A stretch of 64,000 bases of DNA, from the NCBI RefSeq assembly GCF_000784835.1, contig NZ_JSFH01000010.1, forward strand, positions 1 to 64,000, read 5' to 3'. Shown here piece after piece: positions 1-64,000 of the stretch (positions within the stretch are counted from its first letter, which is position 1; the number at the start of each line of letters is the position of its first letter). The notes beneath the pieces are model-generated. The model worked only from the letters and a program-made list of their open reading frames with translations. It ran no database searches and was not told the DNA's origin. This DNA is from Thermotoga sp. Mc24 (GTDB lineage Bacteria; Thermotogota; Thermotogae; Thermotogales; Thermotogaceae). The position numbers and the translations under genes are program-made.

Positions 1-1
1 T

Positions 2-679
2 GCTGAAGTACAAAATACTTCCACCGACATTCTAGGTATAGACCTTGGAATCAAAGACACAATCACATTGAGCGATGGCAAGAAATATAAAATGCCAGAC
101 CTTTCAAAATACGAGAGACAGATCAAAAGACTTCACAGACGATTATCCAGGAAACAGAGAGGTTCAAAGAACTGGGAAAAAGCACGTTTGTGTCTTGCAA
201 AGCTGTACGAGAAAATAGTCAACATAAAAAACGACTGGCTTCACAAGATCACACACGATCTTGTCAGCGAAAGCCAAGCTGGAAAGATCGTGGTGGAAGA
301 TCTCAACATCAAAGGTATGGTTCAAAACCACAGACTTGCCAGGCACATCCACATGCAGTCGTGGAGGAGATTCTTAGAACTTCTCGAGTACAAGGCAAAG
401 CGCTGTGGAATCGAAGTGATAAAAGCGAACAGATACTATCCCTCAAGTCAGATGTGCAGTGAATGCGGATACATAAACAAAGAAGTCAAAGACCTGAGCG
501 TTAGAGAATGGACGTGTCCTGTATGTGGAGCGCATCACGATAGAGACGTGAACGCTGCGAAGAATTTGGTCAGGTACGGCTTGATGCTTTCAATAGGGCG
601 GGAACCGTCCGAATTTACGCCTGTGGACAGTGCTCTGGCGGCGGAACCCGAAAGGGGTCTACGAGCTATCACGGGTTGA
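2..679 (+). CDS. tnpB: RNA-guided endonuclease TnpB (OrfB), 5' end outside window
   Basis: The reading frame is open from base 2, so the gene starts before the window. The visible part carries all three RuvC-like acidic motifs of TnpB: GIDLGIKD near the start, IVVEDLN in the middle and DRDVNAAKN near the end. Between the second and third lies a CxxC...CxxC zinc finger (CSECGY and CPVCGA). The C-terminus is a typical low-complexity TnpB tail. TnpB proteins are guided by an RNA made from the element's 3' end and cut DNA next to a target-adjacent motif; they are ancestors of Cas12. With all catalytic residues present in the visible part, the nuclease could be active. Its 3' end lies about 55 bp before the his operon start. 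Confidence 0.9.
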   Translation, partial: AEVQNTSTDILGIDLGIKDTITLSDGKKYKMPDLSKYERQIKRLHRRLSRKQRGSKNWEKARLCLAKLYEKIVNIKNDWLHKITHDLVSESQAGKIVVEDLNIKGMVQNHRLARHIHMQSWRRFLELLEYKAKRCGIEVIKANRYYPSSQMCSECGYINKEVKDLSVREWTCPVCGAHHDRDVNAAKNLVRYGLMLSIGREPSEFTPVDSALAAEPERGLRAITG

Positions 680-688
680 AGCGGGAAG

Positions 689-710
689 CCATGACTTCTA
701 TAAGTCATGG
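689..710 (+). other. IS right-end hairpin, probable 3' region of the TnpB guide RNA scaffold
   Basis: A perfect 9-bp stem, CCATGACTT / AAGTCATGG with a 4-base CTAT loop, starts 10 bases after the tnpB stop. In IS200/IS605 elements such a subterminal hairpin is bound by TnpA. In TnpB systems the overlapping transcript of the gene's 3' end and this flank forms the omega (re) RNA, with guide bases taken from DNA just outside the element. If that applies here, the guide would come from the hisZ leader. The hairpin is seen; the RNA role is inferred. Confidence 0.6.
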
Positions 711-734
711 TAGTTCACTGGGGAGGTGGATTTC

Positions 735-1553
735 TTGGATTTCGAGAAGGTGTTTTCGTTCTACAGTAAAGCCACGAAAAAAGGATTCTCACCGTTCTTC
801 GTCCCAACGCTCGAAAAGGCAGAAGAGCCGGCGGGGAATTTTTTCCTCGACAGAAAGGGCAATCTTTTCTCCATCAGAGAAGATTTCACAAAAACCGTCC
901 TCAACCATCGTAAAAGATATTCCCCCGATTCTCAAATCAAGGTCTGGTACGCCGATTTCGTTTACAGATACTCGGGAAGCGATTTGGTGGCGGAGTATCA
1001 ACTTGGACTCGAAAAGGTTCCAAGGAACTCCTTGGACGATTCGCTGGAAGTTCTTGAGATCATCGTCGAAAGTGCATCGGAATTTTTTGAAGGTCCGGTG
1101 ATAGTGGAAATAGGACACACCGGTGTTTACGAGGATCTACTGAAAGAAATTCCGAAGGACCTCCACGAGAAGGTTCTGAATCTCATCGACACGAAAAACC
1201 TCGCGGAAATCGAGTTTCTCTCTCACATGAAGAAAATTGATCTTTCCAGGGTAGAGAAGATTATCGAAGACAGCATATACCGGAGATCACCGGAACATTT
1301 GAAGACGATGGATCTCCCGCTTTCAGTGAGGGAAGATCTGCTTTCGGCATCTTCCTTCCTTCAGGAGAAGTTCCCCACCGTTTCCGTTGAGATCGATCTC
1401 ACCCTTGCGAGAACGATCGAAGAGTACTGTGGCCTGATATTCACCATCTACGACACATCTTCTTCCAGACTCGTAGCTGCCGGCGGAGAGTACACAGTGA
1501 ACGGAGAAAAAGGTGTGGGTGGATCCATCTTTCTGGAGGGAAAAACATGCTGA
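735..1553 (+). CDS. hisZ: ATP phosphoribosyltransferase regulatory subunit HisZ
   Basis: HisZ is a histidyl-tRNA synthetase-like protein with no aminoacylation role; it pairs with short-form HisG to make active, histidine-sensitive ATP phosphoribosyltransferase, the first enzyme of histidine synthesis. About 272 residues is shorter than typical HisZ (about 390), as remembered for Thermotoga. Class-II synthetase motif-2-like residues (FSIREDFTKT, FVYRYSG) are visible. A GTG at 726 is in frame but sits inside the Shine-Dalgarno GGGGAGG; TTG at 735 has proper spacing and is preferred. It overlaps hisG by 7 bp and is first in the his operon. The IS end lies immediately upstream, so the native promoter may be displaced or supplied by the element. 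Confidence 0.9.
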   Translation: MDFEKVFSFYSKATKKGFSPFFVPTLEKAEEPAGNFFLDRKGNLFSIREDFTKTVLNHRKRYSPDSQIKVWYADFVYRYSGSDLVAEYQLGLEKVPRNSLDDSLEVLEIIVESASEFFEGPVIVEIGHTGVYEDLLKEIPKDLHEKVLNLIDTKNLAEIEFLSHMKKIDLSRVEKIIEDSIYRRSPEHLKTMDLPLSVREDLLSASSFLQEKFPTVSVEIDLTLARTIEEYCGLIFTIYDTSSSRLVAAGGEYTVNGEKGVGGSIFLEGKTC

Positions 1554-2173
1554 AACTGGCAATCCCCAAAGGAAGGTTAGAAGAGAAGGTGATGACCTAC
1601 CTGAAAAAAACGGGAGTTATTTTCGAAAGGGAGTCTTCTATTCTTCGGGAAGGGAAGGATATCGTCTGTTTCATGGTGAGACCGTTCGATGTACCAACGT
1701 ATCTCGTTCACGGAGTGGCAGACATTGGATTCTGTGGAACCGATGTACTCCTCGAAAAAGAAACTAGTCTCATTCAGCCCTTCTTCATTCCCACAAACAT
1801 TAGCAGAATGGTTCTTGCCGGTCCGAAGGGAAGGGGAATACCAGAGGGTGAAAAGAGAATCGCCACGAAGTTTCCGAACGTAACTCAGAGATACTGCGAA
1901 TCCAAAGGATGGCACTGTCGCATAATACCACTGAAGGGTTCTGTCGAACTCGCTCCAATAGCCGGACTCTCAGATCTCATCGTGGACATCACCGAAACGG
2001 GAAGAACACTGAAAGAGAACAACCTGGAGATTCTCGATGAAATATTCGTCATAAGAACCCATGTTGTGGTGAATCCGGTGAGTTACAGAACGAAAAGAGA
2101 AGAGGTGGTTTCCTTCCTTGAAAAGCTCCAGGAGGTGATCGAACATGATTCTAATGAACAATCCCGGGGATAA
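1547..2173 (+). CDS. hisG: ATP phosphoribosyltransferase catalytic subunit, short form
   Basis: HisG joins ATP and PRPP to give phosphoribosyl-ATP, the committed step of histidine synthesis. The 208-residue product starts LKLAIPKGRLEE, the standard HisG opening, and has the PRPP-binding stretch SDLIVDITETGRTLKEN. It lacks the C-terminal regulatory ACT-like domain of long forms, which is why HisZ is present next door. It overlaps hisZ by 7 bp and hisD by 29 bp, so translation is probably coupled. Confidence 0.97.
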   Translation: MLKLAIPKGRLEEKVMTYLKKTGVIFERESSILREGKDIVCFMVRPFDVPTYLVHGVADIGFCGTDVLLEKETSLIQPFFIPTNISRMVLAGPKGRGIPEGEKRIATKFPNVTQRYCESKGWHCRIIPLKGSVELAPIAGLSDLIVDITETGRTLKENNLEILDEIFVIRTHVVVNPVSYRTKREEVVSFLEKLQEVIEHDSNEQSRG

Positions 2174-3431
2174 AGAAGTGCTCAGACTATTGAAACAAAG
2201 GATGGAATCTGTATCGCAGGTGGAAGAGACCGTAAAAGAAATCATCAGGAGAGTGAAAGAAGAAGGAGACAGAGCCCTCGAGGAATTCCTCAAAAGGTTC
2301 GAGAAGCACCCGGTGGGCATCGAGAACCTTCGTGTCACAGAGAAGGAAATATCGGAAGCCCAAGTAGAGGAAGAATTCGTTGAAACGATAAAAATCGTGA
2401 TAGAAGACCTGAAGGAATTCCATCGAAGACAGGAGGAAAGATCTTTCTTTTTCACGACGAAGGGTGGAAGCTTCCTTGGAGAGATGGTTGTTCCTCTCGA
2501 GAGTGTGGGAATCTACGTTCCTGGGGGAAAGGTTCCGTACTTTTCCACGCTCCTCATGTGCGCGGTTCCCGCTATCGTTGCTGGTGTGGAAAGGATCGCT
2601 GTCACAACACCACCGAATGAAAACGGAGGCATCTCTCCATACATCCTGAAAACCTGCGAAATCCTCGGTCTGAAGGAGATCTACCGGATGGGAGGGGCTC
2701 ACGCGGTAGCCGCCCTCACATACGGCACGGAAACAGTGAAACCCGTTGACAAGATCGTGGGACCCGGTGGAGTCTTCGTCACGCTCGCAAAGAAACACGT
2801 TTACGGAGACGTTGGAATCGATTCCATAGCGGGTCCCAGCGAGATTGCGATCGTGACAGACGGCAGTGCCGACCTGGATCTCATAGCCGCGGATTTCCTC
2901 TCCCAGGCAGAGCACGACGAGAACGCGATGAGTGTGGTGATAACCACTTCGAAAGAAGTCTTCGAAAAATTACCTCAGGTCATTGAAAGACACCTGGAAG
3001 CTCTTCCAGAAGAGAGAAGAAAAACGGCCAGGATTTCAACGGAAAATTTCGGTACCATCATCTTGACGGACAGTCTGAAAAGGGCCTTTGAGATCTCCAA
3101 CCTCATCGCCCCCGAACATCTGGAGGTCCTCGTGGAAAATCCGTTTGAGTCACTGGGACACATAAAGAACGCGGGATCTGTCTTTCTCGGAAAGTACACC
3201 TGTGAGTCTGTGGGAGACTACGGTGCGGGACCGAACCACGTTCTTCCCACCTTCAGATCCGCGAGGTTCTCCTCAGGACTCAGGGTTTCCGATTTCACGA
3301 AGAAGATATTCATCACACACCTCTCCGAAGAAGATTTCAGAAAAAAGGGCGAGCTTTACTCGAAGATGGCGCGCTGGGAAGGTTTTGAAGCCCACGCTCG
3401 GGCGATAGACGTCAGGAGGGAAAAGCTGTGA
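2145..3431 (+). CDS. hisD: Histidinol dehydrogenase
   Basis: HisD is a zinc enzyme that oxidises L-histidinol to L-histidine with two NAD+, the last two steps of the pathway. Length 428 is normal for the family. Visible signatures include the glycine-rich YVPGGKVPY, the substrate and zinc region [11 protein letters not shown] followed by [11 protein letters not shown], and [13 protein letters not shown] near-perfect ribosome site AGGAGGTGATC lies 9 bases before the ATG at 2145, inside the end of hisG, which supports this start despite the 29-bp overlap. Confidence 0.97.
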
Positions 3432-4435
3432 ATCCTCTCGATTTGATTGCAAAGAGGGCGTATCCGTACGAAACCGAAAAGAGAGACAAAACCTACCTTG
3501 CGCTGAATGAAAATCCGTTTCCCTTTCCAGAGGACCTCGTGGATGAAGTGTTTCGACGATTGAACAGCGACGCCCTGAGGATCTACTACGACTCCCCCGA
3601 TGAAGAATTAATAGAAAAGATACTCTCATACCTCGACACCGATTTTCTTTCGAAAAACAACGTCTCTGTGGGAAACGGAGCGGATGAGATCATCTACGTG
3701 ATGATGCTCATGTTCGACCGTTCCGTTTTCTTTCCCCCGACCTACAGCTGCTACAGGATCTTTGCGAAGGCAGTTGGAGCGAAATTCCTGGAAGTGCCGC
3801 TCACGAAAGATCTGAGGATACCTGAGGTGAACGTGGGAGAAGGAGACGTTGTTTTCATTCCGAACCCGAACAATCCAACGGGCCATGTTTTCGAAAGAGA
3901 GGAAATAGAAAGAATCCTGAAAACGGGTGCCTTCGTCGCGCTGGACGAAGCCTACTACGAATTCCACGGAGAAAGTTATGTGGATCTTCTGAAAAAATAC
4001 GAGAACCTCGCCGTGATCAGGACTTTCTCGAAAGCGTTTTCCCTGGCAGCGCAACGTGTCGGATACGTTGTGGCCTCGGAGAAGTTCATTGACGCTTACA
4101 ACAGGGTGAGACTTCCTTTCAACGTGAGCTACGTTTCCCAGATGTTCGCGAAGGTAGCTCTCGATCACAGAGAGATCTTTGAGGAGAGAACGAAGTTCAT
4201 CGTGGAAGAACGCGAGAGAATGAAGAGTATCCTCAGAAAAATGGGATACCGAATCACCGATTCCAGAGGAAACTTCGTGTTCATATTCATGGAAAAGGAA
4301 GAAAAAGAAAGACTTCTCGAACACCTCCGGGCAAAGAACATTGCTGTTCGTAGTTTCAGGGAAGGTGTTAGAATCACAATCGGAAAGCGCGAGGAGAACG
4401 ATATGATCCTGAAAGAACTGGAGGTGTTCAAATGA
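3428..4435 (+). CDS. hisC: Histidinol-phosphate aminotransferase
   Basis: HisC is a PLP-dependent class I/II aminotransferase converting imidazole acetol phosphate and glutamate to histidinol phosphate. The 335-residue product shows the fold-type I motifs [23 protein letters not shown] and [16 protein letters not shown], where the lysine of FSKAF carries PLP. It starts with GTG in a 4-bp overlap with the hisD stop and ends in an ATGA overlap with hisB. In Thermotoga this enzyme may also act on aromatic substrates, but the sequence alone does not show that. Confidence 0.96.
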
Positions 4436-5019
4436 CGGTAGAAAGACTGGAAAACGGCGTGATCGTTCAGAGAAACACCAACGAGATCGAGATCTCTATA
4501 ACACTCGACACGGTACACGGAAAACTCGAAGGGAGTACTGGTGTGAACTTCTTCGATCACCTTCTGAACACCTTCTGTCATTACTCCGGCCTGGGTCTCA
4601 GGGTGAGTACCTGCGAAAGCAAAGACGGTATCCTCCACCACCTGATAGAGGACTTTGGAATCTCACTGGGTCTCGCATTCAGGGAGCTCTTCGACTACAC
4701 GAAAGTGAGAAGATTCGGGGAAGCCACCGTTCCCATGAACGAGGCGCTGGTGGGATGCTACGTGGATCTTTCCGGAAGACCCTTCTTCCAGAAGAACTTC
4801 GAGTTCTCCGTTGAAAAGATAGAAGACATGCCCGTCGAAGGATTCGAGGAGTTCATGTGCGGATTCGTAAACCATGCAAGGATCACGGTCCACTTCTTCA
4901 AATTCTTTGGAAAGAACGACCATCACATTTCTGAATCTGCCATGAAATCTTTTGGACTCGCGATCGCCCGGGCTCTGGAGGGGTCGGAAAAAAAGACCAC
5001 TAAGGGTGTGATAGATTGA
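4432..5019 (+). CDS. hisB: Imidazoleglycerol-phosphate dehydratase
   Basis: HisB removes water from imidazole glycerol phosphate to give imidazole acetol phosphate, using two Mn2+ ions. The 195-residue product is the single-function form without the phosphatase domain found in enterobacteria. The metal-binding histidine motifs are visible as [16 protein letters not shown] and [14 protein letters not shown]. It overlaps both neighbours by 4 bp. No histidinol-phosphate phosphatase gene is in this operon, so that step must be encoded elsewhere. Confidence 0.97.
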
Positions 5020-5621
5020 GGATCGGAATAATCTCTGTTGGTCCGGGAAACATAATGAACCTGTACCGTGGAGTGAAGAGGGCATCAGAAAATTTTGAGG
5101 ATGTTTCGATAGAACTCGTGGAGTCACCTCAAGACGATCTGTACGATCTTCTGTTCATCCCGGGTGTAGGACACTTCGGCGAAGGAATGAGACGACTCAG
5201 AGAGAACGGTCTTGTTGAGTTCATAAAAAAACACGTCGAAGATGGAAAATACGTGGTCGGAGTCTGCCTTGGAATGCAGCTCCTTTTTGAAGAGAGCGAA
5301 GAGGCACCCGGCGTAAAGGGTCTTTCTCTCATAGAAGGAAACGTCGTGAAACTGAAGAGTAGAAGACTTCCACACATGGGCTGGAACGAGGTGATCTTCA
5401 AAGACACGTTTCCGAACGGGTATTACTACTTCGTCCACACCTACAGAGCCGTGTGCAAAGAGGAACACGTTCTGGGAACAACGGAATACGACGGTGAGAT
5501 CTTTCCATCCGCGGTGAGGAAGGGGAGAATTCTGGGTTTTCAGTTCCATCCCGAAAAGAGTTCAAAAATCGGAAGAAAACTGCTTGAGAAGGTGATCGAA
5601 TGCTCGTTGTCCCGGCGATAG
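5016..5621 (+). CDS. hisH: Imidazole glycerol phosphate synthase, glutaminase subunit
   Basis: HisH is the class-I glutamine amidotransferase half of IGP synthase. It frees ammonia from glutamine and passes it through the HisF barrel. The catalytic triad is visible: Cys84 in GVCLGMQLL, and His178 and Glu180 in FQFHPEKS. The first codon is TTG, overlapping the hisB TGA stop by 4 bp. The gene overlaps hisA by 22 bp. Length 201 matches T. maritima HisH as remembered. Confidence 0.96.
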
Positions 5622-6325
5622 ATCTCTTCAGAGGAAAGGTAGCGAGAATGGTGAAAGGAAAAAAGGAGAACACCATATTCTACGAAAAAGATCCCGCAGA
5701 GCTGGTGAAAAAACTCATCGAAGAGGGATTCACACTGATCCACGTTGTGGATCTTTCGAAGGCGATAGAAAACAGCGTTGAGAACTTTCCTGTCCTCGAA
5801 AGACTTTCCGAATTTGCCGAACACATACAGATCGGAGGCGGGATCAGATCATTCGATTACGCAGAAAGACTCCGCAAGCTGGGATACAGAAGACAGATTG
5901 TGAGTTCAAAAGTTCTGGAAGATCCTTCTTTTCTGAAATTTCTGAAAGAAATCGACGTGGAGCCCGTGTTCAGTCTGGACACCCGAGGTGGGAAAGTCGC
6001 GTTCAAAGGATGGCTGGCGGAAGAGGAAATCGATCCGATATCTCTTCTGAAGAGACTGAAGGAATACGGTCTTGAAGAGATCGTACACACGGAGATCGAA
6101 AAAGATGGCACTCTTCAGGAGCACGATTTTTCTCTCACCAGGAAGATAGCGATCGAAGCTGAAGTGAACGTATTCGCAGCAGGGGGAATCTCTTCGGAGA
6201 ACTCTTTGAAAACAGCGCAGAGGGTTCACAGAGAAACGAACGGGCTTCTCAAAGGTGTGATCGTGGGAAGGGCATTTCTGGAGGGAATTCTCACAGTTGA
6301 GGTGATGAAGAGATATGCTCGCTAA
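5600..6325 (+). CDS. hisA: ProFAR isomerase HisA
   Basis: HisA is a (beta/alpha)8-barrel that carries out the Amadori rearrangement of ProFAR to PRFAR. The N-terminus [11 protein letters not shown] holds the first catalytic aspartate (Asp8), and the second lies in [15 protein letters not shown]. Phosphate-binding loops are seen as IGGGIRSF and AAGGISS. The 241-residue barrel is homologous to HisF; the T. maritima pair is the classic example of half-barrel duplication. It overlaps hisH by 22 bp and hisF by 11 bp. Confidence 0.97.
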
Positions 6326-7079
6326 GAGAATAATCGCATGTCTCGACGTGAAAGACGGCCGTGTGGTGAAGGGAACGAACTTCGAAAATCTCAGGGACAG
6401 CGGTGATCCGGTCGAGTTGGGGAAGTTCTATTCCGAAATTGGAATAGACGAACTCGTTTTTCTGGATATCACCGCATCTGTTGAGAAGAGGAAAACCATG
6501 CTGGAACTGGTCGAAAAGGTGGCCGAGCAGATCGACATTCCGTTCACCGTTGGAGGAGGCATCCACGACTTCGAAACGGCCTCCGAACTCATTCTCCGGG
6601 GTGCGGACAAGGTGAGCATAAACACGGCGGCTGTGGAGGATCCTTCCCTGATCACGAAGATCGCCCGAACTTTCGGAAGCCAGGCCGTCGTCGTGGCGAT
6701 AGATGCAAAAAGGGTGGATGGAGAGTTCGTGGTCTTCACCTACTCCGGAAAGAAGAACACGGGCATACTTCTGAGAGACTGGGTGGTTGAAGTAGAAAGG
6801 AGAGGGGCAGGAGAGATTCTACTCACCAGTATCGACAGAGACGGCACGAAAGCAGGTTACGACACGGAGATGATAAGGTTTGTGAGACCACTGACTACGC
6901 TTCCCATCATCGCTTCTGGTGGTGCGGGAAAAATGGAACATTTCCTTGAAGCGTTTCTGGCGGGTGCCGACGCTGCCCTTGCGGCTTCTGTTTTTCATTT
7001 CAGAGAGATCGATGTGAGAGAATTGAAAGAATATCTCAAAAAACACGGAGTGAACGTGAGACTGGAGGGGTTGCGATGA
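6315..7079 (+). CDS. hisF: Imidazole glycerol phosphate synthase, cyclase subunit
   Basis: HisF is the (beta/alpha)8-barrel cyclase of IGP synthase. It uses ammonia from HisH to turn PRFAR into IGP and AICAR. Catalytic Asp11 lies in [10 protein letters not shown], and the second aspartate (Asp130) lies in [12 protein letters not shown]. Phosphate-site motifs VGGGIHDF and IASGGAGKM are present. From memory it differs from T. maritima MSB8 HisF at a handful of positions and has one extra C-terminal arginine (254 residues), suggesting a close relative and not MSB8 itself. It overlaps hisIE by 4 bp. Confidence 0.98.
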
Positions 7080-7666
7080 CGCTCTATCCAGTGGTGGTTC
7101 AGGAGAAAACAACGGGTGAAGTGTTGATGTTGGCCTACGCGAACGAGGAGGCTTTGGAGCTCACCAAGAAAACGGGATACGCGCATTTCTTTTCGAGGGA
7201 GAGGCAGAAAATCTGGAAAAAGGGAGAGACCTCTGGAAACACGATGAGAGTGGTTGAAATAAGAAGAGACTGCGATGACGATGCTTACCTGTACATCGTC
7301 GATTTTCCAGAAGACAAGGTGGCGTGTCACACGGGAAACAGATCCTGTTTTTTCAAGGTGGAACACAGATTTGAAGAAACGGGCTCTCCCACCTTCTGGC
7401 TGGATCTCTACAGACTCGTTAAAAAAAGAAAAGAAGAGATGCCGGAAGGTTCCTACACGTCGAAGCTCTTCAGGGAAGGCAAGGGAAAAATTGCCAAAAA
7501 GTTCGGTGAAGAAGCGGTAGAGGTGATCACAGGGTATCTCCAGAATGACAAAGAAAACCTCGTCTGGGAAATAGCGGACATGATCTACCACCTCACCGTC
7601 CTCATGGTCGACGCTGGTGTCACTATCCAGGATGTCATGAAGGAGCTCGAAAAGAGAAGAAAGTGA
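7076..7666 (+). CDS. hisI: Bifunctional phosphoribosyl-AMP cyclohydrolase / phosphoribosyl-ATP pyrophosphatase
   Basis: This fused HisIE carries out steps 2 and 3 of the pathway. Residues 1-110 or so are the Zn/Mg-dependent cyclohydrolase ([32 protein letters not shown], with metal-binding cysteines and aspartates). About residues 115-196 are the helical MazG-like pyrophosphatase ([20 protein letters not shown]). It is last in the his operon. Its stop codon abuts the stop of the convergent wecB with no bases between, and no clear hairpin terminator is seen in the junction. Confidence 0.96.
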
Positions 7667-8803
7667 TCAGCCAAATTCCTCCGGTGGATCTGAAAGCCCG
7701 AATTCGTGGAGAATCGCCTTCACTATGCGCTCTGAAGCCCTGCCATCCCCGAATGGATTCACGGCTTTCGCCATTTTTTCGTATTCTTCTCTGTCCAAAA
7801 GAAGCTTTTTTGCGAGTTCGAATATTCTTTCTTCCTCCACTCCTCCCAAAACGGCAACACCCGCTTCGATCGCTTCGGGCCTTTCAGTTTCCCTTCTCAG
7901 AACGATCACCGGCTTTCCGAGGGCCGGTGCCTCTTCCTGTATTCCTCCAGAGTCCGTCATGATGAGATAGCTTCTTGCCATCAGATTGTGCATGTCTATC
8001 ACATTCACGGGGTCGATCAAGAAGACTCTCTCCATGTTTTCGAGCATCGGGAAGACGATCTCTCTCACGGCGGGGTTCATGTGAACCGGGTAAATCACCC
8101 TCACATCTTCGAATTCTTCAACGATCCTTCTCACTGCTTTACAGATGTTTTCAAGGGGCTTTCCGATGTTCTCTCTTCTATGGGAAGTGAGAAGGATGTA
8201 CCTTCCGTCGGAAAAATCCATATTCCTCAAAACCGGATTCTCAAAAACGTGGTTCTCCTTCACGGTGTACCTGAGGGCGTCTATCACCGTGTTTCCAGTC
8301 ACGTAGATCTTTCCCATGACGTTTTCCCTAAGAAGGTTCTCTCTGTTCCTCTTTGTAGGTGCGAAATGCAGTGTAGAAAGAACACCCGTTAGTCTTCTGT
8401 TGATCTCCTCTGGGAAAGGGGAGTACCTGTCATTTGTTCTCAAGCCTGCTTCAACGTGGCCAACCGGGATCCTGTGATAGAAGGCCGCGAGTGCTCCTGC
8501 GAACGTAGTCGTTGTGTCTCCCTGAACCAGTACGATATCCGGTTTTAACTCTTCAATCAAATCGTAGAGACCCGACAGTGCGTTCACAGTTATATCGGCA
8601 AGACTCTGCCGCTCTTTCATTATGTTCAGGTCAAAATCCAGTTTTATATCGAAAACTTCCAGCACCTGGTCCAGCATCTGTCTGTGCTGAGCGGTGACAC
8701 AGACCAAACTTTCCACGTTTCGTTCTTCTTCGAGTTTTTTCACGAGAGGTGCCATCTTTATTGCTTCGGGTCTTGTTCCGAAGACGCTGAGAACTCTGAT
8801 CAC
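7667..8803 (-). CDS. wecB: UDP-N-acetylglucosamine 2-epimerase (non-hydrolysing)
   Basis: The enzyme interconverts UDP-GlcNAc and UDP-ManNAc for cell-surface polysaccharides. The 378-residue product begins IRVLSVFGTRPEAIKMAPL, the hallmark start, and carries FVQGDTTT-like (LVQGDTTTTF), HVEAGLRT, TSHRREN and MTDSGGIQEEAPALGKPV. The GTG at 8812 is within the ribosome site AGGAGGTGG, so the GTG at 8803 is chosen. It diverges from manC across 43 bp that must hold both promoters, and the two are probably part of the same sugar-nucleotide supply. Confidence 0.95.
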   Translation of the reverse strand: MIRVLSVFGTRPEAIKMAPLVKKLEEERNVESLVCVTAQHRQMLDQVLEVFDIKLDFDLNIMKERQSLADITVNALSGLYDLIEELKPDIVLVQGDTTTTFAGALAAFYHRIPVGHVEAGLRTNDRYSPFPEEINRRLTGVLSTLHFAPTKRNRENLLRENVMGKIYVTGNTVIDALRYTVKENHVFENPVLRNMDFSDGRYILLTSHRRENIGKPLENICKAVRRIVEEFEDVRVIYPVHMNPAVREIVFPMLENMERVFLIDPVNVIDMHNLMARSYLIMTDSGGIQEEAPALGKPVIVLRRETERPEAIEAGVAVLGGVEEERIFELAKKLLLDREEYEKMAKAVNPFGDGRASERIVKAILHEFGLSDPPEEFG

Positions 8804-8846
8804 GTCCTCCACCTCCTGTTAAAATTGTACACGAGGAGGTGAAGTA

Positions 8847-9854
8847 ATGAAAGCTCTGATTCTCGCAGGAGGATCTGGAGAAAGATTCTGGCCCCTTTCC
8901 ACTCCTGAGACTCCAAAACAGTTTTTGAAACTCTTTGGAAACAAGAGTCTCATAAGGTGGACCTTCGAACGTGTTATGGAGGAAATGGACCCAAAAGACG
9001 TGATCGTTGTAACTCACAAAGACTACGTTGAGAGAACGAAAAGAGAACTTCCAGAGATCCCTGATGAGAACATCATCGCAGAGCCAACGAAGAAAAACAC
9101 CGCTCCAGCCTGTTTCATAGGAACAAAGCTGGCGGATGACGATGAGCCGGTGCTTGTTCTACCCGCGGACCACAGAATACCGGACACAAAAAAATTCTGG
9201 AAAACGGTGAAGAAATCACTCGATGCCCTGGATAAGTACGGCGGTCTTTTCACTTTCGGCATCGTTCCAACAAGGCCGGAAACCGGCTACGGCTACATAG
9301 AGATCGGAGAAGAACTGGAAGAAGGAGTTCACAAAGTTGCTCAGTTCAGGGAAAAGCCGGACTTTGAAACGGCTAAAAGATTCGTCGAAAGTGGAAGATT
9401 CCTCTGGAACAGCGGAATGTTCCTGTGGAAAGCGAAAGAATTCATCGAAGAAGCGAAGGTGTGTGAACCATCCATATACGAAAACCTGAAGGATGTCGAT
9501 CCAAGAAATTTCGAAGAGCTCAAAAAAGCCTACGAAAAAGTACCTTCGATCAGCGTGGACTACGCTGTCATGGAGAGATCGGAAAAGGTGCGGGTTGTGA
9601 AGGCGGATTTCGAGTGGTCTGACGTGGGAAACTGGTCTTCCGTGAGAGAAATAGAGGGATACACAGAAGAATCGGACGAAGTGATACTCATCGACAGTGA
9701 ACGCATCTTCGTGAAAACCCACAACAAACCCATAGCGGTTGTTGGGCTATCTGATCTGATCGTGGTCGACACACCGAACGGGATTCTGATCTGCAAAGAA
9801 GAGTATGCTCAAAAAGTGAGAGAGGTGGTCAAGAAGCTCTTTCGTACTTCCTGA
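8847..9854 (+). CDS. manC: Mannose-1-phosphate guanylyltransferase
   Basis: Makes GDP-mannose from mannose 1-phosphate and GTP. The 335-residue protein has only the nucleotidyltransferase domain, with the opening LILAGGSGERFWPLS, the GEN-type loop EPTKKNTAP, LPADHRIPD, FREKPD and the WNSGMF and FEWSDVGNW motifs. It lacks the phosphomannose isomerase domain of longer ManC/ManA fusions. The last 26 bp overlap the 3' end of the convergent MFS gene. The product would feed mannosylated glycans or compatible solutes such as mannosylglycerate-type compounds; which of these cannot be told here. Confidence 0.93.
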   Translation: MKALILAGGSGERFWPLSTPETPKQFLKLFGNKSLIRWTFERVMEEMDPKDVIVVTHKDYVERTKRELPEIPDENIIAEPTKKNTAPACFIGTKLADDDEPVLVLPADHRIPDTKKFWKTVKKSLDALDKYGGLFTFGIVPTRPETGYGYIEIGEELEEGVHKVAQFREKPDFETAKRFVESGRFLWNSGMFLWKAKEFIEEAKVCEPSIYENLKDVDPRNFEELKKAYEKVPSISVDYAVMERSEKVRVVKADFEWSDVGNWSSVREIEGYTEESDEVILIDSERIFVKTHNKPIAVVGLSDLIVVDTPNGILICKEEYAQKVREVVKKLFRTS

Positions 9855-10938
9855 GGAAAAGAAAGACAAAAAGAGAAACGATCATGGGAACCAAACCGAG
9901 AATCCTGTATGAATCGATAAGACCAAGATTTTCTGCGAGCACACCACCTACCGATGAGCCTATGAACGGCCCTATTCCCATAGCGACCCAGAAATACTTT
10001 TGTGCTCTGATCCTTGCGGGACCAAACGTTCGAATGAGAAACATCATGGAGTAATAGATCACTATGTAAGTCCATCCCTGCAAGAGCTGAACCATCAGCA
10101 GAGTAGCTGGAGAACTTGTCAGAGTTACCAGCAGGTTTCTGAGACCCACAACGAACACACCCGAAGCGAGCATGAAACCCACACCGAGTCTTTTCACTGT
10201 CTCATCGGCCCACAGGAGGAACGGCGTCTCTGTGATGGCCATGAGAGAAAGGGCTATACTCGCAAGAGACACGTCGTAGTTTCTTTCCTTCATCAAAACG
10301 GGTAGAAAGACAAAATTGAAATTGTTTGCCGCTATACCAAAGATCACTACAGGGAGAAGGAGCCAGAAGAAAGTGGGAAGAGGTTTTTTGCTTTTTCTTT
10401 TTTCTTCCTCACCGAGGTCTACTTCTTTCATCGGCTTCAGTATCCAAAAGGTCAAAAGCATCAAGGCAGTGAAAACGTAAAATATCGTGACGAAACCCAG
10501 TCTGATGAGTCCGCTCATCAAAAGCGCTGTGAAAGAGAACCCAAAGGTTCCAAACAACCTGATCCTGCCGTAGTTCATTTTCATCTGGTGTGTGATGTCC
10601 ACGATAACGGACTCAGCAAGAGGAGTCACCGCAGAGAAGAAGAAAGCGAACACTGACATGAATATGAGTTTCAGGTAGAACTCCTCGAACAGAAACAGCC
10701 CCCAGAAGAGGATTCCAGCGAACAGAATCACTTTTTTCAGCCAGTTCACTCTTCCTATGGTAGAGGCGATTTCGAAATTTAGATGGTTCGCGTAGAGTGA
10801 TGTGATCGGCAGGATAGACATCAGAATGCCTATCTGAGATTTCGAGAGTTCTTCGTTTGCCAGAAACTGACTCAACAGTGAATAAACGGCCATCGTGCCG
10901 TAGACAAAGAATTCTATCGACATGAGTCTGTACCGCAC
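9829..10938 (-). CDS. MFS transporter, substrate unknown
   Basis: A 369-residue membrane protein with about 12 hydrophobic segments, resembling the LacY/nucleoside-permease branch of the major facilitator superfamily (MFS_1-like). A charged loop rich in Lys and Glu (EEKRKSKKP) separates the two halves. The track of in-frame starts goes back to 10974, but GGAGGG lies 6 bases before a GTG at 10938, giving VRYRLMSIEFFVYGTMA as the N-terminus. It reads away from the glutaredoxin gene and converges on manC with a 26-bp overlap of coding ends. No substrate can be assigned from sequence. Confidence 0.8.
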   Translation of the reverse strand: MRYRLMSIEFFVYGTMAVYSLLSQFLANEELSKSQIGILMSILPITSLYANHLNFEIASTIGRVNWLKKVILFAGILFWGLFLFEEFYLKLIFMSVFAFFFSAVTPLAESVIVDITHQMKMNYGRIRLFGTFGFSFTALLMSGLIRLGFVTIFYVFTALMLLTFWILKPMKEVDLGEEEKRKSKKPLPTFFWLLLPVVIFGIAANNFNFVFLPVLMKERNYDVSLASIALSLMAITETPFLLWADETVKRLGVGFMLASGVFVVGLRNLLVTLTSSPATLLMVQLLQGWTYIVIYYSMMFLIRTFGPARIRAQKYFWVAMGIGPFIGSSVGGVLAENLGLIDSYRILGLVPMIVSLFVFLFLRKYERAS

Positions 10939-11015
10939 AAAGTTCCCTCCTTTGCATAGAAGGAATTGTAACATATTGATTCGCTTCCTGAACTTTTCAG
11001 TTCTGTGAGAATTAA

Positions 11016-11044
11016 TTGAAATGATTCGTCAGCTGTGATAGAAT
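11016..11044 (+). promoter_or_regulatory. Sigma-70-type promoter of the redoxin gene
   Basis: TTGAAA (11016-11021), a 17-base spacer and TAGAAT (11039-11044) form a strong housekeeping promoter about 38 bases before the ATG at 11083. A GGAGGTGA ribosome site follows. Confidence 0.7.
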
Positions 11045-11082
11045 AAATTTGGACTAAAAAAGTAGAAAATGGAGGTGAACCG

Positions 11083-11325
11083 ATGCAGCACCTGAAAATC
11101 AAAATCTACACAACCCCCACCTGTCCGTACTGTAGAAAAGCAAAGGAATACTTCAGATCGCTGGGGCTCGAGTTCAAAGAAGTCGATGTAACAAAAAACC
11201 CAAGAGAAGCCGAGCTCATGGTGAAGAAGACAGGACAAATGGGAGTTCCCGTGATCGAGATCGGCAACAAGATAGTCATCGGATTCGACAAAGCAAAAAT
11301 CGACAGAATCCTCGGAATATCGTGA
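11083..11325 (+). CDS. NrdH/glutaredoxin-like small redox protein
   Basis: An 80-residue thioredoxin-fold protein with the active site TPTCPYC (Cys14, Cys17), followed by the cis-proline motif GVPVIEIG and a C-terminal IDRILG helix. This matches the NrdH/YruB-type glutaredoxin-like family that exchanges electrons with thioredoxin reductase-like partners instead of glutathione. It has its own promoter and a rho-independent terminator, so it is a single-gene unit. Its natural substrate is not shown by the context. Confidence 0.9.
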   Translation: MQHLKIKIYTTPTCPYCRKAKEYFRSLGLEFKEVDVTKNPREAELMVKKTGQMGVPVIEIGNKIVIGFDKAKIDRILGIS

Positions 11326-11353
11326 AAAGCGGGGGATTCCCCCGCTTTATTTT
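11326..11353. terminator. Bidirectional rho-independent terminator
   Basis: Stem AAAGCGGGGG / CCCCCGCTTT with a 3-base loop, followed by TATTTTG on the plus strand and an A-rich lead-in that gives Us on the minus strand. It lies between the convergent redoxin and TetR genes and overlaps the TetR stop codon. Confidence 0.88.
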
Positions 11354-11949
11354 GTCATACCTCTCTTCAAAATCCTGAGCATGACCTTCACTTCTTCAAC
11401 GAGTACGTTCATGTCTTTTTTCAATAGTTCAGGCTTACCCTGATAGGTCCTCAGATAGACTTCTTCGAATCCGGAAAAGAACCACATCAGAAATTTCAAT
11501 GCGATTTCCTCCGTTACATCTTCTGCGAGATCTAAGTCTTTCAACTTTTCCCTTACGAAGTCGAAAAAGACCCTCTGTGATTTTTCGAGGTCGAGAAGTA
11601 TTCTTTTCCTGAGATCTTCACCCACACTCACAAGTGTTATCAGAAAATCCGCTTCTTCGGGATGAGAAGCAGAGTACTCCAGTTTCTTTTCTATCCATCG
11701 TTCCATGAAATCGAAGATGTCTCTATTTCTGTTCTCCCTGAGAAAATTCTTGAATTCCCTCTGCAGTTTCTCTACAACATACCTGTATGCCTGGTAGTAC
11801 AGTTCTTCTTTGTTCTTGAAATAGTGAAAGATCAATCCCTTGGCTACTCCGGCCTTCTCCGCTATTTCGTCTGTTGTGGCTCGATCGTAACCTTTTTTTC
11901 CAAAAACCTCGATCGCCGCTTTCAATATCGCATCTTTCTTCGACAACAC
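11347..11949 (-). CDS. TetR-family transcriptional regulator (TM1030-like)
   Basis: A 200-residue all-helical regulator. Residues about 1-50 are the TetR helix-turn-helix (ILKAAIEVFGKKGYDRATTD, GVAKGLIFHYFKNKEELYY); the rest is the variable ligand-binding and dimer domain. It closely matches the structurally solved T. maritima TM1030 from memory. GGAGGG precedes GTG at 11949 by 3 bases and TTG at 11946 by 6, so either may be the start. It is the last gene of a minus-strand operon behind an ABC exporter, so it most likely represses that operon in response to a transported compound. A palindrome at the operon promoter is its probable operator. Confidence 0.93.
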   Translation of the reverse strand: MLSKKDAILKAAIEVFGKKGYDRATTDEIAEKAGVAKGLIFHYFKNKEELYYQAYRYVVEKLQREFKNFLRENRNRDIFDFMERWIEKKLEYSASHPEEADFLITLVSVGEDLRKRILLDLEKSQRVFFDFVREKLKDLDLAEDVTEEIALKFLMWFFSGFEEVYLRTYQGKPELLKKDMNVLVEEVKVMLRILKRGMTK

Positions 11950-11959
11950 GATCCCTCCA

Positions 11960-12751
11960 TTACACAAGAATGTCTTTCTTTGAAAACAGAACGATCGAAC
12001 TGATCAGAAGAGCTATGTTCACAAGTACAAAGAAAAGACCGGAGAACGTCGGAAAACCGTGCCTTATGACAGTGGAGGGATCTGCGTAGGAAAACGGAGT
12101 GAAATACTTCAAAAACTCCGCTTTGTCCGTGATCTTCGATATCATGTTCAAAATGTACAGAACGAACACAGTACCGAGCCCAAGAGAGAGTGCTCCGTCT
12201 GATTTTGTGGTACCCACAAAGAAAGATATGTTCATCGATGTGAAGTGGAGACAAACCTGACTAAAAGCGAAGGCAACAAACTTTTCCACTTCAACCGGGC
12301 TTGAACTGTAGATATTTGCGAACACGAACAGACTGCTGAACAAGAGCGCATCGAACACGAGGACGTGTGTCAAAGATGAAAAAAACTTCGAGATCACAAC
12401 TTCAAGCCTCGAAACAGGTTTCGACAAGAGAAACTCAACGGTCTTTTCGTTTTCTTCTCTCGAAATACTCCTCACACCTACCAAAGAAGCGAAAACTCCT
12501 CCAACGAGTGTTACGTAGATACTGGACACCATGGCGAGGTAGTTCATGATGTTGGAAAAGTCCATGTCTTCTAACCCAAAGAGTTTCACAAACGCTTTTG
12601 GCATTACCTTCATCCACTTTGTTATGAACTCTGTCTCCTTTACCATACTCGGATAGAACGCGGCGTACATGAGCTGAAGGAGAATGAGAACGACCGTCCA
12701 AGCGATCGTGCTCTTTATGTACCTCTTCATATCCCATTTGAATATGTTCAT
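11960..12751 (-). CDS. ABC-2 type exporter permease
   Basis: A 263-residue membrane protein with about six hydrophobic segments and the cytoplasmic loop RSISREENEKTVEFLLSKPV, which is diagnostic of ABC-2 permeases of the YhaP/NatB/CcmB-like class. The N-terminal IFKWDMKRYIKSTIAWT entry helix is also typical. It overlaps the upstream ATPase by 4 bp and the TetR gene follows 10 bp later. With its ATPase it would form an exporter of an unknown, possibly toxic, hydrophobic compound. Confidence 0.88.
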   Translation of the reverse strand: MNIFKWDMKRYIKSTIAWTVVLILLQLMYAAFYPSMVKETEFITKWMKVMPKAFVKLFGLEDMDFSNIMNYLAMVSSIYVTLVGGVFASLVGVRSISREENEKTVEFLLSKPVSRLEVVISKFFSSLTHVLVFDALLFSSLFVFANIYSSSPVEVEKFVAFAFSQVCLHFTSMNISFFVGTTKSDGALSLGLGTVFVLYILNMISKITDKAEFLKYFTPFSYADPSTVIRHGFPTFSGLFFVLVNIALLISSIVLFSKKDILV

Positions 12752-13629
12752 TTTTCTCCCTCCCGATAGTAGGACATGAATATCTCTTCAAGAGAAGGTT
12801 CCTCCACCCAGAAATCGGACAGTTTCAAGCTACGAAGAATTTCAATGAGTCTTTCAACACTTCCTGAGAAGAGGAACTCTGCTGTGCCGTTTTCAAACTT
12901 CAGTCGATTCACTTCAGCCAGATCTTTCAGCTTTTCCAGATTTTCTCCTTTGACCCGGACCACCTTGTACCTTTCCCCTTTGAGATTCTCCACCTTTTCT
13001 ACCCTGATGATTCTTCCATCCTTTATCATCGCCACACGATCACACAGCTTTTCCACCTCGCTCAGTATGTGAGAAGAGAAAAACACGGTCGTTCCTTTTT
13101 CTTTCTCTTTTTTCAGAATTTCAAAGAAGGTGTTTTGAACGATAGGATCGAGTCCATTCGTGGGCTCATCCAGGATAAGAAGTTTTGGCCTGTGCATCAA
13201 AGACTGAACGATAGCCACTTTCTTTTTGTTTCCCATGGAGAGTTCCTTGATACGTTTTTTCATGTCGAGCGAGAAAACACCACAGAGCTCCTTCACATGA
13301 TCCCAGTCTACCCTTTCGTAGAAACTGGCAGAGTACCTGAGAAATTCCTCCACCGTCACTTCCGGATAAAAGCTCACCTCTCCTGGAATGTAACCGATGT
13401 TCTTTCTTATTTCTTTTCCTTCTCTCAGAACGTCTCTTCCGAAAACCTCTGCCAGACCAGAATCCGGAAAGATCAAACCAAGAAGAAGCCTTATGGTGGT
13501 TGTCTTCCCGGCACCGTTCGGTCCGATGAAGCCGAATATCTCTCCTTCTTCAACTGAGAAAGTTACACCTTCTACTCCTCTGGACTTTCCGTAGTATTTA
13601 GTGAGATCTCTCACTTCGATCACCGACAC
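12748..13629 (-). CDS. ABC exporter ATPase subunit
   Basis: A 293-residue nucleotide-binding protein. Walker A is GPNGAGKTT (about residues 35-43), the signature is LSMGNKKK in place of LSGGQ, Walker B is LLILDEPTNGLDP and the switch histidine is in SSHILSE. A C-terminal extension (about residues 220-293) is typical of drug-exporter ATPases of the CcmA/NatA group. GTG start with AAGGAGGTG 7 bases upstream. It is first in the operon and lies directly behind a promoter overlapped by a TetR-type palindrome. Confidence 0.95.
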   Translation of the reverse strand: MSVIEVRDLTKYYGKSRGVEGVTFSVEEGEIFGFIGPNGAGKTTTIRLLLGLIFPDSGLAEVFGRDVLREGKEIRKNIGYIPGEVSFYPEVTVEEFLRYSASFYERVDWDHVKELCGVFSLDMKKRIKELSMGNKKKVAIVQSLMHRPKLLILDEPTNGLDPIVQNTFFEILKKEKEKGTTVFFSSHILSEVEKLCDRVAMIKDGRIIRVEKVENLKGERYKVVRVKGENLEKLKDLAEVNRLKFENGTAEFLFSGSVERLIEILRSLKLSDFWVEEPSLEEIFMSYYREGEK

Positions 13630-13645
13630 GTTTACACCTCCTTGA

Positions 13646-13661
13646 TTGACTGGTCAGTCAA
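13646..13661 (-). promoter_or_regulatory. Palindromic operator, probably for the TetR protein
   Basis: TTGACTGGTCAGTCAA has 7-bp arms (TTGACTG / CAGTCAA) round a 2-base centre, the usual shape of a TetR-family site. It sits just after the -10 box, over the likely transcription start of the ABC-TetR operon, where a bound repressor would block initiation. Binding by the TM1030-like protein is inferred from position. Confidence 0.7.
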
Positions 13662-13691
13662 ATTCTAACAAAATAAAATCAGACATGTCAA
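13662..13691 (-). promoter_or_regulatory. Sigma-70-type promoter of the ABC exporter/TetR operon
   Basis: Reading the minus strand, TTGACA (13691-13686), an 18-base spacer and TAGAAT (13667-13662) lie about 33 bases before the GTG of the ATPase gene. The consensus -35 box and the overlapping downstream palindrome make this a regulated promoter. Confidence 0.75.
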
Positions 13692-13737
13692 CATGCCTTT
13701 GTGGGATGAGATAAATCTCCTGAATTGAAAGCATTCA

Positions 13738-14109
13738 TCATCGAAGAAACTCTAAAATTTTACTCTCGATCTTTTCTCTTTTCAGTTTTGCTATTCTCTC
13801 GAGTGAAAACTCATCCTCAAGCCAGCAAACGAATTTGTACCCGAGACAGTAACCCAGGAGCTGCTTCTCAAAAAGTTCATACCACGAACCAAAGAATGGA
13901 TTCAAAGGTTCTTTTTCTTCTATTCTTCTCAAAAATTCCCGTTTGAGTAAATCTTCGTTCTCTTCACACCAATCGAACCATGCTGACATGTAACCACGAG
14001 CCCTGATCCATTCAGGAACGGGATATTTCGAAGAAAAGAGTAAGTCTGGCACCTGGGCAAAACACGAGACAAGAACGAAAGACATCATCAACACCACAAT
14101 TTTTTTCAT
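13738..14109 (-). CDS. Small secreted protein, function unknown
   Basis: A 123-residue protein with a clear signal peptide: MKKIVVLMMSFVLVSCFAQV, where the cysteine after VS could also be a lipoprotein box, although the LVSC-F context is imperfect. The mature part is rich in Trp, Glu and Lys and has three further cysteines (WCEE, GYCLGY, FVCWL), unusual for a secreted thermophile protein and possibly disulfide-forming. The start at 14109 has GAGAGGT upstream, inside the end of the VanZ-like gene, so the two are co-transcribed. I do not recognise the family. Confidence 0.7.
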   Translation of the reverse strand: MKKIVVLMMSFVLVSCFAQVPDLLFSSKYPVPEWIRARGYMSAWFDWCEENEDLLKREFLRRIEEKEPLNPFFGSWYELFEKQLLGYCLGYKFVCWLEDEFSLERIAKLKREKIESKILEFLR

Positions 14110-14110
14110 A

Positions 14111-14635
14111 CTACCTCTCACCCCGATGGACGTTGTATGTGCGGGTGATCAACCTCCCAACGACCAGAATCAGAAGAGCAATCACCACTCCAAACAGAGC
14201 ACCGTTCATGTCTATGAACACATCGTACAGCGAAGATCCTCTGTTGTGAAAAACCTGGTTGTACTCATCGAGAACGGCTATCAATGTAGGTAAAGACACT
14301 CCCAACAAAATAGAAAACACATACTTTCTAAGATAAGTATAACTAAACGTGAAAGAAAGAATGCCCATTATAAAATAAAGTCCAAAATGGGCAGATTTTC
14401 TGACAAGATCTTCCCCCGTTGGTTTTTTGTCAGGGAACCACCATTTTTCGAGTAGAGATCTCAGATTTTTGTACCAATTTGTCCGTGTGAAATCAAGAAC
14501 ACTATCTATCTTTTTGAGAAACTTATAAACGCTCCCGGACTGCCTTCCAGAAACATCAGGGGGCTGCGATGAAAAGTAAAAGACAAGACCGATCCATATC
14601 AATATCAGGATTAGAATCAAAAAAGATCTTTTCAT
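14111..14635 (-). CDS. VanZ-like membrane protein
   Basis: A 174-residue protein with four or five hydrophobic helices. The VanZ/acetobutylicum-phosphotransbutyrylase-type signature is present: RKSAHFGLYFIMGIL, then LDEYNQVFHNRGSSLYDVFID followed by NGALFG. VanZ-like proteins are integral membrane proteins, some linked to glycopeptide tolerance, but the molecular role is unsettled. It precedes and touches the small secreted protein gene. A short upstream gap of 97 bp separates it from the divergent esterase gene. Confidence 0.8.
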   Translation of the reverse strand: MKRSFLILILILIWIGLVFYFSSQPPDVSGRQSGSVYKFLKKIDSVLDFTRTNWYKNLRSLLEKWWFPDKKPTGEDLVRKSAHFGLYFIMGILSFTFSYTYLRKYVFSILLGVSLPTLIAVLDEYNQVFHNRGSSLYDVFIDMNGALFGVVIALLILVVGRLITRTYNVHRGER

Positions 14636-14732
14636 CCTATCACCTCAACAGGAATTCTACCATCGTTTCGTACTTCCTATAACTAAATGTTAAAATATTG
14701 TTGCACCCAAAAACTCATCAGGGGGTGCTCCT

Positions 14733-15494
14733 ATGAATTTTCCACGATGTAAAACTGTGGAGAAGTCGCTCCCGATCTTCCTCAAGGGTGAAAACGAAGG
14801 TGTTTTATTCATCCACGGTTACACGGGATCACCCCACGATTTCGAGTACATGGCAAAAGAGGTGAACAGAGTGGGTTTCACCGTTTCCGTTCCGAGACTT
14901 CCAGGACACGGAACCTGTGGTGAAGATTTTCTGATGACAACCGCTCGAGACTGGCTGAGACGCGTCTTCGATGCATATTACGATTTAAAAGCCATATGCG
15001 ATAGAGTCCATGTGGTTGGACTTTCCATGGGTGGTGTGATCGCCCTGATACTCGCATCTCAGATGAATCCTCCAAAACTGGTCACACTTGCCGCGGCAAC
15101 ACATGTTTTCGACAAAAGGATAGTCCTCACGCCTCTTTTGAAGCTCTTTTCGAAGAAGATGCCCCGCAAAAGCACAGAAAAGTACGAAGATCCGGGCATC
15201 GAATACCTGAGAAAAGAGTACTGGTCTTACAACTGGCCCAAGCAGGCAGCGGAGCTCTACAAACTCATGAGACTGGCAAGAAAGAGTGTTTCGAAGATCA
15301 CATCGGACACTCTCGTCGTTGCGGCAAAGAACGACAACATGGTTCCCATGAAGGCAACCGAGTTCATATACAACAACATCAGATCAGAAAACAAGAAGCT
15401 TCTTGTTTTTGAAAAATCCGGTCACGTTCTGAGCAACGACGTGGAGAAGGAAGATGTCACTAAGGCGGTCATAGAATGGCTGAAGGGGGAATGA
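14733..15494 (+). CDS. Alpha/beta-hydrolase, carboxylesterase or monoacylglycerol lipase type
   Basis: A 253-residue cytoplasmic hydrolase close to the Est30/monoglyceride lipase group. The oxyanion-hole motif is LFIHGYTGSP (about 25-34), the nucleophile Ser98 is in GLSMGG, the acid is probably Asp201 (VVAAKNDNMVP) and the base is His231 (KSGHVLSND). GGGGG precedes the ATG at 14733. It is followed at once by two membrane carriers in the same direction, suggesting uptake or processing of small esters, but no substrate is shown. Confidence 0.9.
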   Translation: MNFPRCKTVEKSLPIFLKGENEGVLFIHGYTGSPHDFEYMAKEVNRVGFTVSVPRLPGHGTCGEDFLMTTARDWLRRVFDAYYDLKAICDRVHVVGLSMGGVIALILASQMNPPKLVTLAAATHVFDKRIVLTPLLKLFSKKMPRKSTEKYEDPGIEYLRKEYWSYNWPKQAAELYKLMRLARKSVSKITSDTLVVAAKNDNMVPMKATEFIYNNIRSENKKLLVFEKSGHVLSNDVEKEDVTKAVIEWLKGE

Positions 15495-15496
15495 AG

Positions 15497-16762
15497 ATGG
15501 CAGTGATATTCATTCTGATTCTCATGGTCCTCCTGAACGCGGATCAGATGGTGATGTCTCCGAACATAGGAGCGATAGAACAGGAGTTCAACATCACTGA
15601 TGCTCAGATAGGTCTCGTTGCGTCGTCTTTCACGGTGATAGGGGCTCTTGTGAGCCTTGTGTGGGGGTACCTTGCCGACAGATACAGCAGGAAGAACCTT
15701 CTCATCTACTCCATTCTCGTTGGTGAGATTCCCTGTCTCATGAGTGCGTTTTCTCACTCCTACGGAGAACTCTTTTTCTGGAGAGCCCTCACCGGAATAG
15801 GTGTGGGAGCGTCCTTTCCCATTGTTTACTCGATGATAGGAGACATGTTCGACGAGGTAAAGAGAGGAAAGGTCGTGGCTCTTATATCTTCTGCGATCTC
15901 CATAGGAAGCGTTCTTGGGATGATCGTTGGGGGTTTTTTGGGACCGAAATACGGTTGGAGAGTTCCCTTCATCGTGGTTTCTGTTCCAAACATCGCCCTT
16001 GCGATTTTATCCATCTTCGTTCTGAAAGAACCGAAAAGAGGTGCCTTTGAAAAAGGCATCGGTGAACTCGTTCAATCCGGGTACGAGTATCCGAAAGCGC
16101 CGAAACTCTCTGATTACGCAAAACTTGTGAAGGTGAAAACGAATCTTCTTTTGTTCTTTCAGGGTATAGCAGGGACTATTCCCTGGGGTGCCATTCCTTA
16201 CTTTCTTGTGGAATTCTTCAGAAGAGAAAGAGGTCTTTCGGTGGAGACGGCTACCCTTGTTTTCCTCGTGTTCGGTCTTGGAAACATCGCTGGAATCATC
16301 CTCGGAGGACTGTGGGGAGCGAGCATCTACGCGAAATCCAGGCCATTTCTACCGCTGTTTTGCTCGATCACAACCGCTCTTGGAACTTTCTTCACCGTTA
16401 TGACCCTGGACTACGTGGGAAGTCTTCTCGTTCTCATGTTACTTGGTTTCGTCGCTTCTTTCACCGCGAGTCTCACGGGTCCGAACGTGAAGTTCATGCT
16501 TCTGAACGTCAACGAACCACAGGAAAGAGGAAGGATATTCTCCATATTCAACCTCACCGATTCGCTCGGAACGGGATTTGGAAAATTCGCGGGAGGAGTG
16601 ATGTCCGTTGCCCTCGGATCTCTCGGAGCTGCCTTGAAAGTCTCCGCTTATTTCTGGCTTATCTGTGCGGTGCTGCTCTTTGTTCTGGTTTTTTACTTCA
16701 CAAGGGACGTGGAAAGACTTCAGAAAAGCATGATGAAGCTGGCCAAAGATATTTCTTCTTGA
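15497..16762 (+). CDS. MFS transporter (spinster-like)
   Basis: A carrier of about 421 residues with 12 predicted membrane helices. The MFS loop 2-3 motif appears as GYLADRYSRKNL and the antiporter-like region as GVGASFPIVYSMIGDMFD. It resembles bacterial members of the spinster/sugar-phosphate cation symporter group. An in-frame ATG at 15491 overlaps the esterase stop; ATG at 15497 has better spacing from AAGGGGGA. Substrate unknown. Confidence 0.85.
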   Translation: MAVIFILILMVLLNADQMVMSPNIGAIEQEFNITDAQIGLVASSFTVIGALVSLVWGYLADRYSRKNLLIYSILVGEIPCLMSAFSHSYGELFFWRALTGIGVGASFPIVYSMIGDMFDEVKRGKVVALISSAISIGSVLGMIVGGFLGPKYGWRVPFIVVSVPNIALAILSIFVLKEPKRGAFEKGIGELVQSGYEYPKAPKLSDYAKLVKVKTNLLLFFQGIAGTIPWGAIPYFLVEFFRRERGLSVETATLVFLVFGLGNIAGIILGGLWGASIYAKSRPFLPLFCSITTALGTFFTVMTLDYVGSLLVLMLLGFVASFTASLTGPNVKFMLLNVNEPQERGRIFSIFNLTDSLGTGFGKFAGGVMSVALGSLGAALKVSAYFWLICAVLLFVLVFYFTRDVERLQKSMMKLAKDISS

Positions 16763-16786
16763 ACTCCCAGAGAGTGGAGGTACAGC

Positions 16787-17638
16787 ATGGATCTGAAGGT
16801 TCTCCTTTCGGGTTTCTCCTACTCCACGATATTCGGACTTTCTTTTCTTTTCACGAAGAACGCTCTCGATCATGTGACTCCCCTGACTTTTCTTTCTTTC
16901 AGATTCAGCGTTGCTTTTCTCACTTACCTTCTTCTTTTGATAACCGGCGTTGTGAAGCTTGGAAAGAAACCCTACTGGAAGCTCTGGAAACTCGTCCTGT
17001 TCCAGCCTGTGCTTTACTTTCTTTTCGAAACGTACGGCCTTCAGAGGGTGAACTCCTCGGAAGCGGGTATGATCATTGCCCTCATCCCGGTCGTTGTCAA
17101 CCTTCTTGCTCCTTTCATACTCAAAGAGAAGGGAGATCTTCTTCACTACTTTCTTGTGGGAATGGGTTTTCTTGGAGTTTCGTTGATAGTTGGTTTCAAC
17201 ATCACGCCTGGGAACATCATTGGGAAAGCCTTCTTACTCTTAGCTGTTCTCTCCGGAGCGATGTACAGTGTGCTTTCGAGAAAGTTTTCAAAAGAGTTCA
17301 CACCTGCTGAAATCACTTTCTTCATGATGATGACCGGAGCAGTTTTCTTCACACTTTTGAGTCTTTCAACAGGAGATTTCAGACCGGTGTTCAACGTCCA
17401 TGTGGTAATCGGTACCCTGTATCTCGGTGTTCTTTCTTCCACCGTCGCGTTTTTCCTTCTCAACTACGCCATAGGGAAAATGTCTCCCATCTTCACCACC
17501 CTCTTTTCCAACTTCACAACGGTGATTTCTGTGATAGCTGGGGTTGTTTTCAGAAACGAAACGGTGGAAATTCAACAGATTGCAGGGATGGGATTGATAA
17601 TCGTTTCTATAATCGCAATGGCGGTTCGTAAGGAGTAA
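16787..17638 (+). CDS. EamA/DMT-family transporter
   Basis: A 283-residue membrane protein with ten hydrophobic helices in two repeats of the EamA (DUF6) domain. The first repeat ends in NSSEAGMIIALIPVVVNLLAPF and the second in GKMSPIFTTLFSNFTTVIS. Such proteins move metabolites or amino acids across the inner membrane. It follows the MFS gene by 24 bp and appears co-transcribed with it and the esterase. Confidence 0.88.
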   Translation: MDLKVLLSGFSYSTIFGLSFLFTKNALDHVTPLTFLSFRFSVAFLTYLLLLITGVVKLGKKPYWKLWKLVLFQPVLYFLFETYGLQRVNSSEAGMIIALIPVVVNLLAPFILKEKGDLLHYFLVGMGFLGVSLIVGFNITPGNIIGKAFLLLAVLSGAMYSVLSRKFSKEFTPAEITFFMMMTGAVFFTLLSLSTGDFRPVFNVHVVIGTLYLGVLSSTVAFFLLNYAIGKMSPIFTTLFSNFTTVISVIAGVVFRNETVEIQQIAGMGLIIVSIIAMAVRKE

Positions 17639-17679
17639 ATATAGTCTTGTAATAGAATACTTGCGAAGGAGGTGAATTG

Positions 17680-18126
17680 ATGAGGAAAACTTACGAGGTA
17701 ATACGCGCAATTCTTCGGAAGACAGGACCTATACTGAAGACAAAACTATTGAAATTACTTTTCCTTGTTGATTATTATGCGATCAAAAAAATTGGGAAAC
17801 AAATAACCGATTTAGATTACAAGAAATATTTTTATGGTCCATATGATAAGAATTTTGAGCTTGTATTGAATAAAATGTATGTAGAAGGTCTTATCCACAC
17901 GGAGGAACATATTATAGAACCTGGTCCCTTTGAAACAGGAAAAATTAACCTTTCAAATGAAGAAAAAGAAATATTAGATGAGGTACTGCAAAAGTATGGG
18001 GAGATGACTCTAAATGAAGTCTTAGAAGAAATTTACAAATTAGATGAAATAAAAAAATATTCCCTCCACTCAAGAATAGGAAGTGAAAAATTTGAGAAAA
18101 ATAGAAATAGGCCCTTGGTTATGTGA
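17680..18126 (+). CDS. Panacea (SocA-like) domain protein, probable antitoxin
   Basis: A 148-residue protein with the Panacea/SocA signature: LLKLLFLVDYYAIKKIGKQI followed by DYKKYFYGPYD and VLNKMYVEGLI. Panacea domains serve as antitoxins neutralising many unrelated toxins encoded next door. AAGGAGGTG precedes the ATG at 17680, and TAGAAT at 17653-17658 is a likely -10 box. The gene is far more AT-rich than the flanking core genes, with AAA, ATA and TTA codons, which points to recent transfer. The next gene overlaps it, as in toxin-antitoxin pairs. Domain call is fairly firm; antitoxin role is inferred. Confidence 0.75.
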   Translation: MRKTYEVIRAILRKTGPILKTKLLKLLFLVDYYAIKKIGKQITDLDYKKYFYGPYDKNFELVLNKMYVEGLIHTEEHIIEPGPFETGKINLSNEEKEILDEVLQKYGEMTLNEVLEEIYKLDEIKKYSLHSRIGSEKFEKNRNRPLVM

Positions 18127-18613
18127 TACTCCTGCCAATGACAATCTTTCCGACGTCTTCACGAAATTTGAAAACGCTTCTAATCGACATTTAAGGGAGA
18201 TCTTGAAACTATTTTTCATCTACATGTTTTTCTCTAGACTGAACAAATTGTATATTGTCTCTCTCGAGCGAGAACCCGATAGCTATGAATTGTGTGTTGC
18301 TCATCCCGATTTACTATTGTTCCCAACACTTAGAAAAGGTATAGTTGTCCCCGTTGAAGAAAAAGATATGTTCGAAGTTGAAGACTTGAATTTCCAGATG
18401 TGTAAGTTGATATCTTCTTTGAATCTCCTGAAAGTACACCAGGTTCAGAAAAATTTGGAGAAATTATCACGAAGAGTTCTGAAGATACCCAGTGGGAATC
18501 TTTATCTCCTCCCCAATCCCCTAAAGAGGGTGGGATTCTTCATGCGGTGTGCTCAGCTTACGAGCCTTAACCACTCCAGGCCGGTCAAAAGCCATACTCC
18601 TACCTTGCAATAG
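18092..18613 (+). CDS. Unknown protein paired with Panacea; candidate toxin with IS-derived C-terminus
   Basis: About 173 residues, overlapping the Panacea gene by 35 bp. TTG at 18092 has AGGAAG at good spacing; GTG at 18083 is the alternative. I do not recognise a family. The first 140 residues are a mixed helical protein (FENASNRHLREILKLFFIYM, LLFPTLRKGIVVPVEEKD). The last 30 or so, from about base 18515, are read from a decayed IS605 right end on the opposite strand, so the natural C-terminus is probably lost or replaced. Its place after a Panacea gene suggests a toxin or toxin relic. Confidence 0.55.
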   Translation: MRKIEIGPWLCDTPANDNLSDVFTKFENASNRHLREILKLFFIYMFFSRLNKLYIVSLEREPDSYELCVAHPDLLLFPTLRKGIVVPVEEKDMFEVEDLNFQMCKLISSLNLLKVHQVQKNLEKLSRRVLKIPSGNLYLLPNPLKRVGFFMRCAQLTSLNHSRPVKSHTPTLQ

Positions 18614-18690
18614 ACGCGATTTAAAGTGCAAAGCAGTTGTCTGAGATTTAAAAACTGATTCACTTAGAGTTTCCAGAATAGAGAGTCAGA
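18505..18690 (-). pseudogene. Remnant of IS605-type tnpB C-terminus and right end
   Basis: On the minus strand an open stretch ends VVKARKLSTPHEE followed by a TAG at 18523-18521. This is the style of TnpB C-terminal tails, with about 45 preceding degenerate codons. Just past the stop an imperfect hairpin (AATCCC 18515-18520 / GGGATT 18532-18537) resembles an IS right end. Neither RuvC motifs nor a zinc finger remain. The identification rests on the tail pattern and hairpin only. The insertion point falls in the 3' part of the Panacea partner gene. Confidence 0.5.
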
Positions 18691-18763
18691 AGGAAACATT
18701 GGAAATGGAAAATAGATGATGGCACAGTAGTCGTACACCTGAATCCGCCAAGGAGGGTTTCTC

Positions 18764-20005
18764 TTGATCCCTGCGATTGTTCTGATAGTAGTTTTTGCTC
18801 TCATCAGTGTAAGAAAGTTTGGTAAAGTAAAAATTCAAATGTGGCAGATAATGCTTCTTGGGGCACTTTGTGTCGTATTAACAGGACAAATTTCTATCTC
18901 CAGTGCTTTGAAGTCGATAAACCTTGAAGTTATGTTGTTTTTGTTCAGCATGTTCATTATAGGGACCGCTCTTGAAGAAAGTGGATACCTGCATCATCTT
19001 TCTTACATCATCTTTAGAAGAACTCGCAACAAAACAGAACTGATCTTTTCAATCGTTTTTGTGTTCGGTATTTTGTCAGCGTTTCTTATGAACGATACTA
19101 CGGCAATCATTGGTACTCCCGTTGTTCTTCACCTTGCGAGAAGAAACAACATAAAACCGTCGATTCTTTTGATCACTCTTGCTTTTTCCGTGACTGTTGG
19201 AAGTGTTATGAGCCCTCTCGGTAATCCACAGAATTTCATTATAGCCACGGCGGGAGTTATAAAGAATCCTTTCTTGGACTTCTTTAGATATCTCGCCTTA
19301 CCAACTGTTCTTAATCTCCTGGTAGTGTTCTTCATGGTGAGAATTTTCTACAGGAAACATTTCGTAAATGAAACGATTAACCATATCAAAGATTCAATTG
19401 AAGATGTTGAACTCGCAAAAATTTCCAAGATTTCGATTGTTCTTCTTTTTTCCCTGATCATTCTCAAAATCATTCTTGCTTTTTTGAAGTCTTCTTTGAA
19501 CATTGAACTGGTTCATATCACACTTCTCTCTGCCTTACCCATTCTTATTTTCAGCAAGAAGAGAAATGAAATCATCAAAAAGATCGATTGGCATACTCTT
19601 ATCTTTTTTGCTTCTATGTTTGTTCTGATGCAAAGTGTCTGGGAAACTGGAATTTTCCAATCTATCTTCGAACGCCTGAATTTTGATGTTCTTTCCGTAT
19701 CTGCGATCTTACTGGTGAGTGTTATCATGAGCCAATTCATCTCAAATGTACCCATGGTTACACTCTATCTTCCAATACTTCTTGAAGCTGGTGCTGGTGT
19801 AAAAGAACTCGTTACACTTGCTGCTGGTAGCACAGTGGCCGGAAATTTGTTCATACTTGGTGCTGCCAGCAACGTCATAATCATACAGAGCGCCGAAAAA
19901 AGAACGGGAGACACAATCACTTTCTGGGAATTCACAAAAATTGGCCTTCCACTAACGGTAGTAAATATTCTCATCTACTGGTTTTTTTTAAAAAACACTC
20001 CCTGA
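18764..20005 (+). CDS. ArsB/NhaD/CitM-superfamily ion transporter
   Basis: A 413-residue membrane protein with about 11 helices. The two half-repeats carry the conserved stretches FLMNDTTAIIGTPVVLHLA and SQFISNVPMVTLYLPIL, and the loop GSVMSPLGNPQN is a family hallmark. Related carriers move arsenite, Na+/H+, citrate or dicarboxylates. TTG start behind AAGGAGGG. Codon use is more AT-rich than the neighbouring gdhA. No arsenic or dicarboxylate genes flank it, so the substrate stays open. Confidence 0.85.
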   Translation: MIPAIVLIVVFALISVRKFGKVKIQMWQIMLLGALCVVLTGQISISSALKSINLEVMLFLFSMFIIGTALEESGYLHHLSYIIFRRTRNKTELIFSIVFVFGILSAFLMNDTTAIIGTPVVLHLARRNNIKPSILLITLAFSVTVGSVMSPLGNPQNFIIATAGVIKNPFLDFFRYLALPTVLNLLVVFFMVRIFYRKHFVNETINHIKDSIEDVELAKISKISIVLLFSLIILKIILAFLKSSLNIELVHITLLSALPILIFSKKRNEIIKKIDWHTLIFFASMFVLMQSVWETGIFQSIFERLNFDVLSVSAILLVSVIMSQFISNVPMVTLYLPILLEAGAGVKELVTLAAGSTVAGNLFILGAASNVIIIQSAEKRTGDTITFWEFTKIGLPLTVVNILIYWFFLKNTP

Positions 20006-20099
20006 AAAAATCCGTTCCCGCTTAAAACTCCCCCCTTTCGAATGAAGCCAAGTTACATTCCACGAGCACAAAATGTTTCTGTATTATGGACAAAAATGA

Positions 20100-20128
20100 T
20101 ACAATAGGTAACGATATGGTTTATATCG
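20100..20128 (+). promoter_or_regulatory. Probable gdhA -10 box with downstream dyad
   Basis: TACAAT (20100-20105) is a good -10 box with only a weak -35 (TTCTGT, 20077-20082). Seven bases downstream lies the inverted repeat CGATAT-GGTTT-ATATCG (20112-20128), over or just after the transcription start, where a repressor or an mRNA hairpin could act. The rest of the 20006-20155 gap shows no gene. Confidence 0.4.
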
Positions 20129-20155
20129 CATATTCCTATTCGAGGGGGGAAATAC

Positions 20156-21406
20156 ATGTCGGAAAAAAGCCTCTATGAAATGGCAGTTGAACAGTTCAAC
20201 CGTGCCGCATCGCTCATGGATCTGGAACCGGACCTTGCAGAGGTTCTGAGGAGGCCAAAGCGAGTTTTGATCGTTGAATTTCCAGTGAGAATGGATGACG
20301 GCCACGTCGAAGTCTTCACCGGATATCGCGTGCAACACAACGTCGCAAGGGGCCCAGCCAAAGGTGGCATCAGGTACCACCCGGATGTCACCCTCGATGA
20401 GGTGAAAGCCCTCGCATTCTGGATGACATGGAAGACGGCTGTGATGAATCTGCCCTTCGGTGGTGGGAAGGGAGGAGTCAAAGTAGATCCGAAAAAACTT
20501 TCAAGAAGCGAACTTGAAAGACTATCAAGAAGGTACTTTTCAGAGATTCAGGTGATAATAGGACCGTACAACGACATACCCGCACCGGATGTGAACACAA
20601 ATGCAGATGTGATGGCGTGGTACATGGATACGTACAGTATGAACGTAGGTCACACCGTTCTGGGAATTGTCACGGGAAAACCTGTGGAACTGGGAGGATC
20701 CAAGGGACGTGAAGAAGCTACAGGACGTGGCGTTAAAGTGTGCGCAGGACTTGCAATGGACGTTCTTGGAATAGATCCCAGGAAGGCAACTGTTGCTGTT
20801 CAGGGATTTGGAAACGTTGGTCAGTTCGCCGCCCTTCTGATTTCTCAGGAACTCGGATCAAAGGTAGTTGCAGTGAGTGACAGTAAAGGAGGTATCTACA
20901 ATCCCGAAGGATTCGACGTGGAAGAACTGATCAGATACAAAAAAGAACACGGAACGATCGTCACATATCCAAAGGGTGAAAGAATAACCAACGAAGAACT
21001 TTTAGAACTGGATGTTGATGTTCTCGTCCCTGCTGCTCTGGAAGGTGCTATCCATGCTGGAAACGCGGAAAGAATAAAGGCAAAAGCTGTGGTGGAAGGA
21101 GCAAACGGTCCCACAACACCTGAAGCTGATGAGATTCTGTCGAAAAGGGGTGTTCTTGTGGTACCAGACATACTCGCCAACGCTGGGGGAGTCACGGTTT
21201 CTTACTTCGAATGGGTTCAGGACCTTCAGGAGTTCTTTTGGGATCTTGACCAGATAAGAAGTGCTCTGGAAAAGATGATGAAAGGAGCATTTGAAGATGT
21301 TATGAAGGTAAAAAAGAAATACAACGTCGACATGCGAACTGCTGCTTACATTCTCGCGATCGATCGTGTTGCGTACGCCACAAAGAAGAGAGGTATCTAT
21401 CCGTGA
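20156..21406 (+). CDS. gdhA: Glutamate dehydrogenase
   Basis: A 416-residue hexameric-type GDH that interconverts glutamate and 2-oxoglutarate plus ammonia with NAD(P)H. Domain I holds the substrate motifs GPAKGGIRYHP, PFGGGKGGVKVDP (catalytic lysine) and GPYNDIPAPDVNT. Domain II has the Rossmann motif VQGFGNVGQFAA followed by an acidic-free SDSKGGI, and later ANAGGVTVSYFEW. It closely matches the well-studied T. maritima enzyme. Own promoter upstream and strong terminator after the stop, so it is a single-gene unit at the hub of nitrogen assimilation. Confidence 0.98.
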   Translation: MSEKSLYEMAVEQFNRAASLMDLEPDLAEVLRRPKRVLIVEFPVRMDDGHVEVFTGYRVQHNVARGPAKGGIRYHPDVTLDEVKALAFWMTWKTAVMNLPFGGGKGGVKVDPKKLSRSELERLSRRYFSEIQVIIGPYNDIPAPDVNTNADVMAWYMDTYSMNVGHTVLGIVTGKPVELGGSKGREEATGRGVKVCAGLAMDVLGIDPRKATVAVQGFGNVGQFAALLISQELGSKVVAVSDSKGGIYNPEGFDVEELIRYKKEHGTIVTYPKGERITNEELLELDVDVLVPAALEGAIHAGNAERIKAKAVVEGANGPTTPEADEILSKRGVLVVPDILANAGGVTVSYFEWVQDLQEFFWDLDQIRSALEKMMKGAFEDVMKVKKKYNVDMRTAAYILAIDRVAYATKKRGIYP

Positions 21407-21409
21407 AAA

Positions 21410-21433
21410 AAGCCCCACCGGTCGGTGGGGCTT
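21410..21433. terminator. Bidirectional terminator between gdhA and DUF505 gene
   Basis: Stem AAGCCCCACCG / CGGTGGGGCTT with a 2-base GT loop, flanked by an A-run on one side and a moderately T-rich tract on the other. It lies 4 bp after the gdhA stop and ends 8 bp before the convergent gene. Confidence 0.85.
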
Positions 21434-21441
21434 CGTATTTA

Positions 21442-23214
21442 TCAAACTTCAACCCATGGATACTCTTTTCTTGCAAGCTCATCCACCGCCTGAAGGAGTG
21501 CCACTCCCGCTTCTGTCAGTGCGTTTTCTGCTATGAATTTGGATATCCTGGCGAGGTTGACAGTCTCATCGAAGGTTTCCGGATCAACACCGAGTTCTCT
21601 TTCTACAGCTTTCCAGCTCTCCGGGTTTATCCTGATCCTCTTCTCCCTCATATGAAGTCCACCGTGTGTTCTTATAGCCTGAAGAAGCCTGATCACAAGG
21701 GGTGTCACCGGTGCTTCCACGTCGTCGGAAACAGCAGAGAGAGCTCTCTTCATGAGTTGACCTGCTTCTGTGAGCGTGACAACGTTTGTGGGCAAAATCT
21801 CCACCAGATTCTTCGCTTCGAGACTGTCGAGTGCAATTCTTTCCTCCTCTGAAAGATTCATATCTTCGATAAAGACACCCGCTTTGTACGGAACCTTTCT
21901 GAGAACCTTCATTTCCACGTTCGTTATGAGTGGCCTTCTCTCAACTTCGACAGAAAGCCTCGCGTAGAGGCGACCAGAAGAAGTGGGAGCTGCATCGCTG
22001 ACGAGACCTTCTTTTCTTGCCTGTTCGTACCACTCCACGTTTGGAGCTGCGAACTCTTTCTTTGTCATGGTGATTGATTTCACACCGACAGCTGTGATAC
22101 TCCTGAGGTTCTTTCTCTGATCTTCGAGCACTTCTTCACCATAGCTGGTCAACTCGTACACAAGTGTTCTCCTTGCTCCGTGTCTGTGTTCTCTCGACTT
22201 CAAAAGGCCGAAACCTTCAAGATTGTAGAGTGCGAGTTTCACGGTGAGGTCCTTTCTCTTCCATTCCCAGTCTACTGCCTTTTCTATCTGCTTTGGTTCT
22301 GGGAAGACATCCTCTTCCTTTTCATGCCTCTTCCAGAGCTTGACGATCACTTCCAGGAGTCTTGCTTCGTCCTCCGAGATCTGGAAAGCGGGAGTTATGA
22401 GGTAAGGACCCTTTTTGTATATCTTCCACGCGAGGTAGAGATGCTCCGCCATTGGGTGAAGTTCTCCCGTCCAGTCGATGAGGCCCCTTTCAAGAAGTAC
22501 GTTCCTTTCAAAGTCACTCAACCGGTTACCTTCGTAAGCCTTCGCAACGGTGTCCAGAACGAGTTCGTCGAGGATCAGTTCATCCGTCACAACAAGACCC
22601 TTTCTGAGCGCCGCTCTGATTTGCTGTCCGAGTCCTGTGAGAGCGTAAATGTCGGACTTCGGAACAGAGAAGGCTATCATCCTCATCGCTTCGAGCTGGA
22701 GAAGTTCATCTCCCTCTACTGGAAGCGTACTGGACTCCCCCGGGCCCTCCACCATCTTTCTCAGGTACTTCGCAACTTTCGAATTTACGATCAGTCTGGG
22801 ATGTGAAGCGTGGTAAACCTCATCGAGAGTGTAAGCGTGAGGTGTGAGGTTTCCTTCCTTCGCAAAGCCTCTCTCTTCAAGCGCTTTAGCGACTTCTCCT
22901 CTTACCCTCGACTGAGCCAGCTTGGAGTATCTGATCATGGAAATGACTTCGGAACCGATCCACCTGAACGAGTCGTCCCATTCCTCAGGATTCTTCAAGA
23001 CACCTTCTCTTATCATGTCCGTGAGGAGTTCTCCAAGGATGTTACCAGAAAAGGTCAGATCGTACATCTCAACACCGACGGGTTTGACCAGGCCAGCAAG
23101 TTCAAGGTGCCACAGCGTTTCTCTGTCGAAGTCCTCCCATTCCTTTACGCTGAACTCTTCTCCCTTCTCGTAGAGCTTCTTCAGCACGATCGCATGCCTT
23201 TTTGTTACAATCAT
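21442..23214 (-). CDS. DUF505-family protein, tandem winged-helix-like repeats
   Basis: A 590-residue soluble protein matching, from memory, DUF505, a family known mainly from thermophilic bacteria and archaea. No catalytic motif is visible. The sequence looks like several winged-helix-like units in a row: repeated patterns of a helix pair, then LxxxGLxK or LEGFGLLKSREH, then YELTSYG or DLTFSG or TLTEAGQ. This suggests nucleic-acid or protein binding. GTG at 23223 lies in the ribosome site AGGAGGTGG, so ATG at 23214 is preferred. Genomic neighbours give no clue. Confidence 0.75.
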   Translation of the reverse strand: MIVTKRHAIVLKKLYEKGEEFSVKEWEDFDRETLWHLELAGLVKPVGVEMYDLTFSGNILGELLTDMIREGVLKNPEEWDDSFRWIGSEVISMIRYSKLAQSRVRGEVAKALEERGFAKEGNLTPHAYTLDEVYHASHPRLIVNSKVAKYLRKMVEGPGESSTLPVEGDELLQLEAMRMIAFSVPKSDIYALTGLGQQIRAALRKGLVVTDELILDELVLDTVAKAYEGNRLSDFERNVLLERGLIDWTGELHPMAEHLYLAWKIYKKGPYLITPAFQISEDEARLLEVIVKLWKRHEKEEDVFPEPKQIEKAVDWEWKRKDLTVKLALYNLEGFGLLKSREHRHGARRTLVYELTSYGEEVLEDQRKNLRSITAVGVKSITMTKKEFAAPNVEWYEQARKEGLVSDAAPTSSGRLYARLSVEVERRPLITNVEMKVLRKVPYKAGVFIEDMNLSEEERIALDSLEAKNLVEILPTNVVTLTEAGQLMKRALSAVSDDVEAPVTPLVIRLLQAIRTHGGLHMREKRIRINPESWKAVERELGVDPETFDETVNLARISKFIAENALTEAGVALLQAVDELARKEYPWVEV

Positions 23215-23263
23215 TAATGCCACCTCCTTTTCTATGTGTCTTCTCGCATTAATATTTTACCAC

Positions 23264-25771
23264 TCAGTTTCTTATGAAAAGTGAAATAGAAGGTAATCCA
23301 TTCGGACTGGTACTTATTCCCACGTAGAAACTACCGGAGGAAATATCGTTCATGTTCAAAAATCCGCCAACTGTGATATAGAACTTGAGCCCTTCCATGT
23401 ACACCTCTTGGAAAAGGTGATCATAGATAACGTGCTCCTCTTCTCCATTGGAAAATCTCAGTCGAGCGATTCCCAACGTGTTCCCCGTGTTTCTGAGAAG
23501 AATAAAACCATCGAAAAGCTCTGCACTGTTTTTGAAAAGCGTCTGGGCAAAAGACACGTCGTAGGAGAAATCCTCCGAGTTTAAAAGCTGAAACTTGATG
23601 TTTGCGGAGAAACTTCCGTCTTTTCCAAGCGCTGAAGTCAGGCCAGCGAAACAGAACAAACTGTTCAGATCGAAAAGGTGTGAGAGGTCGTCATTGAGAA
23701 GATTCAGGGACACCTTCAAAGAGGAAGGCATATCCAGCAGATACGTTCTGAGATCGACACCCACTCCAATGTTGTTAGCGGCTCCTGCTTCACTGTTCAG
23801 AGATGTTTGGGTCGAACTGAAGTTCATTTCAAAGGTAACGTCGAGTCGTGTGTTTGCGGAAACAGGAAAATCACCTAAAACCCCCGTCAAACCGAAACTG
23901 TAATCCCCAGAAGAGGAGTATTCACCGTACGCTGTGAAATTGTCCCTGGAAGCCACAAAGCCGGTGTATTGATTGAAATTTCCCTTCAAATCAACAGACG
24001 GCATCAAAAACAGGAAGGTGTTGTTTTCCACGTTCGAGAACATGAGGAAAAGAGAGAAAGCGTTGTCAAAATACACTGGAAACCACATCGCAGGCTGGAA
24101 AAACTTTCTCAGTCTGAAGCCGAACTCGTTTCCAGTGGAAAACTTTTTGCCTTCTATCACAAAAGGTTCACTCTTTTTCACTTCGACCACCACAGGTTCC
24201 ATACTCAGATCTTTTCTGTAAACACCCGTTCCCCCTGTCTGGCCGTATGGGATGTAACTTATGTAGTAAATTTCACTTCCCTGGATCACAAAATCTTCCA
24301 CGAGGCTCTTCGATGAAAGTCTGTGGAGTTCTTTCTTCTCAAGATCGTAGTAGCAGGGAACGGTGTGTTCTCCTTCCACCTGAACGAATATTATTCCATC
24401 TTTCCAGAACTTCACGTACGGTCCTTTCATTGTTTCGTTTTTCAGTTCAAGGATGACTTCTCCGTTTGTTTTCAGAACGATAATGTCGTTTTTCTCTGTG
24501 AAGAGCGCCACAAAACGATCTGATACGTCCATGTACCTTATGAATTCGTCGAGCGTGGTGTGAAACTCCGATCCTTCTATTGTTGCTTTTCCTGTCTTCG
24601 TATCGTAAAAGGCAAGGTAAACCTTTCCGTTTTCCACATCGAAAGCGCTTATGTTCCCCTTTGAAATCTGTCTTCCACCCTTCACATCCCACAGGACATT
24701 TTCGTAACGGTTGAAAGATTTTTCTTTGGTGAGCACGTAGATCTTCTCTCCATCGATCTTCACGTCCAGAACGTTTCTCACGGGAATCTTCTGAACTTCT
24801 TTCCCATCCAGGTCAAGGATCTTCAAAATCTGTTTTTTCATCCCCGTGTACGAAGTGGAGGGCCCGTACTCTTCCGAAAGGACAACCAGATGGTCCCCGT
24901 ACAAATCGATCTTGTGAAGCCAGGTGTTTTTTGCGCTGTATACAAGATCTCCCTGAGGGTACTCGTGTTTTGTGAGAGAATAGATCCAGTCCGTGTAGAT
25001 CTCTTCGCGCGTTTTTCCAAAGACCTTCTCGTATGGGTCCTTGAAACCCTCAAAGGCAAAAGTACTGAACGTTTTGGAAGTTTCCCTGAAAAACTCCTTC
25101 ACTTTCTCAAGGCCGTACGTCTCCACAAGGTAGCTGTAAAACCCGGCTGTGAAGTTGTAGTACAGAAGCCCGTCTCTGTAGTCGTCATCGGGTGCTACTT
25201 TTATGTAACCAGGAGATGGAAAGTTGGGAAGTGAGTAGTAGAACAGACCATTCGAGAAAAAAGGATTGTTTAGTCTTCCAGATGAGATCGAGAAAGAGCT
25301 CTCGTTGAAAACGGTAACACCCTCCACCAGGTCGCTGAAGAGTTGGGGATAAAGAGGAATTCCCGTGAGTTTTGTTACCGTCTTTCCTATTTCGTCCTGA
25401 TAGGTGAGATGGCACATGTGGGAGAATTCGTGAATGAGAACGTAAGCGTACCAGTCCTCGAGAGAAAGGCGAAAGGAAAGCCAGCTTTCAGGGGGCCACA
25501 GGTAGACCACAATCGTTTTATGAAAGAAAGGCATCGTGTAGCCATTCGAGATGGTGCCCCTGTCTTTGAGGACAATAGTTATCCGTCCCGGGTCGTTTCC
25601 AACGAGCTCTATCACCTTCGGCCTGATCGCCTCGAAGATGTTTCCAACAAGAACGGCGTTTTCAAAGTATCCTTCTGGATAAACAACATCCGCGTGCTCG
25701 AAGTGGAGAACACCGGAGAAGAGTTCTGCAACAAGTAAAAGAACGACGGCAAAAAACAACCTCTTGATCAA
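23264..25771 (-). CDS. Secreted HExxH metalloprotease-like protein with propeller-like middle and outer-membrane-like C-terminus
   Basis: An 835-residue exported protein. Residues 1-20 form a signal peptide. About 25-260 is a gluzincin-type zinc protease domain with HEFSH (114-118) and a possible third ligand Glu150 in DLVEG. About 270-540 contains short beta repeats (ILDLDGKEVQKIP, VLKTNGEVILELK) suggestive of a propeller. The last 270 or so residues alternate polar and aromatic strands and end in SISLFIRN, whose terminal aromatic pattern fits an outer-membrane barrel, here in the toga. TTG start; the upstream nucleotidyltransferase gene ends 5 bp before. Substrate unknown. Confidence 0.7.
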   Translation of the reverse strand: MIKRLFFAVVLLLVAELFSGVLHFEHADVVYPEGYFENAVLVGNIFEAIRPKVIELVGNDPGRITIVLKDRGTISNGYTMPFFHKTIVVYLWPPESWLSFRLSLEDWYAYVLIHEFSHMCHLTYQDEIGKTVTKLTGIPLYPQLFSDLVEGVTVFNESSFSISSGRLNNPFFSNGLFYYSLPNFPSPGYIKVAPDDDYRDGLLYYNFTAGFYSYLVETYGLEKVKEFFRETSKTFSTFAFEGFKDPYEKVFGKTREEIYTDWIYSLTKHEYPQGDLVYSAKNTWLHKIDLYGDHLVVLSEEYGPSTSYTGMKKQILKILDLDGKEVQKIPVRNVLDVKIDGEKIYVLTKEKSFNRYENVLWDVKGGRQISKGNISAFDVENGKVYLAFYDTKTGKATIEGSEFHTTLDEFIRYMDVSDRFVALFTEKNDIIVLKTNGEVILELKNETMKGPYVKFWKDGIIFVQVEGEHTVPCYYDLEKKELHRLSSKSLVEDFVIQGSEIYYISYIPYGQTGGTGVYRKDLSMEPVVVEVKKSEPFVIEGKKFSTGNEFGFRLRKFFQPAMWFPVYFDNAFSLFLMFSNVENNTFLFLMPSVDLKGNFNQYTGFVASRDNFTAYGEYSSSGDYSFGLTGVLGDFPVSANTRLDVTFEMNFSSTQTSLNSEAGAANNIGVGVDLRTYLLDMPSSLKVSLNLLNDDLSHLFDLNSLFCFAGLTSALGKDGSFSANIKFQLLNSEDFSYDVSFAQTLFKNSAELFDGFILLRNTGNTLGIARLRFSNGEEEHVIYDHLFQEVYMEGLKFYITVGGFLNMNDISSGSFYVGISTSPNGLPSISLFIRN

Positions 25772-25775
25772 TGTA

Positions 25776-26252
25776 TCACCCCTTCCTTTCGTTTAACCAC
25801 TTTCTCAACGTCTCGGCTTTCTCTACCCTGCCCAGTTTCAAATATGCCTGATATTCATACTCCAGGGATAAAACCGGTATTTTCATTCCATGTGTTTCTA
25901 CAAACCTTTTGTATTTGTTCAAATCTACGGGATCTTCCCAGGTTCCATCTTCGAGCCGTTTTCGAATATCTCCCATAATTTCAACTTTTATTCCATCGAT
26001 AATTAATTCACCGAAATGAGAACAGATTTTTTCCGTGGAAGAAAACCTGACCTTTTTGCTTACGAACTCAGAGAAAATGCGTTCGATTTCATAAGCTCCT
26101 TCTTCATCAGTTTGAATGTCGATATCGTGAACTTCAACAGGAACTCCCTGCAGCGCAAAACTGAGACTACCTGTAACTACCCAGTTCACTTTCTCATTTT
26201 TCAGTCGGTCGTATATTTTACGAAGAACGCGAAGATATTCGGGCCTTATCAT
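25776..26252 (-). CDS. Nucleotidyltransferase-fold protein (TM1012-like)
   Basis: A 158-residue protein matching T. maritima TM1012 from memory, a structurally solved minimal nucleotidyltransferase. The catalytic pattern is visible: WVVTGSLSFALQG (Gly28-Ser29), then HDIDIQ (Asp43 and Asp45) and a third acid region at IKVEIMGD. Small proteins of this fold include antitoxin/toxin-type MNT domains and AbiEii-like enzymes. It forms an operon with the large secreted protease downstream and diverges from the ATPase gene across 140-155 bp containing tandem repeats. Role unknown. Confidence 0.8.
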   Translation of the reverse strand: MIRPEYLRVLRKIYDRLKNEKVNWVVTGSLSFALQGVPVEVHDIDIQTDEEGAYEIERIFSEFVSKKVRFSSTEKICSHFGELIIDGIKVEIMGDIRKRLEDGTWEDPVDLNKYKRFVETHGMKIPVLSLEYEYQAYLKLGRVEKAETLRKWLNERKG

Positions 26253-26341
26253 CTTCTCATCTCCCCAGACAGCTTTTCATCTAAATCATACTTTTCACCA
26301 TTATGTTATCACTCCAGAAAGTCAAAAAGAGAAACTTTTGT

Positions 26342-26379
26342 AACTTCCGCCCCCGAAAGCAACTTCCGACCCCGGAAGT
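26342..26379 (+). repeat. Two tandem 19-bp operator-like repeats
   Basis: Copies at 26342-26360 and 26361-26379 match at 16 of 19 positions. Each is itself a dyad of the form CTTCCG-N4-CGGAAG, perfect in the second copy (ACTTCCG-ACCC-CGGAAGT). They end 2 bases before a TATAAT box. Tandem dyads directly upstream of a -10 box are typical of a repressor or activator site. Confidence 0.7.
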
Positions 26380-26381
26380 GA

Positions 26382-26387
26382 TATAAT
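26382..26387 (+). promoter_or_regulatory. -10 box of the ATPase gene
   Basis: A perfect TATAAT with no -35 consensus; the place of the -35 is taken by the tandem dyads at 26342-26379. This layout suggests a promoter controlled by the dyad-binding protein. Confidence 0.6.
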
Positions 26388-26406
26388 AAAGATGGAGGTG
26401 ATCGAC

Positions 26407-27489
26407 TTGCTCTTCTCCCTCACTCCCAAGACGAAAAAGGAAGATCTCTTCGACAGAGAAAAAGAACTGAAAGACCTCGAAAAACTGCTCCAAACCTACC
26501 CGATCGTTGTGATCACCGGTCTGAGACGGGTTGGAAAGTCCTCCCTCGTGAAAGTCTTTCTGAACGAAAGCGATCTCTTACACATAACCGTGGACGGAAG
26601 AAGACTCTACGAAACATCGGGAGGTAACATCTCATCCCATCATCTCACAAGATTTCTCGGAGAAGAGCTGTCCAGAATATCGAAATCTCAGAAACTTATG
26701 AACGTTCTCAAGAGGGTCCGTGGGATCACGGTGAGTGGAACATCGATAGAACTCAATCCAAAGGAGTTCAGTCTCTCTGATCTTCTCGAAAAGCTGAACG
26801 AAACGGCAAAGAGGCGAAAGAAAAAGATGGTCATCTTCTTCGATGAGGCGCAGTATCTAAGATACTACGGCTCTCGCGGCGGAAGCGATCTTCTGGCACT
26901 CCTTGCCTACTCCTACGACAACTTCGAAAACGTACGCTTCATCATCAGCGGTTCAGAAGTCGGCGTTCTCCACGATTTTTTGAAACTCGAAGACTACAGC
27001 TCACCCCTCCACGGCCGTGGAATAGGTTTTCTCACGGTGAGACCGTTCACCTTCGATCAATCCGTGGACTTCCTCATGGAAGGCTTTCGAGAGGTGGGAG
27101 AGAAGGTCAACTTCGACGTGGAAGAAATCGTGAGAGAAATAGACGGCATAGTGGGGTATCTCGTCCTGTTTGGAGTGAAGTACCTCGAAAAGAAGAACAA
27201 AGATGAAGCGCTGAAAGAGGTGTTCCATGCCGTGAAGGCCCTTTTTGAAAAGGAAATGGAAGAGCTCAGAAAAAGGAGCGAAAGGTATCCGTTCATATTG
27301 AGACAGATCTCAAGAGGTATAAACACCTGGTCTGCTCTGAAAAACATCTTTCGCGCAAAAGGCGACTTCATCGGTGACTCCCGATTGTACTCTCTCCTCG
27401 AAACTCTGGAAAAGATGTCCTTCATAGAAAAAACACAGAACGGATACAGAATAGTTGATCCGGTTTTTGAGAAGATTTTGAGCGAATGA
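26407..27489 (+). CDS. Archaeal-type AAA ATPase (ATPase_2 family)
   Basis: About 360 residues. Walker A is GLRRVGKSS and Walker B is VIFFDEAQYL, followed by a sensor region IISGSEVGVL and a C-terminal winged-helix part (SLLETLEKMSFIEKTQNGYRIVDPVFEKIL). This is the STAND-related family abundant in archaea and thermophiles, often in defence or mobile contexts. An ATG at 26392 is in frame, but GGAGGTG (26394-26400) ideally serves TTG at 26407. The gene is isolated, with its own operator-like promoter. Partner and signal are unknown. Confidence 0.82.
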   Translation: MLFSLTPKTKKEDLFDREKELKDLEKLLQTYPIVVITGLRRVGKSSLVKVFLNESDLLHITVDGRRLYETSGGNISSHHLTRFLGEELSRISKSQKLMNVLKRVRGITVSGTSIELNPKEFSLSDLLEKLNETAKRRKKKMVIFFDEAQYLRYYGSRGGSDLLALLAYSYDNFENVRFIISGSEVGVLHDFLKLEDYSSPLHGRGIGFLTVRPFTFDQSVDFLMEGFREVGEKVNFDVEEIVREIDGIVGYLVLFGVKYLEKKNKDEALKEVFHAVKALFEKEMEELRKRSERYPFILRQISRGINTWSALKNIFRAKGDFIGDSRLYSLLETLEKMSFIEKTQNGYRIVDPVFEKILSE

Positions 27490-27503
27490 AACGGAGAGAT
27501 TCG

Positions 27504-27911
27504 CTACTTTCCTTCCGTGGTTTTCCGGTACTCTTCTTCTGTAACAGGTCCAAACCACTCTGCAGGACCGAGATGAACCTGTGTACTGATACCTATATGT
27601 ACGAGTTCTTCATTGGGGGCCGCGCCATGCCAGTGAACCACGTTCGGTGGTATCTCCACCACATCACCTTTTTTCAAAACTCTTGCGGGTTTTCCTCTTT
27701 CCTGGTAAAAGCCTCTTCCCTGGGTCACGATCAGGATCTGCCCTCCTGGATGGCTGTGCTAGTGTGTTCTCGCTCCTGGCTCGAACACCACGTTGTATAC
27801 CTGTGTGTTGAATACTCCGTTTTCGTCAGTAACCAGCATCTTCACCCAGACGTTCCCAGTGAAGAAGTCGCTCGAGCCTTTAGAACCCTTTTCAAAGATA
27901 TCATCCACCAT
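27504..27911 (-). pseudogene. Cupin-domain protein interrupted by an amber codon
   Basis: The frame from ATG 27911 (GGAGGT upstream) encodes a single-cupin protein of 135 codons, broken at codon 51 by TAG (27761-27759). It reads FEPGARTH-stop-HSHPGGQILIV, then ends with the second cupin motif region IPPNVVHWHGAAPNE. The stop replaces what is normally a tryptophan in the first cupin motif (H-W-H-S-H-P-G-G), a single TGG to TAG change. The metal-binding histidines on both sides are kept and nothing else is damaged, so the loss is recent or a sequencing error. Related proteins are small dioxygenase or decarboxylase-like cupins. Confidence 0.85.
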
Positions 27912-27925
27912 GGTTGTACCTCCTC

Positions 27926-29830
27926 TTAGTGGTTTTTCATGTTTTTCACCCAGAATTCTATTGCTTTGTCAATCCATCCTTCCGCAATGGTACCTTCTCC
28001 AAGCCCAAAACCATGTGAAAGCCCAGGAAAAACAATTATTTCTGCATCAGTTCCATTTGCCTTAATCCTTTTGATCCTGTCCATCATAACCCTGTAAGGT
28101 ACGATTGGATCGCTTGTTCCTACAACTGCGAATGTTGGTGGTTCTTTCCCAGTAACATCTGTCAAAGCAGTATATTGCATTATTACAGCTGCCGGACGTG
28201 GATATCTCTTTTCTCCAAAACTCTCAGTACCATGGCTTCCGACCCACGCTACAACACGGGCTCCAGCAGAGCCTCCCCACAATGAATAATCCTGCATGTC
28301 TATTCCAAGTTCATCGGCGTTCTCATATAGAAACGCAATTGCTCTTGCAAGATCTTCACAAGCAGCTTGAGGATCTGGACGATAAATTAAAGCAAAAGCG
28401 TTGTATCCTCTTTTGCTGAGTTCAAGAGCATGTGGAAAACTGTCTTGCATTGCTCCGACATATACGAATCCTCCACCCGCAACAATAATAGCTGTCTTTG
28501 CACCTTCATTACCACGAAAGAAAAACAACCCTGTGTCTTTTTTGCTTGGATCCTTTAATTTTTCTTCATCGGAGTAGATATCATAGAAAATAGTTTCCCC
28601 TGCATCAGCCCGTTTTTTAAGATAATTAACAATTTCTACCGTTTTACTTGGGTTGATATTGCTATACCACATGAGAGAAAGTTCTCCAAGAGTATCTCCA
28701 CTGTAGTAATTTTTGTTTGTTGGAAAAAGAAGTCTACCAAAATCCTTAAAAGCTGGATATTTAATTACCTCTTCAATTTTTGTATTTACAGTAAAATCCT
28801 CTTGAGATTGGCTCTTCTGCAAATTCGTCTCAGCCTCCGACAAACCTTTTTTGATATTATTTTGAACACCCCAAAATGCTTTCAACCCGTTGTAGATATA
28901 CTCCATTGCAGCCTTCATATCATGAGAATACCCCTCCTTAACACGAAACGCAAAATTACCGTCATGTCTTTCATCGATATTGATAAAATAAGGGGACATT
29001 TCCATAAGCTCTACTCTGGCTTTATCGTAGCTGTACGCAAAGTCATTTGTTCCTGTAATAATGAAGACAAAATAATCATTCAGATCATGTCTACGAGCTG
29101 TGGCAAAGATCTCCTCATCATCCAGAGTGGTACCGCAGCTCATCGGCAGGAAATAGCGGAAGTAATCGAGGGCGTATTGGAATGTTCGCCAGGTTGCAAC
29201 CGCACCCATGGAAAACCCTCCGAATCCACGATGGTCACGGGAAGCGATTAGGTACTCTCTTGACGTGCTTGCAGCATAGGTGCTGTAGGTCCCTTCCACC
29301 GCAGGGATCAAATCGTTCACCAATTCATTATGGTAGTTCCTTGTCAACTGCATTGCCAGGGAAAAGCTGGTAGAATCCAGTCCATTTTCATTCGTGTTGT
29401 TATAAGTCGGACATACTATGATCAGTGGCCTGATCTCTCCTGCAGCAATTGCATTATCAATGATATTCTTAAGCGGAGAGGGTCTATCTGGAGTGCCGAG
29501 CATGGTGGTTTCATCTCCCCAACCACCGTGCATCAGATAAAAGACATCGTATTTTCGGTTTTTATCATAGCCATAAGGAAGATATACGATTGCACGTTTT
29601 TTAATGATCTTTGATTTTTCAGAATAGGAGAAAGATTCATAAGTGTCATAATATAATTCCACCAATGTTCCTGGTTGAGATGATGGTCTGAAATATTCGT
29701 TTGGAATCTCTTTCAATTCCTGAGGAATCTTTATGTTTATTACTTCTGATGCCACATTATCACTTCCAAAGCCCAGAGTCCACACAAGAAGGGTCAGCAC
29801 AATCATCGAAATATTTCTCATTTTTATCAT
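27926..29830 (-). CDS. Secreted two-domain esterase (feruloyl/acetylxylan-esterase-like)
   Basis: A 634-residue exported protein with an N-terminal signal peptide (MIVLTLLVWTLGFGS core). Domain 1 (about 50-325) is an esterase-D/feruloyl-esterase-like hydrolase: Ser207 in GGFSMGA, acid probably Asp263 and base His303 (GYSHDM). Domain 2 (about 360-634) is an acetyl-esterase/BD-FAE-like hydrolase: oxyanion VAGGGFVYVG, Ser521 in GGSAGA, Asp574 and His606 (GLSHGFG). Two complete triads in one chain suggest debranching of plant xylan. Codons are more AT-rich than the flanking aldo-keto reductase and cupin genes, and I do not recall it at this site in T. maritima MSB8, so it was probably acquired, perhaps from a Firmicute. 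Confidence 0.83.
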   Translation of the reverse strand: MIKMRNISMIVLTLLVWTLGFGSDNVASEVINIKIPQELKEIPNEYFRPSSQPGTLVELYYDTYESFSYSEKSKIIKKRAIVYLPYGYDKNRKYDVFYLMHGGWGDETTMLGTPDRPSPLKNIIDNAIAAGEIRPLIIVCPTYNNTNENGLDSTSFSLAMQLTRNYHNELVNDLIPAVEGTYSTYAASTSREYLIASRDHRGFGGFSMGAVATWRTFQYALDYFRYFLPMSCGTTLDDEEIFATARRHDLNDYFVFIITGTNDFAYSYDKARVELMEMSPYFINIDERHDGNFAFRVKEGYSHDMKAAMEYIYNGLKAFWGVQNNIKKGLSEAETNLQKSQSQEDFTVNTKIEEVIKYPAFKDFGRLLFPTNKNYYSGDTLGELSLMWYSNINPSKTVEIVNYLKKRADAGETIFYDIYSDEEKLKDPSKKDTGLFFFRGNEGAKTAIIVAGGGFVYVGAMQDSFPHALELSKRGYNAFALIYRPDPQAACEDLARAIAFLYENADELGIDMQDYSLWGGSAGARVVAWVGSHGTESFGEKRYPRPAAVIMQYTALTDVTGKEPPTFAVVGTSDPIVPYRVMMDRIKRIKANGTDAEIIVFPGLSHGFGLGEGTIAEGWIDKAIEFWVKNMKNH

Positions 29831-29839
29831 CCCAGAAAA

Positions 29840-31907
<2,068 letters not shown>

Positions 31908-31936
31908 TCAAAGGGTAAAATCTTAACAGAAAGGAG

Positions 31937-32855
31937 ATGAAAAAAATCATGGATGAATTCGATCACACTCGGAGAAAGCTGATTGAAAGGATTTTACATC
32001 TCACAGAAAAACAACCCGTGGTGAGACCACTTCCGGGTCTGACTGTGGGCAGGAGGGAGTCTCCTACAGAACCTTCCACTTACATTCTTCCGCCATCGAT
32101 ATGCATCGCAGTTCAGGGTGCAAAGCGCGTTCTCATTGGAGAAGAGTACTACATTTATGACGTGGAGAATTTTCTTCTCAACTCTTTCGACATTCCCGTG
32201 ATTGCCCAGGTGATAGAAGCTTCTAAGGAAAAACCTTATATCGGAATAACCTGGGAGATAGACATGGAGATCCTCATGGAGATCGTTGTTGAGCAAAAGC
32301 TCAATACAAGACCCACCGCGTCATCCCGCGGTACATCGCTGGGGAAGGTCACTTACCAGCTCTTAGACGCTTTCAAAAGGATGCTGGATCTCCTCGATGA
32401 ACCGGAACACATTTCCGCACTCCTTCCCGTGATAAAAAAAGAGATCATCTACAGGCTCCTTGTGAGCGAACAGGGATCAAAACTCATCCAGATTGCGCTC
32501 TCTGGAAAGAACGATGTGATAGCAGCATTGAATATTGAATTATCTGAAAGAACACTTCAGCGAACCCGTGAACATGAAAAAGCTTGCCGAGACCGTCGGA
32601 ATGAGCGTGTCGACTTTTTATCAGAATTTCAAGATTCTCACCGGCATCACTCCTCTTCAGTACCAGAAAAAGCTTCGATTGTGCGAGGCAAGGAAGCTTC
32701 TCATGGCAGGAAACGATGTCACAACCGCAGCCTACCAGGTGGGATACGAGAGCCTCTCTCAGTTCAGCAGAGAGTACAAAAGATTCTTCGGTGTTTCTCC
32801 TTCACAGGATGCAAAGAATCTGAGGGAAGAACCTCACACGAGGATCCTTTATTGA
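31937..32855 (+). pseudogene. AraC-family regulator broken by a 7-bp tandem duplication
   Basis: The first 198 or so codons encode the N-terminal cupin-like domain of the AraC_N type (EPSTYILPPSICIAVQGAKR). At 32527-32540 the heptamer ATTGAAT occurs twice in a row. Taking one copy away restores VIAALNYLKEHFSEPVNM and joins the two AraC helix-turn-helix motifs (MKKLAETVGMSVSTFYQNFK, then CEARKLLMAGNDVTTAAYQV) in one frame, ending at 32855. As it stands the DNA-binding domain is out of frame. An SD lies at 31931-31936; ATG 31937 or 31949 is the start. It lies divergent to two aldo-keto reductase genes. Confidence 0.9.
32527..32540 (+). repeat. ATTGAAT tandem duplication causing a frameshift
   Basis: Two exact adjacent copies (32527-32533 and 32534-32540) inside the AraC gene. 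Seven bases shift the frame by +1. Short tandem repeats of this kind can contract by slipped-strand pairing, so the change may be reversible. Confidence 0.9.
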
Positions 32856-32935
32856 TTGCAGATGATGGTGCTTCTGTGCTATAATATGCTCGGAGTCGGT
32901 AATTAGGTGAGAATAATTAAAAAGGGGAGATTCCT

Positions 32936-34237
32936 ATGGAAAGAGAAAAAGTGGAACTTTTTAAGGAAGTGCTGAAAAAACTCCACGAAGGTGAGAACGT
33001 GGAATCTTTGAAAAAACAATTCGGAGAACTGCTCTCGCAGATTCCACCGTTCGAGATACCCGTCATCGAGCAGGAATTGATAAAAAGCGGTGAGATAGAC
33101 GTAAGAGACATCATCAAGATGTGCGATCTTCATGTTGAGTTCTTCAGGGGAGCCGTGTCAGAAGCCGGCAGAGAAATAGAAAAGCTCCCGAATGGACACC
33201 CGCTAAGGACGCTCTACGAGGAGAACAAACAGATACTAAAAGATGCGGAAGCTTTGAGTTTGCTTGCTTCCAGCACGTTCTCTCTTCCAAAAGACGATCC
33301 TCGCAGGAAACAGTTCTACGAAAAACTCGTGCAGCACGTCTCAGGGCTTCACAGAATAGGTCTCACCCATTACACGAGGGAAGAGATGCTGATATTCCCA
33401 TACATCGAGAGAAGAGGTATCACAGCCGTTCCAACAGTCCTCTGGTCCAAACACGACGAGATCAGATTGAAGATAAGACTCCTTCTCAATCTTTTGAAGA
33501 AAGAAGAATCTGATGAACGGCTGAAAGAAGAAGCCCTGGAACTTTCAAGGATGCTCTCAGACATGGTCTTCAGAGAAAACAACATACTCTATCCGACACT
33601 GAAGGTTCTTTTCTCTGAAGGTGAGTGGAAAGCGATAAAGCTGCTGGAGAAAGACATAGGATACTACAAGATTGAAGTGACAGACGAGTGGGAAACTTCA
33701 GCGGAGCCTGTTCTTCCACACCAGATGGATCCAACCGTTTCCCCTGAAACTTACGAGAAACTTCCCGATGAGATCAAAAGGGTTGCCGGAATGCTCACTC
33801 CAGACACCGAATACTCGTTGGTTCGAGACAACGATATGGAAATAGAAAGTGGTTATCTGTCTTTGGAAGAACTGAACGCTATTTTCAAAACGTTGCCGTT
33901 CGATATAACCTTTGTGGATAAACACGGAAGAGTACGTTTCTTCTCTGGAGGTCACAGGATCTTCCACAGAGCTCCCACCGTTCTTGGAAGACCGGTCCAG
34001 TTCTGTCATCCCCCAAGGAGCGTTCATATCGTGAACAAAATTCTCAAGGCTTTCAAAGAGGGAAGAAAAGAACCTGCGGAGTTCTGGATCAACATGGGTG
34101 ACAGAAAGATCCACATACGATACTTCCCGGTCCTGGACAAAGAGGGAAACTATTTGGGAACACTGGAAGTGGTGCAGGACATCACAAGGATAAAAGAACT
34201 CGAAGGAGAAAAAAGGCTCCTCGACTGGAAAGACTGA
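32936..34237 (+). CDS. DUF438-hemerythrin-PAS protein
   Basis: A 433-residue cytoplasmic protein with three parts. Residues about 5-65 are DUF438 (VLKKLHEGENVESLKKQFGE). About 80-220 is a hemerythrin-like four-helix bundle with candidate di-iron ligands in HRIGLTHYTREE, FPYIERRG, WSKHDEIR and FRENNILYP. About 300-425 is a PAS domain (FDITFVDKHGRVRFFSGG, AEFWINMGDRKIHIRYFPV). Such proteins probably sense oxygen, nitric oxide or redox state through the iron site. Own ribosome site and a strong terminator make it a single-gene unit. No partner kinase or regulator is adjacent, apart from the ArsR gene 140 bp on. Confidence 0.85.
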   Translation: MEREKVELFKEVLKKLHEGENVESLKKQFGELLSQIPPFEIPVIEQELIKSGEIDVRDIIKMCDLHVEFFRGAVSEAGREIEKLPNGHPLRTLYEENKQILKDAEALSLLASSTFSLPKDDPRRKQFYEKLVQHVSGLHRIGLTHYTREEMLIFPYIERRGITAVPTVLWSKHDEIRLKIRLLLNLLKKEESDERLKEEALELSRMLSDMVFRENNILYPTLKVLFSEGEWKAIKLLEKDIGYYKIEVTDEWETSAEPVLPHQMDPTVSPETYEKLPDEIKRVAGMLTPDTEYSLVRDNDMEIESGYLSLEELNAIFKTLPFDITFVDKHGRVRFFSGGHRIFHRAPTVLGRPVQFCHPPRSVHIVNKILKAFKEGRKEPAEFWINMGDRKIHIRYFPVLDKEGNYLGTLEVVQDITRIKELEGEKRLLDWKD

Positions 34238-34266
34238 AAAAGCGCAGGTTCTCCTGCGCTTTTTTC
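34237..34266 (+). terminator. Rho-independent terminator
   Basis: Stem AGCGCAGG / CCTGCGCT (34241-34248 and 34253-34260) with a TTCT loop and a following T run, right after the stop of the DUF438-hemerythrin gene. Confidence 0.9.
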
Positions 34267-34341
34267 AATCACTCGTTTTGTAACCCATAGGTCTTCTCTT
34301 TGTTGCCCAATTTAAACGATGAAATTTATGTTTTCTGATAG

Positions 34342-34363
34342 TATATAAGTGATAAATTATATA
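34342..34363 (+). promoter_or_regulatory. AT-rich dyad before arsR, candidate ArsR site
   Basis: Arms TATATAA (34342-34348) and TTATATA (34357-34363) flank an 8-base spacer and end 13 bases before the arsR ATG. ArsR-family repressors bind AT-rich imperfect dyads at their own promoter, which fits, but low sequence complexity makes chance likely. Confidence 0.4.
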
Positions 34364-34376
34364 AGAAGGTGATTAT

Positions 34377-34703
34377 ATGAAGCTTCATGAGTTGTTCCAT
34401 ATCCTTTCAAACGAAACCAGGCTGAAGATTTTAACTCTTCTTCTGGAGGAAGAGATGTGCGTTTGTCAGATACTGGCAAATATAGGAACAACTCAGCCGA
34501 ACATTTCACAGCATCTCCATGTTCTCAGAAACCACGGCATTGTCAAATCTCGCAGAGAAGATTCCTTCGTTTACTATTCGATCGATGAAAGATTCATCGA
34601 AGAATATCCGTTCCTTTTCACTATTCTCGAACGTGCGAGAAAGGAATATGATGTTAAGACCGTTAACTCCTGTTCTTTACCAAATCTATCAAATAAGGAG
34701 TGA
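34377..34703 (+). CDS. ArsR-family metal-responsive repressor
   Basis: A 108-residue winged-helix regulator: LSNETRLKILTLLLEEEMCVCQI, then the recognition helix TTQPNISQHLHVLRNHGIVKSRR and the wing DSFVYYSID. The pair Cys28 and Cys30 is the alpha-3 metal-binding motif CVC that binds As(III)/Sb(III) or Cd/Pb in ArsR/SmtB proteins; a third cysteine (NSCSLP) lies near the C-terminus. It is first in an operon with a PF03773-type permease and a CxxC redoxin, which it probably represses until metal or arsenical is present. Confidence 0.9.
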   Translation: MKLHELFHILSNETRLKILTLLLEEEMCVCQILANIGTTQPNISQHLHVLRNHGIVKSRREDSFVYYSIDERFIEEYPFLFTILERARKEYDVKTVNSCSLPNLSNKE

Positions 34704-34708
34704 GAAAT

Positions 34709-35797
34709 TTGGCGACCTTCATCCTGATCGCACTGATCTTTGTGGCTTTCTATTTCGTTCCGTTCGGGCATCCAATTGTTGATCAGAGTATCCTGAACGG
34801 GTTCTATTTGCTCCACGAATACGCACGTGAACATGTTCTCCTGTGTCTTGTTCCCGCGTTCTTCATCGCGGGAACGATATCGGTGATGCTCAAAAAGGAC
34901 GCCGTTTTGAAACTCCTTGGCCCAAACGCTAGAAGGATCATTTCTTATCCTGTTGCTGCGATTTCCGGTGGTATTTTGGCCGTCTGTTCCTGCACCATTC
35001 TTCCGCTCTTTGGAGGGATCTACAGAAAAGGTGCGGGTATAGGCCCTGCAACCACTTTCTTGTTTGCTGGGCCTGCCATAAACATCGCAGCGATATTTCT
35101 GACAGCACGAGTTCTCGGATGGGATTTGGGACTTGCCCGTCTCATCGCAACGATAACAGCGGCTGTCCTCATAGGTTTGATCATGGAAATGATCTATCAG
35201 GAAAGGGGAGAAGGTGGACTCGCGTTCACCTCCGATGACGATCAGTACGGTGTAAGAGGAATAATATTCTTCTTGATACAGCTTGGATTTCTGGTAACGA
35301 GTTCTCTTGGTATCAACCAGACCTTCAAATATTCCCTAATGACAGTACTTGGGCTTTCTGCACTCTTCATGGCTTTGTTTGGTTTCAAAAGGGACACCGT
35401 TCAAAACTGGCTGTACGAAACCTGGGATTTTGCAAAGAAGATACTGCCGTATCTCTTCATCGGTGTGTTTTTCGCGGGTGTTTTGACCAGGCTTTTGCCA
35501 CAGCAGGTGGTAACGGCGCTTCTTGGAAGCAACGGCTTTTTATCCAATCTCGTAGCGTCCGTCATAGGTGCTCTCATGTACTTTGCCACTCTTACGGAGG
35601 TTCCAATAGTTCAAGCTCTGCGAGAACTTGGAATGGCAAAGGGACCGACTCTTGCGCTTCTCATGGCCGGTAATTCCCTCAGCCTTCCGAGCATGATCGT
35701 TATCACAAAACTCCTTGGAAGGAAAAAGGCCTTCACCTACTTTGGTCTTGTGGTCATCTTTTCGACTCTGTTTGGACTGATATACGGAGCGATTTAA
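34709..35797 (+). CDS. Permease of the ArsP/DUF318 family (PF03773)
   Basis: About 362 residues with eight or more helices in two halves. The conserved motif AVCSCTILPLFGGIYRKGAGIGP holds the cysteine pair of the family; the second half has ATLTEVPIVQALRELGM. Some family members (ArsP) export trivalent organoarsenicals; others have no known substrate. GTG at 34700 is inside the ribosome site AAGGAG, so TTG at 34709 is preferred. It sits between an ArsR repressor and a thioredoxin-like protein, supporting a role in metalloid or thiol-linked export. Confidence 0.85.
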   Translation: MATFILIALIFVAFYFVPFGHPIVDQSILNGFYLLHEYAREHVLLCLVPAFFIAGTISVMLKKDAVLKLLGPNARRIISYPVAAISGGILAVCSCTILPLFGGIYRKGAGIGPATTFLFAGPAINIAAIFLTARVLGWDLGLARLIATITAAVLIGLIMEMIYQERGEGGLAFTSDDDQYGVRGIIFFLIQLGFLVTSSLGINQTFKYSLMTVLGLSALFMALFGFKRDTVQNWLYETWDFAKKILPYLFIGVFFAGVLTRLLPQQVVTALLGSNGFLSNLVASVIGALMYFATLTEVPIVQALRELGMAKGPTLALLMAGNSLSLPSMIVITKLLGRKKAFTYFGLVVIFSTLFGLIYGAI

Positions 35798-35810
35798 AAG
35801 GAGGGATAGT

Positions 35811-36053
35811 ATGGCAAAGAAAGTGGAGATACTTGGGAAAGGGTGTCCGAGGTGCAAACAGACAGAAAAAATCGTGAGAATGGCAATCGAAGAACTGGGA
35901 ATCGATGCGGTCGTTGAAAAGGTTCAGGACATAGACGAGATCATCTCAAGAGGTGTCGTGGCAACTCCTGCGGTAGCGGTGGACGGAAAAGTTGTCATCT
36001 CTGGCAGAATTCCATCTTTGGATGAAGTCAAAAAGGTACTTCAGCAGGCTTAA
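35811..36053 (+). CDS. Small thioredoxin-fold protein (redox-active disulfide protein 2 family)
   Basis: An 80-residue protein with KGCPRC (Cys12, Cys15) at the head of the first helix and ATPAVAVDGKVVISGRIP, the cis-proline strand, at about residues 51-67. This Thioredoxin_3 type is regularly found beside PF03773 permeases and ArsR repressors, probably reducing or delivering the substrate. It is last in the arsR operon and is followed by a terminator. Confidence 0.9.
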   Translation: MAKKVEILGKGCPRCKQTEKIVRMAIEELGIDAVVEKVQDIDEIISRGVVATPAVAVDGKVVISGRIPSLDEVKKVLQQA

Positions 36054-36066
36054 AACAGAACTCTGT

Positions 36067-36456
36067 TTAAGATAAAGCCGCCTTCTCAGGCGGCTTTGTT
36101 TGTATCATCCCCTCCTCTTTGAAGAGTTTTTTCATGCTCTTTTTCGCTTCCCATACGGCGTAATCCCTGACGTCTTTTGAGATGGGTCTGTTCCACACAA
36201 AACTGAGAACTGCGGCATCGTCTGCTAATCCTATAACAGGATAATGAACACTATCGTTGTTATTACTCTCCACGGAGTTTTGTACTCTCCACTGTACCAA
36301 TCTTTCAAAAGATTCGACAGAATTTTCGTCCATTTTTAGCCAAAATCGAGTTTGACCTTACTTTCTTCTCCAGTTTTTCTGAATTTTTCAAGGCCTTTCT
36401 ACATACTCTTCACTTATTTCATCAATTAATTTCTGAGTCTTTTGTTTCATGTACAT
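36067..36456 (-). pseudogene. Decayed DUF1232 membrane protein gene
   Basis: Pieces of one DUF1232 (YkvA-like) protein lie in different frames. ATG at 36456 or 36450, behind GGGGGGAGAT, opens KQKTQKLIDEISEEYVER and stops. A shift then gives LEKFRKTGEESKVKLDFG, a TAA, and KWTKILSNLLKDWYSGEYK followed by TPWRVITTIVFIIL. Finally, after a short deletion that removes the SPIDLIPDF-type core, a further shift gives PVIGLADDAAVLSFVWNR and the C-terminus. At least two frameshifts, one stop and one deletion are needed, so this is true decay and not a sequencing slip. The 88-codon C-terminal frame alone could be mistaken for a gene. Confidence 0.75.
36074..36100. terminator. Terminator after the arsR operon
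   Basis: Stem AAAGCCGCC / GGCGGCTTT with a TTCTCA loop, then GTTTGT. It overlaps the 3' end of the convergent DUF1232 pseudogene and may serve both strands. Confidence 0.85.
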
Positions 36457-36690
36457 ATCTCCCCCCACAGTTCAACGAAATTCGGAAAGAAAATCGTATC
36501 AGTCATATAATTTGACACCAACCGGTGTACTTGTGAAAAACTCAGGGGGAGTTATAGATTTGACAAGTTTTCAAGTGCTAAAATTCTAACAGATCGTGAG
36601 ATATCCTCGAACTCGAAAAGTCAGGAATAAAGGCTTTGACCAGTTCAGGAATGAAGAATCTATCACTCTCAGGGGATTGGGGGAAAAATC

Positions 36691-38444
36691 GTGAACAATC
36701 TTTTGTTTAAGAAAGTAGATTACAGTGTGGGTGGACTGCTGGAGAGCATCGATAGCGGTGAAATAGGCCTTCCTGATATTCAACGGCCCTTTGTCTGGGA
36801 TACAACCCGTGTGCGTGATCTGTTTGATTCTATGTACCGTGGTTATCCCATAGGAACTCTTCTTTTCTGGGAAAATGGTTTTCCAGGTGAACACCGTACT
36901 ATTGGGATAGGTACCAAGCAAAAAGTGCCTCGCCTGCTCGTTGTGGATGGTCAACAGCGACTCACTGCCCTTTACTCCGTGATGAAGGGAGTTCCCATCG
37001 TAGATAAGAACTTTCAACAGCGGCGCTTGAGAATAGCCTTTAATCCGATGGAGGAAAAATTCGAGGTCACCAATACATCCATTGAGCGCGATCCTACCTG
37101 GATATCTGATATCAGCATCCTGTGGCAGAAAGGTTTCGCGCCGTACGATTTCATCTCCAGTTTCATGAAGAGATTGGAAGAACGGCGTGGTCTAACCGAA
37201 GAGGAACGACAGCGAATTCCTCAATCCATTCAAAAGCTGGTCAACCTCGTCAATTATCCGATGACCGCTCTGGAAATTTCCGCCAGCGCCACAGAAGAAC
37301 AGGTTTCTGAGATATTTGTTCGTATAAACAGCAGAGGTCGTACACTCAATCAGGCCGATTTCATCTTGACGTTGATGTCAGTTTTCTGGGATGAAGGGCG
37401 CAAACAACTGGAAGAGTTCTGCCGGCAGGCCAAGCATCCTCCTTCGGATAATCGTCCTTCACCTTACAACCCATACTTCAAACCCCAGCCGGATCAACTA
37501 TTGAGAATCGATGTGGTACTGGCTTTTCGTCGTGCCCGGCTGGAACACGTGTATTCCATTCTACGGGGCAAGGACCTTCAAACTGGTGAATTCTCACCGG
37601 AACGTCGCGATGCCCAGTTCGCTCTCCTGAAAAAGCACAGGATGATGTCCTCAGCTTACAAAACTGGCACGACTTTTTGAAAGTGATAAAGCGTGCCGGA
37701 TATATCCATCCCAGTCTTATTACCTCTGAAATGGCGCTGGTTTACACTTACTCCCTCTGGCTCATTGGCAAGCAAGACTTTGGCCTGGACCAGCACACTC
37801 TCCGCAATCTGATGGCACGATGGTTCTTCATGAGTTCGCTCACCAGTCGCTACTCCTCTTCTCCTGAAACTCGTATGGAACAGGATCTCGCATTGATACG
37901 AAACTGTTCCAGTTCAGAAGAGTTCATTCGGACACTGGAACAGGAAATATCGGCGGTCCTGACAAATGATTACTGGACTGTCACGCTCCCTAACGAACTG
38001 GCCACAGCTTCCGCTCGCAATCCGGGACAATACGCTTTCTTTGCAGCTCTCTGTTTGCTCGACGCTCCGGTACTCTACTCTTCTATGAAGGTTCGTGACC
38101 TTCTCGATCCCACATCACAATCGCACAAATCAGCGCTGGAAAGGCACCATCTCTTTCCGCGCAAACACCTTGAAAAACTGGGCATCAAAGATAAACACGA
38201 CATAAACCAGGTTGCCAATTTCGCTCTGGTAGAATGGCACGACAACGTTGATATAGGAGATCGCCCTCCTTCAGACTACGCACCTGAATACGAACGTCGT
38301 TTCCCACCCGACAAACTCAAAGAAATGTACTGGTACCATGCACTGCCCGAAGGCTGGTACAACATGGATTACTGGACATTTTTGGAGGAACGCCGACGTC
38401 GAATGGCAGAAATCATTCGAAAAGGGTTTGAGAGTTTGAAGTGA
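36691..38444 (+). pseudogene. GmrSD-like DUF262-HNH restriction protein, single frameshift
   Basis: Two adjacent frames make one protein of about 584 codons. The first (36691 to about 37634) is DUF262, with RPFVWDTTRVRDLFDSM, the nucleotide-binding DGQQRLT (86-92) and FVRINSRGRTLNQADF. The second carries an HNH nuclease (DUF1524-like) with ERHHLFPRKHLEKLG and NQVANFALVEWHDN. One A added to the A5 run at 37630-37634 restores KKAQDDVLSLQNWHDFLKV across the junction. DUF262-DUF1524 fusions are type IV GmrSD enzymes cutting modified phage DNA. GTG start behind GGGGGA. Arginine codons are often CGN, unlike the AGA/AGG of Thermotoga genes, showing transfer. Could be sequencing error, as the slip is in a homopolymer. 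Confidence 0.85.
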
Positions 38445-38468
38445 AAAAGTCAGTCTAATTGGAAGAAA

Positions 38469-41400
38469 TCACCTCCTGCGGTATATTTTCTGTCCGAGTG
38501 AAATGACGTATCGTTGTTTTGTTTTTATTGTCGATCCAAATATTTCGGTGATATCAATGTCTTTATTCTCGTGAACCAGGTATATTCTTCTTTTTTCATC
38601 ATCGAACGGGCTGAAGATCTTTAAAATTACGGGCTTTTTACCTCCAAGGTTGGAAACTATGTAGATCCAGTATCTATCCCGATTGTCATTTGCGAATCTG
38701 TGCTCAGCCGCGGTCAACTCAGCGGACAGCCACAAGGGTTTGTGTCCCTTGACTTCTATGTACTTCTCACCTTCTGGTTCAGAGACTTTTATATCGTAGT
38801 GTTCCTTCAAAGAAACATCCTCTACCTTCCAGTCAGAGCTTTCCCCATACTTTTCAATTAGACGCTTCTTTTCTATGTTCATAACAATTTCCATGGCTTT
38901 TCTTTCACTTTCAAGAATATCTTCGAGTGGAACGAAACCTCTTTCCATCCATCTTTCATAGTCGTTCGATGGAAGATCAAAGCTGTCTGGAGGAAGGCCG
39001 AGGATTTCAAGAATGGAAGGATGAAATAGTTTAAAAATGGAAAATTCCCTGTCGGATACACCCTCAACTCTCAAAATCTCAGATGACTTCGTGTCCAGAT
39101 TTATGAACAGTGAGCCTGTTTTCATAAAAGATTCATTCAGTTCAGTGTCATAATCTGTGTGTTTATTCATGATGCTTTGTAAATCTTTGGCACTCCGATC
39201 TATCAATTTCGCGGTTTGAATATCCATCTTCTCTTTTGGATTTGCCCATTCAATAACGAACCATTCTTTTGAAAACACATCTGCCAGCTTTTCCAAAAGA
39301 GAAGTACCACGGTAGAGCTGAGGTGAAACGTTTCCACCGATTTCAATTAGTACAGGATACTCGTATATCTTTCTTCCTCGATCGATGACTTCCACCTGGA
39401 AAAGTCTGTATTCTTTTGACTCATTTTTAACGGCTATTTTTAAACACTTCTCGTTCAGAAGTGGTTCATGTATTCTATCTGTCAGAATTTTAAAAAGGTA
39501 TGAACCTATACTATTGATAAAACTATTTTCAAAAACTGATATGTACTTTTTAAGTTTCTCGAAAACGATCTCCGATTCCATATCGTCAGGTAAAAGAACA
39601 CTGTTCAGTTCTTCTTGAATTTCATTACAGGTGTTCAAAGGAACGACTTCTTCGATCTTCGTTCTGAGAGATTTCAAAGTGCTGATTATACGTTTTGTCT
39701 GTTCATCTAAATTCCTCCTTTTGATGGCAGAGAGCATCAGTTCGAACTCGGACACAGGAGAATCCGAAGTTTCCTCGTCCTGAACGTTCTCCAGCCGATA
39801 CTCGAAATTTCCACTGAGCGTTCTCGTTCCAAAAACTGGCTTACCAACGTTCGGCCCAGTTCCAACAGCATCAGTTATGTTCAGGATCTTCTGATAAAGG
39901 CTTTCCAGTATCTGAAGATCTGCCTCGTGGTTGAGAAGAAGGGTGTAAGCGATCGTTTCTTTTGTCTGATTCAGTCTCCAGATTCTTCCCACCCTCTGTT
40001 CGAGCTTTATCGGACTCCAAGGGATTTCGTAATTGATCAGGATGTTTGCCACCTGCAGGTTCAATCCCTCGGATGCCACATCGGTTGAGATCAGTAGTTT
40101 TCCATCGTTTGCAAATTTCTCCACCTGTTTTTCTATTTCTTCGCTTTTCATTCCGCCATGAAGTACAGATATATCCTTTTCCTCAGAAAGGTGAATACCT
40201 TCTTGTTCGAGGAGTGTTGGAAGATTGTTCCTAAGGTATTCCAGTGTGTCCTTGAATTCTGTAAATACGATCACCTTTTCGTTTTTCTTCAGGTGATATG
40301 CGAGAACTTCGGCAAGAGTTTTCAACTTGCTGTCGTTTTTTCCGATGGTCTTTCCAATCTTCAGGATCTTTTCTAACGCGTTAATCTGTCCTTTATCAAG
40401 AGGGTATCTTTTGGCCACGCTGTTTATTATGCTACTGATCAGATCGTCTATTTCTGAATTTTCTTCCAGTTCCATCTCATCGTACCCGAGGCCGAATATC
40501 TGCTTGATCTGATCTTCCAGCACGTCTTCACCTGAAGCCCCGGAATACTGATTTTTGATGATGTTGTTTATAGTTTTCAAAGCGGATTCGTAACTCGAAG
40601 CCGCTCTTTTTCTCAAAAGTACAGCAAGAAGAGCAACAGGAGAGTTCATATGAACATCCTTGACCATTTCAAAGAGCACTTCATCCAGTTCCTCAAAGAA
40701 ACGTTTTTCTTCTTCGGTAATATCAACTATCACAGCGTTGAAATCGCACTTTTTGAAGATCTCTCTCTTCTCCAGATCGTTGACAACCTTTTTTGTTCGA
40801 CGAAAAACCAGAACCCCGTGAGTTCTTCTGTAGAACTTCTCGCTGTCCAGAGCGTTCCAATCGGCTGTCAGTGTTGGATCAAGGAGTCTGAGCCTTTCTA
40901 TATAGTCTTTCGGATTACCTCTGTGCGGTGTTGCGGAGAGAAATACGATGTTGAGGTCCTCTTTTGATTTTTCGATCAGACTCTTCAAAAAGTTGTATCT
41001 CTGTGTGTTGTAAGTTACATTATGAACCTCGTCAACGATTAGAAGATCCCAATCTATCGCCGAGAACTTTTCTGAATGGTTTTGACTCTTTGCCAGATCG
41101 ATTGACACCACAAAATACTCGGCAGCATTATTAAAAGTAGCCTTTCTGAGAAGTTTTCTTTCCACTTCGCTTCCATTCGTTATGACAACCGGTTTTCCTC
41201 CCAATCTTCTTATCTCCTGTTTCCACTGCTCTCTGAGGATCTTGGGAACGAGGATCAGAATCTTTTTTGCTTCACCTTGAAGCTCTAAATATCTCGCTAT
41301 TGCAAGAGCCTGGATGGTTTTTCCGAGGCCTATCTCATCGGCTATTAGAATTCTCACAGGCCTTGAAAGCATGGCATGACAGAGCGTCTGAAACTGATGC

Positions 41401-41510
41401 TTGAAAGCTTCTATTCTCCTTCTGTTCGAGGGAGAAGTCAGCGAGGAATAAAAGAGAGCGGGATTGCTCAGTGTAACTTTTCTGAGTATGACCTCAGGTA
41501 ACCTTTCCAA
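38469..41510 (-). CDS. SNF2-type helicase with C-terminal DUF3883 domain (BrxHII-like)
   Basis: A 1013-residue superfamily-2 ATPase. Walker A DEIGLGKT (about 58-65), motif II DEVH (160-163), motif III LSATPHRGNP (191-200) and motif VI QRVGRIWRLNQ show a complete motor. About residues 870-960 are DUF3883, with HYDIKVSEPEGEKYIEVKG, a nuclease-like fold whose EVKG motif resembles PD-(D/E)xK enzymes. Helicases of this build occur as BrxHII in BREX type 3 and DrmD in DISARM. It is last in the four-gene methylase operon and overlaps the 169-residue gene by 17 bp. It converges on the GmrSD-like gene with 24 bp between. Confidence 0.88.
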   Translation of the reverse strand: MERLPEVILRKVTLSNPALFYSSLTSPSNRRRIEAFKHQFQTLCHAMLSRPVRILIADEIGLGKTIQALAIARYLELQGEAKKILILVPKILREQWKQEIRRLGGKPVVITNGSEVERKLLRKATFNNAAEYFVVSIDLAKSQNHSEKFSAIDWDLLIVDEVHNVTYNTQRYNFLKSLIEKSKEDLNIVFLSATPHRGNPKDYIERLRLLDPTLTADWNALDSEKFYRRTHGVLVFRRTKKVVNDLEKREIFKKCDFNAVIVDITEEEKRFFEELDEVLFEMVKDVHMNSPVALLAVLLRKRAASSYESALKTINNIIKNQYSGASGEDVLEDQIKQIFGLGYDEMELEENSEIDDLISSIINSVAKRYPLDKGQINALEKILKIGKTIGKNDSKLKTLAEVLAYHLKKNEKVIVFTEFKDTLEYLRNNLPTLLEQEGIHLSEEKDISVLHGGMKSEEIEKQVEKFANDGKLLISTDVASEGLNLQVANILINYEIPWSPIKLEQRVGRIWRLNQTKETIAYTLLLNHEADLQILESLYQKILNITDAVGTGPNVGKPVFGTRTLSGNFEYRLENVQDEETSDSPVSEFELMLSAIKRRNLDEQTKRIISTLKSLRTKIEEVVPLNTCNEIQEELNSVLLPDDMESEIVFEKLKKYISVFENSFINSIGSYLFKILTDRIHEPLLNEKCLKIAVKNESKEYRLFQVEVIDRGRKIYEYPVLIEIGGNVSPQLYRGTSLLEKLADVFSKEWFVIEWANPKEKMDIQTAKLIDRSAKDLQSIMNKHTDYDTELNESFMKTGSLFINLDTKSSEILRVEGVSDREFSIFKLFHPSILEILGLPPDSFDLPSNDYERWMERGFVPLEDILESERKAMEIVMNIEKKRLIEKYGESSDWKVEDVSLKEHYDIKVSEPEGEKYIEVKGHKPLWLSAELTAAEHRFANDNRDRYWIYIVSNLGGKKPVILKIFSPFDDEKRRIYLVHENKDIDITEIFGSTIKTKQRYVISLGQKIYRRR

Positions 41511-42003
41511 GCCTTTCTACCTCCAGGATACGCCTTGCAAGATAATTCAGCACTCTCCGATTCTTGGCTTTCCAGAAAGTGTATTTTATCTTCGAGCCCC
41601 AGAACCGTAGAGTTAAAGGTTCCATTGAAAGAACGAGATCCTCGAGATACCCCCACTCCACAGGATTCTTCAAAACAGACATCAAAACACCGTAGATCAT
41701 CAATCTCAAGTACGCGTAGTCATCCGAGACCTTCAGTACAAGCTTTCTGGATCGATCATTTTCCATCTGAAAAAGGCTGATCTGTTCATCGTGTATCGCT
41801 CCTACTTTTTTCGCAAAGTTCAAAAACTCTGGCAAAAACACCTTCGCACGTGCCTCTGCTTTCCCGGGTATCTGCTCTTCTTTACCGTTTTTTCCAGCGA
41901 TAAAAACCGGAACGAACTCCGCCAGCTTCTGAGTTCTCTTCACAGGAAGAGTGGACTTTTTGACGTACTTCAAAGATATGCGGTATTCGATCGCACTGTT
42001 CAT
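41494..42003 (-). CDS. Unrecognised 169-residue protein of the BREX-like operon
   Basis: A basic, soluble protein with a strand-rich start (IEYRISLKYVKKSTLPVK) and a helical C-terminal half (FWKAKNRRVLNYLARRILEV). No catalytic motif, cysteine cluster or membrane segment is seen. It overlaps the ATPase gene upstream by 4 bp and the helicase downstream by 17 bp, so it is surely translated as part of the system. By place it could be an adaptor between the DUF499 ATPase and the helicase, taking the position of small BREX parts such as BrxA or BrxF, although it shows no resemblance I can recognise. Confidence 0.8.
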   Translation of the reverse strand: MNSAIEYRISLKYVKKSTLPVKRTQKLAEFVPVFIAGKNGKEEQIPGKAEARAKVFLPEFLNFAKKVGAIHDEQISLFQMENDRSRKLVLKVSDDYAYLRLMIYGVLMSVLKNPVEWGYLEDLVLSMEPLTLRFWGSKIKYTFWKAKNRRVLNYLARRILEVERLGKVT

Positions 42004-45000
42004 TTCTGATCTCCTTTCTTTAGAATGAATGATACTTTTCCATTCAGAGGTTTCAGTTTCTCAAAGATAAGGTCATTGATCATCTGTGGTTCCGACAAAC
42101 GGAAGTTCACATCGAGCAAAGCCTTTGTTCCCAGAAAATCTTCGAGCTCACCGGCAATGTATTCAAAAGTTTTTCTGTCGGTTTCACTGAACTGAACTTT
42201 CCACTCAGGCTTTTCCGTTTCGAGACGACCACTCACCACTCCTTCGAAGTCCTCTGGTAGAGATTTCAGTGTATCGAGATCTCTGATGGATTTCACGGAA
42301 ACAAGAAACATTCCTTTGTGAGTTTCGTCCAAGGTATTTGTCTCAAGAACACTCGATTCAACTTTCGGTACAAGAACGATCTCCTTGGGAATCATTTTCT
42401 CTTCACTTTTTGCCTCTATCTTCACAACTTTCTTCTCAGACGGTATGGTCATATTCCATAGAATTTCAAGAGATTCACCCTCTCTGAGAAAAACGTTCTG
42501 ATAGGAAAGTTCCCCGTATTCGGATGAGAGTTCGATCTCGGCATCACCAAAAGCGGTTATCCTAACGGGGATCTCTACTTTCTCGCCCGGTTTTCCTTCA
42601 ACGCTTCGTCGGGCTACCTCAAGGTCGAATTCTCCTTTTTTAATCTCCACTTCTTCCTTTTTTTCCAGGATTAAACCGTACATAACGGCTTCTTCGTCCC
42701 CTATCTGACATTCCTCGTTCTCCACAGTAACCAGGTTCTTCAAAAGCTCTGAAAATTCCGAACTCGGAAGATAAATTTCGTACCACACGCGATATCTTTT
42801 TCCATCCCTAATCTCATCCTTTTCCTGTTTCAAAAGCTCGCAGACTTGTCTTCTGAGAGCTTCATTAGCTGGCAGAATTATGTCATCGGGCTCAACTTTG
42901 GAGATCTCCACGCCGCTTTCTTGTGCAAAGTCGGGAATCTCCGAATAGACCTTTTTGAATAGTATCTTTCCTTTTCTTTCAAGGCCGATCTTGAGCTTTC
43001 GAACAGCCTCCTTTATCGACTTCTTGAGATTCTCAAAGTCCACCATGGGTGCAGAGGGATTCGAACAGATGATTTTTCTCAGTTCTGACACGTAGTATCC
43101 TTCTGGTTTCAGAATATTGAGGCCGATGTTTTCTTTCAACCAGTTAGCGAATTCGATGAAATCGAATTCCTCTACGATCTTTCCTCTGCCTTTCAGAGCA
43201 GAATACACGTTTTCGACAACAGATTTCGAGCTGGCAGGAGCGTCAGCGGTGTCTATACCATCTTTAACCGGGTAAGCTACTTTTCTGAAAGAGCCCACAA
43301 TTTGATTCTCAAGGTCTTCAAGGGCCCTGTTTCTTATATCTCTGAGCTGGTTCAGCTGTATTTTCACCACGTCTTCTCCATACTTTCCATACATCTCTTT
43401 TACCGTGTCCATCACCCTCTGGCATGCCATATCTCTTGCCGTCGTCATTATCAGATGTTTCATCGTTCCCGGAATGGGATAACAGACAACCACAGTGTTC
43501 TTGTAAGTTCTGCTTCCAGAACCGATCTGGAACATAATGCCTTTCAGTAATTTCTCATCGACATCCTCACTCACCAGTACGAAGAGCTTGTACATTTCAT
43601 TGTCCATAAGTTCCTGTGGTTCTTTGCTAACGATCACCTGTTCGAAGAACCTCACGTGTTCTTCTACAGTGGATCCCTTACCTCTTGCTGCGATACTCCT
43701 TTTTTCCCTCACTAACTGGTCCACATATCGGACAAGCTGGTTCCAGATCTCACCATAGCTGCTTTCGATGAGCTCCTCAGTTTTGCTGTCAACCATCTTT
43801 GTCACGTTGGCAACTCTCCAGAACCAGAAAACACCGTCTTTTCTGTTCAGAAAGACGAAGTGTGGATGGGATTCTATCTCTTCGACGGTGTCTTTTATAT
43901 CAGCGGGAATCCACTGTTTTTTGGAGAAAGTTTCTGGGTCGTAGATCGCTCTCGATATGGTGGTCAGCGTTGGGAAATCATTTAGAGGAGTCGGTGCATC
44001 GAATGGATATGTTCTCAAAAAGATGTAAGTGAGAATCATCCTTGCAAGCTCTGGATGTCTGAAAGCTCTGTACTTCTCATCGTTGACCAGTTCAGCATCT
44101 ATAATCGAAGCGTAATCAGCGAACTTCGACTTTTCTCCAAAGAGCATTCCCCTTATTCTGTCATTTGTAAGATCGATGTGAATAGGAAGTATGATAGCAG
44201 GTGCAAATCCCTCTTTCTCGTAGCGATCGATCAGGTTTCTCACAACGATTCTGGTTATTCTGATCATGTCCCTCGTTCTCTGAAGATCCGTCTTTTCTAT
44301 GATCGTTCTCAGAATCTGTATGTATTCGGGATGGAACGGATAGGTTCTGGGTATTTCATGAGTGAATCCTCCGTGACCGAAGATTTCCACATCGTTATTT
44401 TCAGATCTTATTCTTTCCAGTGTTCTTCTTCGGATATCGGGATCCACACGCTTGAATATCCTCTTTTTCAAGACCTCGACGAGTTCGTCGTTTATGCCAA
44501 CGGTTCTCACAGGTGTGTAAGAATCAGCCCCACCAACTCTTCTGACAGCATCCCACAGAGCCCTTACAACACTGTGGTTGTATTCTTCCTGAGTCCTCAG
44601 ATTGCCTCCTTCCTCTGTCATGGGAAGTGTGATCACCATAGAACTCGTAGAGCTTGAAAGAGCCGTGGAGAGCCTGTCGATGAAGTTGTCCACGTTTTTT
44701 GCGTAACGGCGGTCCTCTTCCGCTCCAGAGTTGTAAAGGTTGTCAACGTAATCCGCAATTTCGTCGATCAAAAGCAGTACTTTTTCGCCTCTGAATAAAT
44801 CCCTCAGAGTTTCAATGTCCGGCACCGTGAGATTTTTATCGTTTTTCTCGACGATGGAGTACTTTCCAAGGGAATGTGCTATGTACCCCCAGATCGTCTT
44901 CACACTGTAGGGGCCCACGTCCAGAGGAATACTTGGCTGACCTACCCTTCCCTTACCATACACGGGAACGACCTTTACGCTTTCTCCAAGGAGCTTTATC

Positions 45001-45371
45001 CTCTCTGCCAGTTCTCTTATGGTTTCTCTTTTTTCGGGAATGTATCCCTCGAGGACCTCTGGGTCTTCCAGAGCTTCAGGTGTTTTGAAGGCGTGATACA
45101 GGGTGAGGAGCAGATGCGTCTTTCCACCACCGAAGAGAGAGTAGATCAGAAATATGTTTCTTCTCTCTTTTCCCTCGAATGTATCAAGGATTCTTTTCAA
45201 TATCTCCACCGTTGCATCGGTGAAATACGTCCTTTTGAAAAACTCCTTCGGATCTCTGTATATCTCCGGCGCTTCACCGGTGTACACATCCCCTAATTCC
45301 GGCGCAACTTGAGAATCAAAACTCTCATCCAGAACGTCCTCCCAAACTTCGTAAGGACCGAATTTCATCAC
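42000..45371 (-). CDS. DUF499 ATPase (BrxC/PglY-like)
   Basis: A 1123-residue AAA-type ATPase. The family hallmark is at the start: EIYRDPKEFFKRTYFTDATV, then Walker A YSLFGGGKTH (77-86) and Walker B LLLIDEIADYVD (199-210). DUF499 proteins are BrxC/PglY of BREX and Pgl phage-defence systems, where they are essential for defence and methylation. About residues 930-1000 look like a beta-rich segment (EKVEIPVRITAFGDAEIELS). It starts ATGATG, overlapping the methylase stop by 4 bp, and ends in a 4-bp overlap with the 169-residue gene. Confidence 0.9.
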   Translation of the reverse strand: MMKFGPYEVWEDVLDESFDSQVAPELGDVYTGEAPEIYRDPKEFFKRTYFTDATVEILKRILDTFEGKERRNIFLIYSLFGGGKTHLLLTLYHAFKTPEALEDPEVLEGYIPEKRETIRELAERIKLLGESVKVVPVYGKGRVGQPSIPLDVGPYSVKTIWGYIAHSLGKYSIVEKNDKNLTVPDIETLRDLFRGEKVLLLIDEIADYVDNLYNSGAEEDRRYAKNVDNFIDRLSTALSSSTSSMVITLPMTEEGGNLRTQEEYNHSVVRALWDAVRRVGGADSYTPVRTVGINDELVEVLKKRIFKRVDPDIRRRTLERIRSENNDVEIFGHGGFTHEIPRTYPFHPEYIQILRTIIEKTDLQRTRDMIRITRIVVRNLIDRYEKEGFAPAIILPIHIDLTNDRIRGMLFGEKSKFADYASIIDAELVNDEKYRAFRHPELARMILTYIFLRTYPFDAPTPLNDFPTLTTISRAIYDPETFSKKQWIPADIKDTVEEIESHPHFVFLNRKDGVFWFWRVANVTKMVDSKTEELIESSYGEIWNQLVRYVDQLVREKRSIAARGKGSTVEEHVRFFEQVIVSKEPQELMDNEMYKLFVLVSEDVDEKLLKGIMFQIGSGSRTYKNTVVVCYPIPGTMKHLIMTTARDMACQRVMDTVKEMYGKYGEDVVKIQLNQLRDIRNRALEDLENQIVGSFRKVAYPVKDGIDTADAPASSKSVVENVYSALKGRGKIVEEFDFIEFANWLKENIGLNILKPEGYYVSELRKIICSNPSAPMVDFENLKKSIKEAVRKLKIGLERKGKILFKKVYSEIPDFAQESGVEISKVEPDDIILPANEALRRQVCELLKQEKDEIRDGKRYRVWYEIYLPSSEFSELLKNLVTVENEECQIGDEEAVMYGLILEKKEEVEIKKGEFDLEVARRSVEGKPGEKVEIPVRITAFGDAEIELSSEYGELSYQNVFLREGESLEILWNMTIPSEKKVVKIEAKSEEKMIPKEIVLVPKVESSVLETNTLDETHKGMFLVSVKSIRDLDTLKSLPEDFEGVVSGRLETEKPEWKVQFSETDRKTFEYIAGELEDFLGTKALLDVNFRLSEPQMINDLIFEKLKPLNGKVSFILKKGDQK

Positions 45372-48300
45372 ACAGCACCCCCTACATAACCCAGGAGTCT
45401 TCTCATCAAAACGACTTCGAGGAATCCGTCCTTTTCCAGCTCCCTGTCTATCTCTGAAGCGAACTCTTCTTTCATCCTCCTGACAGGATCTATTTTCCTG
45501 ATGTAGATCTCCGCGTAGTACTCAGACACGAGCCTCGCGATAAAAAGGGCCTCTTCTACCTCACCAGCCCACATTTTTCTGAGTTTTTCTATCTCCTCTT
45601 TCACTCTGGAGCGTCCAAGCAGTGAGTAGTACTCGAGAAGCTGAAGCACATCCACACTGTTTTTTGGTTTTGGCTCTACCGGATCGAGTTTCTTTTCATG
45701 AAGGAACTTCTGGAACTCCTTCGTGTCCAAAGCTTTCTTGCCGAGAAGATCCGGTGTGTAGAGCGTGTATTCTTTACTGCTTGAAGATCTCTTCTCTTTG
45801 AGAACTCCACTGCTGATCAACTCACTCGGATCTGTTGATGTTGCGAGCCTGAGGAGGACGATATCGTTCGCGCTCAAAGATGCGTTTCCAAATAGTATCT
45901 TGTAAGCGGTGTAGAACATGGCAGTGCCAGAATGGAGTGTTCCAGTTCCTTCGATCTCCGCAATCGCGTTCACAATTCCTCTTATAGTAGCGGGATATAC
46001 GTATTCGTTCAAAATTTCTTCTGTCGTAAGAGGACCTTTCAGGGAGGAAATTTCTCTGTACTTTGTGACTTCCTCGAGGGCAGCCGCCATCACACCGTAC
46101 AGCAGATCGAGTCCTTCATAACCATACTCTATGAATTCACGAGCCGAAGACTTTGCTTTTCTCTCGATCTCTTCCTTCAGAGTCGATATTTGAACGGTTT
46201 TTTCCTCTTTCTGTTTTCTCCAGACAGCAACGATCGAGGTGTCGAGACTCATTTTACCCCTGCTCACGATGCTCGTTTCCGATTCGGTTGTCAGAGGGAT
46301 TGCCCTCGTTATTTGAAGTCTTGCTCGCCTCCAGCCGGCTTCAATGAGGTTTATCCAGCTTCCCGGATCTGTGTGAGCGTAGTAGGTGACAAGAACCCCA
46401 TCGTCCTTGAGGTGCTCCCTCATGGCCACGAAGGCCTGACTGAAGAGGTTTTCGAAGTGTTGGACGGCTTTCTCCTTTTTGTTTTCGTCTTCCATGAAAC
46501 GACCCGGATTCGTCGAAACTTCTTTCTTCGCAAATTCCTGCCACTGGGTCTTGATTTCCACCCATTTGGGGCCGATTCTTTTGAAAAACGCTTCCTTGTG
46601 GAACCTTGGAATGAGTTTTCCGTTCTCAACGTCGCTCAGAGCCCTTTTGAGCCAGACGTAGTAGAAGTCAGAAAGTTCTGTGTATGGGACATCATCTGCA
46701 TAGGGTGGATCAGTTACGATGACGTCGAACTTCTCTCCAAGGTTGAGCGAGGTCGCGTCGCCCTGGAGAACTTTAACGGAGTTTTCTGTGAAATCCGCAA
46801 GGGTTCTCTGGGAGGAGGAGAGAGCGGAGGTGAGGTATTTAACACCCCTTAATATTGCAAGGAGTGTTTTGATCATCCCACCAAAACTACTAAACCAAGG
46901 ACTTTCTGTCCAGTTCCAATTCATTGCGATTCCACGGGTGGACATTGTTTCCCCAATTTTCCACCAAGTAGAATCCCACCGGGTAACGATTGAATTGTAG
47001 TACGCATACTTCAACATCGCCGTGCTCAAATACGTTGCCACTGCCTCCGCATACTCAAATGCCCTTTCTTTATTCCAGCCCTCGGCAATCTTTTCCTCCT
47101 CGACCTTTCTGCCAACTTCCCTTATCAGCCTCACGATCTTTATGAGGGTGAGAAGCTGACGGGGGTTGAAGAACTGATACCATTTTTCTGCACTGAGTAT
47201 TGGAGTAATACGGCGGTTCTCGTAAAGAGGTATTGCTTCACTCGGCACGTCCAGATCTCCCTTCTCAAGCATCTCCCTGACCTTCTCCTTCGCTTTCCAG
47301 AGTTTTTCGCTGTCTTCCTTTGTCGCTGGTTCAAAGATCAGATCTCCATCCTTGACTTTCACCTTCACGAGCAGTCTCTGCCTTGCGAAGCGCTCATCAC
47401 CTTCGTGGTACTTTCTCAGCGCGAACTTCACATAAAAATCCCCGTTTTTCAGCTTCATGTGGTGATTTCCATTTTCATCCGCGTACTTTATGACATTTCC
47501 ACACATAAGACAGGTGAGCTGGCTCCGTCTTAATTCGATATTCGCCGAAGGAACTTCGAAGATAACCGTGTTTCCATCTATCTTCACATCACTCTGTTTC
47601 AGCTTTCCATCTCTTACAGCTTCTTCTACTGTTTTCACGTAGTTTTCTCCTTCGAAGATGATCTCATTGCCGTCAACATTCGCTTTAGAAATATCGTCCA
47701 GGATTTCGTTGAGGTCAATCACCCTTATTTCAATCTCATCGCCCTTCCTCTCAGGCTTCATGTAGGCGAGCCTCTTGTAGCCCTTGCCGTCCTTAACTCT
47801 TGCCAGCCAGAAATTTCCTATCGCAGGAGTCCACCGCCCACAGTGAGGGCACCTGATTTCCCACGTTCCGATGTAAACGGCCACGTCATCGTCGTAAAGC
47901 TCCCTGATTTCAGGGTCATTCTTGAGTTGCTCGGTTATCCACTCACCCCACCTTTCAACGTCTTTCACGAGGGATTTCCCGAACTTCTTTGGATATTCGA
48001 GAACGGCCTTGAGAAAAATGTAGGTTGTTGGTAGAAGTTCAACAGCCGTGACATCAAGGCCGAGTCTCAGCCCTTCGAGGGGAATCGAACCGAACCCAGC
48101 GAAGGGATCGAGCAACTTTTTCCCTTCAAAGTACTTCGCAAATTCCGCGGGAATTTGAGGGTTCTCTCTGTGGGGTGTGGGCGAAGAAAGTCTTACAGCC
48201 GCTTTGAATAGATTTTCATCCACGTTTTCGGGAAGCAGTGCCCCCGCTATTACAGACCTTGCACCTACGAGAGGTTTCCTCGTCCAGTAAAACACCATCT

Positions 48301-48394
48301 CCCAGTACGGAGGCCTTCCAGGTCCTTTCTCGCCGGAACTTTTTTTATTTACTTCCTGGACCGGGAATTTGAGACTTTCAAGGAATGTTTTCAT
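45368..48394 (-). CDS. DUF1156 adenine-specific DNA methyltransferase (PglXI-like)
   Basis: A 1008-residue N6-adenine methylase. The N-terminal DUF1156 part has EKGPGRPPYWEMVFYWTRKP; the SAM motif is LLDPFAGFGSIP (95-106) and the catalytic motif is TDPPYADDVPYTELSDF (about 560-575). A zinc-ribbon insert is made by CPHC (about 181) and CLMC (about 296), matching COG1743, the Zn-ribbon methylases. In BREX type 3 this family is PglXI. It leads a four-gene operon with no gaps. Own promoter is not clear; the 50-bp gap to the DUF1175 gene has only weak boxes, so read-through from the macroglobulin cluster is possible. Confidence 0.9.
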   Translation of the reverse strand: MKTFLESLKFPVQEVNKKSSGEKGPGRPPYWEMVFYWTRKPLVGARSVIAGALLPENVDENLFKAAVRLSSPTPHRENPQIPAEFAKYFEGKKLLDPFAGFGSIPLEGLRLGLDVTAVELLPTTYIFLKAVLEYPKKFGKSLVKDVERWGEWITEQLKNDPEIRELYDDDVAVYIGTWEIRCPHCGRWTPAIGNFWLARVKDGKGYKRLAYMKPERKGDEIEIRVIDLNEILDDISKANVDGNEIIFEGENYVKTVEEAVRDGKLKQSDVKIDGNTVIFEVPSANIELRRSQLTCLMCGNVIKYADENGNHHMKLKNGDFYVKFALRKYHEGDERFARQRLLVKVKVKDGDLIFEPATKEDSEKLWKAKEKVREMLEKGDLDVPSEAIPLYENRRITPILSAEKWYQFFNPRQLLTLIKIVRLIREVGRKVEEEKIAEGWNKERAFEYAEAVATYLSTAMLKYAYYNSIVTRWDSTWWKIGETMSTRGIAMNWNWTESPWFSSFGGMIKTLLAILRGVKYLTSALSSSQRTLADFTENSVKVLQGDATSLNLGEKFDVIVTDPPYADDVPYTELSDFYYVWLKRALSDVENGKLIPRFHKEAFFKRIGPKWVEIKTQWQEFAKKEVSTNPGRFMEDENKKEKAVQHFENLFSQAFVAMREHLKDDGVLVTYYAHTDPGSWINLIEAGWRRARLQITRAIPLTTESETSIVSRGKMSLDTSIVAVWRKQKEEKTVQISTLKEEIERKAKSSAREFIEYGYEGLDLLYGVMAAALEEVTKYREISSLKGPLTTEEILNEYVYPATIRGIVNAIAEIEGTGTLHSGTAMFYTAYKILFGNASLSANDIVLLRLATSTDPSELISSGVLKEKRSSSSKEYTLYTPDLLGKKALDTKEFQKFLHEKKLDPVEPKPKNSVDVLQLLEYYSLLGRSRVKEEIEKLRKMWAGEVEEALFIARLVSEYYAEIYIRKIDPVRRMKEEFASEIDRELEKDGFLEVVLMRRLLGYVGGAV

Positions 48395-48444
48395 TGTACA
48401 TCCCCCTTTGGATTTGCTGTATCCAACTTAAATTGTACACAAAA

Positions 48445-49772
<1,328 letters not shown>

Positions 49773-49795
<23 letters not shown>

Positions 49796-52700
49796 CGACA
49801 AGATTCGTCCCGATGAAAAGCACATCTGGATCTGTATGAGCGTAGAGACCACGAGAATACATCGGATAAACCCGCGCCGGAAGAAGATGAAACACCCCCT
49901 CTGCGGTCGCTCTCCAGACGTAGTCGAAACTATCACCGTAAAGGTATCGGGCAAAGAGCGCCACCCTGTCAGTGCGAATCTCCCTTCCAGAGTACCACGC
50001 GTCCCATGAAAAGTACCAGCTGTACGAGAACTTGTTCTCTTCGATACCTTTTTCTCTGTAGTTCGAGAGCACCTGCGCGCAGGACGGAATGAAATCCTCC
50101 ACTATGAGGTAGTTCCCGTCTCCTTCAACCCTCACCACCGTTTTGATTATGTCTCCCAACTCTATCTTCACGTCTTCAACGTCGAAGACCACCTCGAAAA
50201 CTCTGTCCCAGAGCGTCTTCGAAGAGCCAGCGAAACGTATGCTCTCCGCCACCAGCCTCTTCCCATCCCAGAAAAAGACCCTTCTGGCAACGAACGGAAG
50301 TTCCACGAACTCTCCGTTCTTGTACCAGTAGGTTTTGTTTTCTCCCCTCAGCAGGATCTCATCCATCGTGCAGGACAGCCCCGTGACGTCTTCGGGAACG
50401 GGTATCTTTTCATCACCGATCAGCACGAATCCTTTCATGAGAAAGACAAGACCACTCTTCATGAAACCTGCGTCCATCACGTCCAGATACCTGGTGATGG
50501 TGTTCTTCTCCGTATCGTAGACGAGCACTTCATCTTTGAGAACAACGAGAATCAGGCCGTTGAACGTTTCGATCCTGGAGAACGTGTAAGTCTCATCACC
50601 TATTTTCACCTTTGCACCGTCTATCTCGAGGGGAACTCCCTTGTATTCAATTCTCTTCTTCCAGTACTCGTACGGCAGGATGTAGAGTTCCTCTTCCTGG
50701 TCTCTTTCGACAGAATGCATTGAGATCGGCACGTATCCTCTCCCGATCGGCACGAAGGCATCCACAATCATTCTTTTCTCCTCTATCAGAAGTTCGTACC
50801 TTTTGTAGAATTCTCTTTTTATCTCCAGGCCTTCACTCACAGACTCTTTCGGAACTTCGACGTAGGTTATCTCCACCTCCACGATGCCTTTTCCAGAAAC
50901 GATCAGTGAACCGGGAACGAGAGATCTTTCTTCACCTGGCTTCAGTTCGAAGGTGTTTTCGGAGTTGACTACCTTCAGTGTGGTTGAAGTGTACTCCGGC
51001 ATCGACTCGAGGAGAGCCAGGATGGCAAAAGATGTGTCTTTTGTGGAAGTCCAGAAAGCGCTGTCTTTTTTCAGAAGAAGGTAATTTGTCAGTTTTCTTT
51101 CCAGTTCCGGGAATTCCTTCCACTTCGCAAGAGCCCTGAGGAAGACACTGTTGAGCTGGATATCACTGATGAGTGGGTTATCAGAAGATACATTCAGATA
51201 GGCTTTCTGCTCGTCCTGGACAACGTGGTTCATCAGCTGTTTCAGAGCCTCTTTTGAGCTCAAACTCAGAAACACCAGATCCGCTTCGCTTTCTGGCTTG
51301 AACGGCTCGTGGTCCACTCCGTACAGATCGAGAACGTACGATCCGTAGGCCGACGGATGCTTCTTGAGATACTCTATTCCCCTCTGAATAACGCTTTCTG
51401 CGACATCGTATCCCGCCTTCATGGTGAAATACAATCCTTCCATCACGTAGCAGGTCATGAAATCATTGGATTCGTCGAATCTGAACCATCCCCAGCCACC
51501 ATCGCTGTGCTGGTAGTAGTAGAGTCTGAACAGCCCACTCTGGATGATCTCCTCCAGGTTCTCCACCTCTATTCCTACGCTTGCTGCAACCACGGCCGGG
51601 AAGAACCGGCTTATGGTCTGTTCAACACATCCGTACGGGAAGTCTATCAGTCTCTTCAAGCTATCCTCGATGAGCGGAACGATGCTTTCCAGAAACCTTA
51701 TCCTCGAGGAAACAAATCGCCCCTTCGGAATTTCCAGCGTCTCTTTCCCGTCCAAAAGCAAAATCCTGTAGAATTCCCTTTCGAAAGCGAATCTTTCAAC
51801 GGGCAGCCTCATGGAAACCGCGTCGTTCAAATCCCCTCCGATCGCAACGAACTTCACGAAACTTCCTTCAGAAGCAGAGACAGCCCTTACTGTCCAGGTC
51901 TCTGTGTGTGATGAGTTCGCCTCCATCAAAAAGTGTCTTGAGGAACTCCCCTCGAGGAGTTCTATGTTTTCGGGAAGTTCTATCATGAGGTCAACAGGCA
52001 GGGCTTTCGAAGTCCTGTTGAAAACGGTCGCGGATATTCTTATCACATCTCCATCTCTCAGGAAAGACGGAAGGTGCGGCATCAGATAGAACTTTTTGGA
52101 AACAACAATTCCACTTTCTGCCTGGGAGAATCGATCCTTTGAGAAACCGTAGGCCGTTGCCCTGAAGGAGGTGATGCTGTCCGGGACCTTGAAGCTCACC
52201 TTTGCCGTTCCGTTGTGGAGCTCCAGCGAAGGGATCCAGAGGGCCGTGTCGGGGAAGTACTCCCTGACGTTCAGCCTGGATGGGAAAGCGTTCTGTTTGA
52301 AGTCGGCGAAGGTCTTCTCCTCTGGAAGGGAAGCGAGTTTGTTTCGGAACGAATCCCTTGAAACGTAGAGTTTCCAGTAATGTGGAAATCCTCCTTCTGT
52401 TTGAGGATAGTTCATGTAAGGGTAGAGGAAATTTTCGAGCACTGGTGGTTCTGTTCCAACCATGGCGTATATCGCTTCATCAACCAGGAAAAGACAGACT
52501 CTGTCCACGTTCGATTCGATCGTGATCTGTGCTATTTTCCCCGGTTCGTACTGATCTTTGTCGAACAGTATCTTCATGGTGGTGAAGTTCGTGTCGAGCA
52601 GAACGTTCAGCCTTTCCAGTCTGTAGATCCGACCCGTGTCGTCGCGTCCGACAAAGCTGAGAAAGAGATTCTTCTCGGGGATATCTTCCGGTATTCCGAC

Positions 52701-54380
52701 GCGCAAGTTGACAGAGCCGGTGAAAGAAACGGGAATGGTGTCGTAAACCCTGCTTGAGACAATTCCCAGAACTCCCATCACCTTACCAGGTGCAAGGATC
52801 TGAACCGAAAGTTCATCTCCGGGTTTCACCGTGTTCGTTGCCGGGTTGATGACGAACTCGTTACTCATTCTTGCACTGTAGTAAGCGTACACGTAGAGAC
52901 GAGTTTTCGCCTTTCCAAAGGAGAGTTCGATTCTGTAACTTTCTGGTTCTTTTGGAGTGAAAGTAACGATCGCTTCGCCGTTTTCCACGACCACCGTACT
53001 CGTTGAATCTTTGGAAGAGACGGTGAGCAAACCATCTAAGGGATTACCTGAAAGATCCGTCACTTTCACCTTCACTCTCACCAGTCTGCCCGGCGAGGTA
53101 AAAACGTACCGAGTCAGCGGAGATATCAGAACGTTGTCGGCGTACACATCCACGGTTTTGACTTCCTCGATCTGACGCTGGCTCTCATCCGTTACGATCA
53201 CTTCCAGCCGGTAAAAGCCCTGAAATCCTTCTTCTGTCTTCACACCGAACCTGAGGTTTCCCTCTTCGTCCGTGAAGTCCGTTCCCCTGTAGACAAGATA
53301 GCCACTTCCCTCTTCGGGAAAGGCTCGAACGTAGTAGGCAACCTGCGCTTTCGCGACGGGCTGGCCGTTGAAGTACCTCACCCTGACGAGGTAGTTCACA
53401 ACTTCACCCGATATGTACACGTCTTTGTCCGTTTCGATTTCGACTTTGTACTCCGGTTTTCTGTACTCTTCCACCAGAAAGTTTTCGTAGTAGTATCTTC
53501 CTCCATGTTCGATCTTCACTCTGTAGAGTCCAACCGGGGCTGTGTCTGGAAGTTCCACGGAACCGTTGAATCCACCGAGTTCGTCGGTTTCAAGCTCCGA
53601 TTTGTAAACTTCGTTGTTCTTCGTGTCGAAGATGGAAACGGTGACCTTCGTCTTTTCAAAGGCCCTGTAGAGACCCTCTTCAAAAGAGAAGATCTGCCCT
53701 CTGAAATGGACCGTGTCTGACGGTTTGTAGATCGGTCTGTCCGTGACGAAGAAGAGCTTCTCTTTTTCAAGTCCTCCACCAGAAAAGTACACTTCTCCAA
53801 AAAATCGAGAATCCCCGTACCTGATGTAGAACGTGTCGAAGTGTTTCGTGATAGAAACAACACCATCTTTGCCGGTGAAAACTCTGTCGATCAGTTTCGA
53901 ATCTTCAAAGAGAAAAACCTCCGCTCCTTCTACAAAATCACCATTTGAGTCGAACACGTGGAGTCTCAATTTTTCACTGTCGGAGAAGTAGATCACCTCC
54001 AGATCGGTGACGATGAAAAGACCCTTGTCCATCACTCTTCTGAGAACTGTTCCTTCGTTGGAAACCAGTGTCGCAAAGTAGAATCCTTTGTTTTTCAGTG
54101 GAAATGAGAATTCCTTCCACTCCTCTGAGGAGAACTTTTTACTGTAGGTGGGGCGTGTTATCTCTAACAGCGAAAAATTGAAGTTTTCTGGGTCAAAGAC
54201 TGCCTTCAAAAAGTCTTCTTCATTTATCTTCCACACGTTCAGGGTGACATCCTCCAGATCTGAGATCACAAAAGAGAGCCCCTCATCTGGATGTAGAGTG
54301 GGATATCTGGAGAAATAGGCGTATCCTCCAAAAAGACTGAAACCGGCCAGAAGAAAAACTAAGAAAATCAATCTCTTCAT
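49773..54380 (-). CDS. Alpha-2-macroglobulin family protein
   Basis: About 1535 residues with a signal peptide (LIFLVFLLAGFSLFGGYAYF core). Macroglobulin MG domains run through the N-terminal half (FVTDRPIYKPSDTVHFRGQI, DVYISGEVVNYLVRVRY), followed by the A2M core (DTALWIPSLELHNGTAKVSF). The thioester site is intact: PYGCVEQTISRF at about residues 915-926, in the CxEQ form. A thioester-helix domain follows (SDGGWGWFRFDES). Bacterial members trap attacking proteases in the periplasm, often with a penicillin-binding protein 1C or YfaT-like partner; here the partners are DUF1175 and a small protease. ATG at 54380 is better spaced from GGGGGATG than 54389. Confidence 0.9.
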
Positions 54381-54477
54381 ACCCATCATCCCCCCACTTC
54401 CACATTTTTAGAATGTTAATACTATGATACCACTTAACGAAAGAAAATCAGAAGATCAATTTTTGAATATGATTGTT

Positions 54478-54491
54478 TGGTAAATTTACCA
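54478..54491 (+). promoter_or_regulatory. Perfect 14-bp palindrome before tusA
   Basis: TGGTAAATTTACCA lies in the 209-bp space between the divergent macroglobulin and tusA genes. Its perfect symmetry and place suggest a dimeric regulator site for one or both genes. Confidence 0.5.
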
Positions 54492-54517
54492 TATTGTAAT
54501 ATTGATTGATGTCTATG

Positions 54518-54533
54518 TAACATTAGAATGTTA
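54518..54533 (+). promoter_or_regulatory. TAACATT-AG-AATGTTA dyad, candidate operator of the sulfur operon
   Basis: A 16-bp dyad with 7-bp arms, 57 bases before the tusA start at 54590. The half TAGAATGTTA also occurs at 54409-54418 near the macroglobulin side. ArsR-type sulfur sensors bind AT-rich dyads of this size, and such a regulator (ArsR fused to TusA) is encoded at the end of the operon. Binding is inferred. Confidence 0.5.
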
Positions 54534-54589
54534 TCATTTTCACGAGGATCGGGATTTTTTTCACAAAAACTCAAGGGGAGGTGTGCAGT

Positions 54590-54829
54590 ATGGCGAAGTA
54601 TCAGGTTACCAAGACTCTGGATGTGAGAGGAGAGGTTTGTCCAGTGCCCGATGTCGAAACCAAAAGGGCTCTACAGAACATGAAACCAGGGGAAATCCTC
54701 GAGGTATGGATTGACTATCCAATGTCGAAAGAAAGAATCCCGGAAACTGTCAAAAAACTCGGCCACGAAGTCTTAGAAATCGAAGAAGTGGGCCCAAGCG
54801 AATGGAAAATCTACATCAAAGTGAAATGA
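54590..54829 (+). CDS. tusA: TusA/SirA-family sulfur carrier (TM0983-like)
   Basis: A 79-residue protein with the family motif LDVRGEVCPVPDVETKRAL, where Cys17 carries persulfide sulfur. It corresponds to T. maritima TM0983 from memory. The ribosome site GGGGAGGTG matches ATG 54590; an upstream in-frame start is too close. It leads an operon with a YeeE/YedE sulfur transporter and DsrE/F/H proteins, a standard sulfur import and relay set. Acts in the cytoplasm, passing sulfane sulfur to DsrE-type partners. Confidence 0.95.
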   Translation: MAKYQVTKTLDVRGEVCPVPDVETKRALQNMKPGEILEVWIDYPMSKERIPETVKKLGHEVLEIEEVGPSEWKIYIKVK

Positions 54830-54844
54830 GGAGGTGCAGACATC

Positions 54845-55843
54845 ATGATCTGGACCGGTCTACTGATCGGAGTATTGTTCGGTGTAATCCTTCAGCGTGG
54901 CAGGATCTGCTTTAACTCTGCTTTCAGGGACGTTCTGATCTTCAAGGACAACTATCTGATGAGGCTCGCTGCGTTGACACTTGGACTCGAATCCATCACG
55001 CTCCTTATCTTCGCTCAGGCCGGCCTCATAACTCTCAACCCTAAACCCCTCAACTGGATTGGAAACATCGTTGGTGGCTTCATCTTTGGAATTGGAATGG
55101 TCCTCGCTGGCGGATGTGCTTCGGGAGTGACTTACAGAACTGGTGAAGGAATGACAACAGCGTGGTTCGCAGCTCTGGCCTACGCTTTGACGGCTCATGC
55201 TACAAGTAAGGGATTGTTCTCGGGATGGATCAAATGGCTGAACAACTACACGGTGACAGTTTCGAACACGAGTCCCGTTTACGCTCCAAAGACTGGGCCA
55301 ACTATCGCAACGGTGCTCGGTATCAGTCCATGGATCGCCTCAATTATCTTCCTTGCGCTCATGCTCTGGTATGCCTTCGGAGTGAAGAATAAGTCTCAGA
55401 GGCCTTCCAAATTGAACTGGATCGCTGCTTCTGTTCTCATAGCGATACTCGCACCCATAGCCTGGTGGGCAAGTGCGAGCACAGGAAGAAACTACGGTCT
55501 TGGTATCACAGGGGGCTGGATAAATCTGGTTTCTGTTTACGCAAACAATGCTTCTCTGAACTGGGAAGGCGCTGAAATTCTCGGAATAATAATAGGAGCC
55601 GCTATATCTGCCATTGCAGGAAAAGAGTTCAAACTGAGAATGCCAAAGAATCCCAAAACCTACGCTCAGGTTCTTCTGGGAGGATTCCTCATGGGATTCG
55701 GTGCGGTAACAGCCGGAGGATGTAATATAGGTCACTTCCTCACCGGTGTCCCGACACTGGCCATTTCATCGATAGTAGCATCTATCTTCTTTATTCTCGG
55801 AAACTGGACGATGGCCTGGTTCCTGTTTGGAAGACAGAAATGA
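54845..55843 (+). CDS. YeeE/YedE (TsuA-like) sulfur-compound transporter
   Basis: A 332-residue membrane protein with about nine helices in two pseudo-symmetric halves. The conserved cysteines are seen in GRICFNSAFRD, GGCASGVTYRTGEG and GGCNIGHFLTGVPT. In TsuA these line a path for thiosulfate. It is coupled to TusA just upstream, as commonly found, and followed by DsrE/F/H proteins, so it probably imports thiosulfate or a related sulfur species. Thermotoga reduces thiosulfate and sulfur during growth. Confidence 0.92.
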   Translation: MIWTGLLIGVLFGVILQRGRICFNSAFRDVLIFKDNYLMRLAALTLGLESITLLIFAQAGLITLNPKPLNWIGNIVGGFIFGIGMVLAGGCASGVTYRTGEGMTTAWFAALAYALTAHATSKGLFSGWIKWLNNYTVTVSNTSPVYAPKTGPTIATVLGISPWIASIIFLALMLWYAFGVKNKSQRPSKLNWIAASVLIAILAPIAWWASASTGRNYGLGITGGWINLVSVYANNASLNWEGAEILGIIIGAAISAIAGKEFKLRMPKNPKTYAQVLLGGFLMGFGAVTAGGCNIGHFLTGVPTLAISSIVASIFFILGNWTMAWFLFGRQK

Positions 55844-55858
55844 CAAGGGGGAAAAATC

Positions 55859-56215
55859 ATGAAGATAGGAATACAGGTGATGGTTCCGCCCTATACTTAT
55901 GAAGACCTGGACACCGCGATAAAGATTGCCGAAGCCGCAATGGAAAAAGGTCACGAAGTAACACTCTTTCTCTTTGCAGATTCCGTCATATGTACCAACA
56001 AGAACATAAAACCGATCAGAATCGACAGAAACATTCCACAGAAACTTGTAGAATTGATGCAGAAAGGAAACTTCGAGGTTCATATATGTGGAATATGTAT
56101 GGACTACAGAGGAATAACCACAGACATGATAATAGATGGCTCAAAACCCAGCGGTCTACCGGAACTTGCGAATCTGTTCGCTACCTGCGACAGATTCATA
56201 AATTTGATGGCTTGA
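55859..56215 (+). CDS. DsrE/TusD-family sulfurtransferase subunit
   Basis: A 118-residue Rossmann-like DsrE fold protein: IGIQVMVPPYTYEDLDTAIK, then HEVTLFLFADSVICTN and the cysteine region VHICGICMDYRGIT, which holds the likely persulfide cysteine. It matches T. maritima TM0981 in type and context. With the next two genes it would form a TusBCD/DsrEFH-like complex taking sulfur from TusA. Confidence 0.88.
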   Translation: MKIGIQVMVPPYTYEDLDTAIKIAEAAMEKGHEVTLFLFADSVICTNKNIKPIRIDRNIPQKLVELMQKGNFEVHICGICMDYRGITTDMIIDGSKPSGLPELANLFATCDRFINLMA

Positions 56216-56224
56216 GGTGGGATC

Positions 56225-56578
56225 ATGAAAAAACTTCTGTTTGTAGCCTATCAATCACCGGTTGGAAGTGTCTGGGTCAACGAAGCGTTCAGAACGGCCT
56301 TTGGAATGTACGGAGAGGATCTAGAACCAAGTGTTCTCTTAATCGAAGAGGCTTCTGTTGCGTTATCGAAAAATACGAAGCCGGAGATGCTGGGACTGCT
56401 TCCTCTTTCGATCTGTCATAAATACATCAAAAGATACGGTACCAAAGTTTACGCAGTCAAACAGCACCTTGAGAAATACAGAGTAAAGGAACTGGACGAG
56501 AACTTCGGAGCTGAAGTGATCGATGAAGCGGATCTTCCAGAGTTCTTACACAGTTTCGACTACGTCATATTCATGTGA
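56225..56578 (+). CDS. DsrF/TusC-family protein
   Basis: A 117-residue DsrE-fold protein beginning KKLLFVAYQSPVGSVWVNEA, the TusC/DsrF pattern, with DLEPSVLLIEEASVAL in the centre. It has one cysteine (LSICHKY). TusC subunits lack the active cysteine of TusD and act structurally. Between the DsrE and DsrH genes, with gaps of 9 and 11 bp. Confidence 0.88.
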   Translation: MKKLLFVAYQSPVGSVWVNEAFRTAFGMYGEDLEPSVLLIEEASVALSKNTKPEMLGLLPLSICHKYIKRYGTKVYAVKQHLEKYRVKELDENFGAEVIDEADLPEFLHSFDYVIFM

Positions 56579-56589
56579 GGTGATAGGAG

Positions 56590-56853
56590 ATGGCTCTCGT
56601 GCTCGTTAAGTACGGAAAGGATCATCCCGTGGAGAAACTCAAAATAAGATCTGCCAGGGCAGAAGATAAAATAGTTCTCATACAAAACGGTGTCTTCTGG
56701 GCTCTGGAAGAACTCGAAACACCAGCAAAAGTCTACGCAATCAAAGATGACTTTCTCGCTAGGGGATATTCCGAAGAGGATTCGAAGGTTCCACTGATCA
56801 CTTACAGCGGATTCATAGATCTTCTGGAGGGTGAAGAGAAATTCATCGGCTGA
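56590..56853 (+). CDS. DsrH/TusB-family protein (TM0979-like)
   Basis: An 87-residue small alpha/beta protein, matching the structurally solved T. maritima TM0979: ALVLVKYGKDHPVEKLKI, KIVLIQNGVFWALEEL. TusB/DsrH is the third subunit of the sulfur-relay complex. The cysteine used in many DsrH proteins is absent here, as the whole chain lacks cysteine, so it probably has only a structural role. A terminator follows. Confidence 0.9.
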   Translation: MALVLVKYGKDHPVEKLKIRSARAEDKIVLIQNGVFWALEELETPAKVYAIKDDFLARGYSEEDSKVPLITYSGFIDLLEGEEKFIG

Positions 56854-56899
56854 GGAGATTTAGATGTGTTAAAATAAGAATACACTAAGTCAACAACAG

Positions 56900-56922
56900 G
56901 CCGCGGCTCGTCCGCGGCTTTT
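56900..56922 (+). terminator. Rho-independent terminator of the sulfur-relay operon
   Basis: Stem GCCGCGG / CCGCGGC with a CTCGT loop and four Ts, between the DsrH gene and the ArsR-TusA fusion gene. It may separate the two units or attenuate read-through into the regulator. Confidence 0.8.
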
Positions 56923-56938
56923 GTAGAAGGTGGTACCT

Positions 56939-57490
56939 GTGGGTCGGCATGGAAGCGTTTCGATACTTTTCAAAACCTTATCGAATCAGACACGACTCGA
57001 CATCTTAATGCTTTTGAGAGACAGTTGTCTCACCGCTTCGGAAGTGGCAGGGAAGTTGAATATCAACCTCTCGACCGCTTACAGGCATTTGAACCAGATG
57101 GTTAAAGTGGGAATTCTCAAAGTCGTAAAGGCACCGGAGGGTGACAGGTACGATTTTTCTTCTGTTCAGGTGTTCAGGATGTTAGAGGCAGCGGTGGAAT
57201 TGCTCAACGAGAACGAAAGGGAAAGGAAAAAGAAGATTTCCAGTATCACCTCGATAGAAGAATCGTCTGGATCGAAAAAACTTCTCGATATGAGGGGACA
57301 AATATGCCCTGTTCCAGAGATCACGACTAGAAAGGAACTGGAGAAACTCCAGCCCGGAGAAACCTTGATCATAGTATGTGATTATCCCCTTTCAGGAGAG
57401 AGGATCACAAGTTTTTCTCTGAGAGAAGGCTATGAAGTGGCCACTGAACAGATCGGATCTGTGATGAAAATCTACATAAAGAAACCGTAA
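56939..57490 (+). CDS. ArsR-type DNA-binding domain fused to a TusA sulfur-carrier domain
   Basis: A 183-residue fusion. Residues about 5-75 are an ArsR-like winged helix (FKTLSNQTRLDILMLL, LNINLSTAYRHLNQMVKVG). A basic helical linker (NENERERKKK) leads to a TusA domain at about 110-183, with LDMRGQICPVPEITTRKEL carrying Cys123 at the persulfide site, and IKKP at the end. The TusA part probably senses sulfane sulfur through Cys123 and alters DNA binding. A second cysteine is in DSCLTA of the DNA-binding domain. GTG 56939 is 5 bases after AGAAGGTGG; GTG 56930 overlaps it. The gene follows the sulfur-relay operon. Confidence 0.88.
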   Translation: MGRHGSVSILFKTLSNQTRLDILMLLRDSCLTASEVAGKLNINLSTAYRHLNQMVKVGILKVVKAPEGDRYDFSSVQVFRMLEAAVELLNENERERKKKISSITSIEESSGSKKLLDMRGQICPVPEITTRKELEKLQPGETLIIVCDYPLSGERITSFSLREGYEVATEQIGSVMKIYIKKP

Positions 57491-57491
57491 T

Positions 57492-57951
57492 CTCCTTAAA
57501 AATTGAAAAGGATCGGAAATAGAAGGATAAACTAAGGAAACGAGCACTGAGAATATGAACGCAACGAGCCCAAAATTCAGAAGGGCGAATTCGTACAGTC
57601 TCTCTACTCCAAAAGTAGCCGCGTAGAGTGCGTATCCTATCATCCCCGCTTCAAAAAATATTCAGAATCAAACTTCAAAGGCTTTTTCAGGAACTTTCCC
57701 AGGAAAAGCAGCAGAATACAAATTCCAAAGCTTGAAGCAAAGAGTGAAAAGTACTCCAGGTTGAAATTCGCAGTCGAAAAGGCTGTGAACAGAAACGAAG
57801 GTAGTCCTATGTTCAGGACAAGTTTTTTCAAAGAGACTATTACTGTCTCTTTCTCCTTGAAAAAATTTAATCTCCTTAAAATATATCCCATCATAACCAA
57901 AACGAGGATTGGAAATACTTTCAGTAAAACAGTGAGATATTTTTCAAACAT
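57492..57951 (-). pseudogene. Truncated, frameshifted AEC (auxin-efflux-carrier-like) transporter
   Basis: ATG 57951 opens a hydrophobic protein (YLTVLLKVFPILVLVMMGYI, VLNIGLPSFLFTAFS) of the AEC type. It stops at 57640 after FLKRG. Adding one G to the G4 run at 57647-57644 (minus strand) joins it to MIGYALYAATFGVERLYEFA and FIFSVLVSLVYP in the next frame. The reading then meets the 3' end of the ArsR-TusA gene, about 150 codons short of a normal AEC carrier. So it has both a -1 shift and a missing second half. The exact relic end is uncertain. Confidence 0.7.
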
Positions 57952-57976
57952 AAAAAGCCTATTCTTTGTTCTATTT

Positions 57977-58005
57977 TTGACTGATGTTGATGAATTTGTT
58001 AAAAT
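57977..58005 (+). promoter_or_regulatory. Sigma-70-type promoter of the HD-GYP / H-NOX unit
   Basis: TTGACT (57977-57982), a 17-base spacer and TAAAAT (58000-58005), 22 bases before the small ORF at 58027. No other good promoter is seen before the chemoreceptor gene at 59495. Confidence 0.7.
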
Positions 58006-58026
58006 TAGCGTTAGAAGGTGTCGTTA

Positions 58027-58155
58027 GTGAAATCATCCACGTTTCTGTATATGATTGTACCAGTAATTGTTTTAACAGTTGCAGAAATACTTTTTGTTGT
58101 AACCCAGGCGGATCAGAAAAATCTTAGTTTGATATCTCCTGTGTCAGGAGGATAA
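58027..58155 (+). CDS. Small 42-residue single-helix membrane peptide
   Basis: GTG 58027 has AGAAGGTG at good spacing and a consensus promoter in front. The peptide has one membrane helix (FLYMIVPVIVLTVAEILFVV) and a polar tail ending SPVSGG; its last codons contain the ribosome site AGGAGG of the next gene, so translation is coupled. It may be a true small protein modulating the HD-domain protein, or the leftover anchor of a longer sensor. No family is recognised. Confidence 0.5.
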   Translation: MKSSTFLYMIVPVIVLTVAEILFVVTQADQKNLSLISPVSGG

Positions 58156-58158
58156 AAA

Positions 58159-59470
58159 ATGAATCTAACAATGAGGGTTCCTCTTGAATCCTTCGTTAAG
58201 CTTTTTCGAGAAATGGGAGTTCTGGAATACAGATACTTTGTGAAACATTCGATCCAGGTTGCCAACATTGCTACGGAGGTAGCTGATCGCTTGAAGTTAC
58301 CATTCGAAAAAGATGAAGTTTACCTTTCGAGTCTTTTGCACGATGTTGGACTGATCCTGAAAGTTTCCATCGGTAACTACGAACTCTTCGTTGAAATGTT
58401 TGGAAAAATACCCGATATGGAAAGGATCGTTCTGACGCTTGACAAAAACGATCATCACTCTGTGATTTCGTGGATGGTAGTGTCTCAGATACCGCTCTGT
58501 TCTGATTGTTCAAAATCGATCCTTTATCATCACACCCCTTATCAGAAAATAAATGAAAAGGACTCAATCGTGACCCTTTCCAATTGTGTAAAAACGGCGG
58601 ATGTTATCTCACTCAAACTTCTAAAATACACAGGATCGGATAAAGAGCTGGACGCAGAATCCATTGATGAAATAATATCTTCTATTCAGAAAGATCAAGG
58701 GATAATTGATGAGGTGAAAAAAGCAGCTGTATATCTGTTAAAAGATTTCACAAAGCATCATCTGTTTCTGGAAGAAGAACCGCAATTTCACTCGGAAAAA
58801 ATGTTGAGCCTCGAAGAATACAATCACTACGCGATGATACTTTCCGCATTGTTAGACTTTCGAAGTCCATACACGAGAAGTCATTCTTTTGCTGTTGCGA
58901 GGGTTTCGAAGCTGCTGGCAGAGGAAATTTTAGGAGAAGCAGATGCCGCGCTGGCCTTCACCGCTTCTCTTTTACACGATATAGGAAAGATAAAAACACC
59001 GCTGAGCATCTTGCACAAGAAAGGCAGGCTTCAAGCCAGCGAAATGATAATAATGAAGAGACACGTGGTGGATACCTACTACATGCTTGAACGCGCTGGT
59101 TTGAGGCTTTTCTCTTTGATCAGTGCTGCGCACCACGAAAGGCTCGATGGCAGCGGTTACCCGACTGGCTTGATAAGGTGATCAAATGCCGTTCCTTCAG
59201 AAATTGATACAAATATGTGATGTTTTCTCCGCACTGACCGAAAAGAGACCATATCGAGATCCTGTGGAAATTCACGAGGCACTGGATATAATTGAACAGG
59301 AAGCCATCAATGGTAAACTGGACGGTTTCATCGTCCAGAAATTGAAGGAGATAGCAAACAACCTGGACCTTCGAGAAGAGATATCCTTCAAGCACGTGTT
59401 CGAAGAACTGTTCAAGGATCGTGTCGATGAAGTAATTCAAATGATAAGTTTGATGTCAAAAATGATTTAA
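58159..59470 (+). pseudogene. Double-HD protein with C-terminal HD-GYP domain, +1 frameshift
   Basis: Frame 1 (to 59181) has a first HD domain (KHSIQVANIATEVADRLKL, LLHDVG) and the start of a second, HD-GYP-like one (SHSFAVARVSKLLAEEI, LLHDIGKIKTP, HHERLDGSGYPTG). Removing the T at 59174 changes GLIR-stop into GLKGDQMPFLQK and runs on through ICDVFSALTEKRPYRDP, the conserved HD-GYP end, to 59470. HD-GYP enzymes break down cyclic-di-GMP; both HD metal motifs are intact, though the GYP loop reads SGYP as usual. The shift is not in a long homopolymer. It lies 24 bp before an H-NOX chemoreceptor. Confidence 0.88.
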
Positions 59471-59494
59471 ACTTTATTTTCGGGAGGGTGGAAC

Positions 59495-61312
59495 ATGAAG
59501 GGTTTTGTTGTCAACATCTGGCTTCAAACCTGGTCACGTATTTTTGGAGCTGACGTTGTAAAAGAAATGAAGAATAAGTACAATGTTCCCGATACTTTTT
59601 ACAATCCCCTCGAGGATGTCCCCGATGAACTCCCCGTGAATATGTCCCGGGAACTGGCATCAAGAAAAGGGATCACTTACGAAGAACTCTGGTACAAGAC
59701 AGGTAAAGAAAACCTGAAAACCTTCTTCGAACATTACCCGGAATACTTCAAAAAGACGAGTTTTCTTTCTTTCATGGCTGCTATGGACATGGTACACAGA
59801 GTTCTTACCAGAAGGATCAAAGGAGCGAAACCTCCGAGAATCTTCTTCAAACTCCTTTCATCACGTAAAGCGCTGATAAGGTATGAATCGAAACGAAATT
59901 TCAAAAATTATTTCCTTGGACTCATGGAAGCGGCTTCTGAGTTTTTTAATGACCCGATCAAATATAAAGTGGTGGGAGAAGGTAGCATCGACGGTAGAAA
60001 CTACCTCGAAGTCGAAGTGGAAGCCACAAAAGAGTACGGAAAATTCGAAAAACTAAGGAGTTTGATCGTTCTTGGGGCAGGATTCGTGAAATCTCTGGTT
60101 CCGATAAATGTTTTCATGATACCACTGTTCAGTTTCGTTTTTATCTTTATCATCTTCACATTTTTGCCATTCGGAAACCTGATCAGGTCTATTTTAAGTG
60201 CCCTTCTCATTTCTCTTGTAATGGTGATTGACACGAAAGACCTCAAAAAGGGATTGAATGTTCTGAAAGAAGCTTTAAAACTCGTTTCTCGAAAGAACTT
60301 TGACAATCCAGTTACAGTAAGTGGGCTAAAAGAGTTCTCTGATCTTTCCGCTGAACTGAACAGTGCCGTAGAAAAGATCAAAGAAATCATAGTGGGTATA
60401 CTGGGAGACGTTCAAGAAATAGACGCCTACTCGTCGAGAGTAGTAGATGCAGTAAATTCCATGAAGGAACAGCTTGAAACCATGAGTTCTCTTTCGAGTG
60501 AAATAGCCACCACAGCTGTACAGATAAGTAACGATACGGAAAGGATATCGAGTGCAGTTACAGCAAACGTGGAAACCATCACATCGATCATTTCCGAACA
60601 AACACAAATCATAAAATCTCTCAATGAGGCCGTGTCACTCATTGTTCAATCAGCAAATAACGTTGAGCAATCAGCGGACGGTATAGTGAAGATGAGTCAG
60701 AGGTTCTCCAAACTTGTTGAAGAGGCCAAAAATCTCCAGGAACAGGCTGGTATGATCATGCAAGTTGCCGCAACCGTATCTAATATAGCTGAACAAACGA
60801 ATCTTCTTGCACTCAATGCCGCCATAGAAGCTGCAAGGAGTGGAGAAGCCGGAAGAGGTTTTGCGGTGGTTGCCGATGAAATCAGAAAGCTTGCCGAAGA
60901 GAGTCGCAGCTCCTCTTCAAAGATAGCAGAGTATCTATCGACCATAAACACAGGTATCGACAAACTCGTTCAAACCATACAAGCTGAATTTGAAGAGATG
61001 AAGGAACAATCGAATCAGCTCCTCGAGAGTTCGGAGAGGAACAAAGAATCCAGCGAAGTTATATCTTCCATATCGCAAAAACTCAGCGATCTCATAGATG
61101 TCCTGAATCAACAGGTTGACAACCTCAACGGTATAACAAACAGCATCCAGAATCTGCTTGCAATTTCTGAAGAGAGCTCAGCAACAGCAGAAGAAATAAG
61201 TTCCTCGATACAGAATTTCTTCTCCCAGTTGAAAGTTGTTCTTGATAGCGTGAACGAAACTATAAATCTGCTTTCGGTGATAAAGGAAAACTTCAAAGAC
61301 ATGGTGCTGTGA
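59495..61312 (+). CDS. H-NOX (heme NO/O2-binding) methyl-accepting chemotaxis protein
   Basis: A 605-residue receptor. Residues 1-185 are an H-NOX (HNOB) domain: [18 protein letters not shown], proximal heme ligand His101 in [14 protein letters not shown] and the porphyrin clamp Tyr130-x-Ser132-x-Arg134 (YESKR). A hydrophobic pair of helices at about 198-240 anchors it in the membrane with no large outside domain. About 270-605 is the signalling coiled coil, with the tip [32 protein letters not shown]. It would report O2 or NO through CheA/CheW, as known for clostridial H-NOX receptors. Probably co-transcribed with the HD-GYP gene. Confidence 0.93.
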
Positions 61313-61337
61313 ATCTGCAGAAAAACACACAATGCGG

Positions 61338-61360
61338 GGAGCCTTTGGCTCCTCTTTTTT
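61338..61360 (+). terminator. Rho-independent terminator after the chemoreceptor gene
   Basis: Stem GGAGCC / GGCTCC with a TTT loop, then T-rich TCTTTTTTT. It begins 25 bp after the stop codon. Confidence 0.88.
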
Positions 61361-61605
61361 TAATCACAACAGGACGTTTTTCCTTCATTTCTTCGTCCGA
61401 TTTTTGAAAGGCTTTCAGAATACTAGCTGCTTTTTCACCCCAGAACCCAAGTGGTGGATACTTTTCAAATCGTAGTGTCGTAAAATTGACATTTTACGAC
61501 ATTGAAGCCCGTTTTCCAAAAATATAAATCTGAATTTACTAAATTCACATTTAGCAAATCATCATTTATAATTTTTATTGTGAGGAATCTCAAGGGGGAA
61601 GGAAT
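61361..61605. other. Non-coding gap with a possible gene relic
   Basis: On the minus strand about 45 codons ending opposite the terminator read as protein-like (FEKYPPLGFWGEKAASILKA, then a lysine-rich tail), but no start codon exists in that frame and a stop lies just upstream, so at most this is the 3' end of a lost gene. The rest holds the palindrome at 61476-61501 and AT-rich sequence leading to the ATPase gene at 61606. Confidence 0.3.
61476..61501. repeat. Perfect 11-bp inverted repeat with 4-base spacer
   Basis: Arms TGTCGTAAAAT and ATTTTACGACA surround TGAC. It is not followed by a T run, so it is no terminator. It lies about 105 bp before the ATPase start. It may be a regulator-binding site or a recombination or IS scar. 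Confidence 0.6.
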
Positions 61606-62958
61606 ATGCTGATTGACAGAGAAAGAGAATGCGAGTTTTTAAGAAGAAAGATTTCAAGCAGCAAAGCAGAACTTTTGATCATCTATGGAAGGAGACGAGT
61701 GGGGAAGACGTTTCTTCTTCAGAATTGCCTTGAAAAAGCTCTGTTCTTCACGGCAGATCTTTCAAGTAGTATCCAGCTGATGAATCGATTTCTGGACGAG
61801 ATAAAGCCTATTTTGAATCTCCCGGCTACTTTGAAGATCTCTACATGGGACGAGTTTTTCTCCCTTCTAAAAAACGTCCTTGAAACACGAGAGGATTCGA
61901 AAGTAGTGGTTTTCGATGAATTTCAATACATTCCCATGAAAGACGAAAGTTTCATGAGTATCCTTCAGAGATGGTGGGATGAAGTGTTCTCTAAGATTGG
62001 AGTTAAAATGATCCTTTGCGGTTCTCAAATTGGTATGATCGAAAAGATCGCTCTTGCTCAAAACAGCCCTCTCTATGGAAGAAGAACGGGACAGTACCAG
62101 ATCCTTCCTCTCGATTTCTTCGATTCTATAAAGTTTCTGAATTTTGAAAATAAAGAAGATTATGTGAAAACATACAGCGTCACAGACGGTGTTCCTCTGT
62201 ATCTTCGTGAATTTTCGGGATATAAAGACTTTAAAACAGCGCTCATTGAAAAAGTCCTGACTCCAGGAGAGTATCTTGTGGAAGAAGGACGGTTCCTGAC
62301 ACTGGAAGAATTTCATGATCCATCGAGCTATTACTCGATTCTTCAAGCGATAGCATTGGGCAAGACCTCGCCATCAGAAATAGCGGATGTTTCTGGAATA
62401 GATATCAGAAGCATCAACGTTTATCTTTCGAGACTGGTGGAGTTGAAATTCGTTGAAAAGGAAGTTCCATTTTCTCTGAGCAGAAAACCAAAGAGAAAAC
62501 CAAGATATCATTTGTCCGATGAATATCTCAGGTTTTATTTTAGATACATTCATCCTCACAAAGAACTCATATACCGTGGTCTGATCAATGAGGCTCTGGA
62601 AAAAATAAGTGCCACTTTTGATCAGCACGTTTCGTTCACCTTTGAGAAAATAGCGCGACAGTATATGATCCGAAAAGTAGGAGTGGAAAAAATTGGTAGG
62701 TGGTGGAGTAAGGATGTAGAGATAGACATCGTAGGAGTGAAAGGGAACACCCTCTACGTTGGCGAATGTAAGTGGTCAAACAAGAAAATAGATGTTCGTG
62801 TTTTGAACCGATTGAAAAGCAAAGTTTCGTACCTTCTAAAGGATCTTCAAGTAGATAATCTCTCCGTTGTTTACTGTCTCTTTTCCAGAAGCGGTTTCGA
62901 AGGACTCAAAGAGACCGAAGAAGTGAAACTGGTTGAACTCAAAGATCTGCTTCGGTGA
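61606..62958 (+). CDS. ATPase (ATPase_2) with C-terminal DUF234-type nuclease-like domain
   Basis: A 450-residue protein: Walker A YGRRRVGKT (26-34), Walker B VVVFDEFQYI, sensor MILCGSQIGMIEK, a winged-helix middle (SEIADVSGIDIRSINVYLSR) and DUF234 at the end. The last part has the PD-(D/E)xK pattern DVEIDIVGVKG then YVGECKW (Glu-x-Lys). This archaeal-type ATPase family is of unknown role and often travels with mobile DNA. A GGGGGAAGG ribosome site precedes the ATG. It is unrelated in detail to the ATPase at 26407 but belongs to the same superfamily. Its 3' end overlaps the GNAT gene by 20 bp. Confidence 0.85.
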   Translation: MLIDRERECEFLRRKISSSKAELLIIYGRRRVGKTFLLQNCLEKALFFTADLSSSIQLMNRFLDEIKPILNLPATLKISTWDEFFSLLKNVLETREDSKVVVFDEFQYIPMKDESFMSILQRWWDEVFSKIGVKMILCGSQIGMIEKIALAQNSPLYGRRTGQYQILPLDFFDSIKFLNFENKEDYVKTYSVTDGVPLYLREFSGYKDFKTALIEKVLTPGEYLVEEGRFLTLEEFHDPSSYYSILQAIALGKTSPSEIADVSGIDIRSINVYLSRLVELKFVEKEVPFSLSRKPKRKPRYHLSDEYLRFYFRYIHPHKELIYRGLINEALEKISATFDQHVSFTFEKIARQYMIRKVGVEKIGRWWSKDVEIDIVGVKGNTLYVGECKWSNKKIDVRVLNRLKSKVSYLLKDLQVDNLSVVYCLFSRSGFEGLKETEEVKLVELKDLLR

Positions 62959-63487
62959 GATCCTTCCATTCGCTTTTCAGCAAACCCATCACGATGACGT
63001 CGTGATACTTTCCTTCTCTGAAAAGTTCTTGCCTTAAGATACCCTCCACTCTGAAGCCTATTTTCTCGTAGACTCTCTTTGCCCTTTCGTTGAAACTGAA
63101 CACATGGAGTTTGATCTTGTTTATATTCATTTCGTTGAAAATGAACCGCACCAGTACCCTCATGGCGTCTGTTCCGTATCCCTGGTTCCAGTAAGGCCTT
63201 CCCAGAAGTATGCCGACCTCTGCCACGGAATTTTTCCAGTCGATTTTTTTGATACCACACCCTCCTATGTACTCTCCATCACTCAACTTCTCGATGGCGA
63301 ATGAATAGGAATCCGTGCTGAAGGGATTCAAACTTTGGTACCATTTTTCCTCGTCCTCTTTCCTCCATGGAAAAGGAATTCCCGGAACAAGGTACTTCTT
63401 CACTTCAGGATCGTTGGCGAATTCCAGGGCTTTCTCTATGTCTTCTTTTCTGTAGGCCCTGAGCCTCACCAGCTTTCCCTCAAACAT
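62939..63487 (-). CDS. GNAT acetyltransferase, RimJ/RimL type
   Basis: A 182-residue N-acetyltransferase: FEGKLVRLRAYRKEDIEKAL at the start, the acetyl-CoA loop LLGRPYWNQGYGTDAMRVLV and the C-terminal NERAKRVYEKIGFRVEGILR. Such enzymes acetylate the alpha-amino group of ribosomal proteins or small amines. Longer in-frame starts up to 63571 exist, but GGAGGGG lies 5 bases before ATG 63487. It is divergent from the recombinase gene. Confidence 0.92.
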   Translation of the reverse strand: MFEGKLVRLRAYRKEDIEKALEFANDPEVKKYLVPGIPFPWRKEDEEKWYQSLNPFSTDSYSFAIEKLSDGEYIGGCGIKKIDWKNSVAEVGILLGRPYWNQGYGTDAMRVLVRFIFNEMNINKIKLHVFSFNERAKRVYEKIGFRVEGILRQELFREGKYHDVIVMGLLKSEWKDLTEADL

Positions 63488-63545
63488 CGAACCCCTCCGC
63501 TTGTTTTTTGATTTATAGTATAAATTATTGGGAAGGTGATCTTCG

Positions 63546-64000
63546 GTGGACGAATACCTGGAGTACCTCAAAGTGGTGAAGAAAAGAAATGAAAAGACGC
63601 TGTATCAGTACAGATCCATCCTGAAAGAATTCACCAGGTTCGAACCCGTCACTCCAGAAACCTGGAAAGAGTATCTCAACACAATATCGAAGAACGCTCC
63701 TGCTACCCAGAGGAACAAACTCGTCGTTGTGAAGAACTATCTGAATTGGAAAGCGGATAGAGGGCTGCTGAACACGGAAGAACGTTTCTGGAACGAAGCA
63801 GAGCCTCCTCGCCACACAGTGTTACCAAAAGCCATTGAACTCGATGAAGTCCGTCGTATTATCGAAGCGTGTGACAATCCTCTGTACAGGGCTATATTCA
63901 AAGTGCTTGCCAACACCGGGATGCGAGTATCGGAGATTGTGAATCTGTCAGTTCACGACATTTCTGTGAACGAAACAGCCAGGATAAGAATAAAGGGAAA
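63546..64000 (+). CDS. Xer-type tyrosine recombinase, 3' end outside window
   Basis: The first 151 codons of a site-specific recombinase. An N-terminal SAM-like core-binding domain (DEYLEYLKVVKKRNEKTLYQ, then RNKLVVVKNYLNWKADRGLL) leads to the catalytic domain, where the first catalytic arginine is in LANTGMRVSEIVNL. This is the size and layout of XerC/XerD/XerH, which resolve chromosome dimers at dif; Thermotoga is thought to use a single such enzyme. GTG start with GGAAGGTGATC. Remaining catalytic residues lie beyond the window. Confidence 0.9.
   Translation, partial: MDEYLEYLKVVKKRNEKTLYQYRSILKEFTRFEPVTPETWKEYLNTISKNAPATQRNKLVVVKNYLNWKADRGLLNTEERFWNEAEPPRHTVLPKAIELDEVRRIIEACDNPLYRAIFKVLANTGMRVSEIVNLSVHDISVNETARIRIKG

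Follow-up and report, generated by a model that had tools for sequence, protein, structure and literature searches.

The gap upstream of tusA in Thermotoga sp. Mc24 likely holds a conserved promoter with two inputs and ArsR-TusA as its regulator, which would make this a variation on the ArsR-type sulfur sensors already described. The gap lies in the stretch of 64,000 nucleotides that was analyzed here (the window). Based on sequence comparisons, we lean slightly towards reading this gap as a regulated thiosulfate-uptake promoter, in which ArsR-TusA would read sulfur on the cysteine of its TusA domain and activate transcription, and in which Rex would add redox control.

The operon and its proposed fused regulator

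The first gene of the operon encodes the sulfur carrier protein TusA (Table 1). It is followed by a gene for a thiosulfate transporter that is placed in the TsuA family by the equivalog model NF052577, with a score above the model cut-off. The operon resembles the YeeE(TsuA)-YeeD(TsuB) uptake system in this family match, in the adjoining gene for a TusA-type partner and in a fold match to the YeeE-YeeD complex (8j4c), but here genes of dsrE, tusC and dsrH type and the ArsR-TusA regulator follow.

Table 1. Features of the window around the gap between the macroglobulin gene and tusA.
Feature	Position	Strand	Evidence or remark
Bacterial alpha-2-macroglobulin, divergent	49773-54389	-	Pfam MG2, A2M, bMG10; considered outside the system
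First copy of TAGAATGTTA (earlier note)	54409-54418	n/a	TAAAATGTTA in G004, G001 and G006
Putative macroglobulin -10, TATCAT, after TGG	54424-54429	-	From a reading of the sequence
Second dyad of the earlier note, TGGTAAATTTACCA	54478-54491		Its right arm makes up block A's left half
Block A, TTACCATATTGTAAT	54486-54500	+	Proposed ArsR-TusA operator; centre about 52 nt upstream of the predicted start
First dyad of the earlier note, TAACATT-AG-AATGTTA	54518-54533		Runs into the -10 hexamer at its upstream edge; confined to the genus
Predicted -10 hexamer of the tusA promoter, TATCAT	54532-54537	+	Spaced 32 nt from the end of the block A core (14 nt)
Rex-type site, degraded in the window, TCGGGATTTTTTTCACAA	54549-54566		10/12; reached by 45/500 shuffles
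tusA, sulfur carrier protein, first operon gene	54590-54829	+	Pfam PF01206, 88.9 bits
tsuA/yeeE, thiosulfate transporter	54845-55843	+	NCBIfam NF052577, 567.8 bits (cut-off 400); Pfam Sulf_transp
dsrE/tusD-like sulfurtransferase subunit	55859-56215	+	Pfam PF02635, 88 bits
tusC/dsrF-like protein	56225-56578	+	Weak: NCBIfam NF001238, 26.4 bits, below cut-off 79; no Pfam family
dsrH/tusB-like protein	56590-56853	+	Pfam PF04077, 45.9 bits
arsR-tusA, winged-helix ArsR-type plus TusA domain, proposed regulator	56930-57490	+	Pfam HTH_5, 35.8 bits; TusA, 62.5 bits

The start codon of arsR-tusA is uncertain, and its relatives align from about 56945 (alignment A1). The protein has an ArsR-type winged helix-turn-helix (HTH_5 cut-off, 22 bits) and a TusA domain (PF01206) with an invariant CPxP cysteine, C121. 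The model for the ArsR/SmtB metalloregulator subfamily was not reached (NF033788, 35 bits against a cut-off of 55). The CPxP cysteine is the sole invariant cysteine in 22 aligned fusions and is also present in nine further fusions that were read. A conserved cysteine pair in the ArsR domain, of the kind seen in SqrR, BigR and SoxR, is not conserved across the 22 aligned fusions. A cysteine pair does occur in the linker before the TusA domain in G041, G017, G021 and G033 and likewise in G087, G089, G091, G092, G072, G074, G076, G078 and G081 (L238-L249), and not in the Thermotoga members; it is a possible extra redox switch.

An AlphaFold model of ArsR-TusA contains two well-predicted domains and a loose linker (pLDDT 82.1, pTM 0.47; residues 91-108 under 50). 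Of 50 listed fold matches, those to the ArsR half include CzrA, HlyU, SmtB and BigR (3pqk), and those to the TusA half include TusA and the YeeE-YeeD complex; none of the 50 was described as both ArsR and TusA.

BigR and SqrR resemble ArsR-TusA in the ArsR fold and, as proposed here, in sulfur sensing, but differ from it in having a conserved cysteine pair in the ArsR domain. SoxR and sHdrR of Hyphomicrobium denitrificans are also ArsR-type proteins, encoded together with tusA and YeeE-like transporters and responsive to sulfur compounds (PMC10451225 and PMC11582611, in excerpt). SoxR relies for sensing on two conserved cysteines within the protein itself (PMC10451225, in excerpt), whereas no such pair is conserved in ArsR-TusA. 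Unlike both, ArsR-TusA carries its sulfur carrier as a fused domain, and the position of its candidate site suggests activation.

In the search for the fusion outside the Thermotogota (80 of 134 loci), every match that began within residues 1-8 of the query came from Thermotogota. A further 16 loci that were read yielded no clear fusion, with L202 ambiguous. No earlier mention of an ArsR-TusA fusion was found in titles and abstract beginnings among the matches listed, and a literature search with literal names returned only two selenium papers with a 'SirA-like domain'.

A conserved element accompanies the fusion

Block A has the consensus TTACCAnnnYGTAAY and overlaps the right arm of the TGGTAAATTTACCA dyad. 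To judge from the promoters compared, it is conserved across families of the phylum and goes with the ArsR-TusA protein. We searched 61 genomes, including that of the window, for the fusion and for TusA, and in a second search 103 genomes of the phylum with the alignment of 22 fusions as query. Left out before counting were G007, G008 and G011, where arsR-tusA either leads the operon or runs off the end of a contig; G077, where only the TusA part matched, was left out of the final counts, as was G005, whose sole TusA-like match is distant (36%). Matches in G080, G092 and G101 lie outside the promoter set, the fetched stretches L264-L269 were unused, and G064 alone was counted where it shares an identical promoter sequence with the Mesoaciditoga record L158.

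Promoters were scored against TTACCAAATYGTAAY, and a hit was defined as a score of at least 12/15. All of these promoters belong to fusion operons. Hits were obtained in 20/21 promoters of the search set and in 11/12 of a held-out set, drawn from two families that had played no part in the discovery; the scoring string was set after the held-out promoters had been seen, and its core pattern, which served as the search pattern, was fixed before. Altogether, on the scored strand, 31/33 tusA promoters with the fusion carry block A versus 0/7 without it, the seven representing about three lineages, with related promoters not independent and the absence of the fusion in three Coprothermobacter records judged within the 8-10 kb fetched.

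The best score in the seven fusion-free operons was 11, and the exceptions among the 33 promoters are G049 and G100, each with 11/15. The score of the window promoter was reached by 1/2000 shuffles, and for the 11 held-out hits between 1 and 64 of 2000 shuffles matched the score; that of G100 is no better than shuffles (989/2000). On the minus strand, used as a control, scores of at least 12 were found in G004 (12), in G091 (13, as on the plus strand) and in the fusion-free G013 (12).

The recognition helix reads STx[YFC]R[YH]L in the fusions whose operons have block A, as far as these were read. It has diverged in G049, G007 and G008, where block A is weak or absent. In G007 (L084) and G008 (L086), arsR-tusA is the first gene, directly before tusA, and no significant block A was found upstream of it (69/500 and 119/500 shuffles, respectively). 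Promoters of separate arsR-tusA genes had block A in 0/8 upstream regions scored (best 11/15), and autoregulation of these genes via block A was rejected. In G077, tusA lies closely before a second stretch with a TusA domain (G077:C60:6764-7435; L258) for which no HTH part was matched; the tusA promoter there still has block A (13/15).

Across the 61 genomes, the exact block A pattern was located 46 times: 12 matches fall in tusA promoters, and 34 do not. We inspected 21 of the latter, and 17 are inside ORFs and 4 are not (L095, L096, L102 and L108), the match in L095 lying about 70 nt before an ORF. The only other exact match in the window genome (L118) is inside an ORF. A wide block A regulon was rejected given the 17/21 inspected matches within ORFs. 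For the most part, the site seems to belong to this operon, as would be expected if its regulator is encoded there.

A different regulator could occupy block A, for example an activator of the CRP/FNR type, with ArsR-TusA connected to the site only by being in the same operon. CRP-type sites have the half-site spacing of TTAC-N6-GTAA, and the upstream position of block A would suit an activator. However, six genomes with block A (G014, G016, G026, G028, G030 and G032) have only partial matches to HTH_Crp_2 (27-33 bits) and no full-length match over the cut-off, and G002, G003 and G005 have a CRP-type protein with neither ArsR-TusA nor a close tusA. We consider this explanation distinctly unlikely, and CRP/FNR itself was rejected as the protein that binds block A on the evidence of those six genomes.

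Geometry of the tusA promoter

When spacing is measured from the last base of the 14-nt block A core, a -10-like hexamer (at least 4/6 of TATAAT) is found at offset 32 or 33 in 28/33 promoters and in 11/13 genera. Neighboring pairs of offsets without 32 and 33 reach at most 15/33 promoters. The spacing of 32-33 is missing in G041, G042, G018, G010 and G016. Likeness to a -35 box showed no peak at the expected offsets of 9-12 in the fusion-operon promoters. Because the spacing is near-fixed and the promoter has no -35 box, the geometry suggests an activator.

Proteins of the ArsR family are mostly repressors, and we counted this against activation by ArsR-TusA. An ArsR protein, Rv2034, has been called a positive regulator of phoP in an abstract (PMC3338718).

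Alternatively, ArsR-TusA could bind block A as a repressor that is released when its TusA domain is sulfurated, in the manner of SoxR, sHdrR and SqrR. The sulfane-sulfur sensing ArsR proteins SoxR and sHdrR are described as repressors in the excerpts of PMC10451225 and PMC11582611. Yet a repressor needs neither near-fixed spacing of 32-33 nt to the -10 hexamer nor a missing -35 box, and block A is upstream of the core promoter. Repression through block A is thus unlikely in our assessment, and activation by ArsR-TusA is the reading that we carry forward.

A Rex-type site between promoter and ribosome binding site

A second candidate input is a Rex-type site located between the promoter and the RBS. 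At the position of the degraded site of the window, G001, G004 and G006 have TTGAGATTTTTTTCACAA (12/12; reached by 0/500 shuffles), and G010 also has 12/12. The operator of TM0201 in T. maritima, which was crystallized with Rex, contains TTGAGAAATTTATCACAA (PMC8836258, in excerpt). The three congeners share all 12 half-site letters with this operator, a likeness to the known Rex regulon of Thermotoga maritima.

G004 has two perfect TTGWGA-N6-TCWCAA sites. One is in the tusA promoter; the other, where the [FeFe]-hydrogenase gene begins, agrees letter for letter with the 18-nt core of the TM0201 operator as published. The hydrogenase site of G006 also equals that operator core. G001 has three perfect sites, one of them inside a gene, and the window genome has two (at the hydrogenase gene start and inside an ORF), neither in the tusA promoter. 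When one mismatch is allowed, the pattern outnumbers its control on the plus strand of each of these three genomes, G004, G001 and that of the window (counts of 33 vs 22, 56 vs 24 and 50 vs 26 in the three comparisons).

Among the 33 fusion-operon promoters, 21 have a Rex-type site with 11-12 of 12 letters, each reached by at most 4/500 shuffles. Eight more have 10/12, a score that is not significant alone because it was reached by 28 to 58 of 500 shuffles, and four have 9/12. The fusion-free G052 and G064 have a site with 11/12. The window strain's own site has two changes (10/12), and therefore Rex control may be weak in this strain.

Two Rex-type sites with one mismatch each, with starts 24 bases apart, were seen at G000:C2:70948-70989 (L278, L281), upstream of a minus-strand ORF that starts MWSKEINIKNVIEIRTKTTCYFGAGALAKI and beside the end of another minus-strand ORF. 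The same pair occurs in G004 at 561553-561594.

Rex might control the tusA promoter alone, with block A acting as a polymerase-contact or UP-like element. Consistent with this, the Rex N-domain family (PF06971) is present in 102/103 genomes, and the site is perfect in the three congeners and G010 and nearly so (11/12) in G052 and G064, which have no fusion. However, block A has dyad symmetry and sharply conserved letters, and it occurs together with the fusion. In T. maritima, yeeE is up 42.6-fold on thiosulfate and only slightly on sulfur (PMC9431562, in excerpt), a difference that NADH sensing alone would not explain. We therefore regard control by Rex alone as very unlikely, and retain Rex as a second input beside activation by ArsR-TusA.

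A link between Rex and tusA in Thermotoga was not found in the titles and abstract beginnings listed; the published Rex regulon of 12 operons (10.1128/JB.06412-11) may already include this one. In feather-grown Fervidobacterium islandicum, the tusA-yedE-dsr operon is reported to be activated, and Rex repressed, under starvation (PMC13157175, in excerpt), which fits the two-input model indirectly.

Repeats in the gap and the macroglobulin gene

An earlier note on this DNA had pointed to three sequences in the gap as the likely target of ArsR-TusA, and all three are present exactly where it placed them. It gave the gap as 209 bp, which holds when counting from a later in-frame ATG of the macroglobulin gene; from the first ATG (54389) to the tusA ATG (54590) the gap is 200 bp. 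TAGAATGTTA has 2 copies in the 1.82-Mb genome, both in the gap, and the control pattern (TAGAATGTTA read backwards) likewise has 2 copies in the genome. The first copy lies about where transcription of the macroglobulin gene would start.

The 200-bp gap was shuffled 4000 times with dinucleotides preserved; one or more repeated 10-mers appeared in 202 of the shuffles, one or more perfect dyads (arms of at least 7, gap of at most 2) in 317 and two or more, two being the observed number, in 40. The repeats and dyads are real and mildly non-random, given the counts for the repeat (202/4000) and for two dyads (40/4000) and the restriction of TAGAATGTTA to the gap.

Footprinting across the 33 fusion-operon tusA promoters separates these features. 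TAACATT-AG-AATGTTA is matched at 16/16 in 2 promoters, at 15/16 in 2 and at no more than 12/16 in 29. Two of the three features are not kept beyond the genus, and the third overlaps the conserved element without the dyad quite being that element. The TGGTAAATTTACCA dyad is perfect in G000, G004 and, in another family, G024, where it forms a 20-nt palindrome. Its left arm is altered in G001/G006 and was not seen in most other promoters; this arm is an optional extra half-site.

The gap very likely does hold the ArsR-TusA target, and the right arm of TGGTAAATTTACCA is the core of the conserved element. The TAACATT dyad does not share in this: it is unconserved in 29/33 promoters while the genes are kept, the very outcome that the note had named as refuting its proposal. 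This TAGAATGTTA/TAACATT dyad was rejected as an operator for the phylum, being genus-level only.

One could still suppose that the dyads of the note (TAACATT-AG-AATGTTA and TAGAATGTTA) are the ArsR-TusA operator and that they also control the macroglobulin gene. Two dyads within 200 bp are uncommon in the shuffles, the two 10-mers are the sole copies in the genome, and one copy overlaps the tusA -10 hexamer and the other the likely macroglobulin start. But these dyads are not kept beyond the genus and differ by one letter in two congeners, although the regulator is conserved, and the macroglobulin gene and the operon adjoin, among the stretches fetched, only in the window genome and three congeners. 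This leaves the proposal hardly credible, and block A the preferred operator candidate.

Co-regulation of the macroglobulin gene with the sulfur genes, which the note had suggested, drew no support from adjacency or from upstream sequence and was rejected. Among 28 fetched stretches, several of them short, macroglobulin matches were confined to three congeners (L062-L064), with the window as a fourth case. The gene is present in 22/31 genomes searched; where a genome other than these four has both gene and operon, the two are separated by over 100 kb or occupy different contigs. TAGAATGTTA is absent upstream of the macroglobulin gene in the operon-free congeners G002 and G005 (best 8/10 and 7/10, respectively). 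The stretch around the putative macroglobulin -10 is nearly invariant in four Thermotoga genomes. Taken as a whole, the note was probably right about the place, mostly wrong about the letters and unsupported in its macroglobulin part.

Some further observations concern this neighborhood. The region with the macroglobulin gene, the sulfur operon and their neighbors is 99.97% identical over 12,183 bases between G006 (L063) and G001 (L064), and the identity of these two genomes around the hydrogenase gene is 79% over 4.5 kb. The 12.2-kb block was probably subject to a recent transfer or replacement between species. Upstream of the macroglobulin gene in G002 (L125) there is a sequence, TAACATAACATTGAACATTGTGTTATCAT, that loosely resembles the window tusA promoter, probably by chance. 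G004 has a second macroglobulin-like match at G004:C1:1784461-1788396, which covers residues 3-1310 with 68% identity and lies some 22 kb away from the first.

Proposed mechanism and implications

In the mechanism that we propose, thiosulfate would enter the cell through TsuA, and its sulfane sulfur would be relayed along TusA and then the DsrE, TusC-like and DsrH proteins. Part of the sulfur could be loaded on the CPxP cysteine in the TusA domain of ArsR-TusA. ArsR-TusA would bind block A, just upstream of the promoter without a -35 box, and would most likely help RNA polymerase to start, such that the sulfur supply turns the operon on. In relatives, the Rex-type site may allow repression when NADH is low, a control that would be weakened in the window strain. 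The steps that we infer are the binding of block A by ArsR-TusA, activation, a persulfide as the signal and the binding of Rex here.

In its fullest form, the proposal is of a one-protein sulfur-flux sensor, restricted to the Thermotogota as seen here, in which persulfurated ArsR-TusA activates via TTACCA-N4-GTAA at about -52 of a promoter that lacks a -35 box, with Rex as an additional input. We put this forward tentatively, as somewhat short of an even chance.

If the proposal is true, a thiosulfate-uptake operon would answer to both sulfur supply and NADH, and an ArsR protein would act as an activator. It would also provide a covalent answer to the question of whether TusA loads sulfur on such regulators. 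The natural ArsR-TusA fusion and its conserved operator candidate make this question directly testable in a protein from a hyperthermophile. Block A and ArsR-TusA are also candidates for the switch that makes yeeE of T. maritima rise 42.6-fold on thiosulfate, a response for which the excerpt of PMC9431562 names no regulator. Finally, the promoter may link sulfur reduction with the regulon of the NADH-sensing Rex.
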